Below, piece after piece: positions 1 through 64,000 of a DNA stretch of 64,000 nucleotides. A program made the position numbers and the translations under genes. The notes below the pieces were generated by a model, which made no database searches, was not told where the DNA came from, and saw nothing but the letters and a program-made list of their open reading frames with translations. Source of the DNA: Halocatena pleomorpha. Lineage in GTDB: Archaea; Halobacteriota; Halobacteria; Halobacteriales; Haloarculaceae. The stretch's first letter is position 1; each line of letters starts with the position of its first letter. The stretch is taken from assembly GCF_003862495.1 (NCBI RefSeq), contig NZ_RRCH01000021.1, positions 62,001-126,000 on the forward strand, written 5' to 3'.

Positions 1-1
1 G

Positions 2-271
2 AACATCAACCGCGTTTTCTGGAATCAACTCCGTATCATCGGCTCCACAATGGCGACGCCGGGAGAGACTGACGACGTGTTGTCGTTGGTTTGGGACGGT
101 ACGTTCAACCCACAACTCCGGACGACACTCCCGATGAGCGATATCGCGCGCGCTCACGAACTCCTCGAAGAGCGTGAAGGATTCGGAAAGGTCGTTGTCG
201 TTCCAGACAGCGAGATGAAACGTTCTGCAAACAATCGAGCGAATCCTGGCAACAACGAATATGACGGATAG
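2..271 (+). CDS. Zinc-type alcohol dehydrogenase/quinone oxidoreductase, C-terminal fragment
   Basis: This is the 3' end of a gene that begins before the window; about 89 residues are readable. The pattern matches the C-terminus of medium-chain (zinc-binding) dehydrogenases: a G-S-T-M turn, then a substrate-domain strand, a short S-D-I-A-R-A-H-E-L-L helix, and the closing F-G-K-V-V-V-V strand that ends the catalytic domain in this superfamily. The family oxidises alcohols or reduces enones or quinones with NAD(P)H in the cytoplasm. The substrate cannot be told from the fragment. The stop codon lies inside the start of the next gene (11-base overlap), so the two are probably cotranscribed. Confidence 0.8.
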   Translation, partial: NINRVFWNQLRIIGSTMATPGETDDVLSLVWDGTFNPQLRTTLPMSDIARAHELLEEREGFGKVVVVPDSEMKRSANNRANPGNNEYDG

Positions 272-593
272 CAACGACAGCTACGTCCACGATCCCGAAT
301 CGTTTCGGGAACAGACTGATCACGACGAACCCGATCGGACGACTAAAGCGTATTTCGACAGTCCAGAGGACGGTCGTTCCGATCAAACGTTTGGCCGGCA
401 CGGCTGGCTCCTCGTCGGGACTCTTGCTATCGCCTTTGTTGTTGCTCCAGCAACGATATTGTATCTCCCCCACGCGGACTCCGTTATCACTCCGTTGGGA
501 CTGTCCTTCCGGGACGCGTATCTCGTCGTGCCCCTCATACCAGCGCTCGCTCTCGGTACGGTCGCCGTCTGGACTGCCGTCCACGATGTGTGA
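261..593 (+). CDS. Small two-helix membrane protein, unknown function
   Basis: A 110-residue protein. The first 45 residues are hydrophilic and rich in Asp, Glu and Arg. Two hydrophobic segments follow (about residues 48-69 and 86-108), so a membrane protein with a cytoplasmic N-terminal extension is likely. It overlaps the preceding dehydrogenase by 11 bases, which supports translational coupling. No family was recognised. Codon use is GC-rich at third positions, like the neighbouring genes, which argues that it is real. Confidence 0.65.
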   Translation: MTDSNDSYVHDPESFREQTDHDEPDRTTKAYFDSPEDGRSDQTFGRHGWLLVGTLAIAFVVAPATILYLPHADSVITPLGLSFRDAYLVVPLIPALALGTVAVWTAVHDV

Positions 594-1181
594 CGATCAA
601 CCGAAAAACTGAGGCAGGACGATTGTTTGAATGAGCTGCCTCGTGGAGAGCAAACACAGATCGCAGACTGCCCCTCTGTCGTACTAAATATCGTATGCCG
701 TCTCGTGTGTTCAATTGTGGACAGTCCACTCTGACGGTCGCACTCAATCAGTAAAAACGCATCGAAACGTATCTATAAGTAATAGAATATTAACAATTAT
801 GAAGCGTGTTGTAATACAATTTCTGCTATCAGTATCGTTGCTATATATTTGAAACATTACATCAAAAACGTTGTTTTGGCCAGCAACATTATACGCAAAT
901 GGGGATCCCCTCATTGGATGGCGCTGTTGTCGTCGCTCGGGACCTCATAGACGATAACGACGTTACCGCTGTTATTATCAACATTACCGCCTTCATCACC
1001 GGTATACCATTTCCTGAACAACCATTCGCTGCAAATACAGAGGCAAAGCTCACCTTTGCTGTGGGAAACAATTCAACCAATAGCAATAATATAGATACAT
1101 ATTGGTGGATAGCTATATTAAATAAAAATAATAATAAATGGTATGGAAAACGTTTAATCTGGGGACGAAAGGAGATGATAC
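594..1181 (+). other. AT-rich intergenic stretch, possibly with a decayed coding fragment
   Basis: About 590 bases without a convincing gene. Most of it is far more AT-rich than the flanking genes. A frame from 899 starts with a haloarchaeal-looking segment (residues 7-35, rich in Val, Asp and Ile with mostly C/G third positions), then becomes Asn/Lys-rich and AT-rich and runs into the doxX gene. It may be a degraded gene remnant. The doxX promoter probably lies near 1150-1160 (TTTAATC). Confidence 0.4.
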
Positions 1182-1616
1182 ATGGGAACAAATACGAAGT
1201 TAGGTACTCAAGGACCAGCGTCCCTAATCCTCATCCGGCTGTTAGTTGGTGGTGTTTTCATTACAGAAGGATTACAAAAACTCCTATTTCCGGGAATACT
1301 TGGTGCAAGCCGCTTTGCTGAGTTAGGATTTCCCGTCCCACGAACGACTGCCACCGCTGTTGGAGTGATCGAAGTCGTTGCGGGCGGCGCTGTACTAGTC
1401 GGACTTGCGACACGATTGGCCGCTGTTTTTCTGTTGTTGATCGCTCTCGGCGCGATCATCACGACAAAGATCCCGATCCTCCTCGGCCACGGTATCTGGG
1501 TGTTTCCGGTTCAGGACAACGTCTCACGCTACGGCGTCTGGGGATTTTTTCATGAGTGGAGGGGCGATATCGCAATGCTGCTAGGGTCACTTTACCTACT
1601 TATTGCAATCGATTGA
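1182..1616 (+). CDS. DoxX family membrane protein
   Basis: A 144-residue protein with four predicted membrane segments. It shows the usual DoxX pattern: an R-L-L-V-G-G-V-F-I-x-E-G first helix, a phenylalanine- and glycine-rich loop, an E-V-V-A-G-G second helix, and an H-E-W-R-G-D stretch before the last helix. DoxX proteins are quinone-linked or redox-associated membrane subunits, named after the small subunit of the Acidianus terminal oxidase complex; the precise role of stand-alone haloarchaeal copies is unclear. The ATG start is supported by a GGAG Shine-Dalgarno-like sequence at 1171-1174. Confidence 0.85.
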   Translation: MGTNTKLGTQGPASLILIRLLVGGVFITEGLQKLLFPGILGASRFAELGFPVPRTTATAVGVIEVVAGGAVLVGLATRLAAVFLLLIALGAIITTKIPILLGHGIWVFPVQDNVSRYGVWGFFHEWRGDIAMLLGSLYLLIAID

Positions 1617-1693
1617 GGAACACGCAAAACCGCAGGAAAACAGAAATAATTCACAAAAGATCGAAATGCTTAGCACCAGAACCAACGGTCGAT

Positions 1694-2758
1694 ATGTTCG
1701 AGGAGAGTACGTCTGCGAGCGAGAAAAGACGGGGTGTAGGGGACGATCCGACGCCGGTCGGTCTCAAGTTCGGTAGCGTTCGAACGGTTGTTGCTCGACC
1801 GGAGGACGACGCCGTCCAAACGACGGTAGCGCTGACGTGTTCAGCGACGTATCAGGACCCACTGACGGGAAAACGCCGCGCCGTTTATGGCGAGCGCGCA
1901 GCCAACGAGTATCCCGATCGGGCGCAGTTCATGCTCCAATCGGAGTTGGCCGAAGACAATGAGCGCGCCACTGTGACGCGTTCGTTTCTCGAAACGTTTG
2001 CTCAGACGAATGACATCCCGCCGAACAGCGCTGTGGTGTATGCGATACCCTCCTTTGACGACAGACGAACGACGCTCGATGCCATCATCGAGGAGAGCAT
2101 CAGCGGACGACTCCTCGATGGCTATTCAACGGCAATGTGTGAGTCGATTCCGGTGTTCGGAAGCGACTTGGACGCGTTCGATCGGATCTTCACCACGATC
2201 AAGATGGGGTCGACGAACCTCGAGGCGTGCGTGTATCGACGCGGAGAGCAACTAGCACCGTTTTCGACGGGGTCCGTCAGGGGATGTGAGGTTGACAGAT
2301 GGATCATCAACAACGTCGAAGAAGGGACGCAAGGCCGGGTTCACATCGATCGGACCACAGCGAGGGAGTACAAGGAAGGACGGACCAACTGCGACGACAT
2401 TCAACCGCTTTTCGACGACACCACCGGCTCTGGAGCGGCTCAGAAGTCCACCGTCGAACGAAGTGTGACGGACGCGATTGATCGGTACGTCAAGGAAGCG
2501 GTTGACGAGATTGCAAACGAATTCCTCCCCCGTCTCGTCAGTCGCTCAATCAAGATCTATAAGCGGGTTTTGGTGGAACCGATCGTCCTCACTGGTGACA
2601 TGGCTGTCGTTCCCGGCCTGCGCGAAGCGTTCGAGGATCGACTCAGTAGCGAACTCCAGCGCAATATCGTGGTGACCACTCCTGCAGAGCCGATAACCGC
2701 CGCTGCTCGTGGTGCACAACGCATCGCCGGACGCCTCCTTGAAACCGGGGCGTACTGA
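1694..2758 (+). CDS. Actin/MreB-superfamily protein, salactin-like
   Basis: A 354-residue protein with a divergent actin/Hsp70 (ASKHA) ATPase layout. It has a phosphate-1-like turn near residue 20 (G-L-K-F-G-S), a phosphate-2-like segment near residue 177 (K-M-G-S-T-N-L-E-A) and an adenosine-binding motif near residue 300 (L-T-G-D-M-A-V-V-P-G-L). The order and spacing fit salactin, the haloarchaeal actin homologue reported to form dynamically unstable filaments. The aspartate normally found in both phosphate loops is replaced by lysine here. The ATG at 1694 was chosen because the upstream in-frame extension is AT-rich and overlaps doxX. An Hsp70- or pilM-like role is an alternative. Confidence 0.65.
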   Translation: MFEESTSASEKRRGVGDDPTPVGLKFGSVRTVVARPEDDAVQTTVALTCSATYQDPLTGKRRAVYGERAANEYPDRAQFMLQSELAEDNERATVTRSFLETFAQTNDIPPNSAVVYAIPSFDDRRTTLDAIIEESISGRLLDGYSTAMCESIPVFGSDLDAFDRIFTTIKMGSTNLEACVYRRGEQLAPFSTGSVRGCEVDRWIINNVEEGTQGRVHIDRTTAREYKEGRTNCDDIQPLFDDTTGSGAAQKSTVERSVTDAIDRYVKEAVDEIANEFLPRLVSRSIKIYKRVLVEPIVLTGDMAVVPGLREAFEDRLSSELQRNIVVTTPAEPITAAARGAQRIAGRLLETGAY

Positions 2759-2927
2759 CTGTTTCCACAGCTCGGGTCATCGCCACCTATCAGAGACACG
2801 ATCACAGCATATAATACACTGCCCGAGAACCCTTTCAGTGGGTCGGTAACGACCAGTACGGACGCAGCCCTCGACGGTACGAAACGACGGAAAACGCCAG
2901 CGGGATAAAATGGTGACTTCCTACGCC

Positions 2928-3149
2928 TTACAGGAGATCCAAGCCGAGGTCTAGGAGGTCATTGTCTTCGCTGTCGTCGATGATGACGTTGGAGGAATCA
3001 TCGACATCGATGCCGTCGTTGTCGACACCGTTGTTGTCGTCGTCTTGGGTAACATCTGTGCTACTCGCCACAGCGGGTGTCGCGCCGGCCCCCGCGATCA
3101 TGCCCAACAGCATGAGCGCGGCCAGCGCAACGTGGATTGCTCGTTTCAT
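2928..3149 (-). CDS. Small secreted acidic protein
   Basis: A 73-residue protein with a clear Sec-type signal peptide: M-K-R, a hydrophobic core through about residue 22, and an A-V-A-S-S cleavage region near residue 30. The mature part is only about 43 residues and is dominated by Asp and Asn, with V-D-N-D-G-I-D-V-type runs that could bind divalent cations (inference). No family was recognised. It stands alone between the salactin-like gene and the Lrp-type regulator. An AT-rich block at about 3185-3196, upstream on its strand, could be its TATA element. Confidence 0.6.
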   Translation of the reverse strand: MKRAIHVALAALMLLGMIAGAGATPAVASSTDVTQDDDNNGVDNDGIDVDDSSNVIIDDSEDNDLLDLGLDLL

Positions 3150-3570
3150 GGGTATCGTCTGGGACGAACCCCACGTTGACGATTTTTTACCGAATCTCCA
3201 TCGATGTCGGTGTAGCGTCCGTGGGATCCTCCCAGTACAACCCTATTCAAACACATATATTATAAACGTTACTACTCAGAGTGACATAGACGATATTGAA
3301 CCATTCTTCGGACTGTTTCATACTCTGACTGAGATCACCTTAGCTATCCAACGATTTTTTAGCAATACTATAATAACAAACAAGTCAGATATCATTGTTT
3401 ATCTGAAACAGGCTATAGCGAGTATATTATACTTTGCTGTTATTTACAGGGGTATCATTGTTATCGATATCCTCTGAATTGGCAGAGTGCCTCCGTCATT
3501 CCTGTGATCCGTCGATCAGTAGCGACCCGTTGTTGTGTTACCGTTCAATATTGGGCGAAAGGTTTGAGAG
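3150..3570 (+). other. AT-rich spacer between divergent genes
   Basis: About 420 bases between the minus-strand secreted protein and the plus-strand Lrp regulator. It is AT-rich with no credible coding frame. It must hold the promoters of both genes; AATATTG at about 3547-3553 lies just upstream of the regulator. I saw no repeat or RNA signature. Confidence 0.5.
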
Positions 3571-4083
3571 ATGGACCAACCAGATACGGGTATGGACGTT
3601 GATGAAAAGGACATCGATATTTTGAAAACCATCGCGGATACGGAAACACGGAGTCCTGATCGCATTTCGGAAGTGACTGAGATTCCCCTTTCGACTGTGA
3701 ACTACCGACTGAAACAGCTCCGGGATGCGGGTATCATTCGCAACGACCACTACGATATTGATCTTGCGGCGCTCGGTTTCGAGATCACGTTTGTGATCCA
3801 GATCATTGCCGGTTACGAAGAGGACACCTACGAACCACTTGGCGAGAAACTCGCTGATATCGATGGTATCACTCATGTTTACTTCACAGCGGGAGACACA
3901 GATTTTTTCGTAATCGCGCAGCTGTCTGATCCCGAGATGGTTGAGGACCTCATCACCACACTCGAACGTCTTGACGGTGTCGAGCGGACGATCTCGACGT
4001 ACACGATCAGCACGCTTCTTGACGGTCACGAACCGCTCCAACAGATCTCTCGGGAAACGATGTGCGATCGTCTTCTCGATTGA
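3571..4083 (+). CDS. Lrp/AsnC family transcriptional regulator
   Basis: A 170-residue protein with the two-part Lrp/AsnC architecture. Residues 8-60 form a winged helix-turn-helix (D-E-K-D-I-D-I-L-K start, then S-T-V-N-Y-R-L-K-Q-L-R recognition helix). Residues 70-150 form a RAM-type alpha/beta ligand and oligomerisation domain with F-V-I-A-Q-L-S-D-P in the middle. Such proteins sense amino acids or act as local regulators in haloarchaea. It lies just upstream of an EamA transporter in the same orientation (spacing about 130 bases), so it may control that gene (inference). Confidence 0.85.
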   Translation: MDQPDTGMDVDEKDIDILKTIADTETRSPDRISEVTEIPLSTVNYRLKQLRDAGIIRNDHYDIDLAALGFEITFVIQIIAGYEEDTYEPLGEKLADIDGITHVYFTAGDTDFFVIAQLSDPEMVEDLITTLERLDGVERTISTYTISTLLDGHEPLQQISRETMCDRLLD

Positions 4084-4215
4084 TCTTACACATACAATCG
4101 ATGTAGACTGTATTTATGGTGTGATAGTGCAATCAACAGCTATATCATGCACTACTCTACAACATTTTCCCATGATGAACGCGATCTATACGGTCTATTG
4201 TCGAGGGGGGAATTG

Positions 4216-5184
4216 ATGAACCGCCGGTTGCTCGGAGCGTTTTTGCTTCTCGGAACGTTGTGGGGGAGTTCGTTCGTGGCGATCGACATCGGATTAGGAT
4301 ATTTCCCACCGATCGAGTTTGCGGCACTTCGGTATCTCATCGCGGGGATCGTCGTGCTTGGATACGCGTGGTATTCGACACCGCGGTGGTATCCTCGGGC
4401 GCGCGAGGAATGGTTAGTCGCCGCGATCGCTGGGAGCTTTCTCATCGGAGGGCATCACGCGTTTCTGTATCTCGGTCAGCAACACGTCAGTGGGCCGATC
4501 GCAGCGGTGGTCGTCAGTCTCGGTCCCGTGTTGACAGCGTTGTTTGCGGCCGGATTGCTCGGTGATCGGGTAACGTCGTTGGATTTCATCGGATTCGTCC
4601 TCGGATTTCTGGGCGTGTTTTTCGTTGCCCAACCCGGCGTCCCCGAGGGAATCGGTCAATCAGTGGCGGCACGACTGCTGGCCTTGGATCCGAGTGCGCT
4701 GTTGACAGGCGACGGCGTCGGTATTGCGACGGTGTTTCTCAGTGCTGTCTGCTTCGCCCTTGGTGGGGTGTTGACCCAACCGATCGAGACATCGCTCCCA
4801 CCTCGGACGGTACAAGCGTGGGCAATGCTCATTGGCTCAACGTTGCTGTTCGTTGCTGGTCTCATTCGCGGGGAATCACTGGCAGCGATTCGGTGGACAC
4901 CAGTCTCCGGCGTCTCACTCGTGTACCTTGGAATCGTCACCGGCGCGGGTGCGTTCCTCCTGTATTTCGAACTGCTTGACCGGATCGGTCCGACACAGAT
5001 CAACCTCATCGGGTACCTCGAACCTGTCTCGGCCACAGTCCTCTCGTGGTTGCTGTTAGGTGAGTTGATTGATCCACTCACGGCGTTTGGGTTTCTCACG
5101 ATCATCGCCGGGTTCGTCTGTATCCAGCGGCGTTCATTCGTTCCGTTCGTTCTGTCCCGACTGCACGCCATCTCTTTCCGGTGA
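4216..5184 (+). CDS. EamA (DMT) family transporter
   Basis: A 322-residue membrane protein with about ten transmembrane helices in two tandem EamA repeats (about residues 5-140 and 165-305). The first starts with the typical G-T-L-W-G-S-S-F-V-A-I motif and the second ends with E-P-V-S-A-T-V-L-S-W-L-L-L-G-E, which is characteristic of the drug/metabolite transporter superfamily. Members export amino acids or other metabolites; the substrate here is unknown. An ATG 69 bases upstream is in frame but would add a non-hydrophobic leader from an AT-rich region. The 4216 start follows a G-rich GAGGGGGG element and gives a normal family N-terminus. Confidence 0.85.
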   Translation: MNRRLLGAFLLLGTLWGSSFVAIDIGLGYFPPIEFAALRYLIAGIVVLGYAWYSTPRWYPRAREEWLVAAIAGSFLIGGHHAFLYLGQQHVSGPIAAVVVSLGPVLTALFAAGLLGDRVTSLDFIGFVLGFLGVFFVAQPGVPEGIGQSVAARLLALDPSALLTGDGVGIATVFLSAVCFALGGVLTQPIETSLPPRTVQAWAMLIGSTLLFVAGLIRGESLAAIRWTPVSGVSLVYLGIVTGAGAFLLYFELLDRIGPTQINLIGYLEPVSATVLSWLLLGELIDPLTAFGFLTIIAGFVCIQRRSFVPFVLSRLHAISFR

Positions 5185-5248
5185 ATCACCGCTCAGGACA
5201 CCGCCGGAGGCCAATCCTTTTCCGGCGGTACGATCTATCGATACACCG

Positions 5249-7141
5249 ATGGAGGCCGACGATTCGGTCGAGCCGCCGGTGTCGTTCCGCGAGCAGGCAA
5301 ATCGCGTGAACCGGGATCTCTGGTCCCAAGGAGTCGATGAACAGTGGGATAGGGCGACCGAAGTACTCGATTGGTATCAGCCCTACGAGTCGGTTCGAGC
5401 GAGTGATCATCCCCCGTTCGATTGGTACACGGGCGGCCGACTCAACGCCAGCCACGAGTGTCTCGACCGTCATCTCGACGCTCGGAAAAACCGGCTTGCC
5501 ATCCGGTGGGAGGGTGAACTGGGTGAAACGCGGAGCTACACGTATCTGGATCTTTATCGGGAGGTGAACGCGATCGCTGCGGCCCTCCGGGATCTCGGCG
5601 TCGAGACCGACGATGTGGTCACCCTGTACATGCCTGTGCTCCCCGAACTGGTCGCGTCGATGCTGGCGTGTGCCCGTCTCGGTGCGCCCCACAACGTTGT
5701 GTTTGCCGGGTTATCTGCGGACGCGCTCGCCGCTCGGATGGACCGAGCCGACTCGGCGTGTCTCATCACGTGTGACGGCTACTACCGGCGCGGGGACGCG
5801 ATCAATCAGAAGCGTCGGGCGGACAACGCTCGGATGGCCCTCAACCACGAGATCCACGACACCGTGGTCGTCGAGCGACTCGGAGAGCTATCACTCGGTG
5901 AAAACCAACACAGCTACGGTTCGTTGCTCACCGAGTACGCCGGAACTACTGTCGATCCCGTTGTCCGACGGTCGAACGACGTTCTGTTCCAGTTGTACAC
6001 CTCGGGGACGACCGGCGAACCGAAACGCGTCACCCACACCACTGGCGGGTATCTTTCCCACGTCGCGGTGACCGCTCAAGACGTACTTGACATCACCTCC
6101 GAAGACACCTACTGGTGCACCGCAGACATCGGCTGGATCACTGGCCATTCCTACGTCGTGTACGGACCGCTCGCACTCGGCACCACTGCCGTCATGTACG
6201 AAGGCACGCCCGACCACCCTGATCCGGATCGGATCTGGTCAATCGTCGAACGCAACGCTGTCGACGTGTTGTACACGACGCCGACAGCCATCCGCTCGTT
6301 CATGAAGAGAGCTGCAGCGTCTCCCGACGCCCACGATCTTTCGAGCCTCCGGCTGTTAGGAACCGTCGGCAAACCGATCGATCCCTCCACGTGGGAGTGG
6401 TATTACACTCATGTCGGCAACGAAGAGTGTCCAGTCGTCGATACGTGGTGGCAGACTGAAACTGGGGGGATTCTGGTGTCGACGCTGCCGGGGATCGACG
6501 CGATGAAACCCGGCTCGGCAGGCCCGCCGTTGCCGGGCGTCGAAGCCGCGGTCGTCAACGACGAGGGACAGGAACTTCCACCGGGGGAGCGAGGGTTACT
6601 CGCGATCCGGACGCCGTGGCCTGGCATGGCTCGCGAACTCGCAGCCGCCATAGAATGGGGACGCAACGCTGTTGGTGACGAATGGTTGTACCTGCCGGGT
6701 GACGAGGCCGTGATGGACGAAGATGGATATATCACCTTATTGGGACGGGTTGACGACGGTCTCACGGTCGACGGCCAGCGGATCGGAACCACTGAGATCG
6801 AACGAGTGATCGTCTCGGTCGACGGCGTCGCTGAAGCGGCCGTCATCGGTATCGACCGCCCGCTGACGACTGCCGTTCACGCGTACGTCAGTCCAACGCT
6901 CAGAACTGATGTCGAGTCACTCCGTGATGTGGTGTGTGCTGCCGTCGAGAACGCGTTTGGACCGGAATTCACCTTCGATCAGATCGTGTTTACGCCGGAT
7001 CTTCCAAAGACTCGTTCGGGTAAGATCATGCGTCGACTGCTCGTTTCGATCGCCACCGATCAAGAGTACGGCGACACCAGCGCGCTTCGAAACCCCGAGA
7101 TCGTCGGTGAACTCGAACGCCACGACGATTCGGAAACGTAG
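5249..7141 (+). CDS. Divergent acetyl-CoA synthetase paralogue (AMP-forming)
   Basis: A 630-residue acyl-CoA synthetase of the ANL superfamily, closely similar along its length to the paralogue at 9085. It keeps the W-W-Q-T-E-T-G-G substrate motif and the C-terminal P-K-T-R-S-G-K lysine motif, the usual site of reversible acetylation. Two motifs have drifted. The phosphate-binding loop reads Y-T-S-G-T-T-G-E-P-K-R-V instead of G-K-P-K-G-V. The hinge motif reads D-D-G-L-T-V-D-G-Q-R instead of D-D-V-I-N-V-S-G-H-R. About 30 residues before the hinge are missing or altered. It may be a weakly active enzyme or one with another acyl substrate. The start at 5249 matches the paralogue's N-terminus; the in-frame extension overlaps the EamA gene. 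Confidence 0.85.
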   Translation: MEADDSVEPPVSFREQANRVNRDLWSQGVDEQWDRATEVLDWYQPYESVRASDHPPFDWYTGGRLNASHECLDRHLDARKNRLAIRWEGELGETRSYTYLDLYREVNAIAAALRDLGVETDDVVTLYMPVLPELVASMLACARLGAPHNVVFAGLSADALAARMDRADSACLITCDGYYRRGDAINQKRRADNARMALNHEIHDTVVVERLGELSLGENQHSYGSLLTEYAGTTVDPVVRRSNDVLFQLYTSGTTGEPKRVTHTTGGYLSHVAVTAQDVLDITSEDTYWCTADIGWITGHSYVVYGPLALGTTAVMYEGTPDHPDPDRIWSIVERNAVDVLYTTPTAIRSFMKRAAASPDAHDLSSLRLLGTVGKPIDPSTWEWYYTHVGNEECPVVDTWWQTETGGILVSTLPGIDAMKPGSAGPPLPGVEAAVVNDEGQELPPGERGLLAIRTPWPGMARELAAAIEWGRNAVGDEWLYLPGDEAVMDEDGYITLLGRVDDGLTVDGQRIGTTEIERVIVSVDGVAEAAVIGIDRPLTTAVHAYVSPTLRTDVESLRDVVCAAVENAFGPEFTFDQIVFTPDLPKTRSGKIMRRLLVSIATDQEYGDTSALRNPEIVGELERHDDSET

Positions 7142-7209
7142 TAGATTCCGAAACGGTTTCGACGTTTCTCTCGGGACGATTTTCTTTTTTTGCTATCGTT
7201 GGTGTTTCT

Positions 7210-7251
7210 ATTTCGGAATTACTATTTCGGTCTATTAGCTATATCCGAAAT
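7210..7251 (+). promoter_or_regulatory. ATTTCGG repeat cluster abutting a start codon (putative operator)
   Basis: Three copies of one heptamer sit immediately upstream of the Bat-type regulator: ATTTCGG at 7210-7216 and 7224-7230 (direct, both inside CTATTTCGG) and CCGAAAT at 7245-7251 (inverted), the last touching the ATG at 7252. A TATA-like CTATAT lies between the second and third copies. The arrangement suggests an operator for autoregulation, but no binding data are visible in sequence. Confidence 0.45.
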
Positions 7252-8889
7252 ATGGGTGGGGTAGTTCAGTTTCTCTGTGAAGGTGGATACAATCGTCTCC
7301 GCCGGGCAGCGCGTACCCACCGAGACGATCTCGTCGTCCGGCTGTGTGGGGAAGTCGGACTTCGGCCGAGTGAGGTAATGGCGGTTCGTCGAGACGGCAT
7401 CGAAACCGTTGATGGAACGCGGTTTCTCGATGTCGGGGATCGAAATGCAATTGTGCCGGCAGCGGTTGCTCACGCGCTTGAGAAGTACGTTCGATCGAAT
7501 GACGCTGAGGGACCGTTATTTTCAGTTTCCGAACGGCGGATGCAGATGATCGTCAAAGAGTGTGGTGACCGGGCCGCGACTGCGACTGGCGACGATCGGT
7601 TTCGGGACGTGTCGACCCGAGAACTGCGGGCCACTCACGCGATGGGGTTGCTTCGGGAGGGGATCGATCCGCAGGTTGTCCTCGCGGTCACCGCGTACGA
7701 TCGGTTGTCAGCGTTGGAACCGTACGTCGAACGCCCGGATCGTGAGCGGATCGCAGCGGCGTTCGCCGGAGACACCCAATCGATGGAACAACCCACACAG
7801 CTCCACCGAACCCTTTCCGTTGCGGCAGACGTGGGGGACGCGCTCGCAGCGGCCACCGCTCCCGTAGAAATCCACGACGCTGTGTGCGCTCGGCTGGCCG
7901 AAGCGGAGGGGTATCGCTTCGTGTGGGCCACCGAAGCGACCGGCGACGGACTGGTCACACGGGCACAGGCCGGCGTCGAGCGCGAGACGATCGATCAACT
8001 AATGTCTGATCACACAGAACTCATTGAGTCAGCGACCGAAGCACAGGCGGTCAGAGTGGGTGACACGCCGACGATCACCCTGATCGCGGTTCCGCTCGTC
8101 GGTGGGGAAACCACTCGCGGACTGCTTGGTATCGGGACGACTCCGGACGGGATCGGTGCTGGCGAACGCGACCTACTCACGGTGCTGGGTGCGCAAGTGG
8201 GCCACGCGCTGGCTGCGGTCGAGCGAAAACGGTGGCTGCTCGCTGACACAGTGACTGAACTGACGTTTGGTATTGATTCGGCTAAGGCTCCTCTTCCGGC
8301 CACCGCAGCGGCGCTTTCGTGTACATTCGAGTTAAACGGGGTTGTTCCTGTCGAAGAGGGGATACTGTGTTACGTTGTCGCCCATGACACCACTCCTGAT
8401 GCCGTGTTTGACCGAACGGACGCCGCTGACGCCGTGATTAACGGCCGGTTCGTTGGAGAGAACAACACAGAGTGTTTGCTCGAACTGACGCTTCGGCGTT
8501 CACCAATACGAACGTTCACGGAAGCCGGCGGTCGCGTCCAGTCGTACACCGTTGATCCCAAACGCGGGCAACTGGTCGGAGAGGTCTCGACTGACGCCGA
8601 CGTTCGAGGCGTCGTCGAAACCCTCACCGACGCGTTTCCCGGCGTGTATTTGAAAGCAAAGCAGCAGGGCGAACGGACGGTTACGACCGATACGGGACTA
8701 GCAGAAACGCTCACCGACCGTCAAGCTGCGGTACTCCGTTCGGCGTACTTCGGTGGATACTTCGAATGGCCTCGTGATTCGACGGCTGAGGAACTGGCCG
8801 ATTCGTTGGGCGTTTCCTCTCCGACGCTCCACCACCACCTCCGAATCGCACAGCAGAAACTCCTTCGCACCATTATTGAGGACGAATGA
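7252..8889 (+). CDS. Bacterio-opsin-activator (Bat)-type regulator with recombinase-like N-terminus, GAF and HTH_10
   Basis: A 545-residue regulator. Residues 1-165 resemble the catalytic domain of tyrosine recombinases (G-L-R-P-S-E-V, R-E-L-R-A-T-H-A, and a tyrosine in E-P-Y-V-E). The catalytic H-x-x-R and the later His are altered, so a non-catalytic DNA-binding or interaction role is likely. Residues 180-325 form a GAF sensor domain. Residues 335-480 match the Bat family central domain. Residues 485-545 carry the HTH_10 helix-turn-helix (L-T-D-R-Q-A-A-V-L-R, then S-P-T-L-H-H-H-L-R). It lies between two acetyl-CoA synthetase genes and upstream of an acetate-type permease, so control of acetate use is the best guess. 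Three ATTTCGG repeats precede the start. Confidence 0.8.
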   Translation: MGGVVQFLCEGGYNRLRRAARTHRDDLVVRLCGEVGLRPSEVMAVRRDGIETVDGTRFLDVGDRNAIVPAAVAHALEKYVRSNDAEGPLFSVSERRMQMIVKECGDRAATATGDDRFRDVSTRELRATHAMGLLREGIDPQVVLAVTAYDRLSALEPYVERPDRERIAAAFAGDTQSMEQPTQLHRTLSVAADVGDALAAATAPVEIHDAVCARLAEAEGYRFVWATEATGDGLVTRAQAGVERETIDQLMSDHTELIESATEAQAVRVGDTPTITLIAVPLVGGETTRGLLGIGTTPDGIGAGERDLLTVLGAQVGHALAAVERKRWLLADTVTELTFGIDSAKAPLPATAAALSCTFELNGVVPVEEGILCYVVAHDTTPDAVFDRTDAADAVINGRFVGENNTECLLELTLRRSPIRTFTEAGGRVQSYTVDPKRGQLVGEVSTDADVRGVVETLTDAFPGVYLKAKQQGERTVTTDTGLAETLTDRQAAVLRSAYFGGYFEWPRDSTAEELADSLGVSSPTLHHHLRIAQQKLLRTIIEDE

Positions 8890-9050
8890 GCCCTTCTTGG
8901 GTACTCAAACCTAACTATCTAGGCGATGTCCAGCTGGCCTCACGCGGTTCGTGCTGCCCTTGCATTGGGTTTTCCTCCGTGACGGGCTGTCTCGTCCACT
9001 CAGCTCCGCGGATCAGTCATACAGACGACTTGTAATAATTAGTGGGATCG

Positions 9051-9057
9051 TTTATGG
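9051..9057 (+). promoter_or_regulatory. TATA-like element of acs
   Basis: TTTATGG is centred about 30 bases upstream of the ATG at 9085, consistent with a short or absent leader as is common in haloarchaea. It supports the 9085 start over the GTG at 9073. Confidence 0.4.
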
Positions 9058-9084
9058 TCGATCGTTAATGACGTGGAGCCATCC

Positions 9085-11064
9085 ATGTCGGATGATACCG
9101 GAGAACTGGAAGCACGACTAACCGAACAGGACGAGTTCGCTCCTCCTGAATCGTTCGTTGAACAGGCGAACGTCTCAGATGAGTCAATCTACGAGCGATT
9201 CGAGGAGGACTGGCCCGACTGTTGGGACAACGCGGCCGATCTCCTTGATTGGACGAGCGACTACGAGACGACTCTCGATGATTCGAACCCGCCGTTTTAC
9301 GAATGGTTCACCGGCGGAGAACTCAACGCCTCCCAGAACTGCATCGACCGGCATCTCGATGAGCGCGGCGAAGAGGTCGCCATCGAGTGGGTCGGTGAGC
9401 TGGGAGAGACGCGACAGTACACCTACTCAGAACTTCACCGGGAAGTCAACGAGTTCGCTGCCACACTCAAGGAGCTTGGCGTCGAGGCAGACGAGATCGT
9501 CACGCTGTACATGCCGATGATTCCGGAACTGCCGATCGCTATGCTGGCGTGTGCACGCATCGGTGCGCCGCACTCGGTTGTTTTCGCTGGCTTTTCGGCA
9601 GACGCGCTTTCGACTCGGATGAACAGCGCCGACTCGGAGTATCTCATCACGTGTGACGGCTACTACCGGCGTGGTGACGCGCTCGAACACAAGGAAAAAG
9701 CCGACGAAGGTGTGGCTGGCGTCGACCATGACGTGACGGGAATCGTCGTGGACCGCCTCGGTGAGGAGTACGACCACTCGATGAGAGAGCGCGATCACGA
9801 TTACGACGAGCTGGTCGCTGAGCAGGAAGGTGCCACCGTTGAGCCGGTTGATCGGGACGCTGAAGACATGCTGTTTTTGATGTACACCTCCGGCACTACC
9901 GGCAAACCCAAGGGTGTCAAACACACCACCGGCGGCTATCTCGCGTGGGTCACGTGGACCGCCAACAGTGTGCTCGACATCAAACCCGAAGACACCTACT
10001 GGTGTTCGGCTGACATCGGCTGGATCACTGGCCATTCCTACATCGTGTACGGGCCACTCGCACTCGGCACCACCTCTGTCATGTATGAGGGCACGCCCGA
10101 CTACCCCGAGAAGGATCGGATCTGGGAAATCGTCGAGGAGTACGACGTTACCCAACTGTACACTGCGCCGACCGCTATTCGGGCGTTCATGAAATGGGGG
10201 GCGAAGTATCCTGATGCCCACGATCTTTCGAGTCTCCGGCTGTTGGGGACCGTCGGTGAGCCGATTAATCCGCGCGCGTGGAAGTGGTATTACACCCACA
10301 TCGGCAACGAAGAGTGTCCAGTTGTCGATACGTGGTGGCAGACCGAAACTGGAGGGATGATGGTGACGACATTGCCCGGCGTTGGAAACATGAAACCCGG
10401 CTCGGCAGGCCCGCCGCTACCGGGACTCGACGCACAACTCCTTGACGGTGCGGGTGAGCCGGTCGACAACGGACAAGCCGGCTATCTCACCATTCAGAAA
10501 CCGTGGCCCGGCATGCTCAGGACGCTGTACCAAAACGACGAACGCTTCGTTGAAGAGTACTGGTCGGAGTACTCCGACACTGAGTCGGACGATCCCGACG
10601 ACTGGGTGTACTTCCCCGAGGACGGCGCGAAGATTGACGACGACGGGTACATCACTGTCCTCGGACGGGTCGACGACGTGATCAACGTCTCGGGCCACCG
10701 GCTCGGAACGATGGAGATCGAAAGCGCGATCGTCGGCGTCGAAGGCGTCGCTGAAGCCGCTGTCGTCGGTGGGTATCACGAAGTAAAAGGCGAGTCCGTG
10801 TACGCCTACGTTATCACTGAAGATGGCTATGAGGAAGGCGAGGATCTCCGCGACGCAATCGTTGCGGGCGTCGAGGAGGCGATCGGTCCCATTGCCCGCC
10901 CCGAGGAAGTCGTGTTCACGCCCGAACTCCCGAAAACCCGTTCGGGTAAGATCATGCGCCGACTGCTCGAAGATATTGCCAATGACGAACAATTAGGCAC
11001 CACCAGCACGCTGCGAAACCCAGACGTCGTTAGCGACATCCAACAGAAGGCCACCGACAACTAA
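9085..11064 (+). CDS. acs: Acetyl-CoA synthetase (AMP-forming)
   Basis: A 659-residue enzyme that activates acetate with ATP and CoA to acetyl-CoA in the cytoplasm. It carries the canonical ANL motifs: phosphate loop Y-T-S-G-T-T-G-K-P-K-G-V (about residue 272), W-W-Q-T-E-T-G-G (about residue 417), hinge G-R-V-D-D-V-I-N-V-S-G-H-R (about residue 528), and the regulatory lysine motif P-K-T-R-S-G-K-I-M-R-R near the C-terminus. Length fits the Acs family (about 650). A GTG four codons upstream (9073) is possible, but the ATG at 9085 better fits the TATA-like element near 9054. It is followed by a two-subunit sodium/solute symporter in the same direction. Confidence 0.93.
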   Translation: MSDDTGELEARLTEQDEFAPPESFVEQANVSDESIYERFEEDWPDCWDNAADLLDWTSDYETTLDDSNPPFYEWFTGGELNASQNCIDRHLDERGEEVAIEWVGELGETRQYTYSELHREVNEFAATLKELGVEADEIVTLYMPMIPELPIAMLACARIGAPHSVVFAGFSADALSTRMNSADSEYLITCDGYYRRGDALEHKEKADEGVAGVDHDVTGIVVDRLGEEYDHSMRERDHDYDELVAEQEGATVEPVDRDAEDMLFLMYTSGTTGKPKGVKHTTGGYLAWVTWTANSVLDIKPEDTYWCSADIGWITGHSYIVYGPLALGTTSVMYEGTPDYPEKDRIWEIVEEYDVTQLYTAPTAIRAFMKWGAKYPDAHDLSSLRLLGTVGEPINPRAWKWYYTHIGNEECPVVDTWWQTETGGMMVTTLPGVGNMKPGSAGPPLPGLDAQLLDGAGEPVDNGQAGYLTIQKPWPGMLRTLYQNDERFVEEYWSEYSDTESDDPDDWVYFPEDGAKIDDDGYITVLGRVDDVINVSGHRLGTMEIESAIVGVEGVAEAAVVGGYHEVKGESVYAYVITEDGYEEGEDLRDAIVAGVEEAIGPIARPEEVVFTPELPKTRSGKIMRRLLEDIANDEQLGTTSTLRNPDVVSDIQQKATDN

Positions 11065-11120
11065 CCCGTTCTCCGGTTTCACAACACAACGAAAACGAAC
11101 GACATACTCGTTACGCACTC

Positions 11121-11552
11121 ATGACAGATAACACCAAGCACAACACTGATTCGGACGATACAGCCGTCGAGACAGATGGCGGCGTTGCAGCGAGCCACGA
11201 GCCATCTGAGTACCTCGACACCGAAGTGAACATCTTCAATCCGTCGACGCCGTTCATGCGCGACCACCTCCGCTTGATATGGGGGCTGTTCGTCGTATGG
11301 GCGATCGTCGTGTTCGGTCCGGTTACAGCGACGTATCTGGCTCCCGACTTGATGTCTTCCATCACCGTTCTGGGCTTCCCGTTGCATTATCTGCTGACCG
11401 CGGTCGCAGCGCCGTTTGGAGCACTGGTGCTTTCGGGAGTTTACGCCTACAAACGCGACGCACTAGACGGGAAGTACGGCGTTGATCACACTGCGGGTGA
11501 AGCTGCCAACACGGAGGCTACCGCCGTTGATGGGGGTGTTGAACAACGATGA
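11121..11552 (+). CDS. DUF4212 small subunit of sodium/solute symporter
   Basis: A 143-residue protein with a long acidic soluble N-terminus (about residues 1-52) and two membrane helices (about residues 55-75 and 87-110). The region around P-F-M-R-D-H-L-R-L-I-W-G-L-F-V-V-W and the F-P-L-H-Y-L-L-T-A turn are typical of DUF4212, a small protein encoded directly before VC_2705-type solute/sodium symporters. Its stop overlaps the start of the symporter (ATGA at 11549-11552), so the two are translationally coupled. It probably acts as an accessory membrane subunit. Confidence 0.88.
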   Translation: MTDNTKHNTDSDDTAVETDGGVAASHEPSEYLDTEVNIFNPSTPFMRDHLRLIWGLFVVWAIVVFGPVTATYLAPDLMSSITVLGFPLHYLLTAVAAPFGALVLSGVYAYKRDALDGKYGVDHTAGEAANTEATAVDGGVEQR

Positions 11553-13207
11553 TCACGCTACAACTTCTGCCGGAGGCGTTGAACGCCTCATTCAAGCTGG
11601 TTCCTGCGATCCTGGTCACCGGAATGTTGTTGTTGTTTTTGGTGGTCGGATACATGTTCCGCGTGGCTGATACGGAAGGACTGTGGGTCGCGGGACGTTC
11701 GATCGGCAACATCGAAAACGGGATGGCAATCGGTTCGAACTGGATGTCTGCGGCGTCGTATCTCGGCATGGCAGCGCTCATCGCCCTCTCGGGATACTAT
11801 GGGCTGTCGTACGTAGTCGGCTGGTCGACCGGCTATTTCCTCCTATTGATCTTTCTGGCCACACAGATGCGTCGATTCGGGAAGTACACCGCACCGGATT
11901 TCGTCGGTGATCGGTTCAATTCAGACGCGGCCCGTGCCATCGCGGCACTGACGACGATTCTCATCGGATTCGTCTACTCGGTCGGACAAGCCCGAGGTAT
12001 GGGGCTGGTCGGTCTGTACGTGTTCGGTGGTGATTATACGGTGATGGTAGTCCTGATGATGGCGATCACCGTGGGATATCTGGCGCTGTCAGGAATGTTG
12101 GGTGCGACGAAAAACATGGCGGTGCAGTACGTCATTCTGATCGTCGCCTTCCTTGTGGGGCTGTACGTTGTCGGCTTCACGCAGGGGTATTCCACCATCG
12201 CCCCACAGATCGAATACGGAGCGATGTTGTCCGATCTCAGTGCGGAATTCACTGAACCGTTCGTTCACGAGGGTTTCTATCTGTGGATCGCGACCGCCTT
12301 CTCGTTGATCGTCGGAACCTGTGGACTACCCCACGTACTGGTGCGGTTTTACACGGTTGAGAGCGAGCGTACTGCCCGGTGGTCGACCGTCTGGGGACTG
12401 TTCTTCATCTGTCTGTTGTATCTGAGCGCGCCCGCGTTCGCGGCGTTCGGGACGGATCTGTACGCCAACGTCGTTGGCGATCCGTACGGCACGCCGGGGA
12501 TGAGCGGTGCTGAAGGCGACGTGATCGTCGTGCTGGCGGCCCAGCTCGCGCAGTTACCTGAATGGTTCGTCGGACTGGTCGCAGCGGGGGGCATCGCTGC
12601 GGCCATCGCTACTACAGCAGGGCTGTTCATCGCCGCGTCGTCCGCTGCCGCCCACGATATCTACACGAACATCATCAATCCCGACGCGACCCAACGCCAG
12701 CAGCTCATCATCGGACGGGGAACCATCGTCGTGCTCGGTGCTGTCGTTACAGTCACTGCACTCGATCCGCCAGCACTGGTCGGTGAGCTGGTCGCATACG
12801 CGTTCTCTCTGGCTGGCGTCGTGCTGTTCCCGATGTTCTTCCTCGGTCTTTGGTGGGAGAACACCACGCGAGAGGGCGCGCTTGCCGGAATGGTGACGGG
12901 CTTAGTCATCTGGCTCAGTGCGATCATCAATCAGGTGCTTCCCTCCTATATCGGTGCACTCTCCGGGCTTGCCGGTGAAAGCGGTGCGATCGTTCCCGTG
13001 TTCGCTGACGTGTTCCCGGCCATCGGTGCTGCGCTCGTCGGTACGCCTCTCGTGTTCGCCGTGACGATCGCCGTCTCACTCATGACCGAAGATCCGCCCG
13101 AGCGGATCAAACGGCTCGTCAGGCAGTGTCACAGTCCTATCCCGATGGACCAACAACAGTCCGCTGAAGACGTTGTTTCAGGCGAATCCGGGCCTGCCGA
13201 CGACTGA
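11549..13207 (+). CDS. Sodium:solute symporter, VC_2705/ActP-like (probable acetate permease)
   Basis: A 552-residue solute:sodium symporter (SSS family) with about 13 membrane helices. Diagnostic stretches include V-A-G-R-S-I-G-N-I-E-N-G-M-A near residue 50, N-W-M-S-A-A-S-Y-L-G near residue 68, and a T-C-G-L-P-H-V-L-V-R-F-Y segment near residue 255 seen in ActP-type transporters. It sits immediately downstream of DUF4212 (4-base overlap) and the acs gene, so acetate or another short monocarboxylate is the likely substrate (inference from context). The C-terminus is a short acidic cytoplasmic tail. Confidence 0.88.
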   Translation: MITLQLLPEALNASFKLVPAILVTGMLLLFLVVGYMFRVADTEGLWVAGRSIGNIENGMAIGSNWMSAASYLGMAALIALSGYYGLSYVVGWSTGYFLLLIFLATQMRRFGKYTAPDFVGDRFNSDAARAIAALTTILIGFVYSVGQARGMGLVGLYVFGGDYTVMVVLMMAITVGYLALSGMLGATKNMAVQYVILIVAFLVGLYVVGFTQGYSTIAPQIEYGAMLSDLSAEFTEPFVHEGFYLWIATAFSLIVGTCGLPHVLVRFYTVESERTARWSTVWGLFFICLLYLSAPAFAAFGTDLYANVVGDPYGTPGMSGAEGDVIVVLAAQLAQLPEWFVGLVAAGGIAAAIATTAGLFIAASSAAAHDIYTNIINPDATQRQQLIIGRGTIVVLGAVVTVTALDPPALVGELVAYAFSLAGVVLFPMFFLGLWWENTTREGALAGMVTGLVIWLSAIINQVLPSYIGALSGLAGESGAIVPVFADVFPAIGAALVGTPLVFAVTIAVSLMTEDPPERIKRLVRQCHSPIPMDQQQSAEDVVSGESGPADD

Positions 13208-13231
13208 CAACTATCGTCGGCTTCGATCGAA

Positions 13232-16200
13232 CTACGTCGAAGCTTTCTGTGGTGCCACCGGCTCGATGGTGAGCGTGAGCGCAACCGGCGTATCGCTGTC
13301 GACGTTCGTGATCTCCCATTCTTTCCGGTATCCGTCTTCGACGGTTCCGATCGTCTCCGCACGGACTTCGTTCCGGATGAGTTCCGACCGTTCGGTGATG
13401 TGTTGGGCGATCCCATCGTCATCGACCGTGATGTCGAGTTTGATACGCTGGCTGTTGTCGAGTTCCAAGTCGCTGCGCATCTCGTTAACCCGTCGGGTGA
13501 CTTCGCGCGCGTATCCCTCGTTTCTGATCTCCGGTGTCAACGATGTATCGACGTAGACGACACCGCTTTGCTCGCCATCCGTGTCGAACGCCGTTCCGGT
13601 CACGCCGTCGGGCGTTTTGGTGACGATTTCGACCATCTCGTCGGTCAACGACACCGGCTCATGGCGTTCCGCCACGGCCGTTTCGAGCGCCTCGACGGTC
13701 GGTTCTGAGACGCTTGCGTCGTTGAGTGCGTTCATGATTCGGCCCGCGTCGTCACCGAACGTGGGCCCGAGCACACTCATATCCGCCGCAGCAGCGTATC
13801 GAAGCTCTCCCCACTGCTCGCTCGGCTCGATGAGTTGGATCTCTTGCGCGTTGAGTCTGTTTTTGATGAGATCGCGCCGGCGGTCGACGGCCGCGACAGC
13901 CGCTTCGGTCTCGGCGGCGACGACGATTCGCTCGACCGGCCAGCGCAGGCTCCGCTCCGCTTTCTGTCTAGCGTTCGATCCAGCCTCTTCGACCGCTCGA
14001 ACGATCTCGATATCGGCTTCGAGTGTTCGATCGCGCCACTGGTCCGCCTGCTCGGGCCAGTCGCACATGTGTACGGTGTCGTACCCGGTGTCGCCCGTGA
14101 GATGCTGATACAACGAGTCTGCGATGAAGGGCGAAAACGGGGCGAGAAGCGCGACCGTCTCTTCGAGGACAGTGTACAGCGTGGCGTACGCCGCCGTTTT
14201 TGAGGGTGAGTCCGCTTCGGGCCATACCCGGTCACGAACCTCTTGCACGTAAAACCGGGAAACGTCCTCAACGACGAACTCGATCAGTCGGTCGAACGCC
14301 TTGTCTTGCTCGAAGGCCTCGAAATGCTCGGACATTTCCGCTTCGACCGTCTGTAGCCGCGAGAGCACCCACTCGTCGACGACCTCAGTCTGTGCGTCCG
14401 CGGGCGCGACGGTATCAGGATCGAAGTCATCGGGACCCATATACTGTAACGAGAAACGGAACACGTTCCACAGGATGTTGAGTCGGCGTTTCATCTCGGC
14501 CACCTCATCCCACGAGAACTTCATGTCATCGGCTCTTGCGGTGAACGACAGCAAGAACGCTCGCATGGGATCAGTGCCATGCTCATCGATCACCTCGTGT
14601 GGATCGATGAGGATGTTCTTGGATTTGGACATCGCCTGTCCATCGGGCATTAAGGCGTAGCCGTGCATCAGCACCTGCTCGTAGGGAATCCCGCCGAGTG
14701 CGGCGGTGCCCATCCCCAACTGGGACCAGAACCAGCCTCGGGTCTGGTCGTGGCCTTCGATGATGAGATCCGCCGGCCACAGCTCCTCGAACGCTGCCTC
14801 GTTGTGGGGATAGCCGAGTGTGCCCCACGTGGCGACTGCTGAATCTATCCATACGTCGAACACGTCGCCAATGCGGGTGTACGTCCGGCCGTCCTCGGTG
14901 ATGGTTAGCTCGTCAACGGTGTCTTTGTGGAGATCGACCGTTTCAGGATCGATCGCTTGGTCCACCCGATCGGCCAGTTCCTCGCGCGTGCCGATAACGA
15001 TCGCCTCGTCGATCGTTCCCGACCACTCTTCGGGCGTCCAGATCGGGATCGGGATGCCCCAGTACCGCTGTCGGGAGACGTTCCAGTCCGGTGATGACTT
15101 CACGAAGTCTTTGAACCGGTTGTCACGGGCAGACTGTGGATACCATTCGCTGTCTTCGATGTTCTCTAACAGCTCGTCTTTGATCTCTGAGACAGTGATG
15201 AACCACTGATCGGTGACGATTTGGATGATGCCCGTGTCACACCGCCAGCAATGGCCGTAATCGTGGGACACGGTACCTTCCGAAAGCAATCGCCCCGCGC
15301 GGTCGAGATCCGCCATGATCTCCGTGTCGGCGTCCTTGACGAACTGCCCGGCGTACTTCCCGGCGCGTTCGGTAAACACGCCGTCTGGCCCAACCGGACA
15401 AACGACCGGCAGCCCGAGTTCCTGTCCTCGCTCGAAGTCCTCTTCACCGTGGCCGGGGGCGCTGTGAACAAGCCCCGTGCGATCGATCTCGACGTAGTCG
15501 CCGGTGTACACTTGAAGCGCGTTCTCTCCGTCGGGATGGTTGGGCACCTGCTCATCGAGTGGATGGTCGTACGTCCATCCAGCCAACTCCTCGCCGTCGA
15601 ACGACTCAATGACGTCGTATCTATCGTATCCACCTCGGTCGAGAACCTCCTCGACACAGGACGCTTCGAGGTACAACGTCTCTGTCTCTCCGTCAGTTTC
15701 AGCCTGAACAGCCTGGTAGGTTGCGTCGCCGTCGACAGCGACGAACGTGTTCGCTGGAATCGTCCACGGAGTAGTCGTCCAGATTACGAGCGATCCCTTC
15801 CGTTCCGTCAGCGGAAACTTCACGTAAATAGACGGATCGTCTACGACCTCGTATTCCACTTCGTTGTTGGCGATGGCAGTCTCACACCGGGGACACTGGC
15901 TGATCGAGCGCTGACCCTGCTCAACCAATCCTCGCTCGTGGACTTGCTCGAATCCCCACCACGCAGCTTCCATGTACTCCGGCGAGACCGTCTTGTAGGG
16001 GTCCTCCCAGTCCATCCACACGCCGAACGACTGGAAATCCTCCTGAAGACCATCTAACTGCTCTTCAGCGAACGATTTACACTCCTCGATGAACCGCTGT
16101 TCTCCGAACGCCTCAATGTCTTTCTTGTTCTCGAAGCCAAGGCGCTCTTCGACGCGGGTCTCGATCGGGAGTCCGTGCATGTCGTACCCCGGTCGGTCCG

Positions 16201-16444
16201 TCACGTCGTAGCCTGACATCCGGAGGTACCGAATATAACAGTCTTTCAGTGTTTTATTCCACGTGGTTCCCATGTGGGCCGACCCGGACGTGTACGGCGG
16301 TCCATCCACGAAGAAGTACGGCTGTTCCCCATCCCTGTGTGCTTTCGTCTGCTCGTAGGCGTCGACCGCGTCCCAGTATTCGGCGGTCTCACGCTCGACC
16401 GCGTGGGGATCGTAACGGTCGTCTATCTCCTCGAACCGGCTCAT
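13232..16444 (-). CDS. ileS: Isoleucyl-tRNA synthetase
   Basis: A 1070-residue class I aminoacyl-tRNA synthetase that charges tRNA-Ile. The HIGH-type motif is A-H-M-G-T near residue 53, following D-G-P-P-Y-T-S-G-S. The KMSKS-type motif is A-M-S-K-S-K-N near residue 600. A large CP1 editing domain (about residues 185-400) and a long C-terminal anticodon-binding region are present. Length matches archaeal IleRS. The ATG at 16444 was chosen because the protein then begins at the usual start of the family, and a TTTAAT TATA-like box at 16467-16473 is 26 bases upstream; a 37-codon in-frame extension has no family character. Its 3' end lies 24 bases from the end of the convergent symporter gene. 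Confidence 0.96.
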   Translation of the reverse strand: MSRFEEIDDRYDPHAVERETAEYWDAVDAYEQTKAHRDGEQPYFFVDGPPYTSGSAHMGTTWNKTLKDCYIRYLRMSGYDVTDRPGYDMHGLPIETRVEERLGFENKKDIEAFGEQRFIEECKSFAEEQLDGLQEDFQSFGVWMDWEDPYKTVSPEYMEAAWWGFEQVHERGLVEQGQRSISQCPRCETAIANNEVEYEVVDDPSIYVKFPLTERKGSLVIWTTTPWTIPANTFVAVDGDATYQAVQAETDGETETLYLEASCVEEVLDRGGYDRYDVIESFDGEELAGWTYDHPLDEQVPNHPDGENALQVYTGDYVEIDRTGLVHSAPGHGEEDFERGQELGLPVVCPVGPDGVFTERAGKYAGQFVKDADTEIMADLDRAGRLLSEGTVSHDYGHCWRCDTGIIQIVTDQWFITVSEIKDELLENIEDSEWYPQSARDNRFKDFVKSSPDWNVSRQRYWGIPIPIWTPEEWSGTIDEAIVIGTREELADRVDQAIDPETVDLHKDTVDELTITEDGRTYTRIGDVFDVWIDSAVATWGTLGYPHNEAAFEELWPADLIIEGHDQTRGWFWSQLGMGTAALGGIPYEQVLMHGYALMPDGQAMSKSKNILIDPHEVIDEHGTDPMRAFLLSFTARADDMKFSWDEVAEMKRRLNILWNVFRFSLQYMGPDDFDPDTVAPADAQTEVVDEWVLSRLQTVEAEMSEHFEAFEQDKAFDRLIEFVVEDVSRFYVQEVRDRVWPEADSPSKTAAYATLYTVLEETVALLAPFSPFIADSLYQHLTGDTGYDTVHMCDWPEQADQWRDRTLEADIEIVRAVEEAGSNARQKAERSLRWPVERIVVAAETEAAVAAVDRRRDLIKNRLNAQEIQLIEPSEQWGELRYAAAADMSVLGPTFGDDAGRIMNALNDASVSEPTVEALETAVAERHEPVSLTDEMVEIVTKTPDGVTGTAFDTDGEQSGVVYVDTSLTPEIRNEGYAREVTRRVNEMRSDLELDNSQRIKLDITVDDDGIAQHITERSELIRNEVRAETIGTVEDGYRKEWEITNVDSDTPVALTLTIEPVAPQKAST

Positions 16445-16607
16445 AGGGAAGCTATCCACTGCAATCATTAAAGGAAGCTCGGTCTGGCAGCTTCGGCTGT
16501 CGTGTCGCTTTGATCGAGACCCGAGTCGTCGTATGGACTCCGGCGGGCTGCTCATCCGGGGCGATCACGGTCGGCACAACCGCACTCGCGAGCGGTGAAC
16601 TACGGAT

Positions 16608-17549
16608 TCACACCTCGGTGTCGTCCGGTCGTCCGTTTGTTCGTGGCGTCGAAGAGAGCACATCGTCGAGCGTCATTTCCTCGGTGAGGTCTGCTCGCGG
16701 GAGTTGGATCCGTTCGGTGTACTCCTCGCCAAACACGTCCTCGTAGGTGATCTCAAACGAGAGATCGATTGCTTCGACGCCGTCCTCGTAGAAGACGCGC
16801 ATCGCATCTGTAAACCGACACGTCACGGTGTGCTTCCGGGCCTGCTCAGGAATGTTTTCGGAAACGTCTACGAGAACGATCATTCCGATGTCTTGCCCTT
16901 CGGCGTACGGTGGGATTCGAACCGACTGGTGTGGGCTATCGGTTCGTGTTGCCGGGCAAATCGCGTGACTCCCGTTGACGCTGTAGTCTTCAGGCGGGTT
17001 GATCAGTTCGATTTCCGAGCGGACGGTAACGTCCAGCGCTGCGCCGAACGACAGGTTTGTGACAGTGAATTGAGCACCATCGGCCGATTCGTCTCGACTA
17101 GTGGATCGGAGCCAATCGACTTCAAGCGCCGGGGAGTACAACGCGCGGTGTGTCGCCTGCTGTTCGGTGAGCAGCCCCATCGCTTGGTGGAGTTTCTCGG
17201 TTTGTTCGTGTAGGTTCGCCAACTCTTCAGATCCTCGTGTGCGCTGTTCGCGGACCGATTCGATTCCCCGGTGTATCGCTTCGCTCTGCCGGAGATGGCC
17301 TAGGAAATTCACGCTCGTCAACAGCAGTACTCCGAGAACACCCATGGTGAGGAGTGCATCGGTCCGTGGCGCGATTTTGAGCCACGTTAAGGCAGTGATG
17401 TACGCGAACGCAATGATTCCGGTTCCGCTGGCTAACACGACCGCTGTCGCAACAACGGTCCGGAACGGCTGATCGAAGACGAATCCCGATAGCTTTGATC
17501 CCCCGTGGGATCGAGTACCAGTAGCATTCGAGTCGGTTGTCGCACCCAT
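16608..17549 (-). CDS. Membrane-anchored coiled-coil protein, unknown function
   Basis: A 313-residue protein with two membrane helices (about residues 31-53 and 62-83). A short predicted coiled coil follows (about residues 92-128, rich in Glu, Gln and Arg). The C-terminal globular region (about residues 135-300) consists of beta-type sequence with conserved-looking phrases such as A-L-E-V-D-W-L-R and V-T-V-R-S-E-I. The tail is acidic. No family was recognised. The layout suggests a cytoplasmic domain held near the membrane. It sits between ileS and the biotin carboxylase on the same strand, but spacers of about 110-165 bases suggest separate transcription. Confidence 0.75.
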   Translation of the reverse strand: MGATTDSNATGTRSHGGSKLSGFVFDQPFRTVVATAVVLASGTGIIAFAYITALTWLKIAPRTDALLTMGVLGVLLLTSVNFLGHLRQSEAIHRGIESVREQRTRGSEELANLHEQTEKLHQAMGLLTEQQATHRALYSPALEVDWLRSTSRDESADGAQFTVTNLSFGAALDVTVRSEIELINPPEDYSVNGSHAICPATRTDSPHQSVRIPPYAEGQDIGMIVLVDVSENIPEQARKHTVTCRFTDAMRVFYEDGVEAIDLSFEITYEDVFGEEYTERIQLPRADLTEEMTLDDVLSSTPRTNGRPDDTEV

Positions 17550-17661
17550 CTATCTGGTACATATCCAAGGTGTGACTGGTAAAACCCGTTGATTCGATTC
17601 TATCTCGATCGGTTCGTTGCAGGTGTCACGCGGTCACACCCGTGTGACCAGAGCCGCCCAC

Positions 17662-19479
17662 TCAGTCGATGACAACGAGCGCGTCACCCATGTCGACACT
17701 CTGTCCTTGCTCGATGGCAACTTCGGTGACGGTACCGCCGTGGCTGGCGACGATGTCGTTTTCCATCTTCATCGCTTCGAGCACACAGAGCACGTCTCCC
17801 GCATCAATCTCATCACCCTCCGAGACGTCCACAGAGAGGATCGTCCCTTGCATTTCTGCAGTGACGCGTTCACCTTCTGCTGTGGTGACTGGCCCGTCGG
17901 TGCTTCCCCCGCTGCTCCCGCTCGCGTTGTTGGTTCCGGGGTTGTTCGGGCGGGATCGTTTGGTGCTCTGTCCGTTCGTCGGGAGCGGTGGCGCACCGCG
18001 TTCTTCGAGATTCACTTCGAAGCGTTTGCCGTTGACTTCGACGGTGAACTCGCGTTCGACGACCGATTCCTCTTGGCCGTCCGTGGACGGTTCGACCGAA
18101 TCGGATCCCCAACGAGATTGGGCCTCTTCGATGACGCTGGGATCGAGTTCCTCGTCGAGATACTTCGTGGTGTGCGTTCCGGCGACGAACGCCTCATCGG
18201 TGAGCATCAGCCGGTGGAACGGGATCACCGTGGTGAGTCCGTCAATGTCGTACTCCGCAAGCGCCCGACGGGCGCGCGCGATGCATTCCGCTCGGGTGCT
18301 GCCGTGGACGATGAGTTTTGCGACCAACGAGTCGTACTCCCCGCTGATGGTGTCGCCTTCCTTGAGCGCGTCGTCGAGCCGAACCCCGATGCCGCCCGGC
18401 GGGTCGTACGTGGTGAGCGTACCGGTTTCCGGAGCGAACTCCTCGGCGGCGTTCTCGGCGTTGATCCGGAACTCCATGCCGTGGCCGTCGAATTCGACAT
18501 CCGACTGGTTGAACTCCAGTTCATCGCCGTCGGCAACCCGGAGCTGCCACTTCACGATGTCGATGCCGGTAATCTCCTCGGTAACGGTGTGTTCGACCTG
18601 AATCCGAGTGTTGACTTCGAGGAAATAGAACTCCCCGTCTTCGACGAGAAACTCCACAGTGCCGGCGTTGGTGTAATCTGATTCGCGGACTCCGCGCCGT
18701 GCGGCTTCACCGATCTCTTCGCGAAGATCGTCGTCGAGTGCTGGGGACGGCGCTTCCTCGATGACCTTCTGGTGACGGCGCTGGAGCGAACAGTCCCGTT
18801 CTCCAAGGTGTCGGACGTTGCCGTGCTGGTCGGCAATGATCTGCACCTCGATGTGACGCGGCTGCTCGAGATACCGCTCGACGTACACCGAATCGTTGTC
18901 GAAATACGCCTCTCCCTCGCGTTGGGCGCTTTCGAGCTGGTCTTCGACTTCCGCAGCGTTCCGAACGACTTTCAGACCGCGACCGCCGCCGCCGCCCTCG
19001 GCTTTGATCGCCAGTGGGTAGCCGTGTTTCTCGCCGAACGCCGCGATCTCCTCGGGATCGGTGACCGGCTCGGTCGTCCCCGGTACGATCGGCACATCGG
19101 CGGTCTCCATCACTGTTCGGGCTTTTGTCTTCTCACCGAGCTGTTCCATCGACTGACTCGATGGGCCGACCCACGTAACGTTGTCCGTTTCCTCTACGAG
19201 CGCCGCGAATTCGGCATTTTCTGCGAGGAATCCGTACCCCGGATGGATGGCGTCCGCTCCTGAACGGACAGCTACATCCACGATCGCCTCTTGATCCAGA
19301 TACGAGTCGGCTGCACGGGCTGGACCGACGTTGTACGCCTCATCTGCGTATCGGACGTGACCGGCGTCTTTGTCGGCCTCGCTGTAGATTGCAACTGTGT
19401 CGATATCGAGTTCCTCACACGCGCGCATCACACGGACGGCGATCTCTCCCCGATTCGCAATCAATACCTTCTCGAACAT
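17662..19479 (-). CDS. Biotin carboxylase/biotin carboxyl carrier subunit of acyl-CoA carboxylase
   Basis: A 605-residue fusion. Residues 1-445 form a biotin carboxylase ([14 protein letters not shown] start, glycine-rich ATP loop G-G-G-G-R-G near residue 165, [14 protein letters not shown] near residue 290). A linker follows, and the last 70 residues are a biotinyl domain with the biotin-accepting lysine in E-A-M-K-M-E-N-D. It carboxylates biotin for acetyl-/propionyl-CoA carboxylase (accC/pccA type). No carboxyltransferase gene lies nearby. The start at 19479 is supported by family alignment and a TATA box at 19503-19510, 27 bases upstream, implying a leaderless mRNA. Confidence 0.92.
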
Positions 19480-20061
19480 GGCTATCCCTATCAGGAGTTT
19501 CCCTATAAATCCACAGGTGATGGTTTCCCTGCGATGCACGATGACTGTTGTTCGTCACGGACTGTTCTGAACAGGCTTTGTCTGTTGTTTGTTGTCACTA
19601 CTGCGATTTGCCCCTGAAACGAAACTGCTCTCGGTGATAGACGGCGGCGTCGTAGATCGAAGCCGGTGCGGAGTCCGTCGAATTCGATCACAATATAACG
19701 CGCATTAATTGATAGAATATATGAATGTAGTATGTATCATCAACAACGTTATACAGGCCCGGAAAATATTGCTGTAGTTACAATAACAATGGTGGCTGGA
19801 GTGAATTCTTATCTAAAAGTGATAAACTATAATCATTATCGAGTGACTCGATCGATCCGGTCGGATGCAATATCGTTGCTTCGTGGTCAACTGGGGTGTC
19901 TCTGGCGGTATTAGTCAGACATCCCTGTCGCGTTCACCTATGTCGTCACTATTAAATAGTGAGACTATCACGTGGTAGGTAGACTCATCCGATTGGCACA
20001 AACCGGGAATCCGGTCCCCCGAAGCGCCCTAGAATACGTTCGAGGATGGGTTGGCTGAAAT
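19480..20061 (+). other. AT-rich intergenic region between divergent genes
   Basis: About 580 bases. Apart from the biotin carboxylase promoter at its left edge, I see no gene. The middle (19690-19830) is very AT-rich with no long open frame and no clear repeat. It carries the upstream region of the coiled-coil gene starting at 20062. Confidence 0.5.
19503..19510 (-). promoter_or_regulatory. TATA box of the biotin carboxylase gene
   Basis: CTATAAAT on the plus strand reads ATTTATAG on the coding strand. It is centred 27 bases upstream of the ATG at 19479, the spacing expected for a leaderless haloarchaeal transcript. Confidence 0.55.
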
Positions 20062-20853
20062 ATGCCTAACAAACAACCCAACGACACCGACGGTCGGAGC
20101 ACAGTTAACTGTAATGAATCAGGCGTTATTGTTGACAAACTCATCAACGCAATCCACGAGACCCGCGAACGGGTAACGGAGCTTGAGGCGACAGTGAGTG
20201 AACAACAGGAGACGCTCGCTGAGCAACAGGAGATGATTGACGAACAGGCAGCGACGATCGAAGAGCAAGACGAGCGGATCGACGCGCTCGAAACGGAGCT
20301 TGCCAGCTACCGGACGGAAAACGAGCGCGACAAGGCCGATATTCGGAGCACGGTCACTGATGCCGATGAACAATCGTCGGTCAACCTCAACGTGATCGAC
20401 AAGCTCAACACGAAAGTGAAGGAGATTACGGGGGAACTCAAACGGGTTAACGGCGGGCGCAGCTCCTTGGAACAGATCGTCAGACTGCCCGACGCGATCG
20501 CCACCGAAGCCCTCTCGAAGAATCAACTCCGGAGTCGAGCGATCGTCAGCGAGATCAAAAGCGTCAGATCCAAAACCGCGATGCAAGGCCGGAAGGTGAT
20601 CGACTCCCGGGCGATCCGTGACAAACTCCGTGAGACGTACAGCAAGGCCCACCACCAGACGGTGAGCCGGGTGATGGAGTTCATCGAGGAGATGGGTGGG
20701 GACGATGTACGGGCGAAACAGGGTGAGAAACGGAAGAAGCTGGTGTTCGAACCCGAACTGATTGAGCAGTTGGATCGTGCCGAACAGTTGGACAGTGACG
20801 AAATCGACGACGTGCACACGAACGGTGTGATGGCCACTGTTCGTGACGGGTGA
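20062..20853 (+). CDS. Coiled-coil protein with C-terminal winged-helix-like domain, unknown function
   Basis: A 263-residue acidic protein. Residues 35-100 form a strong coiled coil with repeated E-Q-Q-E-T/M and E-E-Q-D-E-R heptads. Residues 150-235 look like a helical or winged-helix DNA-binding region (S-R-A-I-R-D-K-L, then H-H-Q-T-V-S-R-V-M-E-F-I-E-E-M-G, then a basic K-R-K-K-L wing). This resembles haloarchaeal orphan proteins often carried on plasmids or insertion-rich segments, but no named family was identified. It stands alone between AT-rich spacers, so recent gain is possible. DNA binding is an inference. Confidence 0.65.
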   Translation: MPNKQPNDTDGRSTVNCNESGVIVDKLINAIHETRERVTELEATVSEQQETLAEQQEMIDEQAATIEEQDERIDALETELASYRTENERDKADIRSTVTDADEQSSVNLNVIDKLNTKVKEITGELKRVNGGRSSLEQIVRLPDAIATEALSKNQLRSRAIVSEIKSVRSKTAMQGRKVIDSRAIRDKLRETYSKAHHQTVSRVMEFIEEMGGDDVRAKQGEKRKKLVFEPELIEQLDRAEQLDSDEIDDVHTNGVMATVRDG

Positions 20854-21095
20854 TCGATTGTGATGCGCACTCTCCTGATAGGGTAACTATTTAGGTCAAT
20901 TCAACAACAACAAAACACGTCCTTCGTTCAGTAGCGGTAGCCACGGGAAACACCTCTTATTTTCAACACTAATACCACGACCACTAGTGCAATACGTCGC
21001 CGTTCTCACGTTCGCGTTCGGTCGCCATCACACCGATCGTGATGCGGGCCGAACGCAGAAACGCGGCGTTCGAGGCAGTCGGTCAGTGGATCGAT

Positions 21096-21659
21096 CTACC
21101 GACCGAGGTCGTAAAATTCCTCGTTGGGACGCAGACCGGCCACGGTTGCCATCCGGTTTGAAAGGTTGTAGAAGGCGACGACGCTGGCGATGTCCCAGAT
21201 CTCTTCCTCGGAGAAGCCGACGTTACGGAGTTGGGCGAGATCGCTCCGAGTAACCGTTTCCGGTGTTTCGGTGAGTTTCACAGCGAAATCGAGCATTTCG
21301 CGGTGGTTGGGGCTGAGCTCCGCGCTCCGGTGATTGGTTGCGAGCTGATCGGCCAGCCTCGGTGCGTCGGCGTAGATCCGGACGAGTGCGCCGTGGGCGA
21401 CGACGCAGTACAGGCAGTCGTTCACGCCGCTGACGGTGACGACGATCATTTCGATCTCTTCGCGTTCGAGCGTGGTCTCTTCTACTAGCGCGTCGTGATA
21501 CGCGAAAAAAGCACGAAAGTGGCTCGGCTTGTAACCGAAGGCGCTGAACACGTTGGGTGTAAACCCAGTGCGTTCGGTTTCCGCTTCGATCCGCTCGCGG
21601 AGGTCCTCTGGCAGTTCTTCGTGATCGGGTGCCGGAAAGTTTCGCATTGGTTTGGTCAT
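21096..21659 (-). CDS. Peroxidase-related (AhpD/carboxymuconolactone decarboxylase-like) protein
   Basis: A 187-residue protein of the AhpD-like superfamily. It has the redox C-x-x-C followed by His: D-C-L-Y-C-V-V-A-H-G near residue 83. It ends with the N-R-M-A-T-V-A-G-L-R-P-N-E-E-F helix typical of the 'peroxidase-related enzyme' subgroup. Such proteins are all-helical and often reduce peroxides through the CxxC pair, although many have unproven activity. The ATG at 21659 opens with M-T-K-P-M-R-N-F, and a second ATG four codons later (21647) is also possible. It is probably a single-gene transcript. Confidence 0.85.
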   Translation of the reverse strand: MTKPMRNFPAPDHEELPEDLRERIEAETERTGFTPNVFSAFGYKPSHFRAFFAYHDALVEETTLEREEIEMIVVTVSGVNDCLYCVVAHGALVRIYADAPRLADQLATNHRSAELSPNHREMLDFAVKLTETPETVTRSDLAQLRNVGFSEEEIWDIASVVAFYNLSNRMATVAGLRPNEEFYDLGR

Positions 21660-21721
21660 ACGAGTGCATGACTCTGCAGGTACTTATTCACCCTGTGGGT
21701 TCGATTCCCGTCCAGAACCGC

Positions 21722-21733
21722 CCCGAAATCGGG
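21722..21733 (+). terminator. Short hairpin CCCG-AAAT-CGGG
   Basis: A 4-bp perfect stem with an AAAT loop lies between the AhpD-like gene start and the secreted protein gene. It has no T run. It follows an orphan tRNA-like T-arm (21695-21711). Its function is uncertain. Confidence 0.2.
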
Positions 21734-21774
21734 CTTGTGAAGGCCTCTTGACGCCGTTTTGATCGACCGAAGAG

Positions 21775-21781
21775 ACTTATC
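21775..21781 (+). promoter_or_regulatory. TATA-like element for the secreted protein at 21804
   Basis: ACTTATC is centred 26 bases upstream of the ATG at 21804, fitting a leaderless transcript and supporting that start over an ATG 45 bases upstream. Confidence 0.45.
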
Positions 21782-21803
21782 GTTCCACCACCAAGCAATA
21801 CAC

Positions 21804-22175
21804 ATGCGGCACCGACCGAGCTTCAGACAGGCCGTTGTAGTAATGGCGCTTGTTCTCGTGACGCTCGGAGCGACGAGTGTCGTTGTCGGAGCCGTTCCCG
21901 CGGCTGCGAGCGCAGACACGGAGGCCAAGCAGATCGGACAGGTGGACATCGAGATTGCCAATGAACAAGTAACGATAAGCGATATTCAGGTCACCGGGTC
22001 GGGACTCCCCGCTGTAGACATCGAGGAACGAACATACACCGTTCATAATGCTTCTATAATGATGGACGGATTTACTGTCTCGCTCAACGGACAGGACTAC
22101 GAGGTCGGTTCGGTCTCGATCGTTGTTGAGGACGTCTCAGTAACGCTCGAAAACGTGCATATCGGCTCCGAGTGA
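21804..22175 (+). CDS. Small secreted beta-rich protein, unknown function
   Basis: A 123-residue protein. The N-terminus (M-R-H-R-P-S-F-R-Q then a hydrophobic stretch to about residue 30, ending A-A-A-S-A) is a Sec signal peptide. The mature 90 residues are beta-rich with alternating polar and hydrophobic residues and repeated V-x-I-x-V patterns (I-E-I-A-N-E-Q-V-T-I, V-S-I-V-V-E-D-V-S-V). No family was recognised. The TATA-like box 26 bases upstream supports the start. It lies between an AhpD-like gene and tRNA-Thr with no operon partner. Confidence 0.65.
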   Translation: MRHRPSFRQAVVVMALVLVTLGATSVVVGAVPAAASADTEAKQIGQVDIEIANEQVTISDIQVTGSGLPAVDIEERTYTVHNASIMMDGFTVSLNGQDYEVGSVSIVVEDVSVTLENVHIGSE

Positions 22176-22219
22176 GCTACTCTCACCGTACTCATTCTTA
22201 ATTGCGACAAAAAATAATA

Positions 22220-22292
22220 AGCCAGTGAAGGGATTTGAACCCTTGACCTAATCCTTACGAAGGATTCGCTCTGCCAGCTGAGCTACACTGGC
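22220..22292 (-). tRNA. tRNA-Thr (anticodon CGU)
   Basis: Reading the minus strand gives a complete cloverleaf. The acceptor stem is GCCAGTG/CACTGGC. The D-arm is GCTC-AGCTGGCA-GAGC. The anticodon arm is AATCC with loop TTCGTAA (anticodon CGT, reading ACG) and GGATT. The T-arm is AAGGG-TTCAAAT-CCCTT. The discriminator is T (U73), as in haloarchaeal tRNA-Thr. There is no intron and no encoded CCA. Confidence 0.95.
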
Positions 22293-22405
22293 GCTGTCGT
22301 GGACTCACTTCATATAGTACTCGATCCAAGAGCAGTATAAGGATTCCGGAGTGAACCGGTATCGACACGGACTCACACACGGTATAGTTCCAGACGAGAA
22401 TTCTG

Positions 22406-23194
22406 TCACGGATCCCCCGATCGGAGCATCGTGATTGAGGGAGAATCCGTGACAGGGTTCTCGTGGATATGGACCCGCGTTTCCGCACCGAACGCCTGTT
22501 CGATGACTGATTCGGTGAGGACGGTCTCGGGCGAGCCGTGGGCGATCACCTGACCGTCGGCAAGCACGACGATGGCGTCACAGAACCGCGCGGCGAGATC
22601 GAGATCATGGATTGCCGCAAGAGCGGTTTTCCCCTCCGTAACGAGCGTTCGAACGAGATCGAGCGTTCGCACTTGGTGAGTGATGTCGAGACTGGCCGTC
22701 GGTTCGTCGAGCACCAATGCGGGCGTGTCCTGTGCCAGTGCTCGCGCCAACAGGACGCGCTGGCGTTCACCGCCGCTTACCGTCTCGATCGACCGATCGG
22801 CCAGTTCGACGGTCCGTGTCCGTTCGAGCGCCCGGTCGATCGGCTCCTGATCTGCGGACTGGAACCGCGACCGGTGGGGGGTGCGCCCCATTGCGACGAC
22901 ATCCCGAACGGAAAACGAAAAGGAGACAGCCGTGTCCTGAGCGACCGTGGCGACCGACTGGGCGACTGCCCGCGACGAGAGTGACGCCACGTCCCGGCCA
23001 TCGATCGATACAGACCCCCTGTCGGGAGTGAGGACGCCGTTGACCGCGCGCAACAACGTCGTTTTCCCCGCTCCGTTCGGCCCGACGAGTGCGACGAATG
23101 AACCGGACGGCACCGACAACGAAACGTCACGGAGAATCTGGGTCTCTCCGAGCGCCACTGATACGCTATCGACATCGATCAGGGGATCACTCAT
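22406..23194 (-). CDS. btuD: ABC transporter ATP-binding protein, cobalamin/iron-chelate type
   Basis: A 262-residue ATPase with Walker A G-P-N-G-A-G-K-T-T near residue 39, the ABC signature V-S-G-G-E-R-Q-R near residue 139, and Walker B A-L-V-L-D-E-P-T-A near residue 160. The class is that of vitamin B12, haem and siderophore importers (FecCD/BtuCD). It energises uptake through the permease encoded upstream, whose stop overlaps this start (ATGA, 23191-23194). Cobalamin is favoured because a PGF-CTERM binding protein is divergent next door and a cobalamin adenosyltransferase lies 14 kb away; iron chelates remain possible. Confidence 0.88.
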   Translation of the reverse strand: MSDPLIDVDSVSVALGETQILRDVSLSVPSGSFVALVGPNGAGKTTLLRAVNGVLTPDRGSVSIDGRDVASLSSRAVAQSVATVAQDTAVSFSFSVRDVVAMGRTPHRSRFQSADQEPIDRALERTRTVELADRSIETVSGGERQRVLLARALAQDTPALVLDEPTASLDITHQVRTLDLVRTLVTEGKTALAAIHDLDLAARFCDAIVVLADGQVIAHGSPETVLTESVIEQAFGAETRVHIHENPVTDSPSITMLRSGDP

Positions 23195-24315
23195 AGCTGG
23201 TGCACCTCCCGTCGGCGCAGAAGGTACAGAAAAAACGGTGCACCCAGTGCTGCTGTTACGATGCCGACGGGCAACTGCGTGGCTCCCCCTCGCGCAACAG
23301 TGTCGGTCCCGACGAGGAAGATCGCCCCGGCGATGGCGCTGGTCGGCAACAACACCCGGTGGTCCGGTCCGACGAGTAACCGAAGCATGTGGGGAACAAT
23401 GAGTCCGACAAAGCCGATGACGCCGGCCACGGACACCGCGGCAGCGGTTGCGAGGCTCGCCACTGCCAACAGGACGCGCTTCGTTCGTTCGACATCGATC
23501 CCCACTGTTTGAGCTTGTTCTTCACCCAGCAAGAGGACGTTCAGATCCTGTGCGAAGACGATGAGGATGGCGAACGAACACAGAGACAGAACCAGCGTTC
23601 CGGTTACATCATCCCACCCAGCAGCAGCGAGATCGCCCATCAACCAGTGTAACACCGTATTGACACTTTTGCCCGCTTGCAACAGCAGATATGAGACGAC
23701 CGCACCGAGAAACGTCTGCACGGCGACACCAGCGAGCAGGAGTGTTTCGACTGGTGTCCGTCCGTTCGTTGTGGCGATGAGATACACGGCGAACGCCGTG
23801 ATGAGTGCCGCCAAAAAGGCCACGCCCTGGAGTCCGAACGGAACAGAGACGCCAAACACCAACACCATGACCGCTCCGACAGCGGCTCCCGAGGAGACCC
23901 CGATGATCGACGGATCGGCCATCGGATTCCGGAACAGTCCTTGCATGACGGTCCCGGCTGTGGAGAGCGTGAATCCGACGATCGCAGCGAGTACGATCCG
24001 TGGAAGGCGAATCTGTGCGACGATGATCTGTTTGGCGCGTGGGACGGAGAACGAAAACGGATGGATGAACCCGACATCGATCCCGATCCACGGAACGTGA
24101 GCGATCGGGGCGCTGGTTTCGGGGTCGATCGTCACTGCTGCGGGAATCGCTACTGCGTTGAGGATCGCCTGTATCACGGTCGCCGCCGGAACGTTCACTG
24201 GACCGACGGTAACGCTCCAGACGATGGTCCCTGCGAGCACTACCGACAGCCCGAGTGACCACCACAGGGTCCGTTTCCATCGTCCCATATTCACAAGCTC
24301 GTTTGGATTAGCCAA
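23191..24315 (-). CDS. btuC: ABC transporter permease, BtuC/FecCD family
   Basis: A permease of up to 374 residues with about ten membrane helices. Family landmarks include L-P-R-I-V-L-A-A-I-V-G-F-T-L-S-T-A-G near residue 105, N-P-M-A-D-P-S-I-I-G-V-S-S-G-A near residue 130, and G-F-V-G-L-I-V-P-H-M-L-R-L-L-V-G near residue 300, the last being the BtuD-contact region. It forms the pore for B12 or iron-chelate import. An internal ATG at 24288 (M-G-R-W-K-R) is an alternative start. It overlaps btuD by four bases and is divergent from the binding protein across a 33-base promoter. Confidence 0.88.
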   Translation of the reverse strand: MANPNELVNMGRWKRTLWWSLGLSVVLAGTIVWSVTVGPVNVPAATVIQAILNAVAIPAAVTIDPETSAPIAHVPWIGIDVGFIHPFSFSVPRAKQIIVAQIRLPRIVLAAIVGFTLSTAGTVMQGLFRNPMADPSIIGVSSGAAVGAVMVLVFGVSVPFGLQGVAFLAALITAFAVYLIATTNGRTPVETLLLAGVAVQTFLGAVVSYLLLQAGKSVNTVLHWLMGDLAAAGWDDVTGTLVLSLCSFAILIVFAQDLNVLLLGEEQAQTVGIDVERTKRVLLAVASLATAAAVSVAGVIGFVGLIVPHMLRLLVGPDHRVLLPTSAIAGAIFLVGTDTVARGGATQLPVGIVTAALGAPFFLYLLRRREVHQL

Positions 24316-24348
24316 ATATTTATTGCAAACGAACCCTCCGATCGTGTG
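24316..24348 (+). promoter_or_regulatory. Shared divergent promoter of the B12-type ABC importer
   Basis: A 33-base gap contains AAATATTTATT, a nearly symmetrical AT-rich element that can serve as TATA box on both strands. It separates btuC (minus) from the binding protein gene (plus), so the whole importer is probably controlled from here. Confidence 0.55.
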
Positions 24349-25416
24349 ATGAACCGAGTGATCGTGTTCCTCGTTGGAGTGGTGGTTTTCAGTACGATGC
24401 CGGCGGTTGTTGGCGCACCGGCTTCCGTGTCGGCTCAGTCAGCACAGCCGTCGTGTTCGTTTCCGTTCAGCGCGACCGACGCGACGGGGACTAACGTAAC
24501 CGTCGATAGCGAGCCTGAACGTGTTGTCGCGCTCCAGCCGAGCGCGGCCCAGACGATGTGGGAGATCGACGCCGACGGAAAGGTTGTGGGGCTGCCGATC
24601 GGTCCGACGACTTCGTATCTGAACGGTTCGGAGTCTCGAACGGACGTTACTGGCAACGACGGCTTTTCGACGTCAATCGAGACGGTCGTGTCATTAGAGC
24701 CGGATCTCGTGCTCGCACCAAACAGCGTTCCGAACGAGACGGTCGAAACGCTCCGGAACGCGGGCGTGACCGTGTACAAGTTCGGCTTGAGCGGGTCGAT
24801 CGCGGACGTGTCGAACAAGACGATCCGCACGGGACGACTCGTCGGTGCGTGTGGGGCGGCCGACCAGCGCGTCGCGTCGCTGAACGAAACCGTGGCGTCG
24901 ATCGAATCGGCTACGACGGGTCAGGACCGCCCTCGCGTGCTGTACGTGATGTCTGGCGGCTACACACCGGGCAACGGGACGTTCATTCATGAGATTATCA
25001 CGATCGCGGGCGGGGAGAACATCGCTGCCACCGCCAACATCACGGGTTATCAACAGATCAATCCGGAAACCGTGATTCAACAGGATCCACAGTGGATCAT
25101 CGCGCCGGATCACATGTCTACACTCCCGAACCGAACCGCGTACGCGGCAACGACCGCGCTCGAAAAGGATCAGACCGTGCGCGTCGACTCGAACTACGTC
25201 AGCCAGCCCGCGCCGCGGGTGGTGCGTCCGATGGAAACGCTCGCTCAGACGTTCCATCCCGACGCGTTCGATGCCGAGAACGTGTCATCACCTAGTGACG
25301 GAACAAACACCGCCCCCGGATCACAGACGACGGCCACCACTGGTCCCGGCTTCAGTGTCGTTGCCGCGGTGCTTGCAGTGCTGACTCTCACGGGGGCGTT
25401 GTTCGCCCGGCGGTAA
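24349..25416 (+). CDS. btuF: PGF-CTERM-anchored ABC transporter substrate-binding protein, BtuF-like
   Basis: A 355-residue exported protein. The signal peptide covers about residues 1-32. A periplasmic-binding fold (about residues 40-290) has R-V-V-A-L-Q-P-S-A-A-Q near the start and V-V-S-L-E-P-D-L-V-L-A-P-N near residue 115, as in BtuF/FhuD proteins. The C-terminus has a Thr-rich spacer, then P-G-F, a hydrophobic helix and R-R: the PGF-CTERM signal for archaeosortase processing and lipid attachment. It captures the ligand outside the cell for BtuCD. A GTG one codon upstream (24346) is possible. It is divergent from btuC. Confidence 0.88.
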   Translation: MNRVIVFLVGVVVFSTMPAVVGAPASVSAQSAQPSCSFPFSATDATGTNVTVDSEPERVVALQPSAAQTMWEIDADGKVVGLPIGPTTSYLNGSESRTDVTGNDGFSTSIETVVSLEPDLVLAPNSVPNETVETLRNAGVTVYKFGLSGSIADVSNKTIRTGRLVGACGAADQRVASLNETVASIESATTGQDRPRVLYVMSGGYTPGNGTFIHEIITIAGGENIAATANITGYQQINPETVIQQDPQWIIAPDHMSTLPNRTAYAATTALEKDQTVRVDSNYVSQPAPRVVRPMETLAQTFHPDAFDAENVSSPSDGTNTAPGSQTTATTGPGFSVVAAVLAVLTLTGALFARR

Positions 25417-25461
25417 GGTTTTCCCGTAAGATTCGTTGTCGTTCCCCCGATACGACTCGAT

Positions 25462-25740
25462 ATGGTCGAAAACGTGATTTGGCCCGCTGCATTCGATTCG
25501 ACGCTGTCTCGAAACGAGGGCCGTCGTGTGTCGCTGGATCTTGCGGTCGAAAACCCGACCGTCGACGAGATTGCTACCGCTGTTCAGCAGGTTGGATACG
25601 ACGCCGTCATTGAACGGAACATGACGTATCCCCGCGAGTACGAACCGCGAGGGCGCGTTCTCGTTCAAGACGCCGACGACGCGAACAAGAGCGATCTGTT
25701 GCAGGCTGTCGGCGCGTACGTCACTGCGATCCGAGGGTGA
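25462..25740 (+). CDS. srp19: Signal recognition particle subunit SRP19
   Basis: A 92-residue protein that binds 7S RNA and helps SRP54 assemble for cotranslational targeting. It shows the family pattern I-W-P-A-A-F-D (start), S-R-N-E-G-R-R-V (about residue 16), N-P-T-V-D-E-I, and E-P-R-G-R-V-L-V-Q near residue 57. Length matches archaeal SRP19. It is followed after seven bases by gar1, forming a small RNA-binding-protein operon. Confidence 0.95.
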
Positions 25741-25747
25741 TCGATCG

Positions 25748-25996
25748 ATGCCCACGGGGATCCAACGCGTCGGCGCGGTCGTGAACACCGCGCAAGGACT
25801 CGCAGTCGTCCGGGCATCGGACGCGTCGTATCCGGATCTCGGCACTTCCGTAATCGACGAACGACTCGACACCGTCGGAGAGGTGGTGGACGTGTTCGGT
25901 CCAGTGGATCGTCCCTTCGTGGCGGTTTCGCCCGCCTCGGAGACCCAACTGGCACCACTGCTGGGCACCGTCGTTTACGCCCGATCCGACGGGTGA
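25748..25996 (+). CDS. gar1: H/ACA RNA-protein complex component Gar1
   Basis: An 82-residue beta-barrel RNP protein that works with Cbf5, Nop10 and L7Ae in RNA-guided pseudouridylation. Typical features are the R-V-G-A-V-V-N-T strand, the V-G-E-V-V-D-V-F-G-P-V turn (about residues 43-53) and R-P-F-V-A-V-S-P. The size fits archaeal Gar1. The start is seven bases after srp19, and the presenilin gene follows closely. Confidence 0.92.
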   Translation: MPTGIQRVGAVVNTAQGLAVVRASDASYPDLGTSVIDERLDTVGEVVDVFGPVDRPFVAVSPASETQLAPLLGTVVYARSDG

Positions 25997-26069
25997 GGAA
26001 ACGCACGTGTCAGATCAGAAATGGACGAAGAGCGGGAAAGACTTGTCTCTCATTCCCGTGTGCATTTGT

Positions 26070-27065
26070 ATGACCAAGCGTCTGTACGTTGCTGGAGGTG
26101 TGACGGTCGCGGTGTTCGTGTTGGTTCAACTCGGCGCAGTGGCGCTGGTCGAACCGTTCCGTGCTGCTGGCTACCAGCCCGTTGAAGACCCGTCCGATCC
26201 AACGAACACGGTGTTGTATCTCCTCGGCGTGGTCGTCGTGACGGGGCTGATGCTCCTCGCGTTCCGGTTCGACGCCGATACGCTGATTCGGGTGTTCATC
26301 GTCGGTTCGAGCGCGTTGCTCACCTACTACGTTTTTTCGGTGTTCCTGCCACCCGTCGGTCCCGGTGTTGCCGAGGGTGTGAACGGACCAGCCGCACTCA
26401 CAGCACTCGTGGGGTCGCTCGCGCTGTGGTTCTACCCCGAGTGGTACGTCATTGACGCCGCTGGCGTCGTGATCGGAATGGGTGCTGCCGGGCTGTTCGG
26501 GATCAGTCTCGGTCTCCTTCCTGCTCTGGCGTTGTTGATCGTGCTCGCGGTGTACGACGCCATCAGCGTGTACAAAACCGAACACATGCTCACGCTGGCG
26601 TCGGGGATGATGGACCTCAAGATCCCGGTCGTACTCGTCGTCCCGCTCACGCGTTCGTATTCGTATCTCGACGCGACCGATCGGGATGAACACGGAACTG
26701 AATCGACTGAGACTGCTGATGACGATCCCGATCGGCCAGAATCGATGTCCGACTCTCCGCCCAGGCGCGACGCGATGTACATCGGCTTGGGCGACGCCGT
26801 GATGCCGTCGGTGTTGGTCGCAAGCGCTGCGTATTTCCTTCCCGCTGAACCGATCGTTCCGGGCCTTTTGCTTTCAGTCCCCGTGCTCGCCGCGATGGGT
26901 GGCACCGTCGTCGGTCTCCTTGTGCTCACCAAACTCGTGGCTGCAGGTCGGCCCCACGCTGGACTTCCACTTTTGAACGGAGGTGCGATCGCGGGCTATC
27001 TGTGCGGAGCGATCGCCAGCGGCGTGCCGCTTCTCACCGCGGTCGGACTGACGCCGTACGTCTGA
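26070..27065 (+). CDS. Presenilin-family intramembrane aspartyl protease (PSH)
   Basis: A 331-residue membrane protease with about nine helices. The two catalytic aspartates sit in L-A-V-Y-D-A-I-S (about residue 165) and Y-I-G-L-G-D-A-V (about residue 238), the YD and GxGD motifs of presenilin/signal-peptide-peptidase enzymes. The third motif is G-L-P-L-L-N-G-G near residue 301, a PAL-like variant. An acidic loop (about residues 200-230) separates the two halves. It cleaves transmembrane substrates within the bilayer. An in-frame ATG/GTG extension upstream lacks family similarity. It follows srp19-gar1 in the same direction. Confidence 0.9.
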   Translation: MTKRLYVAGGVTVAVFVLVQLGAVALVEPFRAAGYQPVEDPSDPTNTVLYLLGVVVVTGLMLLAFRFDADTLIRVFIVGSSALLTYYVFSVFLPPVGPGVAEGVNGPAALTALVGSLALWFYPEWYVIDAAGVVIGMGAAGLFGISLGLLPALALLIVLAVYDAISVYKTEHMLTLASGMMDLKIPVVLVVPLTRSYSYLDATDRDEHGTESTETADDDPDRPESMSDSPPRRDAMYIGLGDAVMPSVLVASAAYFLPAEPIVPGLLLSVPVLAAMGGTVVGLLVLTKLVAAGRPHAGLPLLNGGAIAGYLCGAIASGVPLLTAVGLTPYV

Positions 27066-27073
27066 TCGGTGTG

Positions 27074-28063
27074 CTACTCACCGGTCAACGCCGCACTTCC
27101 GGGCGCGATGTCGATGTACTCACCGAGATCGCGCTCGATCGCTTTTTCGTACAGCATATGCGCGGCGGCGACGGTTTCAATGCCAGTGCCGCCGCTGTCG
27201 AACACCGTGATCTCGGTCTCTGTCGTCCGTCCCGGCACCTCCTCAGCGAGCACCTGTCCGAGGTCGCCGTGGATGTCCGCTTCCGTCAGCCCCCGCTCGT
27301 CCATCGCTTGTAAGAACGCGCCCGCGTCGCTGGTTGCGCGAGCGGACAGATCGGGCACGTACGTCGCACGCTCAACGGTCGTCGCGTCGATCTCACGGAC
27401 GTTCGGGTCGTATTGGCCCATCGCTGTGACATGGGTGCCCGGTTCGAGTCGGTCGCCATCGAACACCGGTTCCGTGGCGTTTGTGGCCGTGATGACCACA
27501 TCAGATCCTTCGACAGCAGCCTCACTCGTCGCTACTGGCCGAACCGTCGCGTCGTATCGGTCGTTCATTGCGTCAGCGAACGCTTCGCGACTCTCCGCCG
27601 TCGGGGAGTACACCGTCACCGTCTCGAACGGACGGACCGTCATCGTGGCTTGGAGCTGTCCACGTGCTTGCGCGCCGCTGCCGATGAGTCCGAGCGTCCG
27701 GGCGTCTTGGCGCGCAAGTGCGTCAACACCGACCGCTCCAGTCGCCCCCGTCTTGAACGGATTGAGGCTCGCGCCATCCAACAGCGCGAGCGGCCGTCCG
27801 CTGTCGGCGTCGAACAACGGGAGAAAAAAGTGAACGTCCTTGTCTCCGAACCCTGCTGCGTACGTGTATCCGCCCATCGCGCCAGTCTCCGGAAGGATGG
27901 CCAAATACCCGGTGAGCATCCCCGCGTTATCCTCCGCAACGAGCTTCGTTCGGGGGGCAGCAGATCCCTGCTGTTTGTATCCCTCTCGAACCGCCGATAC
28001 GTACTCCGATGGCGTTGCCAGCCCCGAAAGCTCCTCACTCCGCAAAAATAGCGTCTCCGTCAT
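27074..28063 (-). CDS. Ornithine cyclodeaminase/mu-crystallin family (alanine dehydrogenase-like) oxidoreductase
   Basis: A 329-residue NAD(P)-dependent enzyme of the OCD/mu-crystallin family. The N-terminal dimerisation part carries N-P-F-K-T-G-A-T-G near residue 108. The Rossmann motif is G-L-I-G-S-G-A-Q-A near residue 129, and D-L-S-A-R and G-D-L-G-Q-V come later. Members act on ornithine, alanine, proline-related imines or lysine; substrate cannot be assigned. The ATG at 28063 fits a TTAAG element about 30 bases upstream; a second ATG lies three codons earlier (28072). The 3' end abuts that of the presenilin gene (convergent). Confidence 0.85.
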   Translation of the reverse strand: MTETLFLRSEELSGLATPSEYVSAVREGYKQQGSAAPRTKLVAEDNAGMLTGYLAILPETGAMGGYTYAAGFGDKDVHFFLPLFDADSGRPLALLDGASLNPFKTGATGAVGVDALARQDARTLGLIGSGAQARGQLQATMTVRPFETVTVYSPTAESREAFADAMNDRYDATVRPVATSEAAVEGSDVVITATNATEPVFDGDRLEPGTHVTAMGQYDPNVREIDATTVERATYVPDLSARATSDAGAFLQAMDERGLTEADIHGDLGQVLAEEVPGRTTETEITVFDSGGTGIETVAAAHMLYEKAIERDLGEYIDIAPGSAALTGE

Positions 28064-28117
28064 ACACAGCATGAAACGCAGACGAGAAGCTTAACGGTGA
28101 TGTCTGGACTGCGGTCG

Positions 28118-28360
28118 CTAGTCCGATCTGACTGGATTCGTCTCAACACGAGATGAGTGGTCCGTGGTTCGGTCCGTTTCGGCTGATTTCCGGTCGGTCG
28201 GCGTCCGAACGAACAACGCGTGACCCATGAATGCCACTGCGATTGACGCCGCGACCAGTACGGAGATCGTTGTTCCTACCCCGACAACAGTCAACGCACC
28301 CGATACACCGAATAGGGCCAACGGTATCACCCCCAGCACAAAATCGTAATATCCAGTCAT
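28118..28360 (-). CDS. Small haloarchaeal membrane protein, two helices
   Basis: An 80-residue protein starting M-T-G-Y-Y-D-F-V-L-G. Two hydrophobic helices (about residues 7-28 and 32-50) are followed by a charged cytoplasmic tail. This N-terminus resembles small conserved haloarchaeal membrane proteins of unknown role. The ATG at 28360 was preferred over 28366/28369 because a TTTATTAAT box at 28387-28395 places transcription near 28365. It lies upstream of the OCD-family gene on the same strand. Confidence 0.65.
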   Translation of the reverse strand: MTGYYDFVLGVIPLALFGVSGALTVVGVGTTISVLVAASIAVAFMGHALFVRTPTDRKSAETDRTTDHSSRVETNPVRSD

Positions 28361-28369
28361 AGTCATCAT

Positions 28370-28694
28370 AACGTAGTGCTTGCACCATTAATAAAGCTTT
28401 CCCCGTCACCAACCGATACCATCTGGTGTAGCCATGGCATACCCACAAGCGACTCTTTGAAAATTCACTCCATAACTTATGAGTTGGTTTCTTGGGAAAC
28501 ACGCCTTCTATCGGCGTTTTTTGAAGTATATATAGATTTCGTACCATGGTAGATAATACCTAACAAGATATTCAGTAGTGCTACGGTCGTCTCAAGCGAG
28601 AAAGGTTGGCATAGATTTCGACCAACACCAGTAAATTCATGTTAACAAACAACACTGCTTTGGCGACCATCTGCACCGGACACGTCCGGGAATT
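28370..28694 (+). other. Intergenic stretch with hairpin and TATATATA element
   Basis: A 325-base gap between two minus-strand genes. ACGCC-(7)-GGCGT at 28501-28517 is followed by a run of T (terminator-like on the plus strand), then TATATATA at 28527-28534. No coding frame is convincing. A small RNA ending at the hairpin is possible but unproven. Confidence 0.35.
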
Positions 28695-29648
28695 TCACAC
28701 CGGTTGTAGCCCTCGATCGTCTCTGAGAACGTTGATGTACTCTCTGATGCCTCGTTCGAGATCGTACGTTACCTCATAGCCCATATCCGATTCGATCGCG
28801 TTCATATCGAGTTGTTGGGTCCACGGCAGCTCACCGTCGTCGGAAACAGTGATATCGGCTTCAGGGAGGATCGTCTCGACGGTTTCGGCGGCGTCTCGGA
28901 TGGTGGCACACTCCCCACGGACGTTGTACACCTGACGTGACAGCTGTGAATCGTCGGTGAGTGTCGCAAGCCGGAACGCTTGTGCGATGTCTTTGACGTA
29001 CTGCCAGTCGATGATTTGATCACCGTACTCGACGCTGAATGGCTCACCGAGCGCCGGTTTTTCGATGAGGTTCGCGAGAAACGCCGATCCCCCTGTTTCC
29101 CGGTAGGGACCGTACGCGACGGTCGGACGAAGCCCGACGTGAGAGACACCGTACTCCTCGTGATAGCACCGGGCCTGGTGTTCGTTGTACTCCTTCGTCG
29201 CACCGTACAGCGTGTCGGGATACACGAGATCGTCCTCGTCGACCCAGCCATCGTAGTTCCCCGGCGGTGCGAACACGGCTGCACTCGACGCCCACGCGAC
29301 GCGCTCGATCTGATCGTCGAGGATCCGAGCCGATTCGAACACGGTGTTCGTACCACCGATGTTGACCGTGTGAGCGAGTCGGGGCTGCTCTCGCGCGCTG
29401 CTCGTTAACAAGGCTGCGAGATGAACGATGTGTGTTGCTTCCGTCTCGGTTATCGCACGCATGAAGTCAGTCGGGTCGGTGACATCGCCGCGCCAGATCG
29501 AAATCCGGTCTGCGATACCGAGCTGTTCGAGCACGTGTGTGTCAGTCGACGTGTCGTACGCGGTTACTTCGTGACCCGCTTGGATGAATTCCTGTGCGAC
29601 GTACGATCCAATGAATCCGGTACCGCCCGTGATGAGTACGGATACCAT
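28695..29648 (-). CDS. NAD-dependent epimerase/dehydratase family protein
   Basis: A 317-residue extended short-chain dehydrogenase. It has the NAD motif G-G-T-G-F-I-G at residues 8-14, a serine-rich active-site strand (W-A-S-S-A-A-V-F near residue 119) and the catalytic Y-x-x-x-K as Y-G-A-T-K near residue 148. The sequence R-P-T-V-A-Y-G-P-Y near residue 174 is typical of nucleotide-sugar epimerases and related enzymes. It could act on a nucleotide sugar or a small aldehyde; neighbours (a ThDP enzyme upstream) do not decide. The gene stands alone with about 70 bases to the next start. Confidence 0.85.
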   Translation of the reverse strand: MVSVLITGGTGFIGSYVAQEFIQAGHEVTAYDTSTDTHVLEQLGIADRISIWRGDVTDPTDFMRAITETEATHIVHLAALLTSSAREQPRLAHTVNIGGTNTVFESARILDDQIERVAWASSAAVFAPPGNYDGWVDEDDLVYPDTLYGATKEYNEHQARCYHEEYGVSHVGLRPTVAYGPYRETGGSAFLANLIEKPALGEPFSVEYGDQIIDWQYVKDIAQAFRLATLTDDSQLSRQVYNVRGECATIRDAAETVETILPEADITVSDDGELPWTQQLDMNAIESDMGYEVTYDLERGIREYINVLRDDRGLQPV

Positions 29649-29721
29649 ACAGGTCTTTCTTTGAGCGGGTGGAAAAAGTTGCCGATACCAGATATCTTGT
29701 CAGCAATGATTTATTCGATGT

Positions 29722-31407
29722 TCATTCGTGAAGTCCACCGACATCGGCATAAAACGACGATTGGAGCGTCTCACTCATCTGAATTTCCGGATCGATTCGG
29801 ATGTCGATCACGGTTGGCTCGTCGGCGTCCACTCCCGCAGTGAGTGCGGATTCGAGATTCTCGGGGACTTCGACGCGCTCTGCGCGCGCGCCGAACGCGG
29901 TTGCGATGTCGGCAAATTCCGTATCCGAGAACGTGACGCCGGGAATCCGGTCGTCCATCTGGCGGACCATGCCGAGACCGGTGTCGTTGAGCACGACGAA
30001 CGTCGGTGCAACGTCGTATTCAAGCGCGGTTTCGACAGCGGTCATCGTCATTGCGAATCCGCCATCGCCAGCCACGGCGATCACGTTTTTGTCGGTGACA
30101 AGGGAGGCACTCACTGCTGCTGGTGGTGCCCATCCCATTCCGCCGACGCCACCGCTACCGAAGTAGGTCCGGGGAGCGGGCGTTTGGAGGTACTGTAGCA
30201 ACCAAAACCGGTTGTTTCCCGAGTCAGCGGTGACGAGGGTCTCGCGATCCACGACCGAATCGATCGCCGCCACCGCGCGCTGGGGCGTGATCGGGACGGC
30301 GTCCGATTCACACAGCGGATCGGTGAAGTCCTCGCGCGCGCTCGCCGCTCGATCGATCGCCCACGACGATGATCGATGGCCGGATTCGACGAGCAGGGCC
30401 AAGGTTTCACGGGCGTCACCGACTAGTCCGATGTCCGCCGGATACACCCACCCAGTGTTGCGTGGATCGATGTCGGCGTGGATGATCGTCTGTTCATCGG
30501 GACGGATGAACGCAGGTGCCTGCCAGTTGGTGTCCATCGGGTTGAGTCGACAGCCGACCACCAACAGCACGTCCGCCTTACTCACGATTCTGTTGGCTCC
30601 TTCGTGACCGAACGAGCCGATTACGCCCGCTGCGTGGTCGTGGGTCTCTGCAATCGTTGATTTCCCGAGGTAGGATGTCGTCACAACGGCGTCGTAGGCG
30701 GCTGCGACCGTTTGAAGCTCCTCGTAGGCCTGTGCCGCGTGAACACCGTTTCCGGCGACGATAACCGGTCTCTCAGCCGATTTGAGCGCTTCAGCTGCGG
30801 CTCGAACGTCCGTCTCCGGGGGAGCGGTGGTCCACGTCCGAGTTTGTGCCACCGGCTCCCAGACGGGCGGTGTCGGATCCTCGGGCACCGTCTCAGTGAT
30901 CGCGTCACCGTCGAAGACGACTGCTGTCGGACCGGGTCGTCCTGCGACGGCGTGCTTGAATGCGAGCTGTACGCTCCGGAGCGTTTCTGTCGGCGTTCTC
31001 GGTGACCAGTGCTCTTTGGTGATACCATCGAGCACGGTCGAGAGATCCAATCCTCCATAATCGCCACGAGCCTGCTGATAGGGGGCCAGCGTGGAATACT
31101 CGCCTCGCTCCGAGGATTCGGTGAGTACGACCATCGGCGAAGAGCCGAGTCGAGCTTCCATCTGTCCGATCGCACCGATGCTACCGATCCATGGACCCTG
31201 TCCGGCAAGCACGCCGGGCTGTCGGGTGAGACGGCCACACGCTTCGGCCATCACGCTCGCTTCCCGTTCATCACGCGGGCGAACGACCTGAATATCTGAT
31301 TCTGCGAGCGCTTCGAACAGCTCAATGACGCGTCCGCCTGGATACCCGAACACGAACTCGACACCGAGCGTTTCGAGCGTGTCTACAACGCTATCGACCG
31401 TTCTCAT
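29722..31407 (-). CDS. Thiamine diphosphate-dependent enzyme, acetolactate-synthase-like
   Basis: A 561-residue ThDP enzyme with three domains. The N-terminal Pyr domain starts F-G-Y-P-G-G-R-V and has the catalytic glutamate in P-R-D-E-R-E-A (about residue 45). The central domain covers about residues 190-330. The C-terminal PP domain has the metal/ThDP motif G-D-G-G-F-A-M-T followed by V-V-L-N-D. The family includes acetolactate synthase, benzoylformate decarboxylase and sulfopyruvate decarboxylase types. No small regulatory subunit (ilvN) is adjacent, so a role in branched-chain synthesis is not favoured. Confidence 0.85.
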   Translation of the reverse strand: MRTVDSVVDTLETLGVEFVFGYPGGRVIELFEALAESDIQVVRPRDEREASVMAEACGRLTRQPGVLAGQGPWIGSIGAIGQMEARLGSSPMVVLTESSERGEYSTLAPYQQARGDYGGLDLSTVLDGITKEHWSPRTPTETLRSVQLAFKHAVAGRPGPTAVVFDGDAITETVPEDPTPPVWEPVAQTRTWTTAPPETDVRAAAEALKSAERPVIVAGNGVHAAQAYEELQTVAAAYDAVVTTSYLGKSTIAETHDHAAGVIGSFGHEGANRIVSKADVLLVVGCRLNPMDTNWQAPAFIRPDEQTIIHADIDPRNTGWVYPADIGLVGDARETLALLVESGHRSSSWAIDRAASAREDFTDPLCESDAVPITPQRAVAAIDSVVDRETLVTADSGNNRFWLLQYLQTPAPRTYFGSGGVGGMGWAPPAAVSASLVTDKNVIAVAGDGGFAMTMTAVETALEYDVAPTFVVLNDTGLGMVRQMDDRIPGVTFSDTEFADIATAFGARAERVEVPENLESALTAGVDADEPTVIDIRIDPEIQMSETLQSSFYADVGGLHE

Positions 31408-31565
31408 CGTTACCCTCCGTCGTCGGTGCTGATGTGGTGTCGCCGGCTTGGATAATCAGGACCATCCCGTTGCTAGCCGGTGGCAGTCGACTTCGTTCTA
31501 GGGATGCCGGAAGTGACTGATGGGTGATTCGTCGACACGTTGATCCTAGGTCGGGGTCAATCGGG

Positions 31566-31841
31566 CTATCCACCGCTCACCGGCGGGAACAACGCCAGTT
31601 CGTCGTCGTCCGCAATCGCCGTGTCGAATCCGTCGTTCGTGAACGGGTCCTCACCGTTGTGAAGCAGTCGAATGTGGTCGTACAGTTCGCCCTCCCCATC
31701 GAGTACTTCTTCGCGGAGTTCCGGATGGGAATTAAACAGTGCTTCGAGCGCATCACCGAGGGTGTCCCCCGATCCAACGTCGACCGACACCTCCCGCTTT
31801 CCAACGGTCTCACTCAGCGTGGCAAACAGTTTCCAGCGCAT
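31566..31841 (-). CDS. samp1: Ubiquitin-like small archaeal modifier protein SAMP1
   Basis: A 91-residue beta-grasp protein of the MoaD/ThiS group. M-R-W-K-L-F-A-T-L-S-E at the start, L-Y-D-H-I-R-L-L-H-N-G in the middle and the C-terminal P-P-V-S-G-G closely match Haloferax volcanii SAMP1. The terminal diglycine is adenylated by UbaA and joined to lysines of target proteins; SAMP1 also supplies sulfur for molybdopterin. A longer frame from 31910 overlaps the HPP-USP gene and adds no beta-grasp sequence, so the internal ATG at 31841 was chosen. Confidence 0.9.
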   Translation of the reverse strand: MRWKLFATLSETVGKREVSVDVGSGDTLGDALEALFNSHPELREEVLDGEGELYDHIRLLHNGEDPFTNDGFDTAIADDDELALFPPVSGG

Positions 31842-31906
31842 GCGTTTCGGTATGGCGTCCACAGGAGCGTAGTCGTTCCGTTCGGTCGAGGGAAGCGATG
31901 ATATCG

Positions 31907-33406
31907 TCACATTCGGTAATTCCGGTCGAGAATCGCCACGTCGGCGTCGAGCGAGTCTATCTGATAGAATGTGGGTGGTGAGATGAACCGTGACGTCGCG
32001 CTCCGTTCCTGACTCGCGCCGATGATGACCAGATCGTAGCCACGGGCGTACGTGTCGAGAAACGATTCGATGGGAGCGCGCGCGACGCGCGTTTCACAGG
32101 CGATCGTCGCGGTCTCCGTGAGGTGAGATAGCATCTCCTCAGCAGTGCGCCGTTCGCGCTCCTTCGCAATGCAGTGGGCAACGGAAACGTGTCCTGTTCG
32201 GCCGACAAGCCGGACAGCGAAATCGATCATGCTGTGTGCTACGTCACTTTCCCGTCGGACGGGGACGAGCACCCGTTTCCAGTCAGTGCGTTCGTTGTCC
32301 GAGCGGTGAACGAGTACGTCAGTGTCGCCTTGAAACAGTTCTCGGAGAAACGGCGACAGCGAACCGTACCGTGTTTCGTACGGTGCCGCGATGAGATCAC
32401 AGTTCGTTTCGTGGGCGGTGTGTTGTACAGTTCGGGCCGGATTCGATCCCTCACTGGCCACAACAACCTCACAGGGGACGCCGACTTTCGTTCGAATCGT
32501 GTGTGCCTGTTTTTCCAACGTTGACGCGAACGCCGACGCGGCGCGTTCCTCGACCGACTGTGATCCATCTGTCTCCTCGCTTTGGGTCGCTTCCGGGTCA
32601 GTCACTGTCCGTTCAATGTGAGCGGTGTCGTCTTCCCCACTGTCGTCGGCATTGCCTCGTCCAACACTTTCGATCGCGTCCGCGTCGGCCAGTTGGAGAA
32701 GCACGACCTTTCCAGCGTCGTGGGCACTGGCGAGTTGCGCACCCAACATTGCCGTTGCAGTGGGGTGTTCACCCCGCATCACGACGAGAACGTGGTCGTC
32801 GCCCTGCGTCGACTGATACAGATACTCCGCGCGCTCAGCATAGACGCTTTTGCGCCACAGGAAAAACACGGCTGCGACTAACGTGCTCGACACCGCAATG
32901 CTCAGAACGTAGATACCAGCCCGGTCGGGGGTTCCGGTGAGCAAGACGAGCAGCGCCGTTGAGAACGCTGAGGAGATCTCCGTATCCATTACCCACGTGA
33001 CTACCCCCGTGAGAAAGATTGACATCGCTGCGCCCGTCGGTGAGACACCCCCGACCGATCCCATCGGAAGCCACTCTGTGTGTGGAACGAGCAGCGTGAG
33101 CCAGCCACACAACGCCCCGATCGTCAACCCGCCGACGAAGTTCCACGGGGTGGAATACTTGCCTTCGGGATCGGAAAAGAGGGTGTGCGTCCCCGACGCG
33201 AGTGGCGGGAACAGAAGAAACGAGAGCGCCGGATTCGCGTGTGAGATGAACGTGACCAGCGCGAGCAGCAGAGGAATCACCACCAAGCTCGTGAGGCGGA
33301 TGAGGTTTCGTGTCGTTTCGATCCACGCACGAAACTCCCGGAGTTCACGCTGTTCAATCCGATGAAGTCTCCGGAAATACGCCCACAGACGGTCCCCGCC
33401 GAACAT
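31907..33406 (-). CDS. HPP family membrane protein fused to universal stress domains
   Basis: A 499-residue protein. Residues 1-190 form an HPP-type membrane domain with four to five helices (F-P-P-L-A-S-G-T near residue 67, V-S-P-T-G-A near residue 121). Residues 200-360 and 365-499 look like two universal-stress-protein (UspA-like) alpha/beta domains, with V-L-V-P-V-R-R-E-S near residue 382 and L-V-I-I-G-A-S near residue 465. HPP proteins include nitrite transporters of chloroplasts and cyanobacteria; USP domains bind nucleotides. The fusion suggests nucleotide-regulated transport (inference). It ends just upstream of samp1. Confidence 0.8.
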   Translation of the reverse strand: MFGGDRLWAYFRRLHRIEQRELREFRAWIETTRNLIRLTSLVVIPLLLALVTFISHANPALSFLLFPPLASGTHTLFSDPEGKYSTPWNFVGGLTIGALCGWLTLLVPHTEWLPMGSVGGVSPTGAAMSIFLTGVVTWVMDTEISSAFSTALLVLLTGTPDRAGIYVLSIAVSSTLVAAVFFLWRKSVYAERAEYLYQSTQGDDHVLVVMRGEHPTATAMLGAQLASAHDAGKVVLLQLADADAIESVGRGNADDSGEDDTAHIERTVTDPEATQSEETDGSQSVEERAASAFASTLEKQAHTIRTKVGVPCEVVVASEGSNPARTVQHTAHETNCDLIAAPYETRYGSLSPFLRELFQGDTDVLVHRSDNERTDWKRVLVPVRRESDVAHSMIDFAVRLVGRTGHVSVAHCIAKERERRTAEEMLSHLTETATIACETRVARAPIESFLDTYARGYDLVIIGASQERSATSRFISPPTFYQIDSLDADVAILDRNYRM

Positions 33407-33449
33407 ACAGCCCGTTTCGTCCGAACCCCGAAAAGCTGTTTCGCTCGGC

Positions 33450-34181
33450 TTACAGTCCGGCTGCCGCGGACAATGCTAGTTCGATCGCACGACCGACGTT
33501 ATCGCGTGCTTTCTCCGGAAGCTCCTCAGTGTCGGTCTCACCTTTCTGGGTGCCGCGAACGAGATTGCCATCGACAGTACAGATTGCGCCCGCTCGGAGT
33601 CCCTTCCGACGGGCGAGGGTGAACAGCGCTGCTGCTTCCATCTCTACGGAGAGTAGCCCGGCTTTCTCCCACGCACGCACGTACTCGTCGGTTTCGGCGT
33701 AAAACGCGTCGTCGGTCGCGATCGGCCCGACGTGAACGGTCTCATCGTTTCGGTTTGCCGCGTCGATCAGTGCTGACACCACATCGAAATCCGCCACCGC
33801 CGGGATCGTTGCCGATTCATAGCGCTTCGTTGTGCCTTCGTCTTTGGCTGCGGCTGATGCCACGATCATGTCACCGATCTCGATGTCGGACTGCAACGCG
33901 CCAGTGGTCCCGACGCGGATGAACGTCTCGACGCCGACGGCAGCGAGTTCCTCGACGGCAATCGTCGCGGACGGTGCACCGATGCCGGTCGAGCAGATGG
34001 TGAGATCCCGGCCCTCATACACGGCGTTGACGAGCTTGTATTCGCGGTTTTCCGCGATCGTTTCTGCGCTGTCACACTGTTCAGCGATGCGATCGACTCG
34101 CCCAGGATCGCCCGGCACGAGCGCGATATCTGCTGTTTCGCCCGGTTCGACAAGCAGGTGTGGCTGCTTTCGTCCGCTCAT
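33450..34181 (-). CDS. Nucleoside phosphorylase (uridine/purine phosphorylase family)
   Basis: A 243-residue PNP/UDP family enzyme that splits a nucleoside with phosphate into base and ribose-1-phosphate. Landmarks are V-P-G-D-P-G-R-V (phosphate loop, about residue 22), I-R-V-G-T-T-G-A-L-Q near residue 87 and the ribose-binding S-V-E-M-E-A-A-A-L-F near residue 180. Length fits the hexameric family. The ATG at 34181 matches the family start; the upstream extension runs into the spacer before the kinase gene. A PfkB-type sugar kinase is encoded immediately upstream, suggesting ribose-1-phosphate as the shared intermediate. Confidence 0.9.
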   Translation of the reverse strand: MSGRKQPHLLVEPGETADIALVPGDPGRVDRIAEQCDSAETIAENREYKLVNAVYEGRDLTICSTGIGAPSATIAVEELAAVGVETFIRVGTTGALQSDIEIGDMIVASAAAKDEGTTKRYESATIPAVADFDVVSALIDAANRNDETVHVGPIATDDAFYAETDEYVRAWEKAGLLSVEMEAAALFTLARRKGLRAGAICTVDGNLVRGTQKGETDTEELPEKARDNVGRAIELALSAAAGL

Positions 34182-34260
34182 ATGCCCTCTTTGCGGGCTG
34201 GGACAAACGTTTGCCGGATCTGGTTTTTCTCCGGTGACGGGCGTCGAGACGTTCTGACCG

Positions 34261-35133
34261 TCACAGGTTCGACTTGGCTGTCGACTCCTGAACTGATTCA
34301 ATCGCGTCCCACGACAGTTCCGGACGAGTGCCGCTCGACCGGGCGGCGATCGCCCCACACGCATTGCCGACCGTGAGCGGCCGGTGGTATCCCGCGTCGG
34401 ATTCGGAAAGATACGCGTAGATGAAACCGGCGGCGAAGGCGTCACCGGCTCCTGTCGTATCGACTGCATCGATGTCGTATCCTGAATGGTGAGCCGTTCC
34501 GTCTGGCGTGTGTGCGTCCGCTCCCCCCTCTCCGTGCTTTCTGACGACGATACATTCTTCTGGACCGTCGATCATCTCGGATTCACGGCGGTTCAGAAAC
34601 ACGATATCAGCGAGTTCCAGCGTTCGATCGTACGATCGCCCGGTGCACCGGCGGCCGGGATCAAAACTCACGCTGAGACCGTTCCGTGTGGCGATATCAG
34701 CCAGTTTACCAGCGGTATCCGGATCTTGACCAGTCAGATGGAGGTGGTCGGCAGCCCGGATGTACGATTCAGAAACGGTGTCGGGATCGATCGCTTCGTT
34801 TACGCCATCGGTGCCGAGAACGAACGCCTCACCGTCCGGTGCGACGACGAGGTATTTCACGGCCGTCTGACCCTCCACGACCTGTAGCTCCGTGGTATCA
34901 ACACCGCTTTCCTGTAGTTCCGAGCAAGCTGATCGACCGTTAGCGTCGGTTCCAACGCTTCCGATGATCCCGGTTGAGACGCCGAGTTGTGTCAGCGCTA
35001 CAGCCGTGTTCGCTGCACTCCCCCCACCCCCACTGTGGCGTTCGTGGATTCGTGCCTCGCTGTCTGCCGTCGGGAGGTGTCCGACGTGGAGCGTGACATC
35101 CCAGTTGGCGTGCCCGGCACAGATAACGCGCAT
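34261..35133 (-). CDS. PfkB-family carbohydrate kinase (possible ribose-1-phosphate kinase)
   Basis: A 290-residue ribokinase-fold kinase. The N-terminus has G-G-G-G-S-A-A-N-T-A near residue 35, which is substrate binding. The C-terminal signature D-T-T-G-A-G-D-A-F-A-A-G-F near residue 233 contains the catalytic Asp. Its place directly upstream of a nucleoside phosphorylase agrees with the haloarchaeal non-carboxylating pentose bisphosphate route, in which a PfkB-family enzyme phosphorylates ribose-1-phosphate. That assignment is inference; ribokinase or another sugar kinase is possible. The ATG at 35133 gives the usual family N-terminus. Confidence 0.85.
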   Translation of the reverse strand: MRVICAGHANWDVTLHVGHLPTADSEARIHERHSGGGGSAANTAVALTQLGVSTGIIGSVGTDANGRSACSELQESGVDTTELQVVEGQTAVKYLVVAPDGEAFVLGTDGVNEAIDPDTVSESYIRAADHLHLTGQDPDTAGKLADIATRNGLSVSFDPGRRCTGRSYDRTLELADIVFLNRRESEMIDGPEECIVVRKHGEGGADAHTPDGTAHHSGYDIDAVDTTGAGDAFAAGFIYAYLSESDAGYHRPLTVGNACGAIAARSSGTRPELSWDAIESVQESTAKSNL

Positions 35134-35186
35134 TATCGCATCGTACATCCGACCGACCCAAAAACGTCTCCGCTTCGAACGCACCG

Positions 35187-35987
35187 TTACCCGACAATGG
35201 TGAACAGAACCACGTTGTGAACGCCCGGTCCTAGACCGACAGCGGCGATGGCAGCGAGCAGTAGGTTTCCTTCGGACGGCTCTTCTCGGACGTAATCGGC
35301 AAGCAGACCGACGATCACCACTGCGAGGAACACTTTCACGACGACGAACAACCCTACGCCACCGATATCGATCAGGAGCTGGGAAAGCGGTGTCTGCTCA
35401 CCGAAGCCCAGAAACGCCAGTCCAACGGCGGTCGAGAGGCCATCGAGTGCGTGGCCGAATATGACGAGCAGCCCGGCCCGGCCGGTTTCGTCGATAACTG
35501 TCGGAAGGAATGACCGGAACAGGAGCCAGCCGCCTCCGGCGATCGCGGTGGCTCCCGCGACGGCGACGCCCGGCCAGAACACGTGGACCGGTGGTGACCG
35601 GACAGCTGCAACGGCTGCGATGGCAAACACGCCGACGGCCACCACAGTTCCCGTGATGAGCACCACACCGGGCGTGCTATCGATTGCGAATCGATCGGGG
35701 TGGCGGTCGCCAACCACGGCAACGATCGTTCCCACGACGGCGAACGTCGTGAGATACACCGTCGGAGCGCTCGCAAATGGTGCAACCACCGCCGGGATCG
35801 CTCTGGCCTGTTCGAGTGCGTACAGTCCGGCACCGACCCCCATCCACGGTGCAAGTCCGACGACGATCTGTTCCGTGATTCTCTGTGCCCGTCGGTAGAG
35901 CACGCCCACGATCACGAGACTCACGAGGAGGATTCCGACCAGATACGGCAGCGGCGGGAGTACGAACCCTTCGGGTAGCAGTTGCAT
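35187..35987 (-). CDS. DUF63 family membrane protein
   Basis: A 266-residue integral membrane protein with about seven or eight helices. It begins [12 protein letters not shown] and contains [12 protein letters not shown] near residue 186, features of the archaeal DUF63 family, whose function is unknown. The start at 35987 was chosen because a 14-codon upstream extension is Arg-rich and lacks family character. It is divergent from deoC (gap about 90 bases). Confidence 0.88.
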
Positions 35988-36076
35988 TGAGCGGACTGTT
36001 CGACGCCGGCGGCAAAGCCCTACCGACATCTGACGACCACCGACGAACGTATTTCACTCCGTGTGTATCTCCCCGT

Positions 36077-36712
36077 ATGGACGATTTTCCCGGTCACGTC
36101 GATCACACGGTCCTCGGTGTGGACACGACGGCGGCAGACGCCGAGCGAGTTGTTCGAGACGCCGAACGGTACGGAATGAACGCCTGCATTCCGCCCTGCT
36201 ACGTTCCCACTGTCGAAACGGATGTTGTGTTAACGACGGTCATCGGATTCCCCCACGGTCAACACACGCCGGAAACCAAGCGCAACGAAGCCCAACAAGC
36301 CTACAGCAACGGCTGTGACGAACTCGATATGGTCATCAACGTTGGCCAACTCAAAGCAGGTGCAGATACGGCCGTTAGTGATGACATTGAGACGGTTGTC
36401 GATGCCGTTCCGATCCCGGTGAAGGTAATCATCGAAACGGCGGTGCTCAACTCCGAGGAGAAACACCGTGCTTGTGAGCTTGCGGCTGCTGCGGGTGCGG
36501 ATTTCGTGAAAACGTCGACCGGTTTCGCCAGTGGGGGTGCGGCCGTCGATGATGTTGCGCTCATGAGCGAGTATCTCCCTGTGAAAGCGAGTGGTGGGAT
36601 CGGTTCCTACGACCAAGCGAAAGCACTCCTTGAAGCCGGTGCCGAACGCATCGGTGCCTCAAGCGGCGTTCAGCTCGTTGAAGAGTATCGGGCGGCCAAT
36701 GACCTGACGTGA
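36077..36712 (+). CDS. deoC: Deoxyribose-phosphate aldolase
   Basis: A 211-residue class I aldolase that cleaves 2-deoxyribose-5-phosphate into glyceraldehyde-3-phosphate and acetaldehyde. The Schiff-base lysine is in F-V-K-T-S-T-G-F (about residue 140) and the assisting lysine in V-K-A-S-G-G-I (about residue 170); [10 protein letters not shown] near residue 80 is also characteristic. Length fits archaeal DeoC (about 210-220). It lies 3 kb from the nucleoside phosphorylase and kinase pair, which suggests a shared nucleoside-catabolic role. Confidence 0.95.
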
Positions 36713-36745
36713 GAATATAAGACAGTCGCAGCCGAGTATCGATGC

Positions 36746-37279
36746 ATGAAGATCTACACGGGCCGTGGTGATGAGGGCCAGACTGATCTCCGAAACATGT
36801 CTCGCGTCTCGAAGACGAACCCGCGAATCGAAGCCTACGGCACCGTGGATGAGGCCAACGCGCTCGTCGGCGTCATCGTGCCGTCCGGCCACGACGATGT
36901 GGACGAACGGCTTCAAGAGATCCAAAACCATCTCCACATCGTGCAGGCTGACTTTGCCGATCCCGACGAAGACAGTGACAGCCCGCGACTCGATGACCCG
37001 CACGTCGACCGCCTCGAAACGTGGATCGACGACTGCGACGAGGAACTCGATCCCCTAGAGTCGTTCGTCCTCCCCGGTGGCAGTGCGACCGGCGCGAAAC
37101 TCCATCACGCGCGGGCTGTCGTCCGCCGCGCAGAACGCCGGGCTGTCGCGCTTGCGACGAACGAACCTGTGAACGAAACAGCGATCACGTATCTCAACCG
37201 CCTTTCCGACGCGCTGTTCGTCTTCGCGCGAGTCGTAAACGAACGCGAAGGTGTCACTGAAGAGTCGCCAACGTATTGA
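36746..37279 (+). CDS. pduO: Cob(I)alamin adenosyltransferase, PduO type
   Basis: A 177-residue ATP:cob(I)alamin adenosyltransferase that makes adenosylcobalamin. The N-terminal T-G-R-G-D-E-G-Q-T-D-L motif binds ATP, and the helical bundle has G-T-V-D-E-A-N-A (about residue 32), L-P-G-G-S-A near residue 110 and A-R-A-V-V-R-R-A-E-R-R near residue 123. GAATATAAG at about 36713-36721 is a TATA-like element about 29 bases before the ATG, suggesting its own leaderless promoter despite only 33 bases after deoC. A strong hairpin follows the gene. Confidence 0.92.
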   Translation: MKIYTGRGDEGQTDLRNMSRVSKTNPRIEAYGTVDEANALVGVIVPSGHDDVDERLQEIQNHLHIVQADFADPDEDSDSPRLDDPHVDRLETWIDDCDEELDPLESFVLPGGSATGAKLHHARAVVRRAERRAVALATNEPVNETAITYLNRLSDALFVFARVVNEREGVTEESPTY

Positions 37280-37292
37280 TAGGAACAGAGAC

Positions 37293-37328
37293 GTGCTGTC
37301 GGTAGAAAGGACAGCTAACCGACAGCAC
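37293..37328 (+). terminator. Perfect 11-bp inverted repeat after pduO
   Basis: GTGCTGTCGGT at 37293-37303 and ACCGACAGCAC at 37318-37328 form an 11-bp stem with a 14-base loop, 13 bases downstream of the pduO stop. It is followed by a short T-rich stretch. A transcript-ending or RNA-stabilising hairpin is the simplest reading. Confidence 0.5.
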
Positions 37329-37389
37329 TTTCGCCCACTGTCGTTTTCGAACCGATGCGTACAGTTCGGCTCACCTCCGAGCCGTATTC

Positions 37390-37405
37390 TTTAGGTGTGC
37401 CTAAA
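37390..37405 (+). promoter_or_regulatory. TTTAGG-TGTG-CCTAAA inverted repeat (DtxR/iron-box-like)
   Basis: A perfect 6-bp inverted repeat with a 4-base centre. Its form resembles operators bound by DtxR/IdeR-type metal regulators (TTAGG...CCTAA) described in haloarchaea. It lies 78 bases before the start of the PD-(D/E)XK-like gene. Another hairpin, CGGCTC-ACCTCC-GAGCCG, precedes it at about 37367-37384. Confidence 0.4.
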
Positions 37406-37482
37406 AGACTGTAAACGTTTTGGTTGTGTAAACGACGCAGTTCAGATAGTCAATACCGTAACCGTTCTTGGGGAACCGAGAG

Positions 37483-38751
37483 ATGACCGGTCGTATGGCA
37501 AGCGCAACTCCGCTTTCGGAGCCGATGGTCCTCGCCCACACCAAAGACCACCTCTTTTCTGATTCCACAGAGTCGAACACGTACGCCGTCGTCGACACGC
37601 AATTTGCAGTGGATGAGTGGCTTTCCGGTCGGCACATTCCGTCGGCTGTCCGTGAACGATTAGCTCCCTTTAACCGCGTCGAACTGGGTTCTGGATTTCC
37701 GGATCTCATTGGTGTCTGCTCGCTCGGGCCGGAACTGCTTGCGGTTGAGCGTTTCGGTGAGCGATCGCCGCTGATCGCTGTCGAGGCAAAAGGGGACACC
37801 GACGCTGCAACGGCAGCTGTCGAATCAGGCATCATTCAGGCGTACGACCGTCTCCACCAAGCCAACGCCGCGTACGTCACAGCGCCGGTCGACGCCGTGT
37901 CCCAGACCGACCGGGCGCTCGCCCGAGAACTCAACGTCGGTGTCCTCGGTGTCGATCCCGGCGGGACCGTCACGCCGCTCGAAGTTCCTCGTGTTGTCGG
38001 AAATCGCACGTCCGACGACGCGACTGCGATCCGGTTTCAGGCGACTGCACACGGCGTCGCTGGCAAATCGTTTACTCTCAACCACCCGAAAAATTACCTC
38101 GGATATCCGCTCGCGCTGTATCATTCCGATGACACCGCTGCCGTCTTCTCCGAGTACGTCATCAACGCCGTCGAAAGCGCCCGCAGGGGGGCAGCCTTTC
38201 TCGGTCTTGTCAAGGAACGCCCGAGCGGTGTCGTTCTCACACCACTCGGAGAGGAGGTGATCCGGTTTGCTTTCCGTCGGTATGAATCTGTTACCGCTGC
38301 GCTGGCGTCGTTCAAGGCGTGGAACGGGTCGAGACGCCGGTTCTGTGAACTCGCTCCTGAATGGGGATTGCTGACGAGACGGGTCGTATGGGCGTACCCG
38401 GCAACACAACTCCTCGTCACGGAACTCCAGACGATGCACGACGACGGATTCACGACGCCGTCGCTTGTCGACCTCGTTGAGTGGTTACACGTTACCCATC
38501 CGACGTTCACTGTGGAGCTGTTCCTCCGTGGCACGGAGGACGTTCGCCGTCGCGTGCTTGATGTGAACGGTGACCTTCGTTCTGCTGTGCTCAAAGAGGG
38601 AGAGGTTTTCCACTCTCCGACCGTCTTTCAGTTGAAAGCGATCCTCTACCACGCAGGAATCCTTACTGAACGAGGAGCCGAACCTCACCGCCTTGAACCG
38701 GTGAACGACGTGTGGAAACTGCGAGAGCCGCTGGACACGACGCTCGAATAA
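37483..38751 (+). CDS. PD-(D/E)XK-like nuclease domain protein with C-terminal winged helix, unknown function
   Basis: A 422-residue protein. Residues 65-105 read G-F-P-D-L-I-G-V, then 26 residues, then A-V-E-A-K-G, which fits the PD-...-(D/E)xK core of restriction-endonuclease-fold enzymes. The middle (about residues 150-330) is helical. The C-terminal 60 residues (V-F-Q-L-K-A-I-L-Y-H-A-G-I-L-T) suggest a winged helix. No methyltransferase, helicase or toxin partner adjoins it. An iron-box-like repeat lies upstream. TTG at 37468 and ATG at 37495 are alternative starts. Nuclease activity is inferred only from the motif. Confidence 0.6.
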   Translation: MTGRMASATPLSEPMVLAHTKDHLFSDSTESNTYAVVDTQFAVDEWLSGRHIPSAVRERLAPFNRVELGSGFPDLIGVCSLGPELLAVERFGERSPLIAVEAKGDTDAATAAVESGIIQAYDRLHQANAAYVTAPVDAVSQTDRALARELNVGVLGVDPGGTVTPLEVPRVVGNRTSDDATAIRFQATAHGVAGKSFTLNHPKNYLGYPLALYHSDDTAAVFSEYVINAVESARRGAAFLGLVKERPSGVVLTPLGEEVIRFAFRRYESVTAALASFKAWNGSRRRFCELAPEWGLLTRRVVWAYPATQLLVTELQTMHDDGFTTPSLVDLVEWLHVTHPTFTVELFLRGTEDVRRRVLDVNGDLRSAVLKEGEVFHSPTVFQLKAILYHAGILTERGAEPHRLEPVNDVWKLREPLDTTLE

Positions 38752-38774
38752 TTACGCGCGAGAGAAGCGAGCGC

Positions 38775-38795
38775 ATGGGTTGGGGCGGATTTGAA
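38775..38795 (+). repeat. Partial copy of the tRNA-Val 3' end
   Basis: Twenty of 21 bases (ATGGGTT-x-GGGCGGATTTGAA) match 38877-38897, the acceptor and T-arm end of tRNA-Val, in the same orientation 102 bases away. Nine bases of this copy (GATTTGAAT, 38788-38796) recur inverted at 38826-38834. Such duplicated tRNA ends are typical attachment-site scars of integrating elements, but no integrase is present here. Confidence 0.55.
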
Positions 38796-38877
38796 TCTCA
38801 GTCGTTCCGCACGCTCCACTCCCTGATTCAAATCAGCCAACTCAGTACAGTCGCTCACGTTCGTTCGCGCCAGAATA

Positions 38878-38952
38878 TGGGTTAGGGCGGATTTGAACCG
38901 CCGACTTCCTCCGTGTGAAGGAGGTATCATAACCAGCCTAGATCACCAACCC
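38878..38952 (-). tRNA. tRNA-Val (anticodon CAC)
   Basis: The minus strand folds as a full tRNA. The acceptor is GGGTTGG/CTAACCC (one G-U pair), with a D-arm ATC...GAT. The anticodon arm is CCTCC-TTCACAC-GGAGG with anticodon CAC (reads GTG). The variable loop is AAGTC and the T-arm GGCGG-TTCAAAT-CCGCC. The discriminator is A. No intron is visible. Confidence 0.95.
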
Positions 38953-39020
38953 ACAATCGGTAGAAACAAGCGCGGTAACTTAAGGATTCCTTTCGACTTC
39001 GCGGCCCGTCCTGATGTGGT

Positions 39021-39254
39021 TCACATCCGGGCTTGTGCTCGGTGGTACATTCGTTTTGCCCGCCCTCGGTACGTTTCGAATTCCGCTTTCAGTCGCTCGC
39101 CCCGTGTGCGTTCGGATTCCGTTTCGACCGATCTCATTCTGAGTCGGGTACGGAGATCCTTTTCGAGAGGCGAAACTGTCTCCGTCACTCCGAGTCGACC
39201 CTCTTGGCCGGCTCGCTTGAGGTAGTACCACGCGTCTTTGAAATGCCTATTCAT
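39021..39254 (-). CDS. Small helical haloarchaeal protein (DUF7553-like)
   Basis: A 77-residue charged, mostly helical protein that starts M-N-R-H-F-K-D-A-W-Y-Y-L-K-R-A-G. This opening is typical of a widespread haloarchaeal family of small cytosolic helical proteins of unknown function. It begins about 70 bases beyond the 5' end of tRNA-Val, and on the same strand. The high Arg/Glu content and lack of hydrophobic segments argue against a membrane role. Confidence 0.65.
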   Translation of the reverse strand: MNRHFKDAWYYLKRAGQEGRLGVTETVSPLEKDLRTRLRMRSVETESERTRGERLKAEFETYRGRAKRMYHRAQARM

Positions 39255-39382
39255 ACCGCATAGTAGTCGGTGAGTGGATAAAGTGCTTTTGGCAGTTTGG
39301 AGTGGCGATGGGCTCGATCCCTCGCTCGGGACGTGTGAGTCGTGTTGAGTGGCGTTGGATCGAGTATCCGGGCGGATTTGTT

Positions 39383-39739
39383 TCAGCGTCCCGTCCGTTT
39401 GTGGTATTCGTCTCTCGCCTCAGTGATCGCGGCGGCGACGATCGCGAGCATGTCGAACATGTCTAGCTCTCGCTGCCCATCGGTTAGCGATTTCGTTGCG
39501 CTACCGGTGTCGCCGGTCGTGCTCTCCTCTGTGACCGTCTCCGTCTTCACCGCTTTGTGCTCCTCTTTCCCTGTGGGTTCTTCTCCTGCCTCATCCGTCT
39601 GGGTGTCATCTCCCCGGAACCGCAACAGGATGGTCACACCAACGATCGCCACCAGAGCGATCGTCAGCTTGCGCTTGATCCCAGCACCGTCCTTTGTACC
39701 GACGAGTACCGTGTCAAATAGTGTCGAGCGTATTGTCAT
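39383..39739 (-). CDS. Small single-pass membrane protein, unknown function
   Basis: A 118-residue protein with one hydrophobic helix (about residues 24-41), a long acidic, Thr/Glu/Lys-rich linker (about residues 43-85) and a short C-terminal helix (L-D-M-F-D-M-L-A-I-V-A-A-A-I-T-E-A). Similar small proteins are common in haloarchaea, but no function is known to me. Codon use is similar to neighbouring genes. Confidence 0.55.
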   Translation of the reverse strand: MTIRSTLFDTVLVGTKDGAGIKRKLTIALVAIVGVTILLRFRGDDTQTDEAGEEPTGKEEHKAVKTETVTEESTTGDTGSATKSLTDGQRELDMFDMLAIVAAAITEARDEYHKRTGR

Positions 39740-39903
39740 AGGTCGATGTGTACGTCTTCTCGCTTCACCCCTGTATAGTTATTTGATTCTCGGTCCCCGA
39801 ACTGTGCTAATTTGATAGGAAGTTCCGAACTCCGATTCCGGCGTTCAGTCGGGAGCGGACACGACGAGATGGTCTCCGGTGTGGTGTGTCAAAGCTCGAC
39901 TCA

Positions 39904-40392
39904 TCACAGCGAAAGACAGACCGCAATGCTGCTTTCTCCGACTCGGAGGACGTTAGTCAGAACAGTCGGAAGGAGTGCCCCCGCGAGTGAGAACAGCGGA
40001 TTCATAATTTCAGGGGTCTGACGACCTGCTCGGCCGAGTGTCACCATTGATCGGACGAGGAACTTGGTGAAAAAGACGATCGTCGTAAGCTGTAACACTG
40101 TTGCTATCACTGGTGCGATCCCGAGACCCATCCACCCGCCGGCACAGAACACCCGTCCGACCACACTGAGTCCGAGATCGTGCGCCCCGACGAGAATGAT
40201 CCACAGTGGCCCGATGAGTCCGACGATCACGATTACTGATATGCGAAGGTCTTCTCGCCCGGATTGGGTCATAAGTCGTATGAGGCAGTTCCACCACCAC
40301 ACAACCGTGCGGGTCACGCGACGGCACCCACCTCTCACCCGTCCGGCCGACGATGACACTAATTCAGGAACACGATCTGAAATCCGCCCCAT
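39904..40392 (-). CDS. Membrane protein of unknown function
   Basis: A 162-residue protein with a basic N-terminal part (about residues 1-45) and about three or four membrane helices (about residues 50-70, 82-110, and 128-148). No family was recognised. The ATG at 40392 (M-G-R-I-S-D-R) is preferred to one ten codons upstream that lies in a less coding-like region. It is divergent from the AAA+ gene, with an AT-rich region of about 270 bases between them. Confidence 0.5.
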   Translation of the reverse strand: MGRISDRVPELVSSSAGRVRGGCRRVTRTVVWWWNCLIRLMTQSGREDLRISVIVIVGLIGPLWIILVGAHDLGLSVVGRVFCAGGWMGLGIAPVIATVLQLTTIVFFTKFLVRSMVTLGRAGRQTPEIMNPLFSLAGALLPTVLTNVLRVGESSIAVCLSL

Positions 40393-40665
40393 GTGGTAAT
40401 TATCACGCTGGACGGGGGGCAAAAAAGTATTGGATGGATATTTATATTTATTGAATATATTTGTTCATCCGTGATACATGGTTCCCTCGGTCGGACGATC
40501 ACGTTGGTGAGTATCGCATGAGTGAAGTTCCTGTACAGTGTAAGTGATAATACTAATCAGTGTTTCAAAGAAAGATAAAATGATGGATCTTTCCTCTCTA
40601 CTGTTGTTTGTTGTACCATCCACTTTGACAACTGTTACTAACCAGACGGCCATCAGGAGGTCACA

Positions 40666-43083
40666 ATGAGCGCAAACTGGAGCGATCGGAAGGTGATACG
40701 TTTGGGAGTTGGACTCGTGTTGTGTTCTGTTGTTGTCATCATCGGACAGGGCATTTTTGATACGCTCATCGATCAGTTCGCTGTCTCTACAGCGGCCAAA
40801 AGCGCGGTTGTTGCTGTAATCTCTGTACTGCTGCTCATCATCTTTTATTTTTACATTATACGAACGTTGTGGAATGATCGGCTCCGGAAGCGAGCCTACG
40901 AGTTACAGGAACGCTCAACGCCGGAAGCGGGGGCGGAAGCGATTTCACTGCTCGGTCGGCGTGATCGGCGCGTGCGAACTGTTGCCGCCGCAGTCGTTGC
41001 CAACGGCTGTCGCGTTGCCCCCGGCAAGGTCGTAAAGCAGTCTTCGAAGGATGTCGAGACGATCGTTGTGCGACTGGTTCGTCGCCTCACCGACTCAGTG
41101 CACGACGTTCGTGCTAACGCGGCTGTATCGGTGAAGTTTTTCGCACGCGATTATCCTGAGACCGTGATCGAACACGCCGATCCCATCCGGAATACTCTCA
41201 CCGCTTCCGATTCGTCGGTACAAACTGACGCTGCCCTCGCGGTTGGCAACCTCATTGCGGCGTTTCCGGACCGCGCTGACGAGTTCAGAGAGCCGCTATC
41301 CGAACTGTGTTCCGATGAGGATCCAGAGGTTCGTGCGGCCGCGTGCGTCGCGTTCGGATACGTCCCCGGAGCAAATCCCGCCGATCTCAACGAACTGTCC
41401 GACGATCCCAGTCCGCTCGTCACGGAAGCGGTTGCTGTGGCACAGGCGATGTCGAACGGTGATCCACACGCCGCGAGCCAACTCTTTGCCGGCGTAGCCA
41501 CCGGTCGTTCTACCACACAAGCGGATCTCGTTGAGGACTCGCCAGATCTGGATTTCGACGACGTAGCCGGGATGGAGTCGCTCAAAGAGACGTTACGACG
41601 ACAGATCATCGAGCCGTTTTCGGGTAACGACGTGTACGAAAAGTACGGCGTGGCAGCGAACAGCGGTGTGCTTTTTCATGGACCGCCTGGAACTGGAAAA
41701 ACCCACATCTCGAAGTGTCTTGCCGGTGAGATTGGGTGTCAGTACGTCAGTATCGACGGTGGGAGCATCGATCAACAACGGGGTGATCTGATGACACAAC
41801 TGTTCGAAGACGCGCGACGGAATCAGCCGTGTCTCGTGTTCATCGACGAGATCGACGCGATCGCTGCCGATCGATCAGGGATCCATCAGCGTCCGGAAGA
41901 CACGAAACTGGTTTCCCAACTGCTCAGTGAGCTATCGACCATCGGCAACGAAGACGATATCGTCGTGATCGGTGCAACGAATGATCCCGATCGCATGGAC
42001 GACGCAATGCTTCGAACAGGCCGGTTCGACTCGAAGATCCACGTTCCCCCACCCGACGCCGAGGCCCGTGTCGCTATCTTCGATCAGCATATGGACGCCC
42101 CGATCGACGCGATCGATCTCGGTCAGTTCAAACGCAAGACAGAGGGGTTCGTGGCGTCGGACATGGTTGAGATCGCCCGGCGAGCGAGCGTCAAAGCAGC
42201 AACCAGAGAGCAGGAAACCGGTCGTGAGAGTGTCGTCACCGAGTCGGATCTGTTCGATGCTATCGAGGAGATCACATCTCAACAGGGAATGACTGGGTCG
42301 TACGTCCAGCGATCCCCGGACATGGACTTCTCGGATGTGGTCGGTGCAGACGAGTTGAAAGCACGGCTTCGACGAACTATCATCGACCCCCTCACACAGC
42401 CAGAATTTCACGAAGAGTACGGTTTGAGCGTGGAAAACGGCGTTCTGCTGCACGGTCCCCCCGGTACAGGAAAGACCTACGTTTCGCAATGTCTTGCTGG
42501 TGAACTCGACTGTTCGTTCATCAGTGTCAAAGCGAACGATCTCGTCAGCAAATGGATCGGTGAAGGAGCGAAAAACGTCGGATCGATGTTTGAGGAAGCC
42601 CGACAGAATCAGCCGTGTCTCGTGTTCATCGACGAGATCGACGCCCTGGCCACCGACCGGAGCGCGCACCAATCCAAAAGTGAACGCCAGATGGTCAACC
42701 AGTTCCTCGCTGAACTATCCCAACTCAACGACGACAACGAGGACGTTGTGGTGATCGGAACGACCAACAAAGTGGACGATATCGATTCAGCGATGCTGCG
42801 CACCGGTCGGTTCAGCGAACTGATTGAAGTTCCCCCACCGGACGCGGACAGCCGAACCGCGCTGTTCGATGCCTCCCTTACGGCCCCGACTGACGGCCTC
42901 TCGCTCGACCAGATCGGCGCCATGACTGAGGGATTCGTCGCGAGCGACATCGAACACGCTGCCGAACTGGCCGCCCGGAAGGCGATGCGACGCGCGAAAA
43001 CCGAAACCGGACCAGAAGAAGTCACACAACAGGACGTGATCGAATCGATCAACGAGATCCAAGCGAGCTTGGACAAGCGGTGA
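40666..43083 (+). CDS. Membrane-anchored HEAT-like/double AAA+ ATPase (Cdc48-like)
   Basis: An 805-residue protein. Two helices near the N-terminus (about residues 9-30 and 45-66) anchor it. Residues 85-285 form alpha-helical HEAT-like repeats. Two AAA+ modules follow, each with Walker A G-P-P-G-T-G-K-T (about residues 339 and 597), Walker B L-V-F-I-D-E-I-D-A (about residues 390 and 651) and an M-L-R-T-G-R-F sensor/arginine-finger region. Classic Cdc48/VAT has an N-terminal double-psi barrel and no membrane anchor, so this is a distinct architecture. It may extract or remodel membrane or surface proteins (inference). Confidence 0.8.
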   Translation: MSANWSDRKVIRLGVGLVLCSVVVIIGQGIFDTLIDQFAVSTAAKSAVVAVISVLLLIIFYFYIIRTLWNDRLRKRAYELQERSTPEAGAEAISLLGRRDRRVRTVAAAVVANGCRVAPGKVVKQSSKDVETIVVRLVRRLTDSVHDVRANAAVSVKFFARDYPETVIEHADPIRNTLTASDSSVQTDAALAVGNLIAAFPDRADEFREPLSELCSDEDPEVRAAACVAFGYVPGANPADLNELSDDPSPLVTEAVAVAQAMSNGDPHAASQLFAGVATGRSTTQADLVEDSPDLDFDDVAGMESLKETLRRQIIEPFSGNDVYEKYGVAANSGVLFHGPPGTGKTHISKCLAGEIGCQYVSIDGGSIDQQRGDLMTQLFEDARRNQPCLVFIDEIDAIAADRSGIHQRPEDTKLVSQLLSELSTIGNEDDIVVIGATNDPDRMDDAMLRTGRFDSKIHVPPPDAEARVAIFDQHMDAPIDAIDLGQFKRKTEGFVASDMVEIARRASVKAATREQETGRESVVTESDLFDAIEEITSQQGMTGSYVQRSPDMDFSDVVGADELKARLRRTIIDPLTQPEFHEEYGLSVENGVLLHGPPGTGKTYVSQCLAGELDCSFISVKANDLVSKWIGEGAKNVGSMFEEARQNQPCLVFIDEIDALATDRSAHQSKSERQMVNQFLAELSQLNDDNEDVVVIGTTNKVDDIDSAMLRTGRFSELIEVPPPDADSRTALFDASLTAPTDGLSLDQIGAMTEGFVASDIEHAAELAARKAMRRAKTETGPEEVTQQDVIESINEIQASLDKR

Positions 43084-43085
43084 AT

Positions 43086-43099
43086 CCCGCTCTTGCGGG
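43086..43099 (+). terminator. CCCGC-TCTT-GCGGG hairpin after the AAA+ gene
   Basis: A 5-bp perfect stem with a TCTT loop begins three bases after the AAA+ stop codon. No strong T run follows, so termination there would be weak. Confidence 0.35.
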
Positions 43100-43243
43100 C
43101 GTGTCGAGTGGGTGGGTATCACACCGACATCGAACCGGTCTGTGAGTCGCTTTGAAGCTCACCATGGGTCCGCTACGAATCGGTAGCTCGATCCGCTGGT
43201 TCGATGTGGAGCGCTCAACGGCCGTACTGGTCGTGGTGATTTC

Positions 43244-43263
43244 GTTCCTGGAATTCCAGGAAC
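43244..43263. repeat. Perfect 20-bp palindrome between convergent genes
   Basis: GTTCCTGGAATTCCAGGAAC reads the same on both strands over 20 bases. It lies between the 3' ends of the AAA+ gene (plus) and the DUF2150 gene (minus), 23 bases before the latter's stop. It could form a cruciform or hairpin used by both transcripts, or bind a dimeric protein. Confidence 0.6.
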
Positions 43264-43285
43264 AACCGTGGTCTGAACTGTTTAG

Positions 43286-43876
43286 TTATGATGCTGATTC
43301 GCTATCTTCAGGTTCGACCACTTCGGGGTCGGCCATTGCGCCTTGAAGGCTTCGAAGGCCAGTGATCCAATCGGCCACTGGGCCGTACTCGATCTCTTCG
43401 CCAGCGTCGGGCGGGAGTTCTTCTCCGGCGATGATGGCAGACCCCGCTTGCGCACAGTAGCCGAGTGCTGTTTCGAATTCCTCTTGGGCTTCTGCGTCGC
43501 GCGCGGCGTGAATACATTGTTCCACGTCCGTTTCGGTTTCGTCGTCGACGACGTATTCTTCTGCGGCATAAAACACACAGACGAGTGCCGTCTGCACGGC
43601 GTTCACCAACATCAGTGTGTTTTCTTCATCGAGTTCGAGATCCGTGAGTACAATCTCGCGCACATCAGCGAGTTCTGATAATGCCGTCTCCTCGTCGAGC
43701 ATTTCGTCGTCGTAATCGGAGACGATCTTTGCGATCGCAATGACTGTGTCGTCCTGGAAATTTTGGAGGAGACGCCCCGATTCTTCGTCTTCGAGGTCGA
43801 TCTCTTCTGCTGTCAACCGGTCGATCCAGTTCTGCCAACGCTCTTCGGTGTAATACTCACCCTCGGGAGCACTCAT
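43286..43876 (-). CDS. DUF2150 family protein
   Basis: A 196-residue, very acidic, helical cytosolic protein. The N-terminus (Y-Y-T-E-E-R-W-Q-N-W-I-D-R-L) and the A-L-V-C-V-F-Y-A-A-E-E-Y segment near residue 105 are typical of DUF2150, a haloarchaeal family of unknown function. The ATG at 43876 begins M-S-A-P-E-G-E-Y-Y; an upstream TTG would add only four residues. It is convergent with the AAA+ gene. Confidence 0.85.
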   Translation of the reverse strand: MSAPEGEYYTEERWQNWIDRLTAEEIDLEDEESGRLLQNFQDDTVIAIAKIVSDYDDEMLDEETALSELADVREIVLTDLELDEENTLMLVNAVQTALVCVFYAAEEYVVDDETETDVEQCIHAARDAEAQEEFETALGYCAQAGSAIIAGEELPPDAGEEIEYGPVADWITGLRSLQGAMADPEVVEPEDSESAS

Positions 43877-43959
43877 ATCTCGATACAACAGCCAGTCGAT
43901 GATATGCCTTTCTCACTCACCGTCGGTTTTTGGACAAACATCAAGACGGGGTAGCTATC

Positions 43960-44805
43960 TCACTCAAGCGTCTCGATTGTATCGATGTCGTACACGCGGT
44001 GGGGTGTCTCGACGTGGGCAATTTCGAGGGCGGTCTCGTAGCCCTGATCGCGGAGCCATGCAGTTCTGCGCGGCACGGTTTTCGGTCCCAGTACAGCTCC
44101 CGGTCGTTCGGGATCATCGATGAAATCCGTCTCCATCATGAACGGCTCGCCCGCCTCGGCTGCCCGAAGTAACTCCTCTTTATCAGCAAGGACGCTGGGC
44201 GTCGGACCGGTTATCCGTCCCTCAGCATAGTGTTTTACCACGCGGTGACGAGCCATTCCGGCGTCGGCTGCCCACTGTGTGACTTCGGTGAACTCTTCTC
44301 CACCTTCAGTGTGGAGTTGGACGGCACAGTCGTGAGTGGCTCCAAGTGCGAACGCGTGTTGCATCACCGCGTTCGAAGCACTCCAGACGGCGTCGTCAAC
44401 TTCGTAGTGTGGCCGTCCTGATTTGAGCGCGAGCGCGTCGCCTGAGGCAACGTATTCAGCGGCCACATCGAGTCCCGTCTGCATGAGATCGCGCGCCTCC
44501 TCGGGCGTGAATCCCCTGTCTATGAGCTGTGAAATCAACGTTGGGTGAACGCCAAGCACCGCCCACGCACGGCCCGGCAGCACCGCCGATGACCGGCGCG
44601 TCACGTCGAGGGTGTGTTCGAATCCCGCGCGAAAATCGTCCGCGTCCGAGACATCATTTCCGTAGTGCCACGACGGTTTGTTCAACACGAGCAGATGCGT
44701 CCCACCCACGGCAGTGAACGCTTCGGCCGCGGCGACACCACGGCCGTTCACCGGATCAAGGTGGAGATGATCGTCAAGTATCGGTGTCGATGGCGTCTCA
44801 CTCAT
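43960..44805 (-). CDS. TatD-related metal-dependent hydrolase
   Basis: A 281-residue amidohydrolase-fold protein. The metal-binding H-x-H sits in D-D-H-L-H-L-D near residue 13, a further metal ligand region is in A-V-Q-L-H-T-E near residue 167, and E-T-D-F-I-D-D near residue 225 gives a late acidic ligand. TatD relatives are Mg-dependent nucleases or hydrolases; archaeal members of this subgroup are unassigned. Upstream on the same strand lies a NYN-domain nuclease (40-base gap), which suggests a small nucleic-acid-processing pair. Confidence 0.8.
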   Translation of the reverse strand: MSETPSTPILDDHLHLDPVNGRGVAAAEAFTAVGGTHLLVLNKPSWHYGNDVSDADDFRAGFEHTLDVTRRSSAVLPGRAWAVLGVHPTLISQLIDRGFTPEEARDLMQTGLDVAAEYVASGDALALKSGRPHYEVDDAVWSASNAVMQHAFALGATHDCAVQLHTEGGEEFTEVTQWAADAGMARHRVVKHYAEGRITGPTPSVLADKEELLRAAEAGEPFMMETDFIDDPERPGAVLGPKTVPRRTAWLRDQGYETALEIAHVETPHRVYDIDTIETLE

Positions 44806-44845
44806 GGTTTAAGTGGCTCTGTATCCTGCGGAGAAAAACCCGTCG

Positions 44846-45286
44846 TCACTCAAGCGTGATCGCAGTGTGAGCCGCGTTCTGTAATCCGTCCGAGCGTCCG
44901 TACTCTCCGGGCGCAACGGCGAGCGTCCGTACTCCTTCTCTCGCCGCCGTCTCAAGAACGGGCTTGAAATCCATATCTCGAGACACGATCGCTAACGTAT
45001 CGAACTCGTCACGAGCAGCCGCTGCGGCGGCGTCGACCGCGAGTTTCACGTCGACATCCCCACTCGTCACGACGATCTCGAATCCGCGGGCCTCGGCGGC
45101 TTGGATCAGTTCAGGTGTCGCGTGCTCGTCAACATACAACCGTGTCACGACCGCCTGCCCGTGCTCTCGTGTCGCTGATCGCACGTCGTCGAGATCAACG
45201 TCGAATTCCGACCGGAGCACGTTCGGCCCATCCACGAACACCCCAATCCGAGATTTACCGGAAAATCGGTTATAAAGCCTCTCCAT
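44846..45286 (-). CDS. NYN domain (PIN-like) ribonuclease family protein
   Basis: A 146-residue protein with a PIN-like NYN fold. V-F-V-D-G-P-N-V-L near residue 17 and I-V-S-R-D-M-D-F near residue 100 supply the acidic residues that bind Mg2+ in this nuclease superfamily; V-T-S-G-D-V-D-V near residue 74 adds another. It closely follows the pattern of the conserved archaeal NYN family (TIGR00288). RNA is the probable substrate. It lies upstream of the TatD-like gene on the same strand. Confidence 0.85.
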   Translation of the reverse strand: MERLYNRFSGKSRIGVFVDGPNVLRSEFDVDLDDVRSATREHGQAVVTRLYVDEHATPELIQAAEARGFEIVVTSGDVDVKLAVDAAAAAARDEFDTLAIVSRDMDFKPVLETAAREGVRTLAVAPGEYGRSDGLQNAAHTAITLE

Positions 45287-45443
45287 GTCTATTGCAGGCG
45301 CTCATGCCTGAAAGTCGTTACTAGAACACGGTTCCCTGCCACCACGGCTGTTCGACCACGGTTCGTGTTAATCGGTTATCAGGTAATGGCCGTATAACAG
45401 GAAATTGTGTGGTGATATAGTAAGCTTTAACGTATTATTGCTA

Positions 45444-45460
45444 ATTCTGTTAACCAGAAT
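45444..45460 (+). promoter_or_regulatory. Inverted repeat ATTCTG-(5)-CAGAAT touching the halolysin start
   Basis: A 6-bp inverted repeat ends at the base before the halolysin ATG (45461). A TTTAA element at 45426-45430 lies about 33 bases upstream. This could be an operator at the transcription start. Confidence 0.35.
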
Positions 45461-47104
45461 ATGATGGGCCGTTCGGGGCTTGACCGACGAATGTTCCTTC
45501 GATTGAGTGGAGCCGCCGGCTTGGGGGGGTTTTCGGGCGTTGCTTCAGCAACACCCGGCCGTGATCCGGGACCGAAGCCGACTGAGTGGATCGTCGGCGT
45601 CGGCGTTGGACGGAATCGTCCACAGCAGGAAGTCGACTCGTATCTCCCGAGTTCGGCGAGTGTCGTCCACGAGAACGACACGATCGGCTACGCTGCCGTC
45701 GAACTACCTGGGGACGAGGAAATCACTACCCAGACGCACCAGGCGCTGTCTGAGGCGATCTCGGACTCTGGTCCGGTTAAATACGTGGAAAAAAACGAGA
45801 CGTACCACGCCCAGTTCCTGCCGAACGATCCTCGCTACGAGGATCAGTACGCTGCGGAGGCAGTCAGTGCACCCACGGCGTGGGAAGAAACGCTCGGAAG
45901 TTCCGACGTGACGATCGCCCTGGTTGATCAAGGCGTTCAGTACGACCATCCAGATCTGGAACCAAACATGGCGTCGTCTCCCGGCCGGGACTTCGTCGAC
46001 GGTGACAACGATCCGTACCCAGAAGATCCTTCGAATGAACCCCACGGAACACACGTGGCGGGAATCGCGGGAGCGAACACGGACAACGACCAGGGCGTCT
46101 CTGGTATCAGTGACTCGACCCTGTTGTCTGCCCGCGTGTTGAATCAGGGCGGTTGGGGATCCGTGTCCGACATCGCTGACGGCATCGAATGGGCGGTTGA
46201 TCAAGGGGCAGACATCATCAATCTCTCGCTCGGTGGAGGTGGTCGTTCCCAGACGATGCAAAACGCCGTCACATACGCCAGTTCCAACGGTGCCTTCGTC
46301 GTTGTCGCTGCCGGTAACAGTGGAAGCGGCGAGACGACCTACCCCGCAGCCTACGACGAGTGTGTCGCCGTGTCCGCGCTGGACCCAGACGAATCACTAG
46401 CCTCCTATTCGAACTACGGCGACGCGATCGAACTGACTGCTCCCGGGACGAACGTCGTCTCAACGTGGACTGAGGATGGCTACAACTCCGCTTCCGGAAC
46501 GTCGATGGCGACACCGGTGGTTTCAGGAGTTGCAGCGCTCACTCTCGCCCAATACGACCTGACGAACGAAGAGCTACGAACTCATCTCAGAAACACCGCC
46601 GTCGACACCGGACTTCCGGAAACGAAACAGGGTGTCGGTCGAGTCGACGCCGGTGCGGCAATCACGACGCAACCCGGTGAAACGGACGGATCCGATTCCA
46701 CTCCTGAATCGGATACGCAGCCGGATCCTGCCGACTCTGAGACGGGTTCGGGTCGGAACACGGACGGTGGTGGTTCCGGTATCGAGTCGACGACGACCGA
46801 CGTGAGTGGTGCTGTTTCGGACTCCAAACCGCAAAACTACTTCTCCTATGGGTGGGGGTACGATTCGCCGAGCAAAGTCGTGATTACCCTTACCGGACCG
46901 TCGGATGCCGATCTCGATCTGTACGTGATCGATGGGCGCGACATCCTTCCGACCGGCGGCCGACACGACTACTCCGGACAGTCGAGCAACAGTCATGAAC
47001 GTATCACGATAGAACCGCCGAAAGCGATCGCTCCTCTATACGCAACTGTCGACTCCTTTAGTGGTGTCGGGGAGTTCACGTTGTCGTTCGAAGAATTCGC
47101 GTAA
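45461..47104 (+). CDS. Halolysin-like subtilisin (S8) serine protease, Tat-exported
   Basis: A 547-residue secreted protease. A Tat signal (D-R-R-M-F-L-R-L-S-G) is followed by an inhibitor-type propeptide to about residue 115. The catalytic triad is D156 (A-L-V-D-Q-G), H195 (P-H-G-T-H-V-A-G) and S348 (S-G-T-S-M-A-T-P), with oxyanion N286. A Ser/Asp/Thr-rich linker (about residues 408-450) leads to a C-terminal PPC-type beta domain, as in other halolysins. Such enzymes degrade extracellular protein and are activated outside the cell. A second ATG directly follows the first. Confidence 0.94.
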   Translation: MMGRSGLDRRMFLRLSGAAGLGGFSGVASATPGRDPGPKPTEWIVGVGVGRNRPQQEVDSYLPSSASVVHENDTIGYAAVELPGDEEITTQTHQALSEAISDSGPVKYVEKNETYHAQFLPNDPRYEDQYAAEAVSAPTAWEETLGSSDVTIALVDQGVQYDHPDLEPNMASSPGRDFVDGDNDPYPEDPSNEPHGTHVAGIAGANTDNDQGVSGISDSTLLSARVLNQGGWGSVSDIADGIEWAVDQGADIINLSLGGGGRSQTMQNAVTYASSNGAFVVVAAGNSGSGETTYPAAYDECVAVSALDPDESLASYSNYGDAIELTAPGTNVVSTWTEDGYNSASGTSMATPVVSGVAALTLAQYDLTNEELRTHLRNTAVDTGLPETKQGVGRVDAGAAITTQPGETDGSDSTPESDTQPDPADSETGSGRNTDGGGSGIESTTTDVSGAVSDSKPQNYFSYGWGYDSPSKVVITLTGPSDADLDLYVIDGRDILPTGGRHDYSGQSSNSHERITIEPPKAIAPLYATVDSFSGVGEFTLSFEEFA

Positions 47105-47122
47105 CGACTCCCGTGACACCGT

Positions 47123-47698
47123 TTATTCTTCGGATTCTGTGTCTGTGCTGAGCTCAGGAGGCAGAATCGGATCTTTCGGTGTAGTTGGTTGTGACGGTGT
47201 CGCTTCTGTCGTTGTCGTCTGAGTGGAGGTCGGTTCAGGGGTTGATGTCGGCGTGGATGACGTTTCGGTAGTGGTCGTAGTGGTTGTTGTTGTCTCCGTC
47301 GGAGTGGCTGGCGTTTCGGACGTAGTCGTAGTGGTCGTTGTCTCCGTCGGAGTGCTCGGTGCTTGGGGAGTGGTCGATGGGGCTGTAGTGGGGACGGTTG
47401 GGTTCGAAACGGATGTCGTGGTATCCACTGGTTCCTCGGTGGCCGGATCTGGCTGCGATTCTGTCTGTTCTGGTGATGGTGTTGATGGTTCTGGTGTCGA
47501 CGTATCGTTGAGACTGAGTGGCGATGGAAAGCCTCCAAGAACCGCGATGAGGATGCCGACAGCGAACAACCCGATCCCAGCAAGTACCAATCCTCCCTGT
47601 ACGAGGCGCTGTTTCCCGGTTGACTGATCCCCACCCCGAGATGACCGCCTGTCTCGGTCACGTCGTGACCGTGACCGTCGATTATCGCGATTTCCCAT
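47123..47698 (-). CDS. Single-pass membrane protein with Thr/Pro-rich exposed tail
   Basis: A 191-residue protein. Residues 1-30 are strongly basic (Arg-rich, cytoplasmic). One membrane helix spans about residues 33-56. The rest is a low-complexity Thr/Pro/Glu/Ser tail, including long Thr runs and one N-D-T sequon. Topology rules put the tail outside the cell, where Thr-rich segments of haloarchaeal surface proteins are often glycosylated. No family was recognised. It is convergent with the halolysin gene (18-base gap). Confidence 0.6.
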   Translation of the reverse strand: MGNRDNRRSRSRRDRDRRSSRGGDQSTGKQRLVQGGLVLAGIGLFAVGILIAVLGGFPSPLSLNDTSTPEPSTPSPEQTESQPDPATEEPVDTTTSVSNPTVPTTAPSTTPQAPSTPTETTTTTTTSETPATPTETTTTTTTTTETSSTPTSTPEPTSTQTTTTEATPSQPTTPKDPILPPELSTDTESEE

Positions 47699-48077
47699 GT
47701 GCTACTTAGTAGGGGGATGCTTAATTATTTTAACTCATCAGAATTTGAGTAATATTGGGAGAAATGACACTGTAGTATTAATATGTCTCCTTTCGGAGAC
47801 ACGAGCACGCTACCAACGGGTTACCGGGTGTAACTGGTATAGCGATGGCACATAGGGCCCGATATCCCGTTTCGACCCGTGCAGTCAGAACGCCTCTACT
47901 GGAGGCGCAGTTTCTCCTAGTAGGTACACCTCCTTAGTTATCTTCCCCATAAGTGTTTAGATATCGTCAGTAAATAATACTATTACTCTCACCCAGAACA
48001 GCGACACAGCTGTTTTTACGCAGCCATGGGTACCAAATAATTGTAACAGGTGCCGTCGATAGTCCCACTGAGCTCCG
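47699..48077 (-). other. Spacer with two stable hairpins
   Basis: About 380 bases between two minus-strand genes. TGTCTCC-TTTC-GGAGACA (47784-47801) and CGCCTC-TACTG-GAGGCG (47891-47907) are perfect stems about 100 bases apart. No coding frame is convincing. They could belong to a small RNA or to the 5' leader of the gene at 47698. Confidence 0.35.
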
Positions 48078-48920
48078 TTACCCAGAACACACGGTGTTCG
48101 AGAATTTGATGATCATGTTTTCGAGCGCACTGCCTTGATCAGTGTCGAAGATACCTCGTCCGTGTCCGTCGGTCGGGAGTTTCTCGATCCGTTTCGGATT
48201 GGGTGCTTGCTGGTGCATCATGCTGGTGGCTTGGACGTATCGTTTCTTGTCGTTCTTGCCGACAACGAACAGGAGCCGACCGGAGAGTTCGGGTGCGTAG
48301 CTCACTGCATCACCCACTGAGATGATGGCTGAGCCGTCGATACTCGTTCCGGAGAGCGTGTTTGCTCTCACGATAGCGCTGGCTCCAGAGCTTGCACCAA
48401 CGGCAACAACTGTTTTTGCGCTCTGTTTTTCCCGGAGATACGAGACGGCACCGGCGACCGTCTTGGCTTTTGTGACGCCACGACTGCTGGCGTCTAGCGA
48501 CACTGTCAGCGCGGTGTGGCCTTCCCCTGCAACCGTGCTTGCTTGGGGTTCCCAGGCGGCTCTGTCGGATTCATCTCCTGGAACGAAAAGGACCGCGCAG
48601 GAACCGCTTCCGTACAGCGTTCCTTTCACCGTTCGGTCATCGTTCGTCGAAAATGAGACCTCCTTGCCACTCGATTGTGTCGTCGTTTCCGTGGTTGTCG
48701 ATTCGGTTGTGGTTGGCTCAGCTGTCGTCGGTTCTGTGGTCGATTCTGTCGTCTCCGTCGACGGTGGTGTGGTTCGCGTCGCCGGGGCCGTCGATTCCGG
48801 CTCGGTCGTTGTCGTGTTCTCAGCCGGGCTTTTGTCTTCTGTACAGCCAGCAAGGCTGCCAGTAGCAGCCAATCCACAGAACAGCTTCATGGTCTGTCGT
48901 CTGCTAATTGAGTGGTCCAT
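48078..48920 (-). CDS. Tat lipoprotein with alpha/beta-hydrolase-like domain
   Basis: A 280-residue lipoprotein. S-R-R-Q-T-M-K-L-F and the lipobox L-A-G-C near residue 25 indicate Tat export and lipid anchoring. Residues 30-85 are a Thr/Glu-rich low-complexity spacer with one N-T-T sequon. Residues 90-280 look like a small alpha/beta hydrolase (A-V-L-F-V-P-G-D near residue 108, V-A-V-G-A-S-S-G-A-S as the nucleophile elbow near residue 172, D-G-H-G-R-G near residue 250). The substrate is unknown. Confidence 0.75.
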   Translation of the reverse strand: MDHSISRRQTMKLFCGLAATGSLAGCTEDKSPAENTTTTEPESTAPATRTTPPSTETTESTTEPTTAEPTTTESTTTETTTQSSGKEVSFSTNDDRTVKGTLYGSGSCAVLFVPGDESDRAAWEPQASTVAGEGHTALTVSLDASSRGVTKAKTVAGAVSYLREKQSAKTVVAVGASSGASAIVRANTLSGTSIDGSAIISVGDAVSYAPELSGRLLFVVGKNDKKRYVQATSMMHQQAPNPKRIEKLPTDGHGRGIFDTDQGSALENMIIKFSNTVCSG

Positions 48921-49313
48921 CGTCTATCCCTACTGTGTGATCCGTCGATATTACTATCCGCCACATAAATCTGATTACAACTGTTTTTCAACGATTGAAA
49001 CAGTTGTCACTCTTGAACGTTCCTCACTGGACCCACGGCGGTACAACGATCGATATGTGTATATGATATATGAGTTATCTATCTTGCCGCTCTTCCACAC
49101 ATCAGCGAGCCATTAGATGGTCTATAATAATGTGTGTAAGTGGTATAGTAACAGTACGCCAAATACCGACATTGCTATGCCCTCATACCACCTTCTTCGA
49201 GATGACTTACTTGACCGGATGATCGTTGGTTCTCGATGTCGATGGGATTTGCCGCTCCGTCGAAGCGAACCGATAAAGAAAACCACCCGGCTCACATTCG
49301 TTGTGGATAACGC
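48921..49313 (+). other. AT-rich spacer between divergent genes, with a hairpin
   Basis: About 390 bases. It contains ACAACTGTTT...AAACAGTTGT at 48977-49007, a long stem whose inner part (CAA-CGA-TTG) continues the pairing with a 2-base bulge. It must hold the promoters for the lipoprotein (minus) and the flippase (plus). I see no gene here. Confidence 0.4.
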
Positions 49314-51494
49314 GTGAAACGGAATCTCGTTACTGCATTTGCCGCGGTTGCTGGGTCACAGGTGCTGATCCTAGTTGCACAGGCGCTGTTTTCTCCCCTC
49401 CTCATCCGTGTTCTCGGTCCCACTACGTATGGGGAGTTTGGGACGCTGTCCGCGGGATTCGGTCTGTTGATGATTCTCGTCAGTTCGGGCATCAACGGTG
49501 GAGTCCGCAAGTTCATCGCTGAAGAACACGAGAGCGATACATGGAAGAGCAACGTATTCGCGTACTACTTCCGGCTCGCGCTCATCTTCGCGCTCATCGC
49601 AGCGGTCGTGTTAGTGCTCGCTGCTGAGTTCGGTATCGTTGGAATGATCTTCAGTCCCAAATACACTCCCTACGTTTACCTCTTAGCACTGCTCGTGTTC
49701 GCGGCACAGTTCCGCGAGTACGTTCGGCGGGCGCTGATGGGACTGAAACTCGAACACATTGGAGGGATGCTGAACGTAGTGTACAAGATCACGTACTACG
49801 TCACTGCGATCGTGCTTGCGTTCCTCGGTTATGGGGTCGCTGGCGTTTTTGTCGGACAGATCCTAGCGAGCATGATCGGATTCGTCGTCGGATTCATCTA
49901 CGTCTCGAAATCGGTCTCACTCAAATCACTGTTCCAATCGACGCCATCTGATTTCCCTCGAAGAGAGCTATTTAATTTCAATCACAATTCTATTGTGTAC
50001 TTCTTCTTACTGAAGTCGATGTATGAATTTGACATCCTCATGCTCACTTCGTTTACCAACAGTACGTTGACTGGCTATTACAAGGGTGCAATCACCCTAG
50101 CCCAGTTCCTGTGGTTGCTTCCGACGGCGCTGCAAGGGCTCATGATCCAGTCCACATCGGATCACTGGAACAACGACCGCCTGCAGAAAATCGAGGAGTT
50201 GGCGACGCGGTCGACCCGGTACGTCCTGTTGTTGATGTTGCTGTTGGCGATCGGTCTCGGGGCGCTCGCACCAGTATTCGTACCGATGTATCTCGGTGTC
50301 CAGATGGAACCAGCGGTAACGCCGCTGCTCATCTTGCTCCCCGGCACGGTCGGGTTCGCGATCGCCCGCCCTCTGTTGACGATCAATCAGGCGAGTGGGA
50401 ACATGCGGACCGTGATCATCGCGACCGGGGTTGCGGCCGTGATAAATCTCTCTCTCAACTTCCTGCTCATTCCGCAGTATGGGATGCTCGGAGCAGCGCT
50501 GTCGACCTCGATCGGATACGGGTCACTGCCGCTCTTTCAAGCATGGGGCGCGCGGGTACTGGGATACTACCCGTTCAAAAACGCCCGTATGGGTCGGATC
50601 AGCGCAACGGCAATCCTCAGCGCCAGCGTCATCGCCATTATGTCGTTGTCGTTCGGCGCGACGACGTTCGCTGATCTGGGTCTCGAGTGGCTTGGCATTC
50701 TCGGGACGATTCCCATCTCCATCTTGGTTGTCCCGCCGCTGGGCTTTCTGCTCTACTCGTTGATTGCCATCGCCACGGGCGCGATCGATCTCGGGGAGAT
50801 ATTCGAAATCCTCGTAAAAATCCCCGACCCCGTCGGGTCGACCGTTCGGCCGATTAAACGCCGGTTTGAGGCGTCCAAACAGTTCGGAAACGAACAGAGC
50901 CGGGCGTCTGCGATCAAACTGATCGTTGGGCTGGCGGCGGTGATCGTGATCGTCAGCGGGGCTGTTATGGCCGCTGGATTCCCGCTGTTGGCTATGACAC
51001 CGTTCGGATCGGCGGACGAAGGCGTGCTCGGATCGATCGTGGATCAACCGCCGTCTCCACCGTCCGACAGCAGCGGGCCGAGCTATAACGGGACTGTGGG
51101 ACTCACACCAGATCTGACACCATCGGACACGTCGACGCCATCCCCTACGCCATCTTCACCAACTGACGATGCGGTTACTGTGCCGACCCCCTCAGACGAC
51201 GGCGGCAGTGTACCACCACCAGTCGACGACACGACGACGTCCGCCTCGCCGGCTGGCAACACCACGACAACGCCCGCTTCGCCAATCAACAACACGACAA
51301 CGACGGCCGCCCCGCCGGCTAACGACACCACGACAACGACGGCCGCCCCACCGGCTAATGACACCACGACGACGACCGTTTCGCCAATCAACGGCACCAC
51401 GACACCACCCTCCACGCCGGCCCCAGGCACCACGACGGAAGACGACGGACTCTTCGAGTTCCAACTGTCGGACCCGACGATCCACGTCGGATAG
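49314..51494 (+). CDS. Oligosaccharide flippase (Wzx/MATE-like) with sequon-rich C-terminal tail
   Basis: A 726-residue protein. Residues 1-480 form a polysaccharide-transporter (MVF/Wzx) fold with about 12-14 helices (G-P-T-T-Y-G-E-F-G-T near residue 36 is typical). It is thought to move lipid-linked glycans across the membrane. A 60-residue cytoplasmic linker and an extra helix (about residues 540-565) follow. The tail of about 150 residues is Thr/Pro/Ser-rich with at least six N-x-T sequons, four of them in near-tandem repeats. The start codon is GTG. A flippase with such an exposed tail is unusual. Confidence 0.82.
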   Translation: MKRNLVTAFAAVAGSQVLILVAQALFSPLLIRVLGPTTYGEFGTLSAGFGLLMILVSSGINGGVRKFIAEEHESDTWKSNVFAYYFRLALIFALIAAVVLVLAAEFGIVGMIFSPKYTPYVYLLALLVFAAQFREYVRRALMGLKLEHIGGMLNVVYKITYYVTAIVLAFLGYGVAGVFVGQILASMIGFVVGFIYVSKSVSLKSLFQSTPSDFPRRELFNFNHNSIVYFFLLKSMYEFDILMLTSFTNSTLTGYYKGAITLAQFLWLLPTALQGLMIQSTSDHWNNDRLQKIEELATRSTRYVLLLMLLLAIGLGALAPVFVPMYLGVQMEPAVTPLLILLPGTVGFAIARPLLTINQASGNMRTVIIATGVAAVINLSLNFLLIPQYGMLGAALSTSIGYGSLPLFQAWGARVLGYYPFKNARMGRISATAILSASVIAIMSLSFGATTFADLGLEWLGILGTIPISILVVPPLGFLLYSLIAIATGAIDLGEIFEILVKIPDPVGSTVRPIKRRFEASKQFGNEQSRASAIKLIVGLAAVIVIVSGAVMAAGFPLLAMTPFGSADEGVLGSIVDQPPSPPSDSSGPSYNGTVGLTPDLTPSDTSTPSPTPSSPTDDAVTVPTPSDDGGSVPPPVDDTTTSASPAGNTTTTPASPINNTTTTAAPPANDTTTTTAAPPANDTTTTTVSPINGTTTPPSTPAPGTTTEDDGLFEFQLSDPTIHVG
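51294..51365 (+). repeat. Two tandem 36-bp units inside the flippase tail
   Basis: Units at 51294-51329 and 51330-51365 differ at only two positions and encode T-T-T-T-A-A-P-P-A-N-D-T. More diverged copies flank them on both sides. Each unit carries one N-D-T glycosylation sequon. The array probably grew by slippage or unequal exchange. Confidence 0.7.
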
Positions 51495-51536
51495 GCGTCG
51501 AGTGCGGTGATTCGTAATTGTTCGTCCGCTGCCGTT

Positions 51537-51704
51537 TTACTCGGCAGATGGTAGTGGGAGATCGACCGTGAATCTGGCTCTGAGACGCCAGTAGAAGACA
51601 GCGACAGCGACGGAAACGATACGGCCGGCTGTGAGATTGCTGTACGGTTCGCCTAAATTGAGAACGTCCCCTGTCGAACTCAGCACCGATTCAATCGAAA
51701 TCAC
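51537..51704 (-). pseudogene. Short frame resembling a GtrA-family C-terminus (possible remnant)
   Basis: A 55-codon frame from a GTG at 51704, open without an ATG back to a stop at 51725. The part N-L-T-A-G-R-I-V-S-V-A-V-A-V-F-Y, ending in an Arg-rich R-A-R-F-T-V, resembles the last helix and basic end of GtrA-like polyprenyl-glycan membrane proteins. If so, the N-terminal helices are missing and this is a decayed copy. It could also be a genuine small membrane protein coupled to the regulator gene 27 bases upstream. Confidence 0.3.
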
Positions 51705-51731
51705 GACAGGGTGTGCGGTACGCTATCTCGT

Positions 51732-52418
51732 TCAGCTCGGTAGTACTTCGTGGTGTTGGGCCGCGATTCCGACTGTTATCATCGCGAACAGTGCCGTGAT
51801 GAACATCACCAGAACGCCCTGTGACAGCGCGATGATGTCGGCCATAGACACAGCGATCGACAGGACGCTACCGACTGTCGCCGCTCCGTAGTAGCGGAGG
51901 AAACGCGTCTGTGTGCGTTGTGCCTCTGTTGTCGATGTGTCACTGTCGTCGGTGTGGTCGGGTGTTGCTGCCGTAGTGGATGAAGTTCGAGCCGTACCGT
52001 CGGGAACCGACGGCTCGATGTTGAGATACGCATCGAGTTGGTCGGCCAGTGCCGTCCGCGAGACGATGCCGCGCTGTTGGTTGTACGTGAGTACACCGGC
52101 CTCGTCGAGTTTGGGAAGGTGGGATTGGTACAGAGCGATGTACACGCGCTGGCGCTCGTTGGAATCGAGCGCGTCGATTGTCGTGTCGTTTTCCCACGCC
52201 GCGACCTGTTCCGCGATGTCGCGCATGTTGATTTCGCCGTCCGTATCCTGAAGAAACTCCAACACTTGTCGCCGTCGTTGATTCTGAAGCAGGTGAAACA
52301 GTTCGTCTTTCGACAGTTCGGACGGGCGGTCGTCCGACGCCGTCGAACGTGAGTCCTCACCTGCTCGCGGTTCTGGATTCGTATCTACACCAGCGTCTGT
52401 GTTCGCCACTGCATTCAT
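51732..52418 (-). CDS. DUF7344-type winged-helix membrane regulator
   Basis: A 228-residue protein. Residues 36-125 form a winged-helix domain (E-L-F-H-L-L-Q-N-Q-R-R-R-Q-V-L-E-F-L, then Q-S-H-L-P-K-L-D-E-A-G-V-L), the DUF7344 pattern found in many haloarchaeal regulators. After an acidic linker come two membrane helices (about residues 180-200 and 203-222). The topology suggests a membrane-tied transcription factor. The ATG at 52418 was chosen (M-N-A-V-A-N); another lies three codons upstream. It sits between the flippase and the sugar operon, both of which it might control (inference). Confidence 0.8.
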   Translation of the reverse strand: MNAVANTDAGVDTNPEPRAGEDSRSTASDDRPSELSKDELFHLLQNQRRRQVLEFLQDTDGEINMRDIAEQVAAWENDTTIDALDSNERQRVYIALYQSHLPKLDEAGVLTYNQQRGIVSRTALADQLDAYLNIEPSVPDGTARTSSTTAATPDHTDDSDTSTTEAQRTQTRFLRYYGAATVGSVLSIAVSMADIIALSQGVLVMFITALFAMITVGIAAQHHEVLPS

Positions 52419-52475
52419 AGTACTCATCCCTATGTGCCAGGGAAAGGGCGCCTTCAGTGTGGGTAAGTGTCCGAT

Positions 52476-53402
52476 TCAGTTAAGAACCTTCTGATAGACG
52501 CGAACGAGATCCCGTCCGAGTCGATCGAGACCTCGGTCGAGAACCGATCGTCCGTTTGACTGCTTTTCGGCGTCGAGCACGTCCGTGAGTGCAGCGACGA
52601 GTTCGTCTTCAGTGTCTGCAATCCCAGTCGGTTCGACTCCCTCCAGCACGTCAGATACGAAGCCCACGTCTCGTGAGACGACAGGGAGGTTACAGGCCGT
52701 GGCCTCACAGACGCTCATCGGTCCGCTCTCGTAGTCAGATGTCACGAGCAACGCGTCGCTTGCGTTCATGTAGTCGGGTACCGCCTCGTAGGCCACCCCC
52801 GTCACCGTCTTGAGCGTCGCGTTCGGAACGCGGGCAACGACGCGCTCGGCCAGTTCGTGGTTTTTGACCGGCCGGTCCGGATCGTAGGGGAACAAAACGA
52901 CCCGTTCGTCGGTGTCCCATCCCACGCGCTCGCGGGCAGCATCACGGTCTGTCGGTTCGAACAGGTCGGTGTCGACGCCAAAGGGCACGAATTCGTGTGG
53001 GACGTCGAGTTGGCGAGCAAGCGGTTTCGACGGCGCAATGACGGCGTCACTCCCCCGTGCAGCAACGCGACTCACTTCCCGGAGCCACCGCGGTCCCATC
53101 ACGTCTGAGCCCCATAACGTCATCACGACCGGTCGAGTGGGCTGACAGAGCGCGAGCGGACCGATCAGCCCGTAGTTCACGTGCACGAGATCGAAATCAG
53201 CGATCCCTTTACCGAGCAGTTGGAGATACGCACTCAGATACTCCCGTGGACCGCGCCCCCCTGATCGGGGACGGGGGACAACCAACGTTTCACACTCGAC
53301 GCCGCGTTCTTCTAGCACCTGCACCTGTTGCTGGAAGAACGACCGGTTCGAGGTCGTCACCTGCAGGACGCGAAGATCAGTTGGATCAGTTTCGGTTGTC
53401 AT
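52476..53402 (-). CDS. Glycosyltransferase family 4
   Basis: A 308-residue GT-B glycosyltransferase. The acceptor side begins V-L-Q-V-T-T-S-N-R near residue 12. The donor-binding signature near residue 220 is S-D-Y-E-S-G-P-M-S-V-C-E-A-T-A, with the conserved E-x7-E arrangement of GT4 retaining enzymes. It would add one sugar from a nucleotide donor to a growing lipid-linked glycan at the cytoplasmic face. It overlaps the DUF354 gene by 17 bases and is the last gene of the minus-strand sugar operon. Confidence 0.9.
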   Translation of the reverse strand: MTTETDPTDLRVLQVTTSNRSFFQQQVQVLEERGVECETLVVPRPRSGGRGPREYLSAYLQLLGKGIADFDLVHVNYGLIGPLALCQPTRPVVMTLWGSDVMGPRWLREVSRVAARGSDAVIAPSKPLARQLDVPHEFVPFGVDTDLFEPTDRDAARERVGWDTDERVVLFPYDPDRPVKNHELAERVVARVPNATLKTVTGVAYEAVPDYMNASDALLVTSDYESGPMSVCEATACNLPVVSRDVGFVSDVLEGVEPTGIADTEDELVAALTDVLDAEKQSNGRSVLDRGLDRLGRDLVRVYQKVLN

Positions 53403-54408
53403 CGAGTGCGTTCAGGATTACGTCGGTTGTGTCGACCGTCTCTGCCAGCAGTCGCTGACGGCGTTCGTCCCAATCGGTGTCTGTGGTGAGGATGTCGACG
53501 GCGGTTTCGAGCGCGTTGTGATGGCGGTACGATCCTTGGCAGTTGTACAGCAAGCCGTATTTGGCTTCGATCTCGTCGGTGTAGCCCATCCGAAGCGTGT
53601 TCACGTACACCGCTGGCGTCCCAAGCACCGCGCTTTCGACCGCCATCGTCGCGCCTTCTCCAACGAAGAGATCAGCGTACGCCAGCAGATCGTGCATCCG
53701 GTGGGGAGCGACAGTCGCGCGATTGTCTTCGAGAGTACTTGGTAGCTCCGTCTCTGAGGTGATAAGCACGCGCGCGCCAGTGGCTTCGAGTCGATCGACA
53801 ACGTCGGTCACGTCGTCGAATCCGCTTTCACCGACATCGTGAGAGGCGTCCCACGAGACCAAGCGAAGTACGACGTATCGCTCGTCAGGTTCGAGACCAA
53901 CGCTATCGAGGACGCTCGGATCCGGATCGAACCGATTCGGATGGAGGTAGGCGAGCTCGTGATAGCCGTCGTATCGTTCGTGTTGTGTCCTCGTCTCGTC
54001 GGTGAAACACGTCGGTGTCCAGATCTCATCAGCGAAGGGGAACGTAATTGCGTTCCCCGGCGCGTGTTCGGTGTCGGTGAACACAACGCTTGTAGCCCCG
54101 CAGATCGTTGCGACGTGGGCCGCGGCTGTTCCCCCGATCGCAGCCATCACATCGGGCTGTTCCTCACGCGCGCGCTGAAGCAGCCGATACTCCCAACGGG
54201 GTTGGTCGACGAGTAGTCCCTGAATCCCGTTCGACTGTCCGTTGACGAGCACCTCGTGATCGATGTCGTACGCTTCGAGGAGATCGACGGCCACCTCCTT
54301 GTCACGTGCGAACACCGATACCTCGTGACCGTCGGACCGCAGTTCCCTGACCGCGTGTTTAAAGAAGTGAACGTGTGCTGGGTGCTGGATCGTGATACAG
54401 TAGTGCAT
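53386..54408 (-). CDS. DUF354 family protein (UDP-sugar 2-epimerase/glycosyltransferase-like)
   Basis: A 340-residue GT-B-like protein. It begins M-H-Y-C-I-T-I-Q-H-P-A-H-V-H-F-F, the typical DUF354 opening, and contains F-V-G-E-G-A-T-M-A-V-E-S-A near residue 253, a nucleotide-sugar-binding pattern shared with WecB/WbpI 2-epimerases. DUF354 members are common in archaeal surface-glycan clusters. It could be the 2-epimerase of the diacetamido-sugar route or a glycosyltransferase. The ATG at 54408 gives this opening; an in-frame extension has no similarity. Confidence 0.85.
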   Translation of the reverse strand: MHYCITIQHPAHVHFFKHAVRELRSDGHEVSVFARDKEVAVDLLEAYDIDHEVLVNGQSNGIQGLLVDQPRWEYRLLQRAREEQPDVMAAIGGTAAAHVATICGATSVVFTDTEHAPGNAITFPFADEIWTPTCFTDETRTQHERYDGYHELAYLHPNRFDPDPSVLDSVGLEPDERYVVLRLVSWDASHDVGESGFDDVTDVVDRLEATGARVLITSETELPSTLEDNRATVAPHRMHDLLAYADLFVGEGATMAVESAVLGTPAVYVNTLRMGYTDEIEAKYGLLYNCQGSYRHHNALETAVDILTTDTDWDERRQRLLAETVDTTDVILNALDDNRN

Positions 54409-54425
54409 TGGCGTTCGGTCCTCGA

Positions 54426-55715
54426 TCACAGCCGGTTGTAATCGAAGTTCGCTTCGATCGCTCGGTCTTTCTCCCACGTCCTCGCCACGTCGACGAGGAT
54501 CGGCTTCTCGTTGAGTTCGGCCGCAACCGTCTCAGGCGACAGCGTCGTGAACTCCTCGTGGCCGGTCGCAAGTACTACGCCGTCGAATTCCGAAAACGAC
54601 AGCTCGGATTGGATCTCGATGCCGAACGACTCGCGCGCGGTGTCGGGATCGACGTGTGGGTCGTAGCCAACCACGTCGACGCCGTACTCCGCAAGCGCAC
54701 GAATCACGCCGCGGACTTGGGAGGTGCGGATGTCTCCGACGTTCGGCTTGTACGAGAGTCCCAACACGAGGATCCGCGACTCTTTGAGCACCTTTCCGCT
54801 CCGGTTGAGTGCCTGTAACGCGAGTTCCGCTGTGTGTTTTGGCATGTACTCGTTGACTTCTCGTCCTTGCATGATGAGCTGTGGCCGGTAGCCGACCCGC
54901 TCTGCGCCGTGGGCGAGATACAACGGATCGATCGGAATGCAGTGGCCGCCGACGAGTCCGGGGCGGTACTGGTGGAAGTTCCACTTTGAGCCGGCTGCGT
55001 CGAGCACCTCCTTGGTGTCGAGATCCATATGCTCACAGACGATCGACAGCTCGTTCATCAACGCGATGTTGATGTCGCGCTGGACGTTCTCCGTCACTTT
55101 CGCGGCCTCTGCGGTCTCGATGGTGGGCGCGCGGTAGATCCCAGCGTCAACAACCGACCCGTACAGCTCCGCGAGTCGGTCTAGCGTTTCCTCGTCGGAT
55201 CCGCTGACGATTTTCGTCACCTCGCGCAGTCCACGACCGGCGTCTCCAGGGGAGAGCCGTTCGGGCGAGTACCCCAACGACAGTTTGTCCCCAACGGTCA
55301 GCCCAGAATTCTCTTCGATGACCGGACCCAGAACGTCTTGGGTGACGCCCGGATACACCGTCGATTCGAGCACGACCGTCGTCTCTTCGGAGACGTGCTC
55401 GCCAACCGTTGTGGCGGCCGCCTCGATGAACGAGAGATCGGGATTCTTCGAATCGTCGACTGGCGTCGGAACCGTGATGATGATGTACGACGCGCGTTCA
55501 AGCGTGCTCGCGTCCGTCGTAAAGGTGATGTCGCTGTCAGCGATCGTCTCATCACCGTGGTCGCCCGTCGGATCGGTGCCCGCCGCAAGTGTGTCGATCT
55601 TCTGCTCGCTGATGTCGTAGCCGATGACATCGTACCCCTCTTGATCGAACGCCAGCGCCAGTGGCAATCCAACGTACCCTTGACCGATAATACAGATCGT
55701 CGATGTTTCAGACAT
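54426..55715 (-). CDS. Nucleotide sugar dehydrogenase (UDP-HexNAc 6-dehydrogenase, WbpA-like)
   Basis: A 429-residue dehydrogenase that oxidises the C6 hydroxyl of a UDP-N-acetylhexosamine twice to a uronic acid. The N-terminal NAD motif is G-Q-G-Y-V-G-L-P-L-A near residue 11, the catalytic cysteine is in G-G-H-C-I-P-I-D-P (about residue 264), and the C-terminal UDP-binding domain starts V-L-G-L-S-Y-K-P-N near residue 325. It overlaps the next dehydrogenase gene by eight bases, so the pair is cotranscribed. Confidence 0.9.
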   Translation of the reverse strand: MSETSTICIIGQGYVGLPLALAFDQEGYDVIGYDISEQKIDTLAAGTDPTGDHGDETIADSDITFTTDASTLERASYIIITVPTPVDDSKNPDLSFIEAAATTVGEHVSEETTVVLESTVYPGVTQDVLGPVIEENSGLTVGDKLSLGYSPERLSPGDAGRGLREVTKIVSGSDEETLDRLAELYGSVVDAGIYRAPTIETAEAAKVTENVQRDINIALMNELSIVCEHMDLDTKEVLDAAGSKWNFHQYRPGLVGGHCIPIDPLYLAHGAERVGYRPQLIMQGREVNEYMPKHTAELALQALNRSGKVLKESRILVLGLSYKPNVGDIRTSQVRGVIRALAEYGVDVVGYDPHVDPDTARESFGIEIQSELSFSEFDGVVLATGHEEFTTLSPETVAAELNEKPILVDVARTWEKDRAIEANFDYNRL

Positions 55716-57102
55716 TGATACCTATTCCTCGGTAATGAATTGCGTCGTGATCACGTAGGCTTTTCAGTTCTTGTCGACCGTCGACGAGCACGAGCCGTCG
55801 GTCCGCGTCCGTCGGCCCGAGCGCAGGAACGTCGAGATCGTCGAACGCCGGTTGTGGCGTTACGAGCACGACTGCGTCGTAGGCTTCGCCCAGTTCCGCC
55901 ATCGAGACGATCGTCGCTCCTGCCACCTCGAACGGCTCGGTGTGGCTGTTCACCGGATCGACGGCGGTCACAGTTGTGCCTGCGCTGTCTAACTCCTCGA
56001 CGATCGGCAGTGCTGGTGTGGCACGGATTTCATCGACGCCGGGCCGGTATGTCAGTCCCAACACCAGCACCGCCGCGTCTTCCGGGTCGATCCCTTCTGC
56101 TCGGAGTCCATCGAGCGCGTGGGTCGCCGTGTAGTGGGGCATCGCTTCGTTCGTCTTCCGCGCCTGCTCCATCACCGGCGTCTCGTTCTCGACGGTCCCC
56201 ATCACGAACCGGGGGTAGTACGGAATGCAGTGTCCGCCAACGCCCGCCCCGGGCTGGTGAATCTCACAGAACGGCTGTGTGTTCGCGGCGTCGATGGCTT
56301 CGGTCACATCGATGTCAAACTCCTCTGTCAGGCGAGCCAGCTCGTTCGCCAATCCGATGTTGACATCGCGGTAAACTCCTTCGAACACTTTCACCGCTTC
56401 CGCGGTCGTCGCGTCCGAAACTGTGACGATCTCGTTATCGTTGATCTCTCCGTAGATGAGTTCGGCCACTCGCGTGCTTTCCGCGTCGAGTCCGCCAACG
56501 ATCTTCGGATATGCTCCTCGGATGTCTTCGAGTGCCCGACCACTCGCGGTTCGCTCAGGACAGAAAGCCATGCCGAACTCCCCGAGCGACAAGCCACTTT
56601 CGGCTTCGAGCACCGGCAGCAACCGGTCGACACAGCTCCGTGGTGGCAACGTCGATTCCGCGATCACGATGTCGCCCGGTTCGAGTCCGTTCGCGATCGT
56701 ACGCATGGCTGTCTCCATCACCGATAGATCCGGCTGGTCGTTCTCATCGATGAGCGTCGGGACGATCACGACGTGAACGCGCGCGTTCTGGGCGGCTGCC
56801 GCGCCGTCGGTGGTTGCGGTGAACTTGCCGTCTGCGACTAACTCCGAGACGAGTTCGGGGAGTTCCGGCTCGCCGGTGATGTGACACCCCCCGTTTGTGA
56901 GCTGATCGACTACTGCTCGGTCGATATCGACGCCGGTGACGTTGCCAGTCACGTCGGCGTACACTGCTGCGAGGGGCAGTCCCATCTTCCCGAGTCCAGT
57001 CACCGACACCGGAACCGATCCGTTCGTCAGGGCATTTCGTTGTTCTGCGCTCGGTGCCTCCGAATTGTACAGTCCGACGCGTGTCGCCTGTGAGTCGCTC
57101 AT
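55708..57102 (-). CDS. Nucleotide sugar dehydrogenase, second paralogue
   Basis: A 464-residue member of the UDP-glucose/GDP-mannose dehydrogenase family. After an extended N-terminus (about 30 residues) comes [10 protein letters not shown], the NAD-binding loop, then the catalytic cysteine in [11 protein letters not shown] near residue 300, and V-L-G-L-T-Y-R-P-G near residue 365. The proline-tyrosine pair after the cysteine motif differs from the downstream paralogue (I-P-I-D-P), so the two may use different UDP-sugars. It is embedded in the sugar operon by 4- and 8-base overlaps. Confidence 0.88.
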
Positions 57103-57683
57103 CGTAACATGTTCTCCGGGGTCAGTTCCTGTGGTAGCTGTTGGTGCACTGCCGGCGTGCCGACCGCCAGCGTCTTCGGCGGTACGTCCCTCGTAACCAC
57201 GGCTCCAGCGGCGACGAACGCGCCCTCTCCAACGGTCACGTCGGGAAGTATCGTCGCGTTCGCCCCGATCGAGACGCCGTCCTCGATGGTCGGTCCGACG
57301 AGATCGACATCCCGGCGCACAGGATAGGGATCGTTCGTCAGCACGCCTCGGGGTCCGATGAACACGTTGTCACCGATCTCCGTAGCGCTCGGCACATACA
57401 CCCCGGTTTGAAGACTCACGTGCGAGCCGATGGTCGTCGTCCCGTCGATAACGGCGTCCGTGCCGACGATCACCGAGTCTCCGATCGTCGTCTCCTCTCG
57501 CACGAGCGCCCGGTGACCTGTGGTGAAGTCGTCTCCGACCTCTACGTCTGTGTAGATGATCGTGCCAGCTCGGATTCGTGCATCGTCGCCCAACACCGTG
57601 GCTGATGCGTCCTCGTCGTGTCGGTATCCGACGGTCGCTCGCTCGTCGATGTCGGCGTTAACGCCCGCGTCGTACGCGGTCAT
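57099..57683 (-). CDS. Hexapeptide-repeat acyltransferase (WbpD/WlbB-like N-acetyltransferase)
   Basis: A 194-residue left-handed beta-helix transferase. Hexapeptide repeats of the (I/V/L)-G-x4 type run from about residue 28 to 165 ([31 protein letters not shown]). N-D-P near residue 118 is the position used by WbpD-type enzymes that acetylate the 3-amino group of UDP-2-acetamido-3-amino uronic acids. It overlaps the upstream part of the operon by four bases. Acetyl-CoA is the probable donor. Confidence 0.88.
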
Positions 57684-57864
57684 CGGATGACCCTCCTGTT
57701 CACCGTATCTGTTTTGCTGATCACATTCCCGGTCGCGTTGGTACTGCCCGTCTTCGACCCCGAATCTGGCCGTTCGCGTGTGATTTCTCGTTGCTTCATG
57801 ATCGTTCAGTTGTCATCGGTGTGAATCGACTTGTGTGTTTCGTCGCTTCCGCGTCGTTTACTGG

Positions 57865-58860
57865 TCAATCGACGGCTGAGTAGGAAAATGGACTGGATTG
57901 TCTCTCTGCCGTTTCGTCGTTCACCTTCGTATCGATCGTCTGGGTTAGTTCGAGCGCCCGGAGTCCGTCTTCGCCCGTCACGATCGGGTCCTCGCGGTTC
58001 TGAACCGTGGCTGCGAACGACGTTAATTCGTTTTTCAGAGGCTCGGTTTGGTCGATCGAGAGTCGTTCGACGACGTTCGAATGGCGGTGGTGAATATCAC
58101 CCTTATTGACGAACTCCGAAGAAGACTGTCGGTGAACCTCGACTGACTGGTTGATGTAGTCGAGTTCGACCCAACAGCTTTCTGCGGAGATCGTGAGTCG
58201 CCGTATCTTCCGCTGGGTCACCCGGCTCGCGCTCAACTGCCCGACGATCCCTGATTCGAATTCGAGCAACGATTCGGCGTATCGTCCTTTGTGGTTTCCG
58301 GCGGCCTGCACCGACACGACCGGCTCGCCAACGATCGCCAGCATGATCTCAACGTCGTGGATCATGAGATCCATGACGGCGGTGTCCTCGATGGCGCGGC
58401 TCGGTGGTGGTCCCAACCGTTCGACGTTGAGACCGATGATGTCGAGATCGTCGACCATCCCCATGAGCGCTCTCACTGCCGGATTGAACCGCTCGATGTG
58501 TCCGACCTGTAGAATGACATCACGCTCGGTAGCGCGTTCAATGAGATCGCGGCCCTCTGCCGGATCTCCGACGAACGGCTTTTCGATGAGGAGGTCTACG
58601 CCGGCAGTGATACAGTCGCGTGCGATCGTGCTGTGATACTGGGTTGGAACAGCGACGGATACCATATCCACCTGATCGAGTAGCGAAGCGATCGAGTAGG
58701 CGTCCGTGCCGTACTCCGACGCGACCGACTGCGCACGCGACGCGTTCGCGTCAGCGACACCAACGAGCTCAGTTTCAGACAGCTCGTTGTACACCCGAGC
58801 GTGGTTTTGGCCCATGCTCCCAACGCCGACCACCCCCGCCCGAAGCGACCGTTCAGACAT
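57865..58860 (-). CDS. Gfo/Idh/MocA oxidoreductase (WbpB/WlbA-like)
   Basis: A 331-residue NAD-dependent sugar oxidoreductase. The Rossmann motif is G-V-V-G-V-G-S-M-G-Q-N-H near residue 10, and E-K-P-F near residue 94 is the conserved active-site strand with catalytic lysine. H-D-V-E-I-M-L near residue 170 is typical of the C-terminal domain. WbpB/WlbA oxidises C3 of UDP-GlcNAc-uronate to the 3-keto sugar used by the aminotransferase. Its start overlaps the DegT gene by eight bases. The ATG at 58860 follows the operon overlap; the longer frame lies over DegT. Confidence 0.9.
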   Translation of the reverse strand: MSERSLRAGVVGVGSMGQNHARVYNELSETELVGVADANASRAQSVASEYGTDAYSIASLLDQVDMVSVAVPTQYHSTIARDCITAGVDLLIEKPFVGDPAEGRDLIERATERDVILQVGHIERFNPAVRALMGMVDDLDIIGLNVERLGPPPSRAIEDTAVMDLMIHDVEIMLAIVGEPVVSVQAAGNHKGRYAESLLEFESGIVGQLSASRVTQRKIRRLTISAESCWVELDYINQSVEVHRQSSSEFVNKGDIHHRHSNVVERLSIDQTEPLKNELTSFAATVQNREDPIVTGEDGLRALELTQTIDTKVNDETAERQSSPFSYSAVD

Positions 58861-59956
58861 GTTCGACCTCACAGTCTCGCATCGTTTCGCCGATTCGATC
58901 CACGTCTGCGTCCGAAAGCGACGGATGAACCGGTAAGGATAGCACTTCCTCGGCGCATCGTTCAGCGACCGGCATCGATACGTCGTGTCCGTCGTACACC
59001 GGTAGCTGGTGGATCGGCGTGGGGTAGTAGATGCTTGAGCCGATTCCTGCTTCAGTGAGCGTTTCCTGTACCGCGTCCCGGTTGCCACACCGAATCGTGT
59101 ACTGGTTGTAGGCGTGGTATCGCCCGTCCGGTTCGGTGGGCGTCACGGCGGGCGTCGCTTCCAGATAGTCGGTCAGGCGGGCCGCGTTCTCCCGACGCTG
59201 CTCAACGTAGTTGGGGAGACGCGGGAGCTGGTTGCGGCCGATCGCCCCCGCGATGTTCGTCATCCGGAAGTTGTGTCCGAGGGAAGCGTGTTCGTAGCCG
59301 TAGCCACCGTCAGTTCGGCCGTGGTTGATGAACTGCCGAGCGGCAGACGCGATCGATTCGTCGTCAGTCGTGATCATCCCCCCTTCCCCGGAGGTCATAT
59401 TCTTAGTTGGATAGAAAGAGAAACACGCGACATCTCCGAGCGACCCGATCGGCTCCCCGTCATATCGGCCGCCGTGGGCTTGGGCTGCGTCTTCGACGAT
59501 CGTTGCGTCGTACCGTTCGCCAAGCTCCCGAAACTGGTCCATGTCTGCCGCCAACGCGAACAGATGGACCGGCATGATCGCATCGACATCCCCATCCAGT
59601 TCCTGAATGCGCGCCTCGACCGCCGCTGGATCGAGCGCGTACGTCGATGGATCGATGTCAGCGAACACCGGTTCGGCTCCCGCGAGTTGGATCACGTTCG
59701 CTGTTGCGACGAACGAAAACGGCGTTGTGATCACGGTGTCCCCATCACCGATCCCAGCGGCGACGAGCGCTGTGTGGAGCGCGGTCGTTCCGTTCGTGGT
59801 CGCGACGGCGTGCTCAACGTTACAGAATTCAGCGAACGCCTCCTCGAACGCGTCGACTTCCGCGCCAGCCGCGAGGTCGCCGGCGTCGAGCACGTCGAGT
59901 ACCGCGTTTCGCTCCGTTTCTCCGAGTTGTGGATTGGCGATCGGTATCTCGGACAC
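58853..59956 (-). CDS. DegT/DnrJ/EryC1/StrS aminotransferase (WbpE-like)
   Basis: A 367-residue PLP enzyme. The PLP lysine is in F-Y-P-T-K-N-M-T-S-G-E-G-G near residue 185, with V-E-D-A-A-Q-A-H-G (about residue 155) holding the aspartate that contacts PLP. It transfers an amino group (usually from Glu) to a 3-keto nucleotide sugar. As the first gene of the minus-strand operon it precedes the Gfo/Idh enzyme with an 8-base overlap. The ATG at 59956 opens the usual I-P-I-A-N-P family start. The reaction is inferred from cluster context. Confidence 0.92.
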   Translation of the reverse strand: MSEIPIANPQLGETERNAVLDVLDAGDLAAGAEVDAFEEAFAEFCNVEHAVATTNGTTALHTALVAAGIGDGDTVITTPFSFVATANVIQLAGAEPVFADIDPSTYALDPAAVEARIQELDGDVDAIMPVHLFALAADMDQFRELGERYDATIVEDAAQAHGGRYDGEPIGSLGDVACFSFYPTKNMTSGEGGMITTDDESIASAARQFINHGRTDGGYGYEHASLGHNFRMTNIAGAIGRNQLPRLPNYVEQRRENAARLTDYLEATPAVTPTEPDGRYHAYNQYTIRCGNRDAVQETLTEAGIGSSIYYPTPIHQLPVYDGHDVSMPVAERCAEEVLSLPVHPSLSDADVDRIGETMRDCEVEHV

Positions 59957-60298
59957 GGTTAGCTCACCCCACTCACTCGTCGCGCGCTACGACCCCTGAC
60001 ATCCCACTGCCTGCTGAGCTCAACGCTCAGACGTCGCTTCTGGTCTTGGTGCCTCAACCCGTGCATTTTCGCTTACCACGAACTCGTTGCTCTTTATTAT
60101 AGGTTGTCTAATGCACTCACCGAGGTAGTCGGTGGCACTGTTGTGATCTGTTTCCAGCCTCTCCGGTGGGCGATTCTCTCCATCAGCCGTTTCTCCCCGC
60201 GTGAGAACACAGTTCGAGCGTCTTCGCTCGGAATCAAAACTGCAACGATGGAAACAGTCTAGTGAGTTTTAACCTCTTCGAACCGCTACAGCTGCTAA
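59957..60298 (+). other. Divergent promoter region, sugar operon and DUF1616 gene
   Basis: About 340 bases without a gene. TTTTAA at 60267-60272 is about 29 bases before the DUF1616 ATG (leaderless promoter). TTTATTATAGG near 60092-60102 could serve the minus-strand operon with a leader of about 140 bases. No repeat was seen. Confidence 0.45.
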
Positions 60299-61270
60299 AT
60301 GGTACGCTGGCTGCTTGATCTCGTCGCTGTCGCGCTTTTGTCGGCTGTGGCGGGTGTGGCCCTGTTTACGCTCGACGGACCGGCAAGAACCGCGCTTGTT
60401 TACCCGCTCCTCGTGTTTCTGCCCGGGTATGCATTTCTCTCGGCGTTGTTCCCTGAAGAAAGCGAACTGTCTCGATCGCGCCGTGGTCGCCAGCCGTGGG
60501 GATCACAGACCCGGCGCGCCCAGCAGGGTTCCGAGACTGACTTTCTGCTGGGCAACATTGAGCGGCTCGTGCTGTCGATCGCGCTCAGTCTCGCTATCGT
60601 TGCATTCGTCGTTTTCGCGCTGAACTTCACAGTCGGCTTTGACACACGACGGATCGCAGTCATGCTGTTCGGTTTCACCGGATCGATGGTCATTTTTGCT
60701 GTCGCTCGCCGGATCGTTCTCCCACCAGAAGAGCGCTTCACCATCGAGATCACCACAGAAGGGATCCCGATGGACGCCAGCTTCCTTGGACTGTTCGGGT
60801 TCAGCTTGCTCATACTGGCGGCCAGCACCGCCGGATTCGTCTTCCTAGATCCGGTTCAGTCTTCCAACTCCGGACTCCTCGTCGTCGCACAGAACGAGAG
60901 CACCGGCGACCTCTCGGCCCAAGCAGCAGAGACCGCGGTTATGGAGGACCGACCAGTGACGGCAGTGATCTGGAACAACGGGAGTGCGACCCAAGAGTAC
61001 ACGGTCGTCGTCACCCACGACGGTGAGGTGATCAACGAAACGACTCGAACCATTGACGCCGGCGCGGAAGGACGAATCAGGTACACCCCACCTAGCGATG
61101 GGAACCAGCTCACCTTCTACATGTACGAAGGAACCGCGCCCGACCAGCACTCTCTCAACTCCACTGAGTACTTCACTCGATTCCAGCTCTCCTCGTCCGA
61201 CGGCGAAGAGCAGGAATCACTCGCCCAACCAGCGGTTTTTGACTCCGCAGCCGCCCTAGGGAGCTCATAA
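60299..61270 (+). CDS. DUF1616 family membrane protein
   Basis: A 323-residue protein with four helices (about residues 5-22, 29-50, 92-125 and 160-185) and a C-terminal extracellular beta-rich domain (about residues 190-310) that has several N-x-S/T sequons. The L-L-V-F-L-P-G-Y-A-F near residue 40 and N-I-E-R-L-V-L-S-I-A-L-S near residue 86 are typical of DUF1616, found mainly in archaeal surface-glycan and S-layer neighbourhoods. Function is unknown. The start fits a TATA-like box 29 bases upstream. Confidence 0.85.
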   Translation: MVRWLLDLVAVALLSAVAGVALFTLDGPARTALVYPLLVFLPGYAFLSALFPEESELSRSRRGRQPWGSQTRRAQQGSETDFLLGNIERLVLSIALSLAIVAFVVFALNFTVGFDTRRIAVMLFGFTGSMVIFAVARRIVLPPEERFTIEITTEGIPMDASFLGLFGFSLLILAASTAGFVFLDPVQSSNSGLLVVAQNESTGDLSAQAAETAVMEDRPVTAVIWNNGSATQEYTVVVTHDGEVINETTRTIDAGAEGRIRYTPPSDGNQLTFYMYEGTAPDQHSLNSTEYFTRFQLSSSDGEEQESLAQPAVFDSAAALGSS

Positions 61271-61272
61271 CG

Positions 61273-61854
61273 ATGTGGCCATGGGGTCACGCCGCGTTCG
61301 GCTATCTGCTGTACTCCTTTGGCTCCCGGTTGTTCGGTCGAACGCCACAGGGGTATCCAGTGATCGTGCTCCTGATCGGGACCCAACTCCCCGATCTCGT
61401 CGACAAAACGCTCTCGTGGGTGCTCGAACTGTTCCCACAGGGGTATTCAGTCGCTCACTCGGTGTTCGTCGCAGTCCCTTTCGGCGTACTCGTCGTCGCG
61501 TGTGCTGTATGGCGACGACGAACCCGATACGGACTGGCGTTCCTCCTCGGATACTGGTCACACATCGTCGGTGATCTCCTCTTCGGGCTGTTCTCCGGCA
61601 ATCCCTACACGTTCGCGCGTGTGATGTGGCCGGTCGTGACGCTCCCGCCGTACACCACTGATCTCAGCGGACTCGCTCGCGTGGAGGCGTACATTATTTC
61701 GTTCCTCAATTTCTTCGCGGACGAAGGTGTGACCGCCGTGCTGGTCCTACTCGCGGTGTATTTCGGTCCCGTAATGCTCGCCTTTCTCGTCTGGCTCTTC
61801 GATGGCGCACCAGGCGTTTCCGAGGTGCGACGGCTTCTCACACCCTCGAACTAA
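61273..61854 (+). CDS. YdjM/DUF457-type membrane metal-dependent hydrolase
   Basis: A 193-residue membrane protein with about four or five helices. It begins M-W-P-W-G-H-A-A-F-G-Y-L-L-Y, then Q-L-P-D-L-V-D-K near residue 36, A-H-S-V-F-V near residue 61 and Y-W-S-H-I-V-G-D near residue 95. These His and Asp residues are the putative metal ligands of the LexA-regulated YdjM (DUF457) family, whose activity remains poorly known. It starts two bases after the DUF1616 stop, so the two form an operon. Confidence 0.85.
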   Translation: MWPWGHAAFGYLLYSFGSRLFGRTPQGYPVIVLLIGTQLPDLVDKTLSWVLELFPQGYSVAHSVFVAVPFGVLVVACAVWRRRTRYGLAFLLGYWSHIVGDLLFGLFSGNPYTFARVMWPVVTLPPYTTDLSGLARVEAYIISFLNFFADEGVTAVLVLLAVYFGPVMLAFLVWLFDGAPGVSEVRRLLTPSN

Positions 61855-62127
61855 CGGGTCGCCGTGCGGTTGATGCTCGATAATTATATTGTAACCACTA
61901 CGTGAGAAAACAATTGATAATAATTGGAAATAAATCCAAACGGGCTGAATGATGTATGTATTGTTTTCATAGCTAGTAGAGTACTAGCATGTTATTTTTC
62001 CTTAAACCGAACTTGTTGGCAGTCACAGTACTATATTCTTTTTGGCTGCTGGCCCGTAGTTGTCTGGCAGATGGCTGATCGATATAGTAAGTTATTTTGT
62101 AGAGTACTCCCGTGATCCCAATGGACT

Positions 62128-63780
62128 ATGCCAGAGAGAGAAGAGGCCAGTACACTGTCGCGTCTGTCACCAGGCGTCAGCCGCCGATCGTTCCTCGGAA
62201 CGACCGGGGCTGCAGCAGCATCGCTTTCGGTGTCGGGGACGGCCGCAGCGTCGTCCTGCTCGCGGCAGGATGCGGGCGATATCGACCAGGACGTGGATCT
62301 GAAAAAGGCATCCACGGACGAGGTCGAGCTTCAGACCGAGGCGCCGGAGTCCGAGTCGGAACCGGATATCGAGTACGATGAAGTTATCAACGTCGTCGAA
62401 GCGGGAGCAGACAACACCGGAGGGAAATCGATTTCTTCCGTGATTCAGAAGTTGGCTGGCGACGACACGCTACTCAAGTTCCCGGAAGGGCGTTACTACG
62501 TGGATGAGCTGGTTCGGCTTACCGGCTTCGAGAACTTCGGCATGATCGGTAACAATGCCACGCTCGTGCCGGCTCCAGCGGACGAATACAAGAGTGAGGC
62601 CCGGATGTTCAAACTGGGCGTGCGGTACAATCCGGGACGAAACCTTGAGGTCAAGAACTTCACGGTCGATTACTCCGCACCGAACACCGGCCTGCGTGCG
62701 TTCGATATGTCGGTTTCCGACGGACTGATCGCTGAGAACATTACCTTCGAGGGCGTTCACGACGGTGGCACGTGGGGACCGATGCACGTCGACATCGTCG
62801 GCTCCGATGGTTACGGCATCGTACGGAACGTCGAAATACCCGAGGGAGGTGTGTTCACGAAGAACACTTCACAAGACGCGATGCCCACTGTCGAATGGGG
62901 GCCGACCGCGTTCCTTCTGTCGCCGTACCACAGCGGTCACATCGAGCTTGTCGACTGTGTCATCGGTGCGTTCCCTGACAACGGTGTGTACGATTCCAAC
63001 AGCCCTGGACAGGTTGTGGTCAAGGGTGGTCGATTCCAGAACTGCAAGTCCGGGAACATCCGGATTACGGGGGACAACAGCGGCGTGTATGGAGCACACA
63101 TCGTTATCGATCAGAACCGTCCTCTCGACGATGGCCAACACGGCATTCGTCTCGACGGCGGGAGCAATATCACGATCTCGGATTGTCTCATCGAGATGCC
63201 TCAGCCGAATGGGCACGCGATCTTCGCTCGGGAGCCGGTCGAATCGGCGGTGATCAAGAACACCGAAATCGTCACTGAGGACAACGACGCCAGAGACAGT
63301 GTCGACTCGCTCGCCATCCGTAAGGGTGCCGGAGAGATCCTCGTTGAAGGCTGTTCCATCACCCACAACCACCCCGGTCAGGCGCTACAGATCAGTGAAG
63401 GCGATATCCCGGTCATCGTCAAAGATCTCACTCTCAAAGGCGAGGCAACCGGTGAAAGCGGTGGTCGCAACGCGATCTACTGTGAACGTGATGGGTGTGA
63501 GTTCCACGACCTCGATGTCGATCTGCCAGCGGGCGATCACCGTCGTGCGCTCGGGATCTTCTCTGACAACGTTCTCGTCAAAGGTGGAGAGTACGCTTCG
63601 AGCGGTCGTCCACTCACTATTGAGGGAAGCGATGTCAGCGTTCGTGAGATCACTGCCGGTGCCTACAACGGCGATGTCGCTGTCAAAGTCGTCGAAGGTG
63701 CTGCTGAGCTCATTAACAACACCCTCTACCAGGGTATCTCTGGTTCGAACGTTGCAACCAGTGGCAATCAGTACAAGTAA
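62128..63780 (+). CDS. Tat-exported right-handed parallel beta-helix protein
   Basis: A 550-residue secreted protein. The Tat signal (S-R-R-S-F-L-G-T-T-G, cleavage after about residue 40) is followed by an acidic linker, then a pectate-lyase-like parallel beta-helix (about residues 85-540). The latter shows repeated D-G-x-N-I-T-I-S-D-C-x-I-type coils. V-V-E-A-G-A-D-N-T-G near residue 90 is the usual opening of the fold. It could be a polysaccharide lyase, hydrolase or adhesin; no catalytic set is certain. It sits beside the glycan region. The ATG opens an Asp/Glu/Arg-rich leader before the Tat motif. Confidence 0.8.
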   Translation: MPEREEASTLSRLSPGVSRRSFLGTTGAAAASLSVSGTAAASSCSRQDAGDIDQDVDLKKASTDEVELQTEAPESESEPDIEYDEVINVVEAGADNTGGKSISSVIQKLAGDDTLLKFPEGRYYVDELVRLTGFENFGMIGNNATLVPAPADEYKSEARMFKLGVRYNPGRNLEVKNFTVDYSAPNTGLRAFDMSVSDGLIAENITFEGVHDGGTWGPMHVDIVGSDGYGIVRNVEIPEGGVFTKNTSQDAMPTVEWGPTAFLLSPYHSGHIELVDCVIGAFPDNGVYDSNSPGQVVVKGGRFQNCKSGNIRITGDNSGVYGAHIVIDQNRPLDDGQHGIRLDGGSNITISDCLIEMPQPNGHAIFAREPVESAVIKNTEIVTEDNDARDSVDSLAIRKGAGEILVEGCSITHNHPGQALQISEGDIPVIVKDLTLKGEATGESGGRNAIYCERDGCEFHDLDVDLPAGDHRRALGIFSDNVLVKGGEYASSGRPLTIEGSDVSVREITAGAYNGDVAVKVVEGAAELINNTLYQGISGSNVATSGNQYK

Positions 63781-63968
63781 CGGTACCCCACTGATAGCAA
63801 CGATTATTCAGATATTTTATAAATATACGAGGGAACCCCATCCGGATACAGTCGGGGGGCGTTGCCTCAGCTCGGCCGTGTGAGTTACCGTTCGTATCGA
63901 CGGTGACCGCGATTATACCCTTGTTGAGCGATCGATATACACAAACAGCCACCTACAGTACTGACTGT

Positions 63969-64000
63969 ATGACGGAAATCACGAATCTCGCGCGTGGGGT
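63969..64000 (+). CDS. Start of an unidentified gene (truncated by window end)
   Basis: ATG at 63969 opens M-T-E-I-T-N-L-A-R-G and runs off the window. GATATACA at about 63934-63941 is a TATA-like box about 31 bases upstream, which supports a real start. Too little sequence is present to name it. Confidence 0.4.
   Translation, partial: MTEITNLARG

Follow-up and report, generated by a model that had tools for sequence, protein, structure and literature searches.

The window, a stretch of 64,000 nucleotides, contains an open reading frame that begins with a GTG codon, as do its orthologues, and that encodes a predicted polysaccharide flippase of the MOP superfamily extended by a further membrane helix and a long disordered tail (Table 1). 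Its first 519 residues match the Pfam family PF01943 (Polysacc_synt; E = 6.6e-13, 49.1 bits against a cut-off of 28.2). In an AlphaFold model built with 78 aligned relatives these residues form a 14-helix core, whose nearest solved folds according to Foldseek are WzxE (PDB 9g9n, E = 4.5e-8) and MurJ, with MATE proteins matched as well; WzxE is also the sole sequence match in the PDB. The family match, the 14-helix MOP fold and a glycan-gene neighbourhood with conserved synteny all point to a transporter that is predicted to act on lipid-linked glycans, and agree with the earlier note on this DNA, which had described a Wzx-type flippase with an added helix. A frameshift or a chance open reading frame is ruled out by the recurrence of the architecture in all genomes of the genus and in many other genera.

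Table 1. Features of the flippase locus, in nucleotide positions of the window (aa, residues of the flippase)
Feature	Position	Strand	Basis or remark
191-aa free-standing protein with a basic N-terminus, a helix resembling helix 15 and a Thr/Pro tail	47123..47698	-	hhalign 88.7% to helix-15 profile
Predicted Wzx-type MOP flippase with 15th helix and predicted extracellular tail, 726 aa	49314..51494	+	ORF, Pfam PF01943, fold
14-helix flippase core, aa 1-519	49314..50870	+	AlphaFold pLDDT mostly >90; Foldseek
Basic, predicted cytoplasmic loop preceding helix 15, aa 487-535, 8 K/R	50772..50918	+	Charge analysis
15th membrane helix, aa 526-559 (AlphaFold), hydropathy core 536-554	50889..50990	+	AlphaFold, hydropathy; conserved in tailed and helix-only relatives
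Disordered, predicted extracellular tail, aa 555-726, without K/R	50976..51491	+	pLDDT <50; charge, composition
Membrane-proximal tail, aa 555-583	50976..51062	+	21-27 of 29 residues identical to five orthologues; conserved in genus
Sequon NGT592	51087..51095	+	
33/36-bp tandem array coding PxNxTTTT units	51230..51385	+	TRF
Sequon NTT649	51258..51266	+	
Overlapping sequons NNT659/NTT660	51288..51299	+	
Sequon NDT670	51321..51329	+	
Sequon NDT682	51357..51365	+	
Sequon NGT693	51390..51398	+	
C-terminal DDGLFEFQLS, variant of a short hydrophobic motif recurring in tails	51441..51470	+	
DUF7344 regulator-like gene, frequent neighbour	51732..52427	-	
GT4, DUF354, two nucleotide-sugar dehydrogenases, Gfo/Idh/MocA, DegT aminotransferase	52476..59956	-	Near-identical set in H. 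mediterranei
DUF1616 membrane protein	60299..61270	+	In H. mediterranei cluster too
Tat-exported right-handed beta-helix protein (PF13229/PF12708)	62128..63780	+	

The closest characterized proteins share the fold but not the extension. WzxE, the lipid III flippase (PDB 9g9n/9g95), is the best match in both sequence and fold, but has neither a 15th helix nor a tail, and its substrate is the bacterial enterobacterial common antigen. MurJ, the lipid II flippase, has the same 14-helix MOP arrangement over ~510-540 aligned columns, but lacks an extracellular disordered tail and moves a peptidoglycan precursor. In haloarchaea, AglR is a flippase of lipid-linked N-glycans. Agl15 is another (PMC8241124). 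The window flippase differs from this type in bearing helix 15 and a tail and in being encoded apart from aglB and from any agl cluster, a contrast of architecture and gene position; the single STT3/AglB match of the genome lies on contig C18 and the window on C14.

Gene content suggests that the locus resembles an exopolysaccharide (EPS) cluster. Within the genus, gene order is kept from a subtilase through the free-standing tail protein, the lipoprotein, the flippase, DUF7344, GT4, DUF354, the two nucleotide-sugar dehydrogenases and Gfo/Idh to DegT. The lipoprotein (48078-48920, minus strand), itself conserved in the genus, carries a Thr-rich linker with one NTT sequon. On plasmid pHME505 of Haloferax mediterranei, an 851-aa tailed flippase of the same subfamily (E6P09_RS17120, WP_231512970; 44.5% identity) is surrounded by DegT, Gfo/Idh, DUF7344, two sugar dehydrogenases, DUF354 and DUF1616. 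It shares with the window protein helix 15 and a Thr-rich tail, which in H. mediterranei has 17 sequons and 12-residue repeats of the NNTTTT type, and differs in the length of this tail (~300 aa) and in its ending, a further hydrophobic segment followed by LAGRNAL. Deletion of the EPS cluster in H. mediterranei abolishes its exopolysaccharide, and the polysaccharide holds mannose and 2-amino-2-deoxy-glucuronic acid (PMC5467301); judging by gene content, the pHME505 locus is probably this published cluster. A homologue of the beta-helix protein is found in the locus of 44 of the 47 flippases with helix 15 and in 2 of the 17 without it, an association that is clade-bound, with three independent pairs, too few for a phylogeny-corrected test.

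The added helix had been placed at residues 540-565 by the earlier note; the helix is there, but this position is slightly late, as the modelled helix (pLDDT 55-74) and the hydropathy core both begin before it. When the family is laid out with 15 helices, the mean number of K+R per loop is 2.3 to 5.0 inside and 0.1 to 1.4 outside. The 25 residues ahead of helix 15 carry 3.4 K+R on average and those behind it 0.16 (n = 32 tailed proteins), and K+R are more numerous before than after the helix in 31/32 tailed and 29/30 helix-only relatives, with no protein showing fewer before. The alternation over 15 helices and the drop across the last of them lead us to reject a cytoplasmic tail and make an extracellular one, as the note had supposed, a strong prediction, though a prediction. 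The same topology would put the sequons outside the cell, as expected of an exported N-glycosylated protein.

The earlier note had described the tail as Thr/Pro-rich and about 150 residues long, with at least six N-x-T sequons, several of them in 36-bp tandem units. It measures 172 residues (39 T, 31 P, 20 S, 19 acidic and no K/R), and each of its seven Asn residues lies in an N-x-T sequon, six of the seven sites being non-overlapping. Shuffling of the tail composition gave a mean of 1.96 N-x-T (p = 0.00005), a significance inflated by tandem duplication. Two repeat periods were found by TRF, one of 33 bp over the whole array (4.6 copies, 72%) and one of 36 bp inside it (51289-51376; 2.4 copies, 92%).

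The earlier note had proposed searching for the same fusion in other Halobacteria, and we found it widely. Counts rest on 80 GTDB loci, 38 relatives and plasmid records; two genomes with contigs of the same length (3,915,224) and identical, non-independent matches (G002 and G006) were counted once. The flippases occur in three states: without helix 15, with helix 15 and a short end, and with helix 15 and a tail. The last state comprises 32 non-redundant rows, extending 138-419 aa past position 515, from the Halocatena group, Haloferax, Halobellus, Halogranum, Haladaptatus, Haloarcula, Halorussus and other genera. Termination soon after the final helix, which the note had ascribed to ordinary Wzx/AglR proteins, holds for the three other flippases of this genome but not for this subfamily. 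Helix 15 without a tail is seen in 30 rows, mainly Natrinema, Natrialba and Natronorubrum; since these members keep the helix and drop the tail, the tail is dispensable in the group of Natrinema, Natrialba and their kin, and helix 15 may be useful in its own right. Directly downstream of their stop codons we found no convincing Thr-rich exported ORF, and we reject a split-off tail for this group. Helix 15 clusters on a 90-row tree, with 5 changes between helix and no helix over all rows. A literature search turned up no description of such flippase tails. The transporter family is a known one, and this variant of it is widespread and apparently undescribed.

In seven tailed proteins (L037, L096, L101, L111, L012, L055 and L073) the C-terminus carries another hydrophobic segment with Arg (LAGRSAR, LLVWRR), and such tails may be loops anchored at both ends. 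The PGF-CTERM/archaeosortase sorting-signal models of NCBIfam gave no match in seven tailed proteins at E values up to 1, though models this short can escape detection.

Within the genus the tail is conserved in part. Its first 29 residues are kept at core-like identity, and the mid-tail is made up anew of repeats unrelated to one another: 33 bp x 5.7 with NET units in L005, and 30 bp x 7.1 with DQPPTEETPT units, free of Asn, in the sister YIM A00010 (L006). The number of sequons varies. The window tail and that of L005 have 7 each and that of Halocatena marina (L007) has 5, while YIM A00010, whose core is 87% identical, has none. We looked for homologues with sequon-free tails, which the note had named as evidence against its proposal, and found them also in Actinarchaeum (L009), YIM A00013 (L010), Haloglomus and Natronoglomus (L055, L073); of the five distinct same-genus orthologues, three lack a tail sequon. 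If tails with 4 or more sequons are scored as rich, this trait requires ~10 changes among 32 tails on the 90-row tree. Because of these absences and changes, a reading centred on the sequons fails as a conserved function.

The sequons are nevertheless more frequent than expected. In the 32 tails, NxT outnumbers the reversed TxN by 149 to 41, and by 95 to 32 when identical heptamers are counted once (p = 2e-8). A similar excess is seen in secreted ORFs of the same loci (219 vs 106) and in other exported T-rich stretches (17 vs 4), but not in cytoplasmic-like ORFs (245 vs 247). In this respect the tails resemble, on sequence grounds, exported and glycosylatable proteins; since N-x-T is over-represented in them as in other exported proteins, opportunistic N-glycosylation of the tails is likely.

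A module of helix 15 plus tail also appears to exist apart from the flippase. When a helix-15 profile was compared by hhalign, in a post hoc search, with 332 other helices near flippases, the top five were single-helix or N-anchored proteins with long low-complexity tails (probabilities 91-95; next 42). Three of the five adjoin flippases without this helix, in Halegenticoccus tardaugens, H. soli and Halalkalicoccus paucihalophilus (L051, L052 and L056). In a further genome (G035), a free-standing gene (335553-336290) lies 86 bp past a tail-less flippase match on the same strand, and this flippase groups with the Halalkalicoccus one on the tree. In 4/4 of these genomes the neighbour is the best whole-genome match to the helix-15 profile. 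The window has a free-standing gene of this kind as well, which stands beside the flippase in every genome of the genus and has close orthologues only there. For some relatives without helix and tail (e.g. L064) we found no free-standing partner nearby. Helix-15-type anchors also occur in unrelated stalked surface proteins, and the free-standing neighbours may therefore be less specific than they look. With this reservation, the profile matches argue that helix 15 and tail form a conserved module, either fused to the flippase or free-standing beside a tail-less one.

The free-standing tails of Halalkalicoccus (L056:11042-11782) and G035 (L169:985-1722) are rich in Asp, Gly and Ser instead of Thr, carry few sequons and have SPIFG motifs. 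Natronorubrum bangense, which has a helix-only flippase, encodes a helix-15-type protein with an Asp/Ser stalk and repeated domains ~22 kb from it (L172, G043:C1:494546). A protein that by eye is TatC-like (L182, G035:C1:389832) ends in an extra helix of the same kind and an acidic disordered tail, and the module may be carried by other transporters too.

We favour, with moderate confidence, an exopolysaccharide flippase that carries an extracellular, glycan-decorated leash or spacer. Helix 15 would export the disordered, acidic, Thr/Pro-rich tail into the gap between membrane and S-layer, where its length, disorder and surface position would matter and its exact letters would not. Repeats would lengthen and rewrite the tail, AglB and possibly also an O-glycosylation system would decorate it wherever sites exist, and it would hold nascent polysaccharide and secreted partner proteins close to the flippase exit. 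The glycosylation itself, the exopolysaccharide cargo and the tethering role are what we infer from features computed here, namely the fold, the charge topology, the disorder, the wide distribution, the fused or free module and the weak conservation of sequons. Mucin-like and S-layer Thr-rich stalks of haloarchaea are likewise exported, Thr-rich, glycosylatable and disordered spacers, but the window tail is attached to a transporter instead of an S-layer or secreted domain. Of the three roles put forward in the earlier note (glycan-supply sensor, surface spacer, decoy substrate), the spacer survives best.

Other readings appear less probable to different degrees. The note had reasoned that the sequons could make the flippase an acceptor of the glycans it transports, with tail glycosylation reporting or buffering their supply. 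The outside location of the tail, the placement of all its Asn residues in sequons, the NxT excess even after collapsing and the presence of an STT3/AglB gene would fit this, but we consider it very unlikely given the sequon-free tails in five relatives, the repeated changes in sequon richness, the generality of the excess among exported proteins, and a flippase sitting among EPS-type genes with the oligosaccharyltransferase gene on another contig. We found no evidence that the tail receives the very glycan that this flippase moves, nor any in favour of a sensor or a decoy. The tail could instead be an attachment point or primer: its Thr or Asn residues would receive chains, either assembled in place or handed over, and so anchor the polysaccharide to the cell. 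It would lie on the exit side of the flippase, Thr is very high in most tails, and haloarchaeal S-layer proteins are known to bear short O-glycans; these known O-glycans are, however, mono- and disaccharides (PMC8241124), the Halalkalicoccus-type free-standing tails contain little Thr, and helix-only relatives have no acceptor at all, which leaves this reading quite unlikely.

The tail might also be non-adaptive, a C-terminal extension grown by tandem duplication and tolerated since it is exported. We hold this to be unlikely: although sister species rebuild the mid-tail from unrelated repeats and the tail is missing from one large group that has the helix, tails persist through most of a deep clade, the membrane-proximal 29 residues are as well conserved as the core, N-x-T and a recurring short motif are both much more frequent than in shuffled sequences, and the module is also a separate gene beside tail-less flippases. 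The motif itself, [D/G]G[LFW][LFW]G, raises the possibility of a docking arm that has a polymerase, the beta-helix protein or the S-layer as its binding partner and so assembles an export complex. It occurs 13 times in 7229 tail residues as against 2 in ~284,000 residues of neighbouring ORFs, a relaxed form is seen 46 times where shuffling gives 0.5, it recurs in otherwise unlike tails and in one free-standing tail (L053, GGGLFG), and a beta-helix gene accompanies most helix-15 flippases. Against this, the motif was picked after the data were seen, ~40% of the tails lack it, the window has it only as the variant DDGLFEFQLS, and the beta-helix link is clade-bound with few independent pairs; we regard the docking arm as rather doubtful. 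As a genome-wide surface motif, DGG[LF]FG was discarded, with 25 DNA matches in 38 genomes falling mostly in spurious frames.

The sequons in Thr-rich tails carry a caution, in that they can turn over fast while the tail persists, and sequon counts should be read with care when function is at issue. The mechanism of archaeal exopolysaccharide export and retention is, to our knowledge, almost unknown. We tentatively suggest, as an idea with a low but appreciable chance of being right, that haloarchaeal polysaccharide export uses a disordered extracellular arm, either part of the flippase itself or encoded as a single-helix protein of its own. The short hydrophobic motifs of this arm would bring in partners, either secreted glycan-processing proteins or components of the S-layer. 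If so, the arm would do the organising work that in bacteria is done by a co-polymerase and outer-envelope proteins. Haloferax mediterranei, which is genetically tractable and makes EPS, has this conserved surface module and offers a direct experimental handle on the process.
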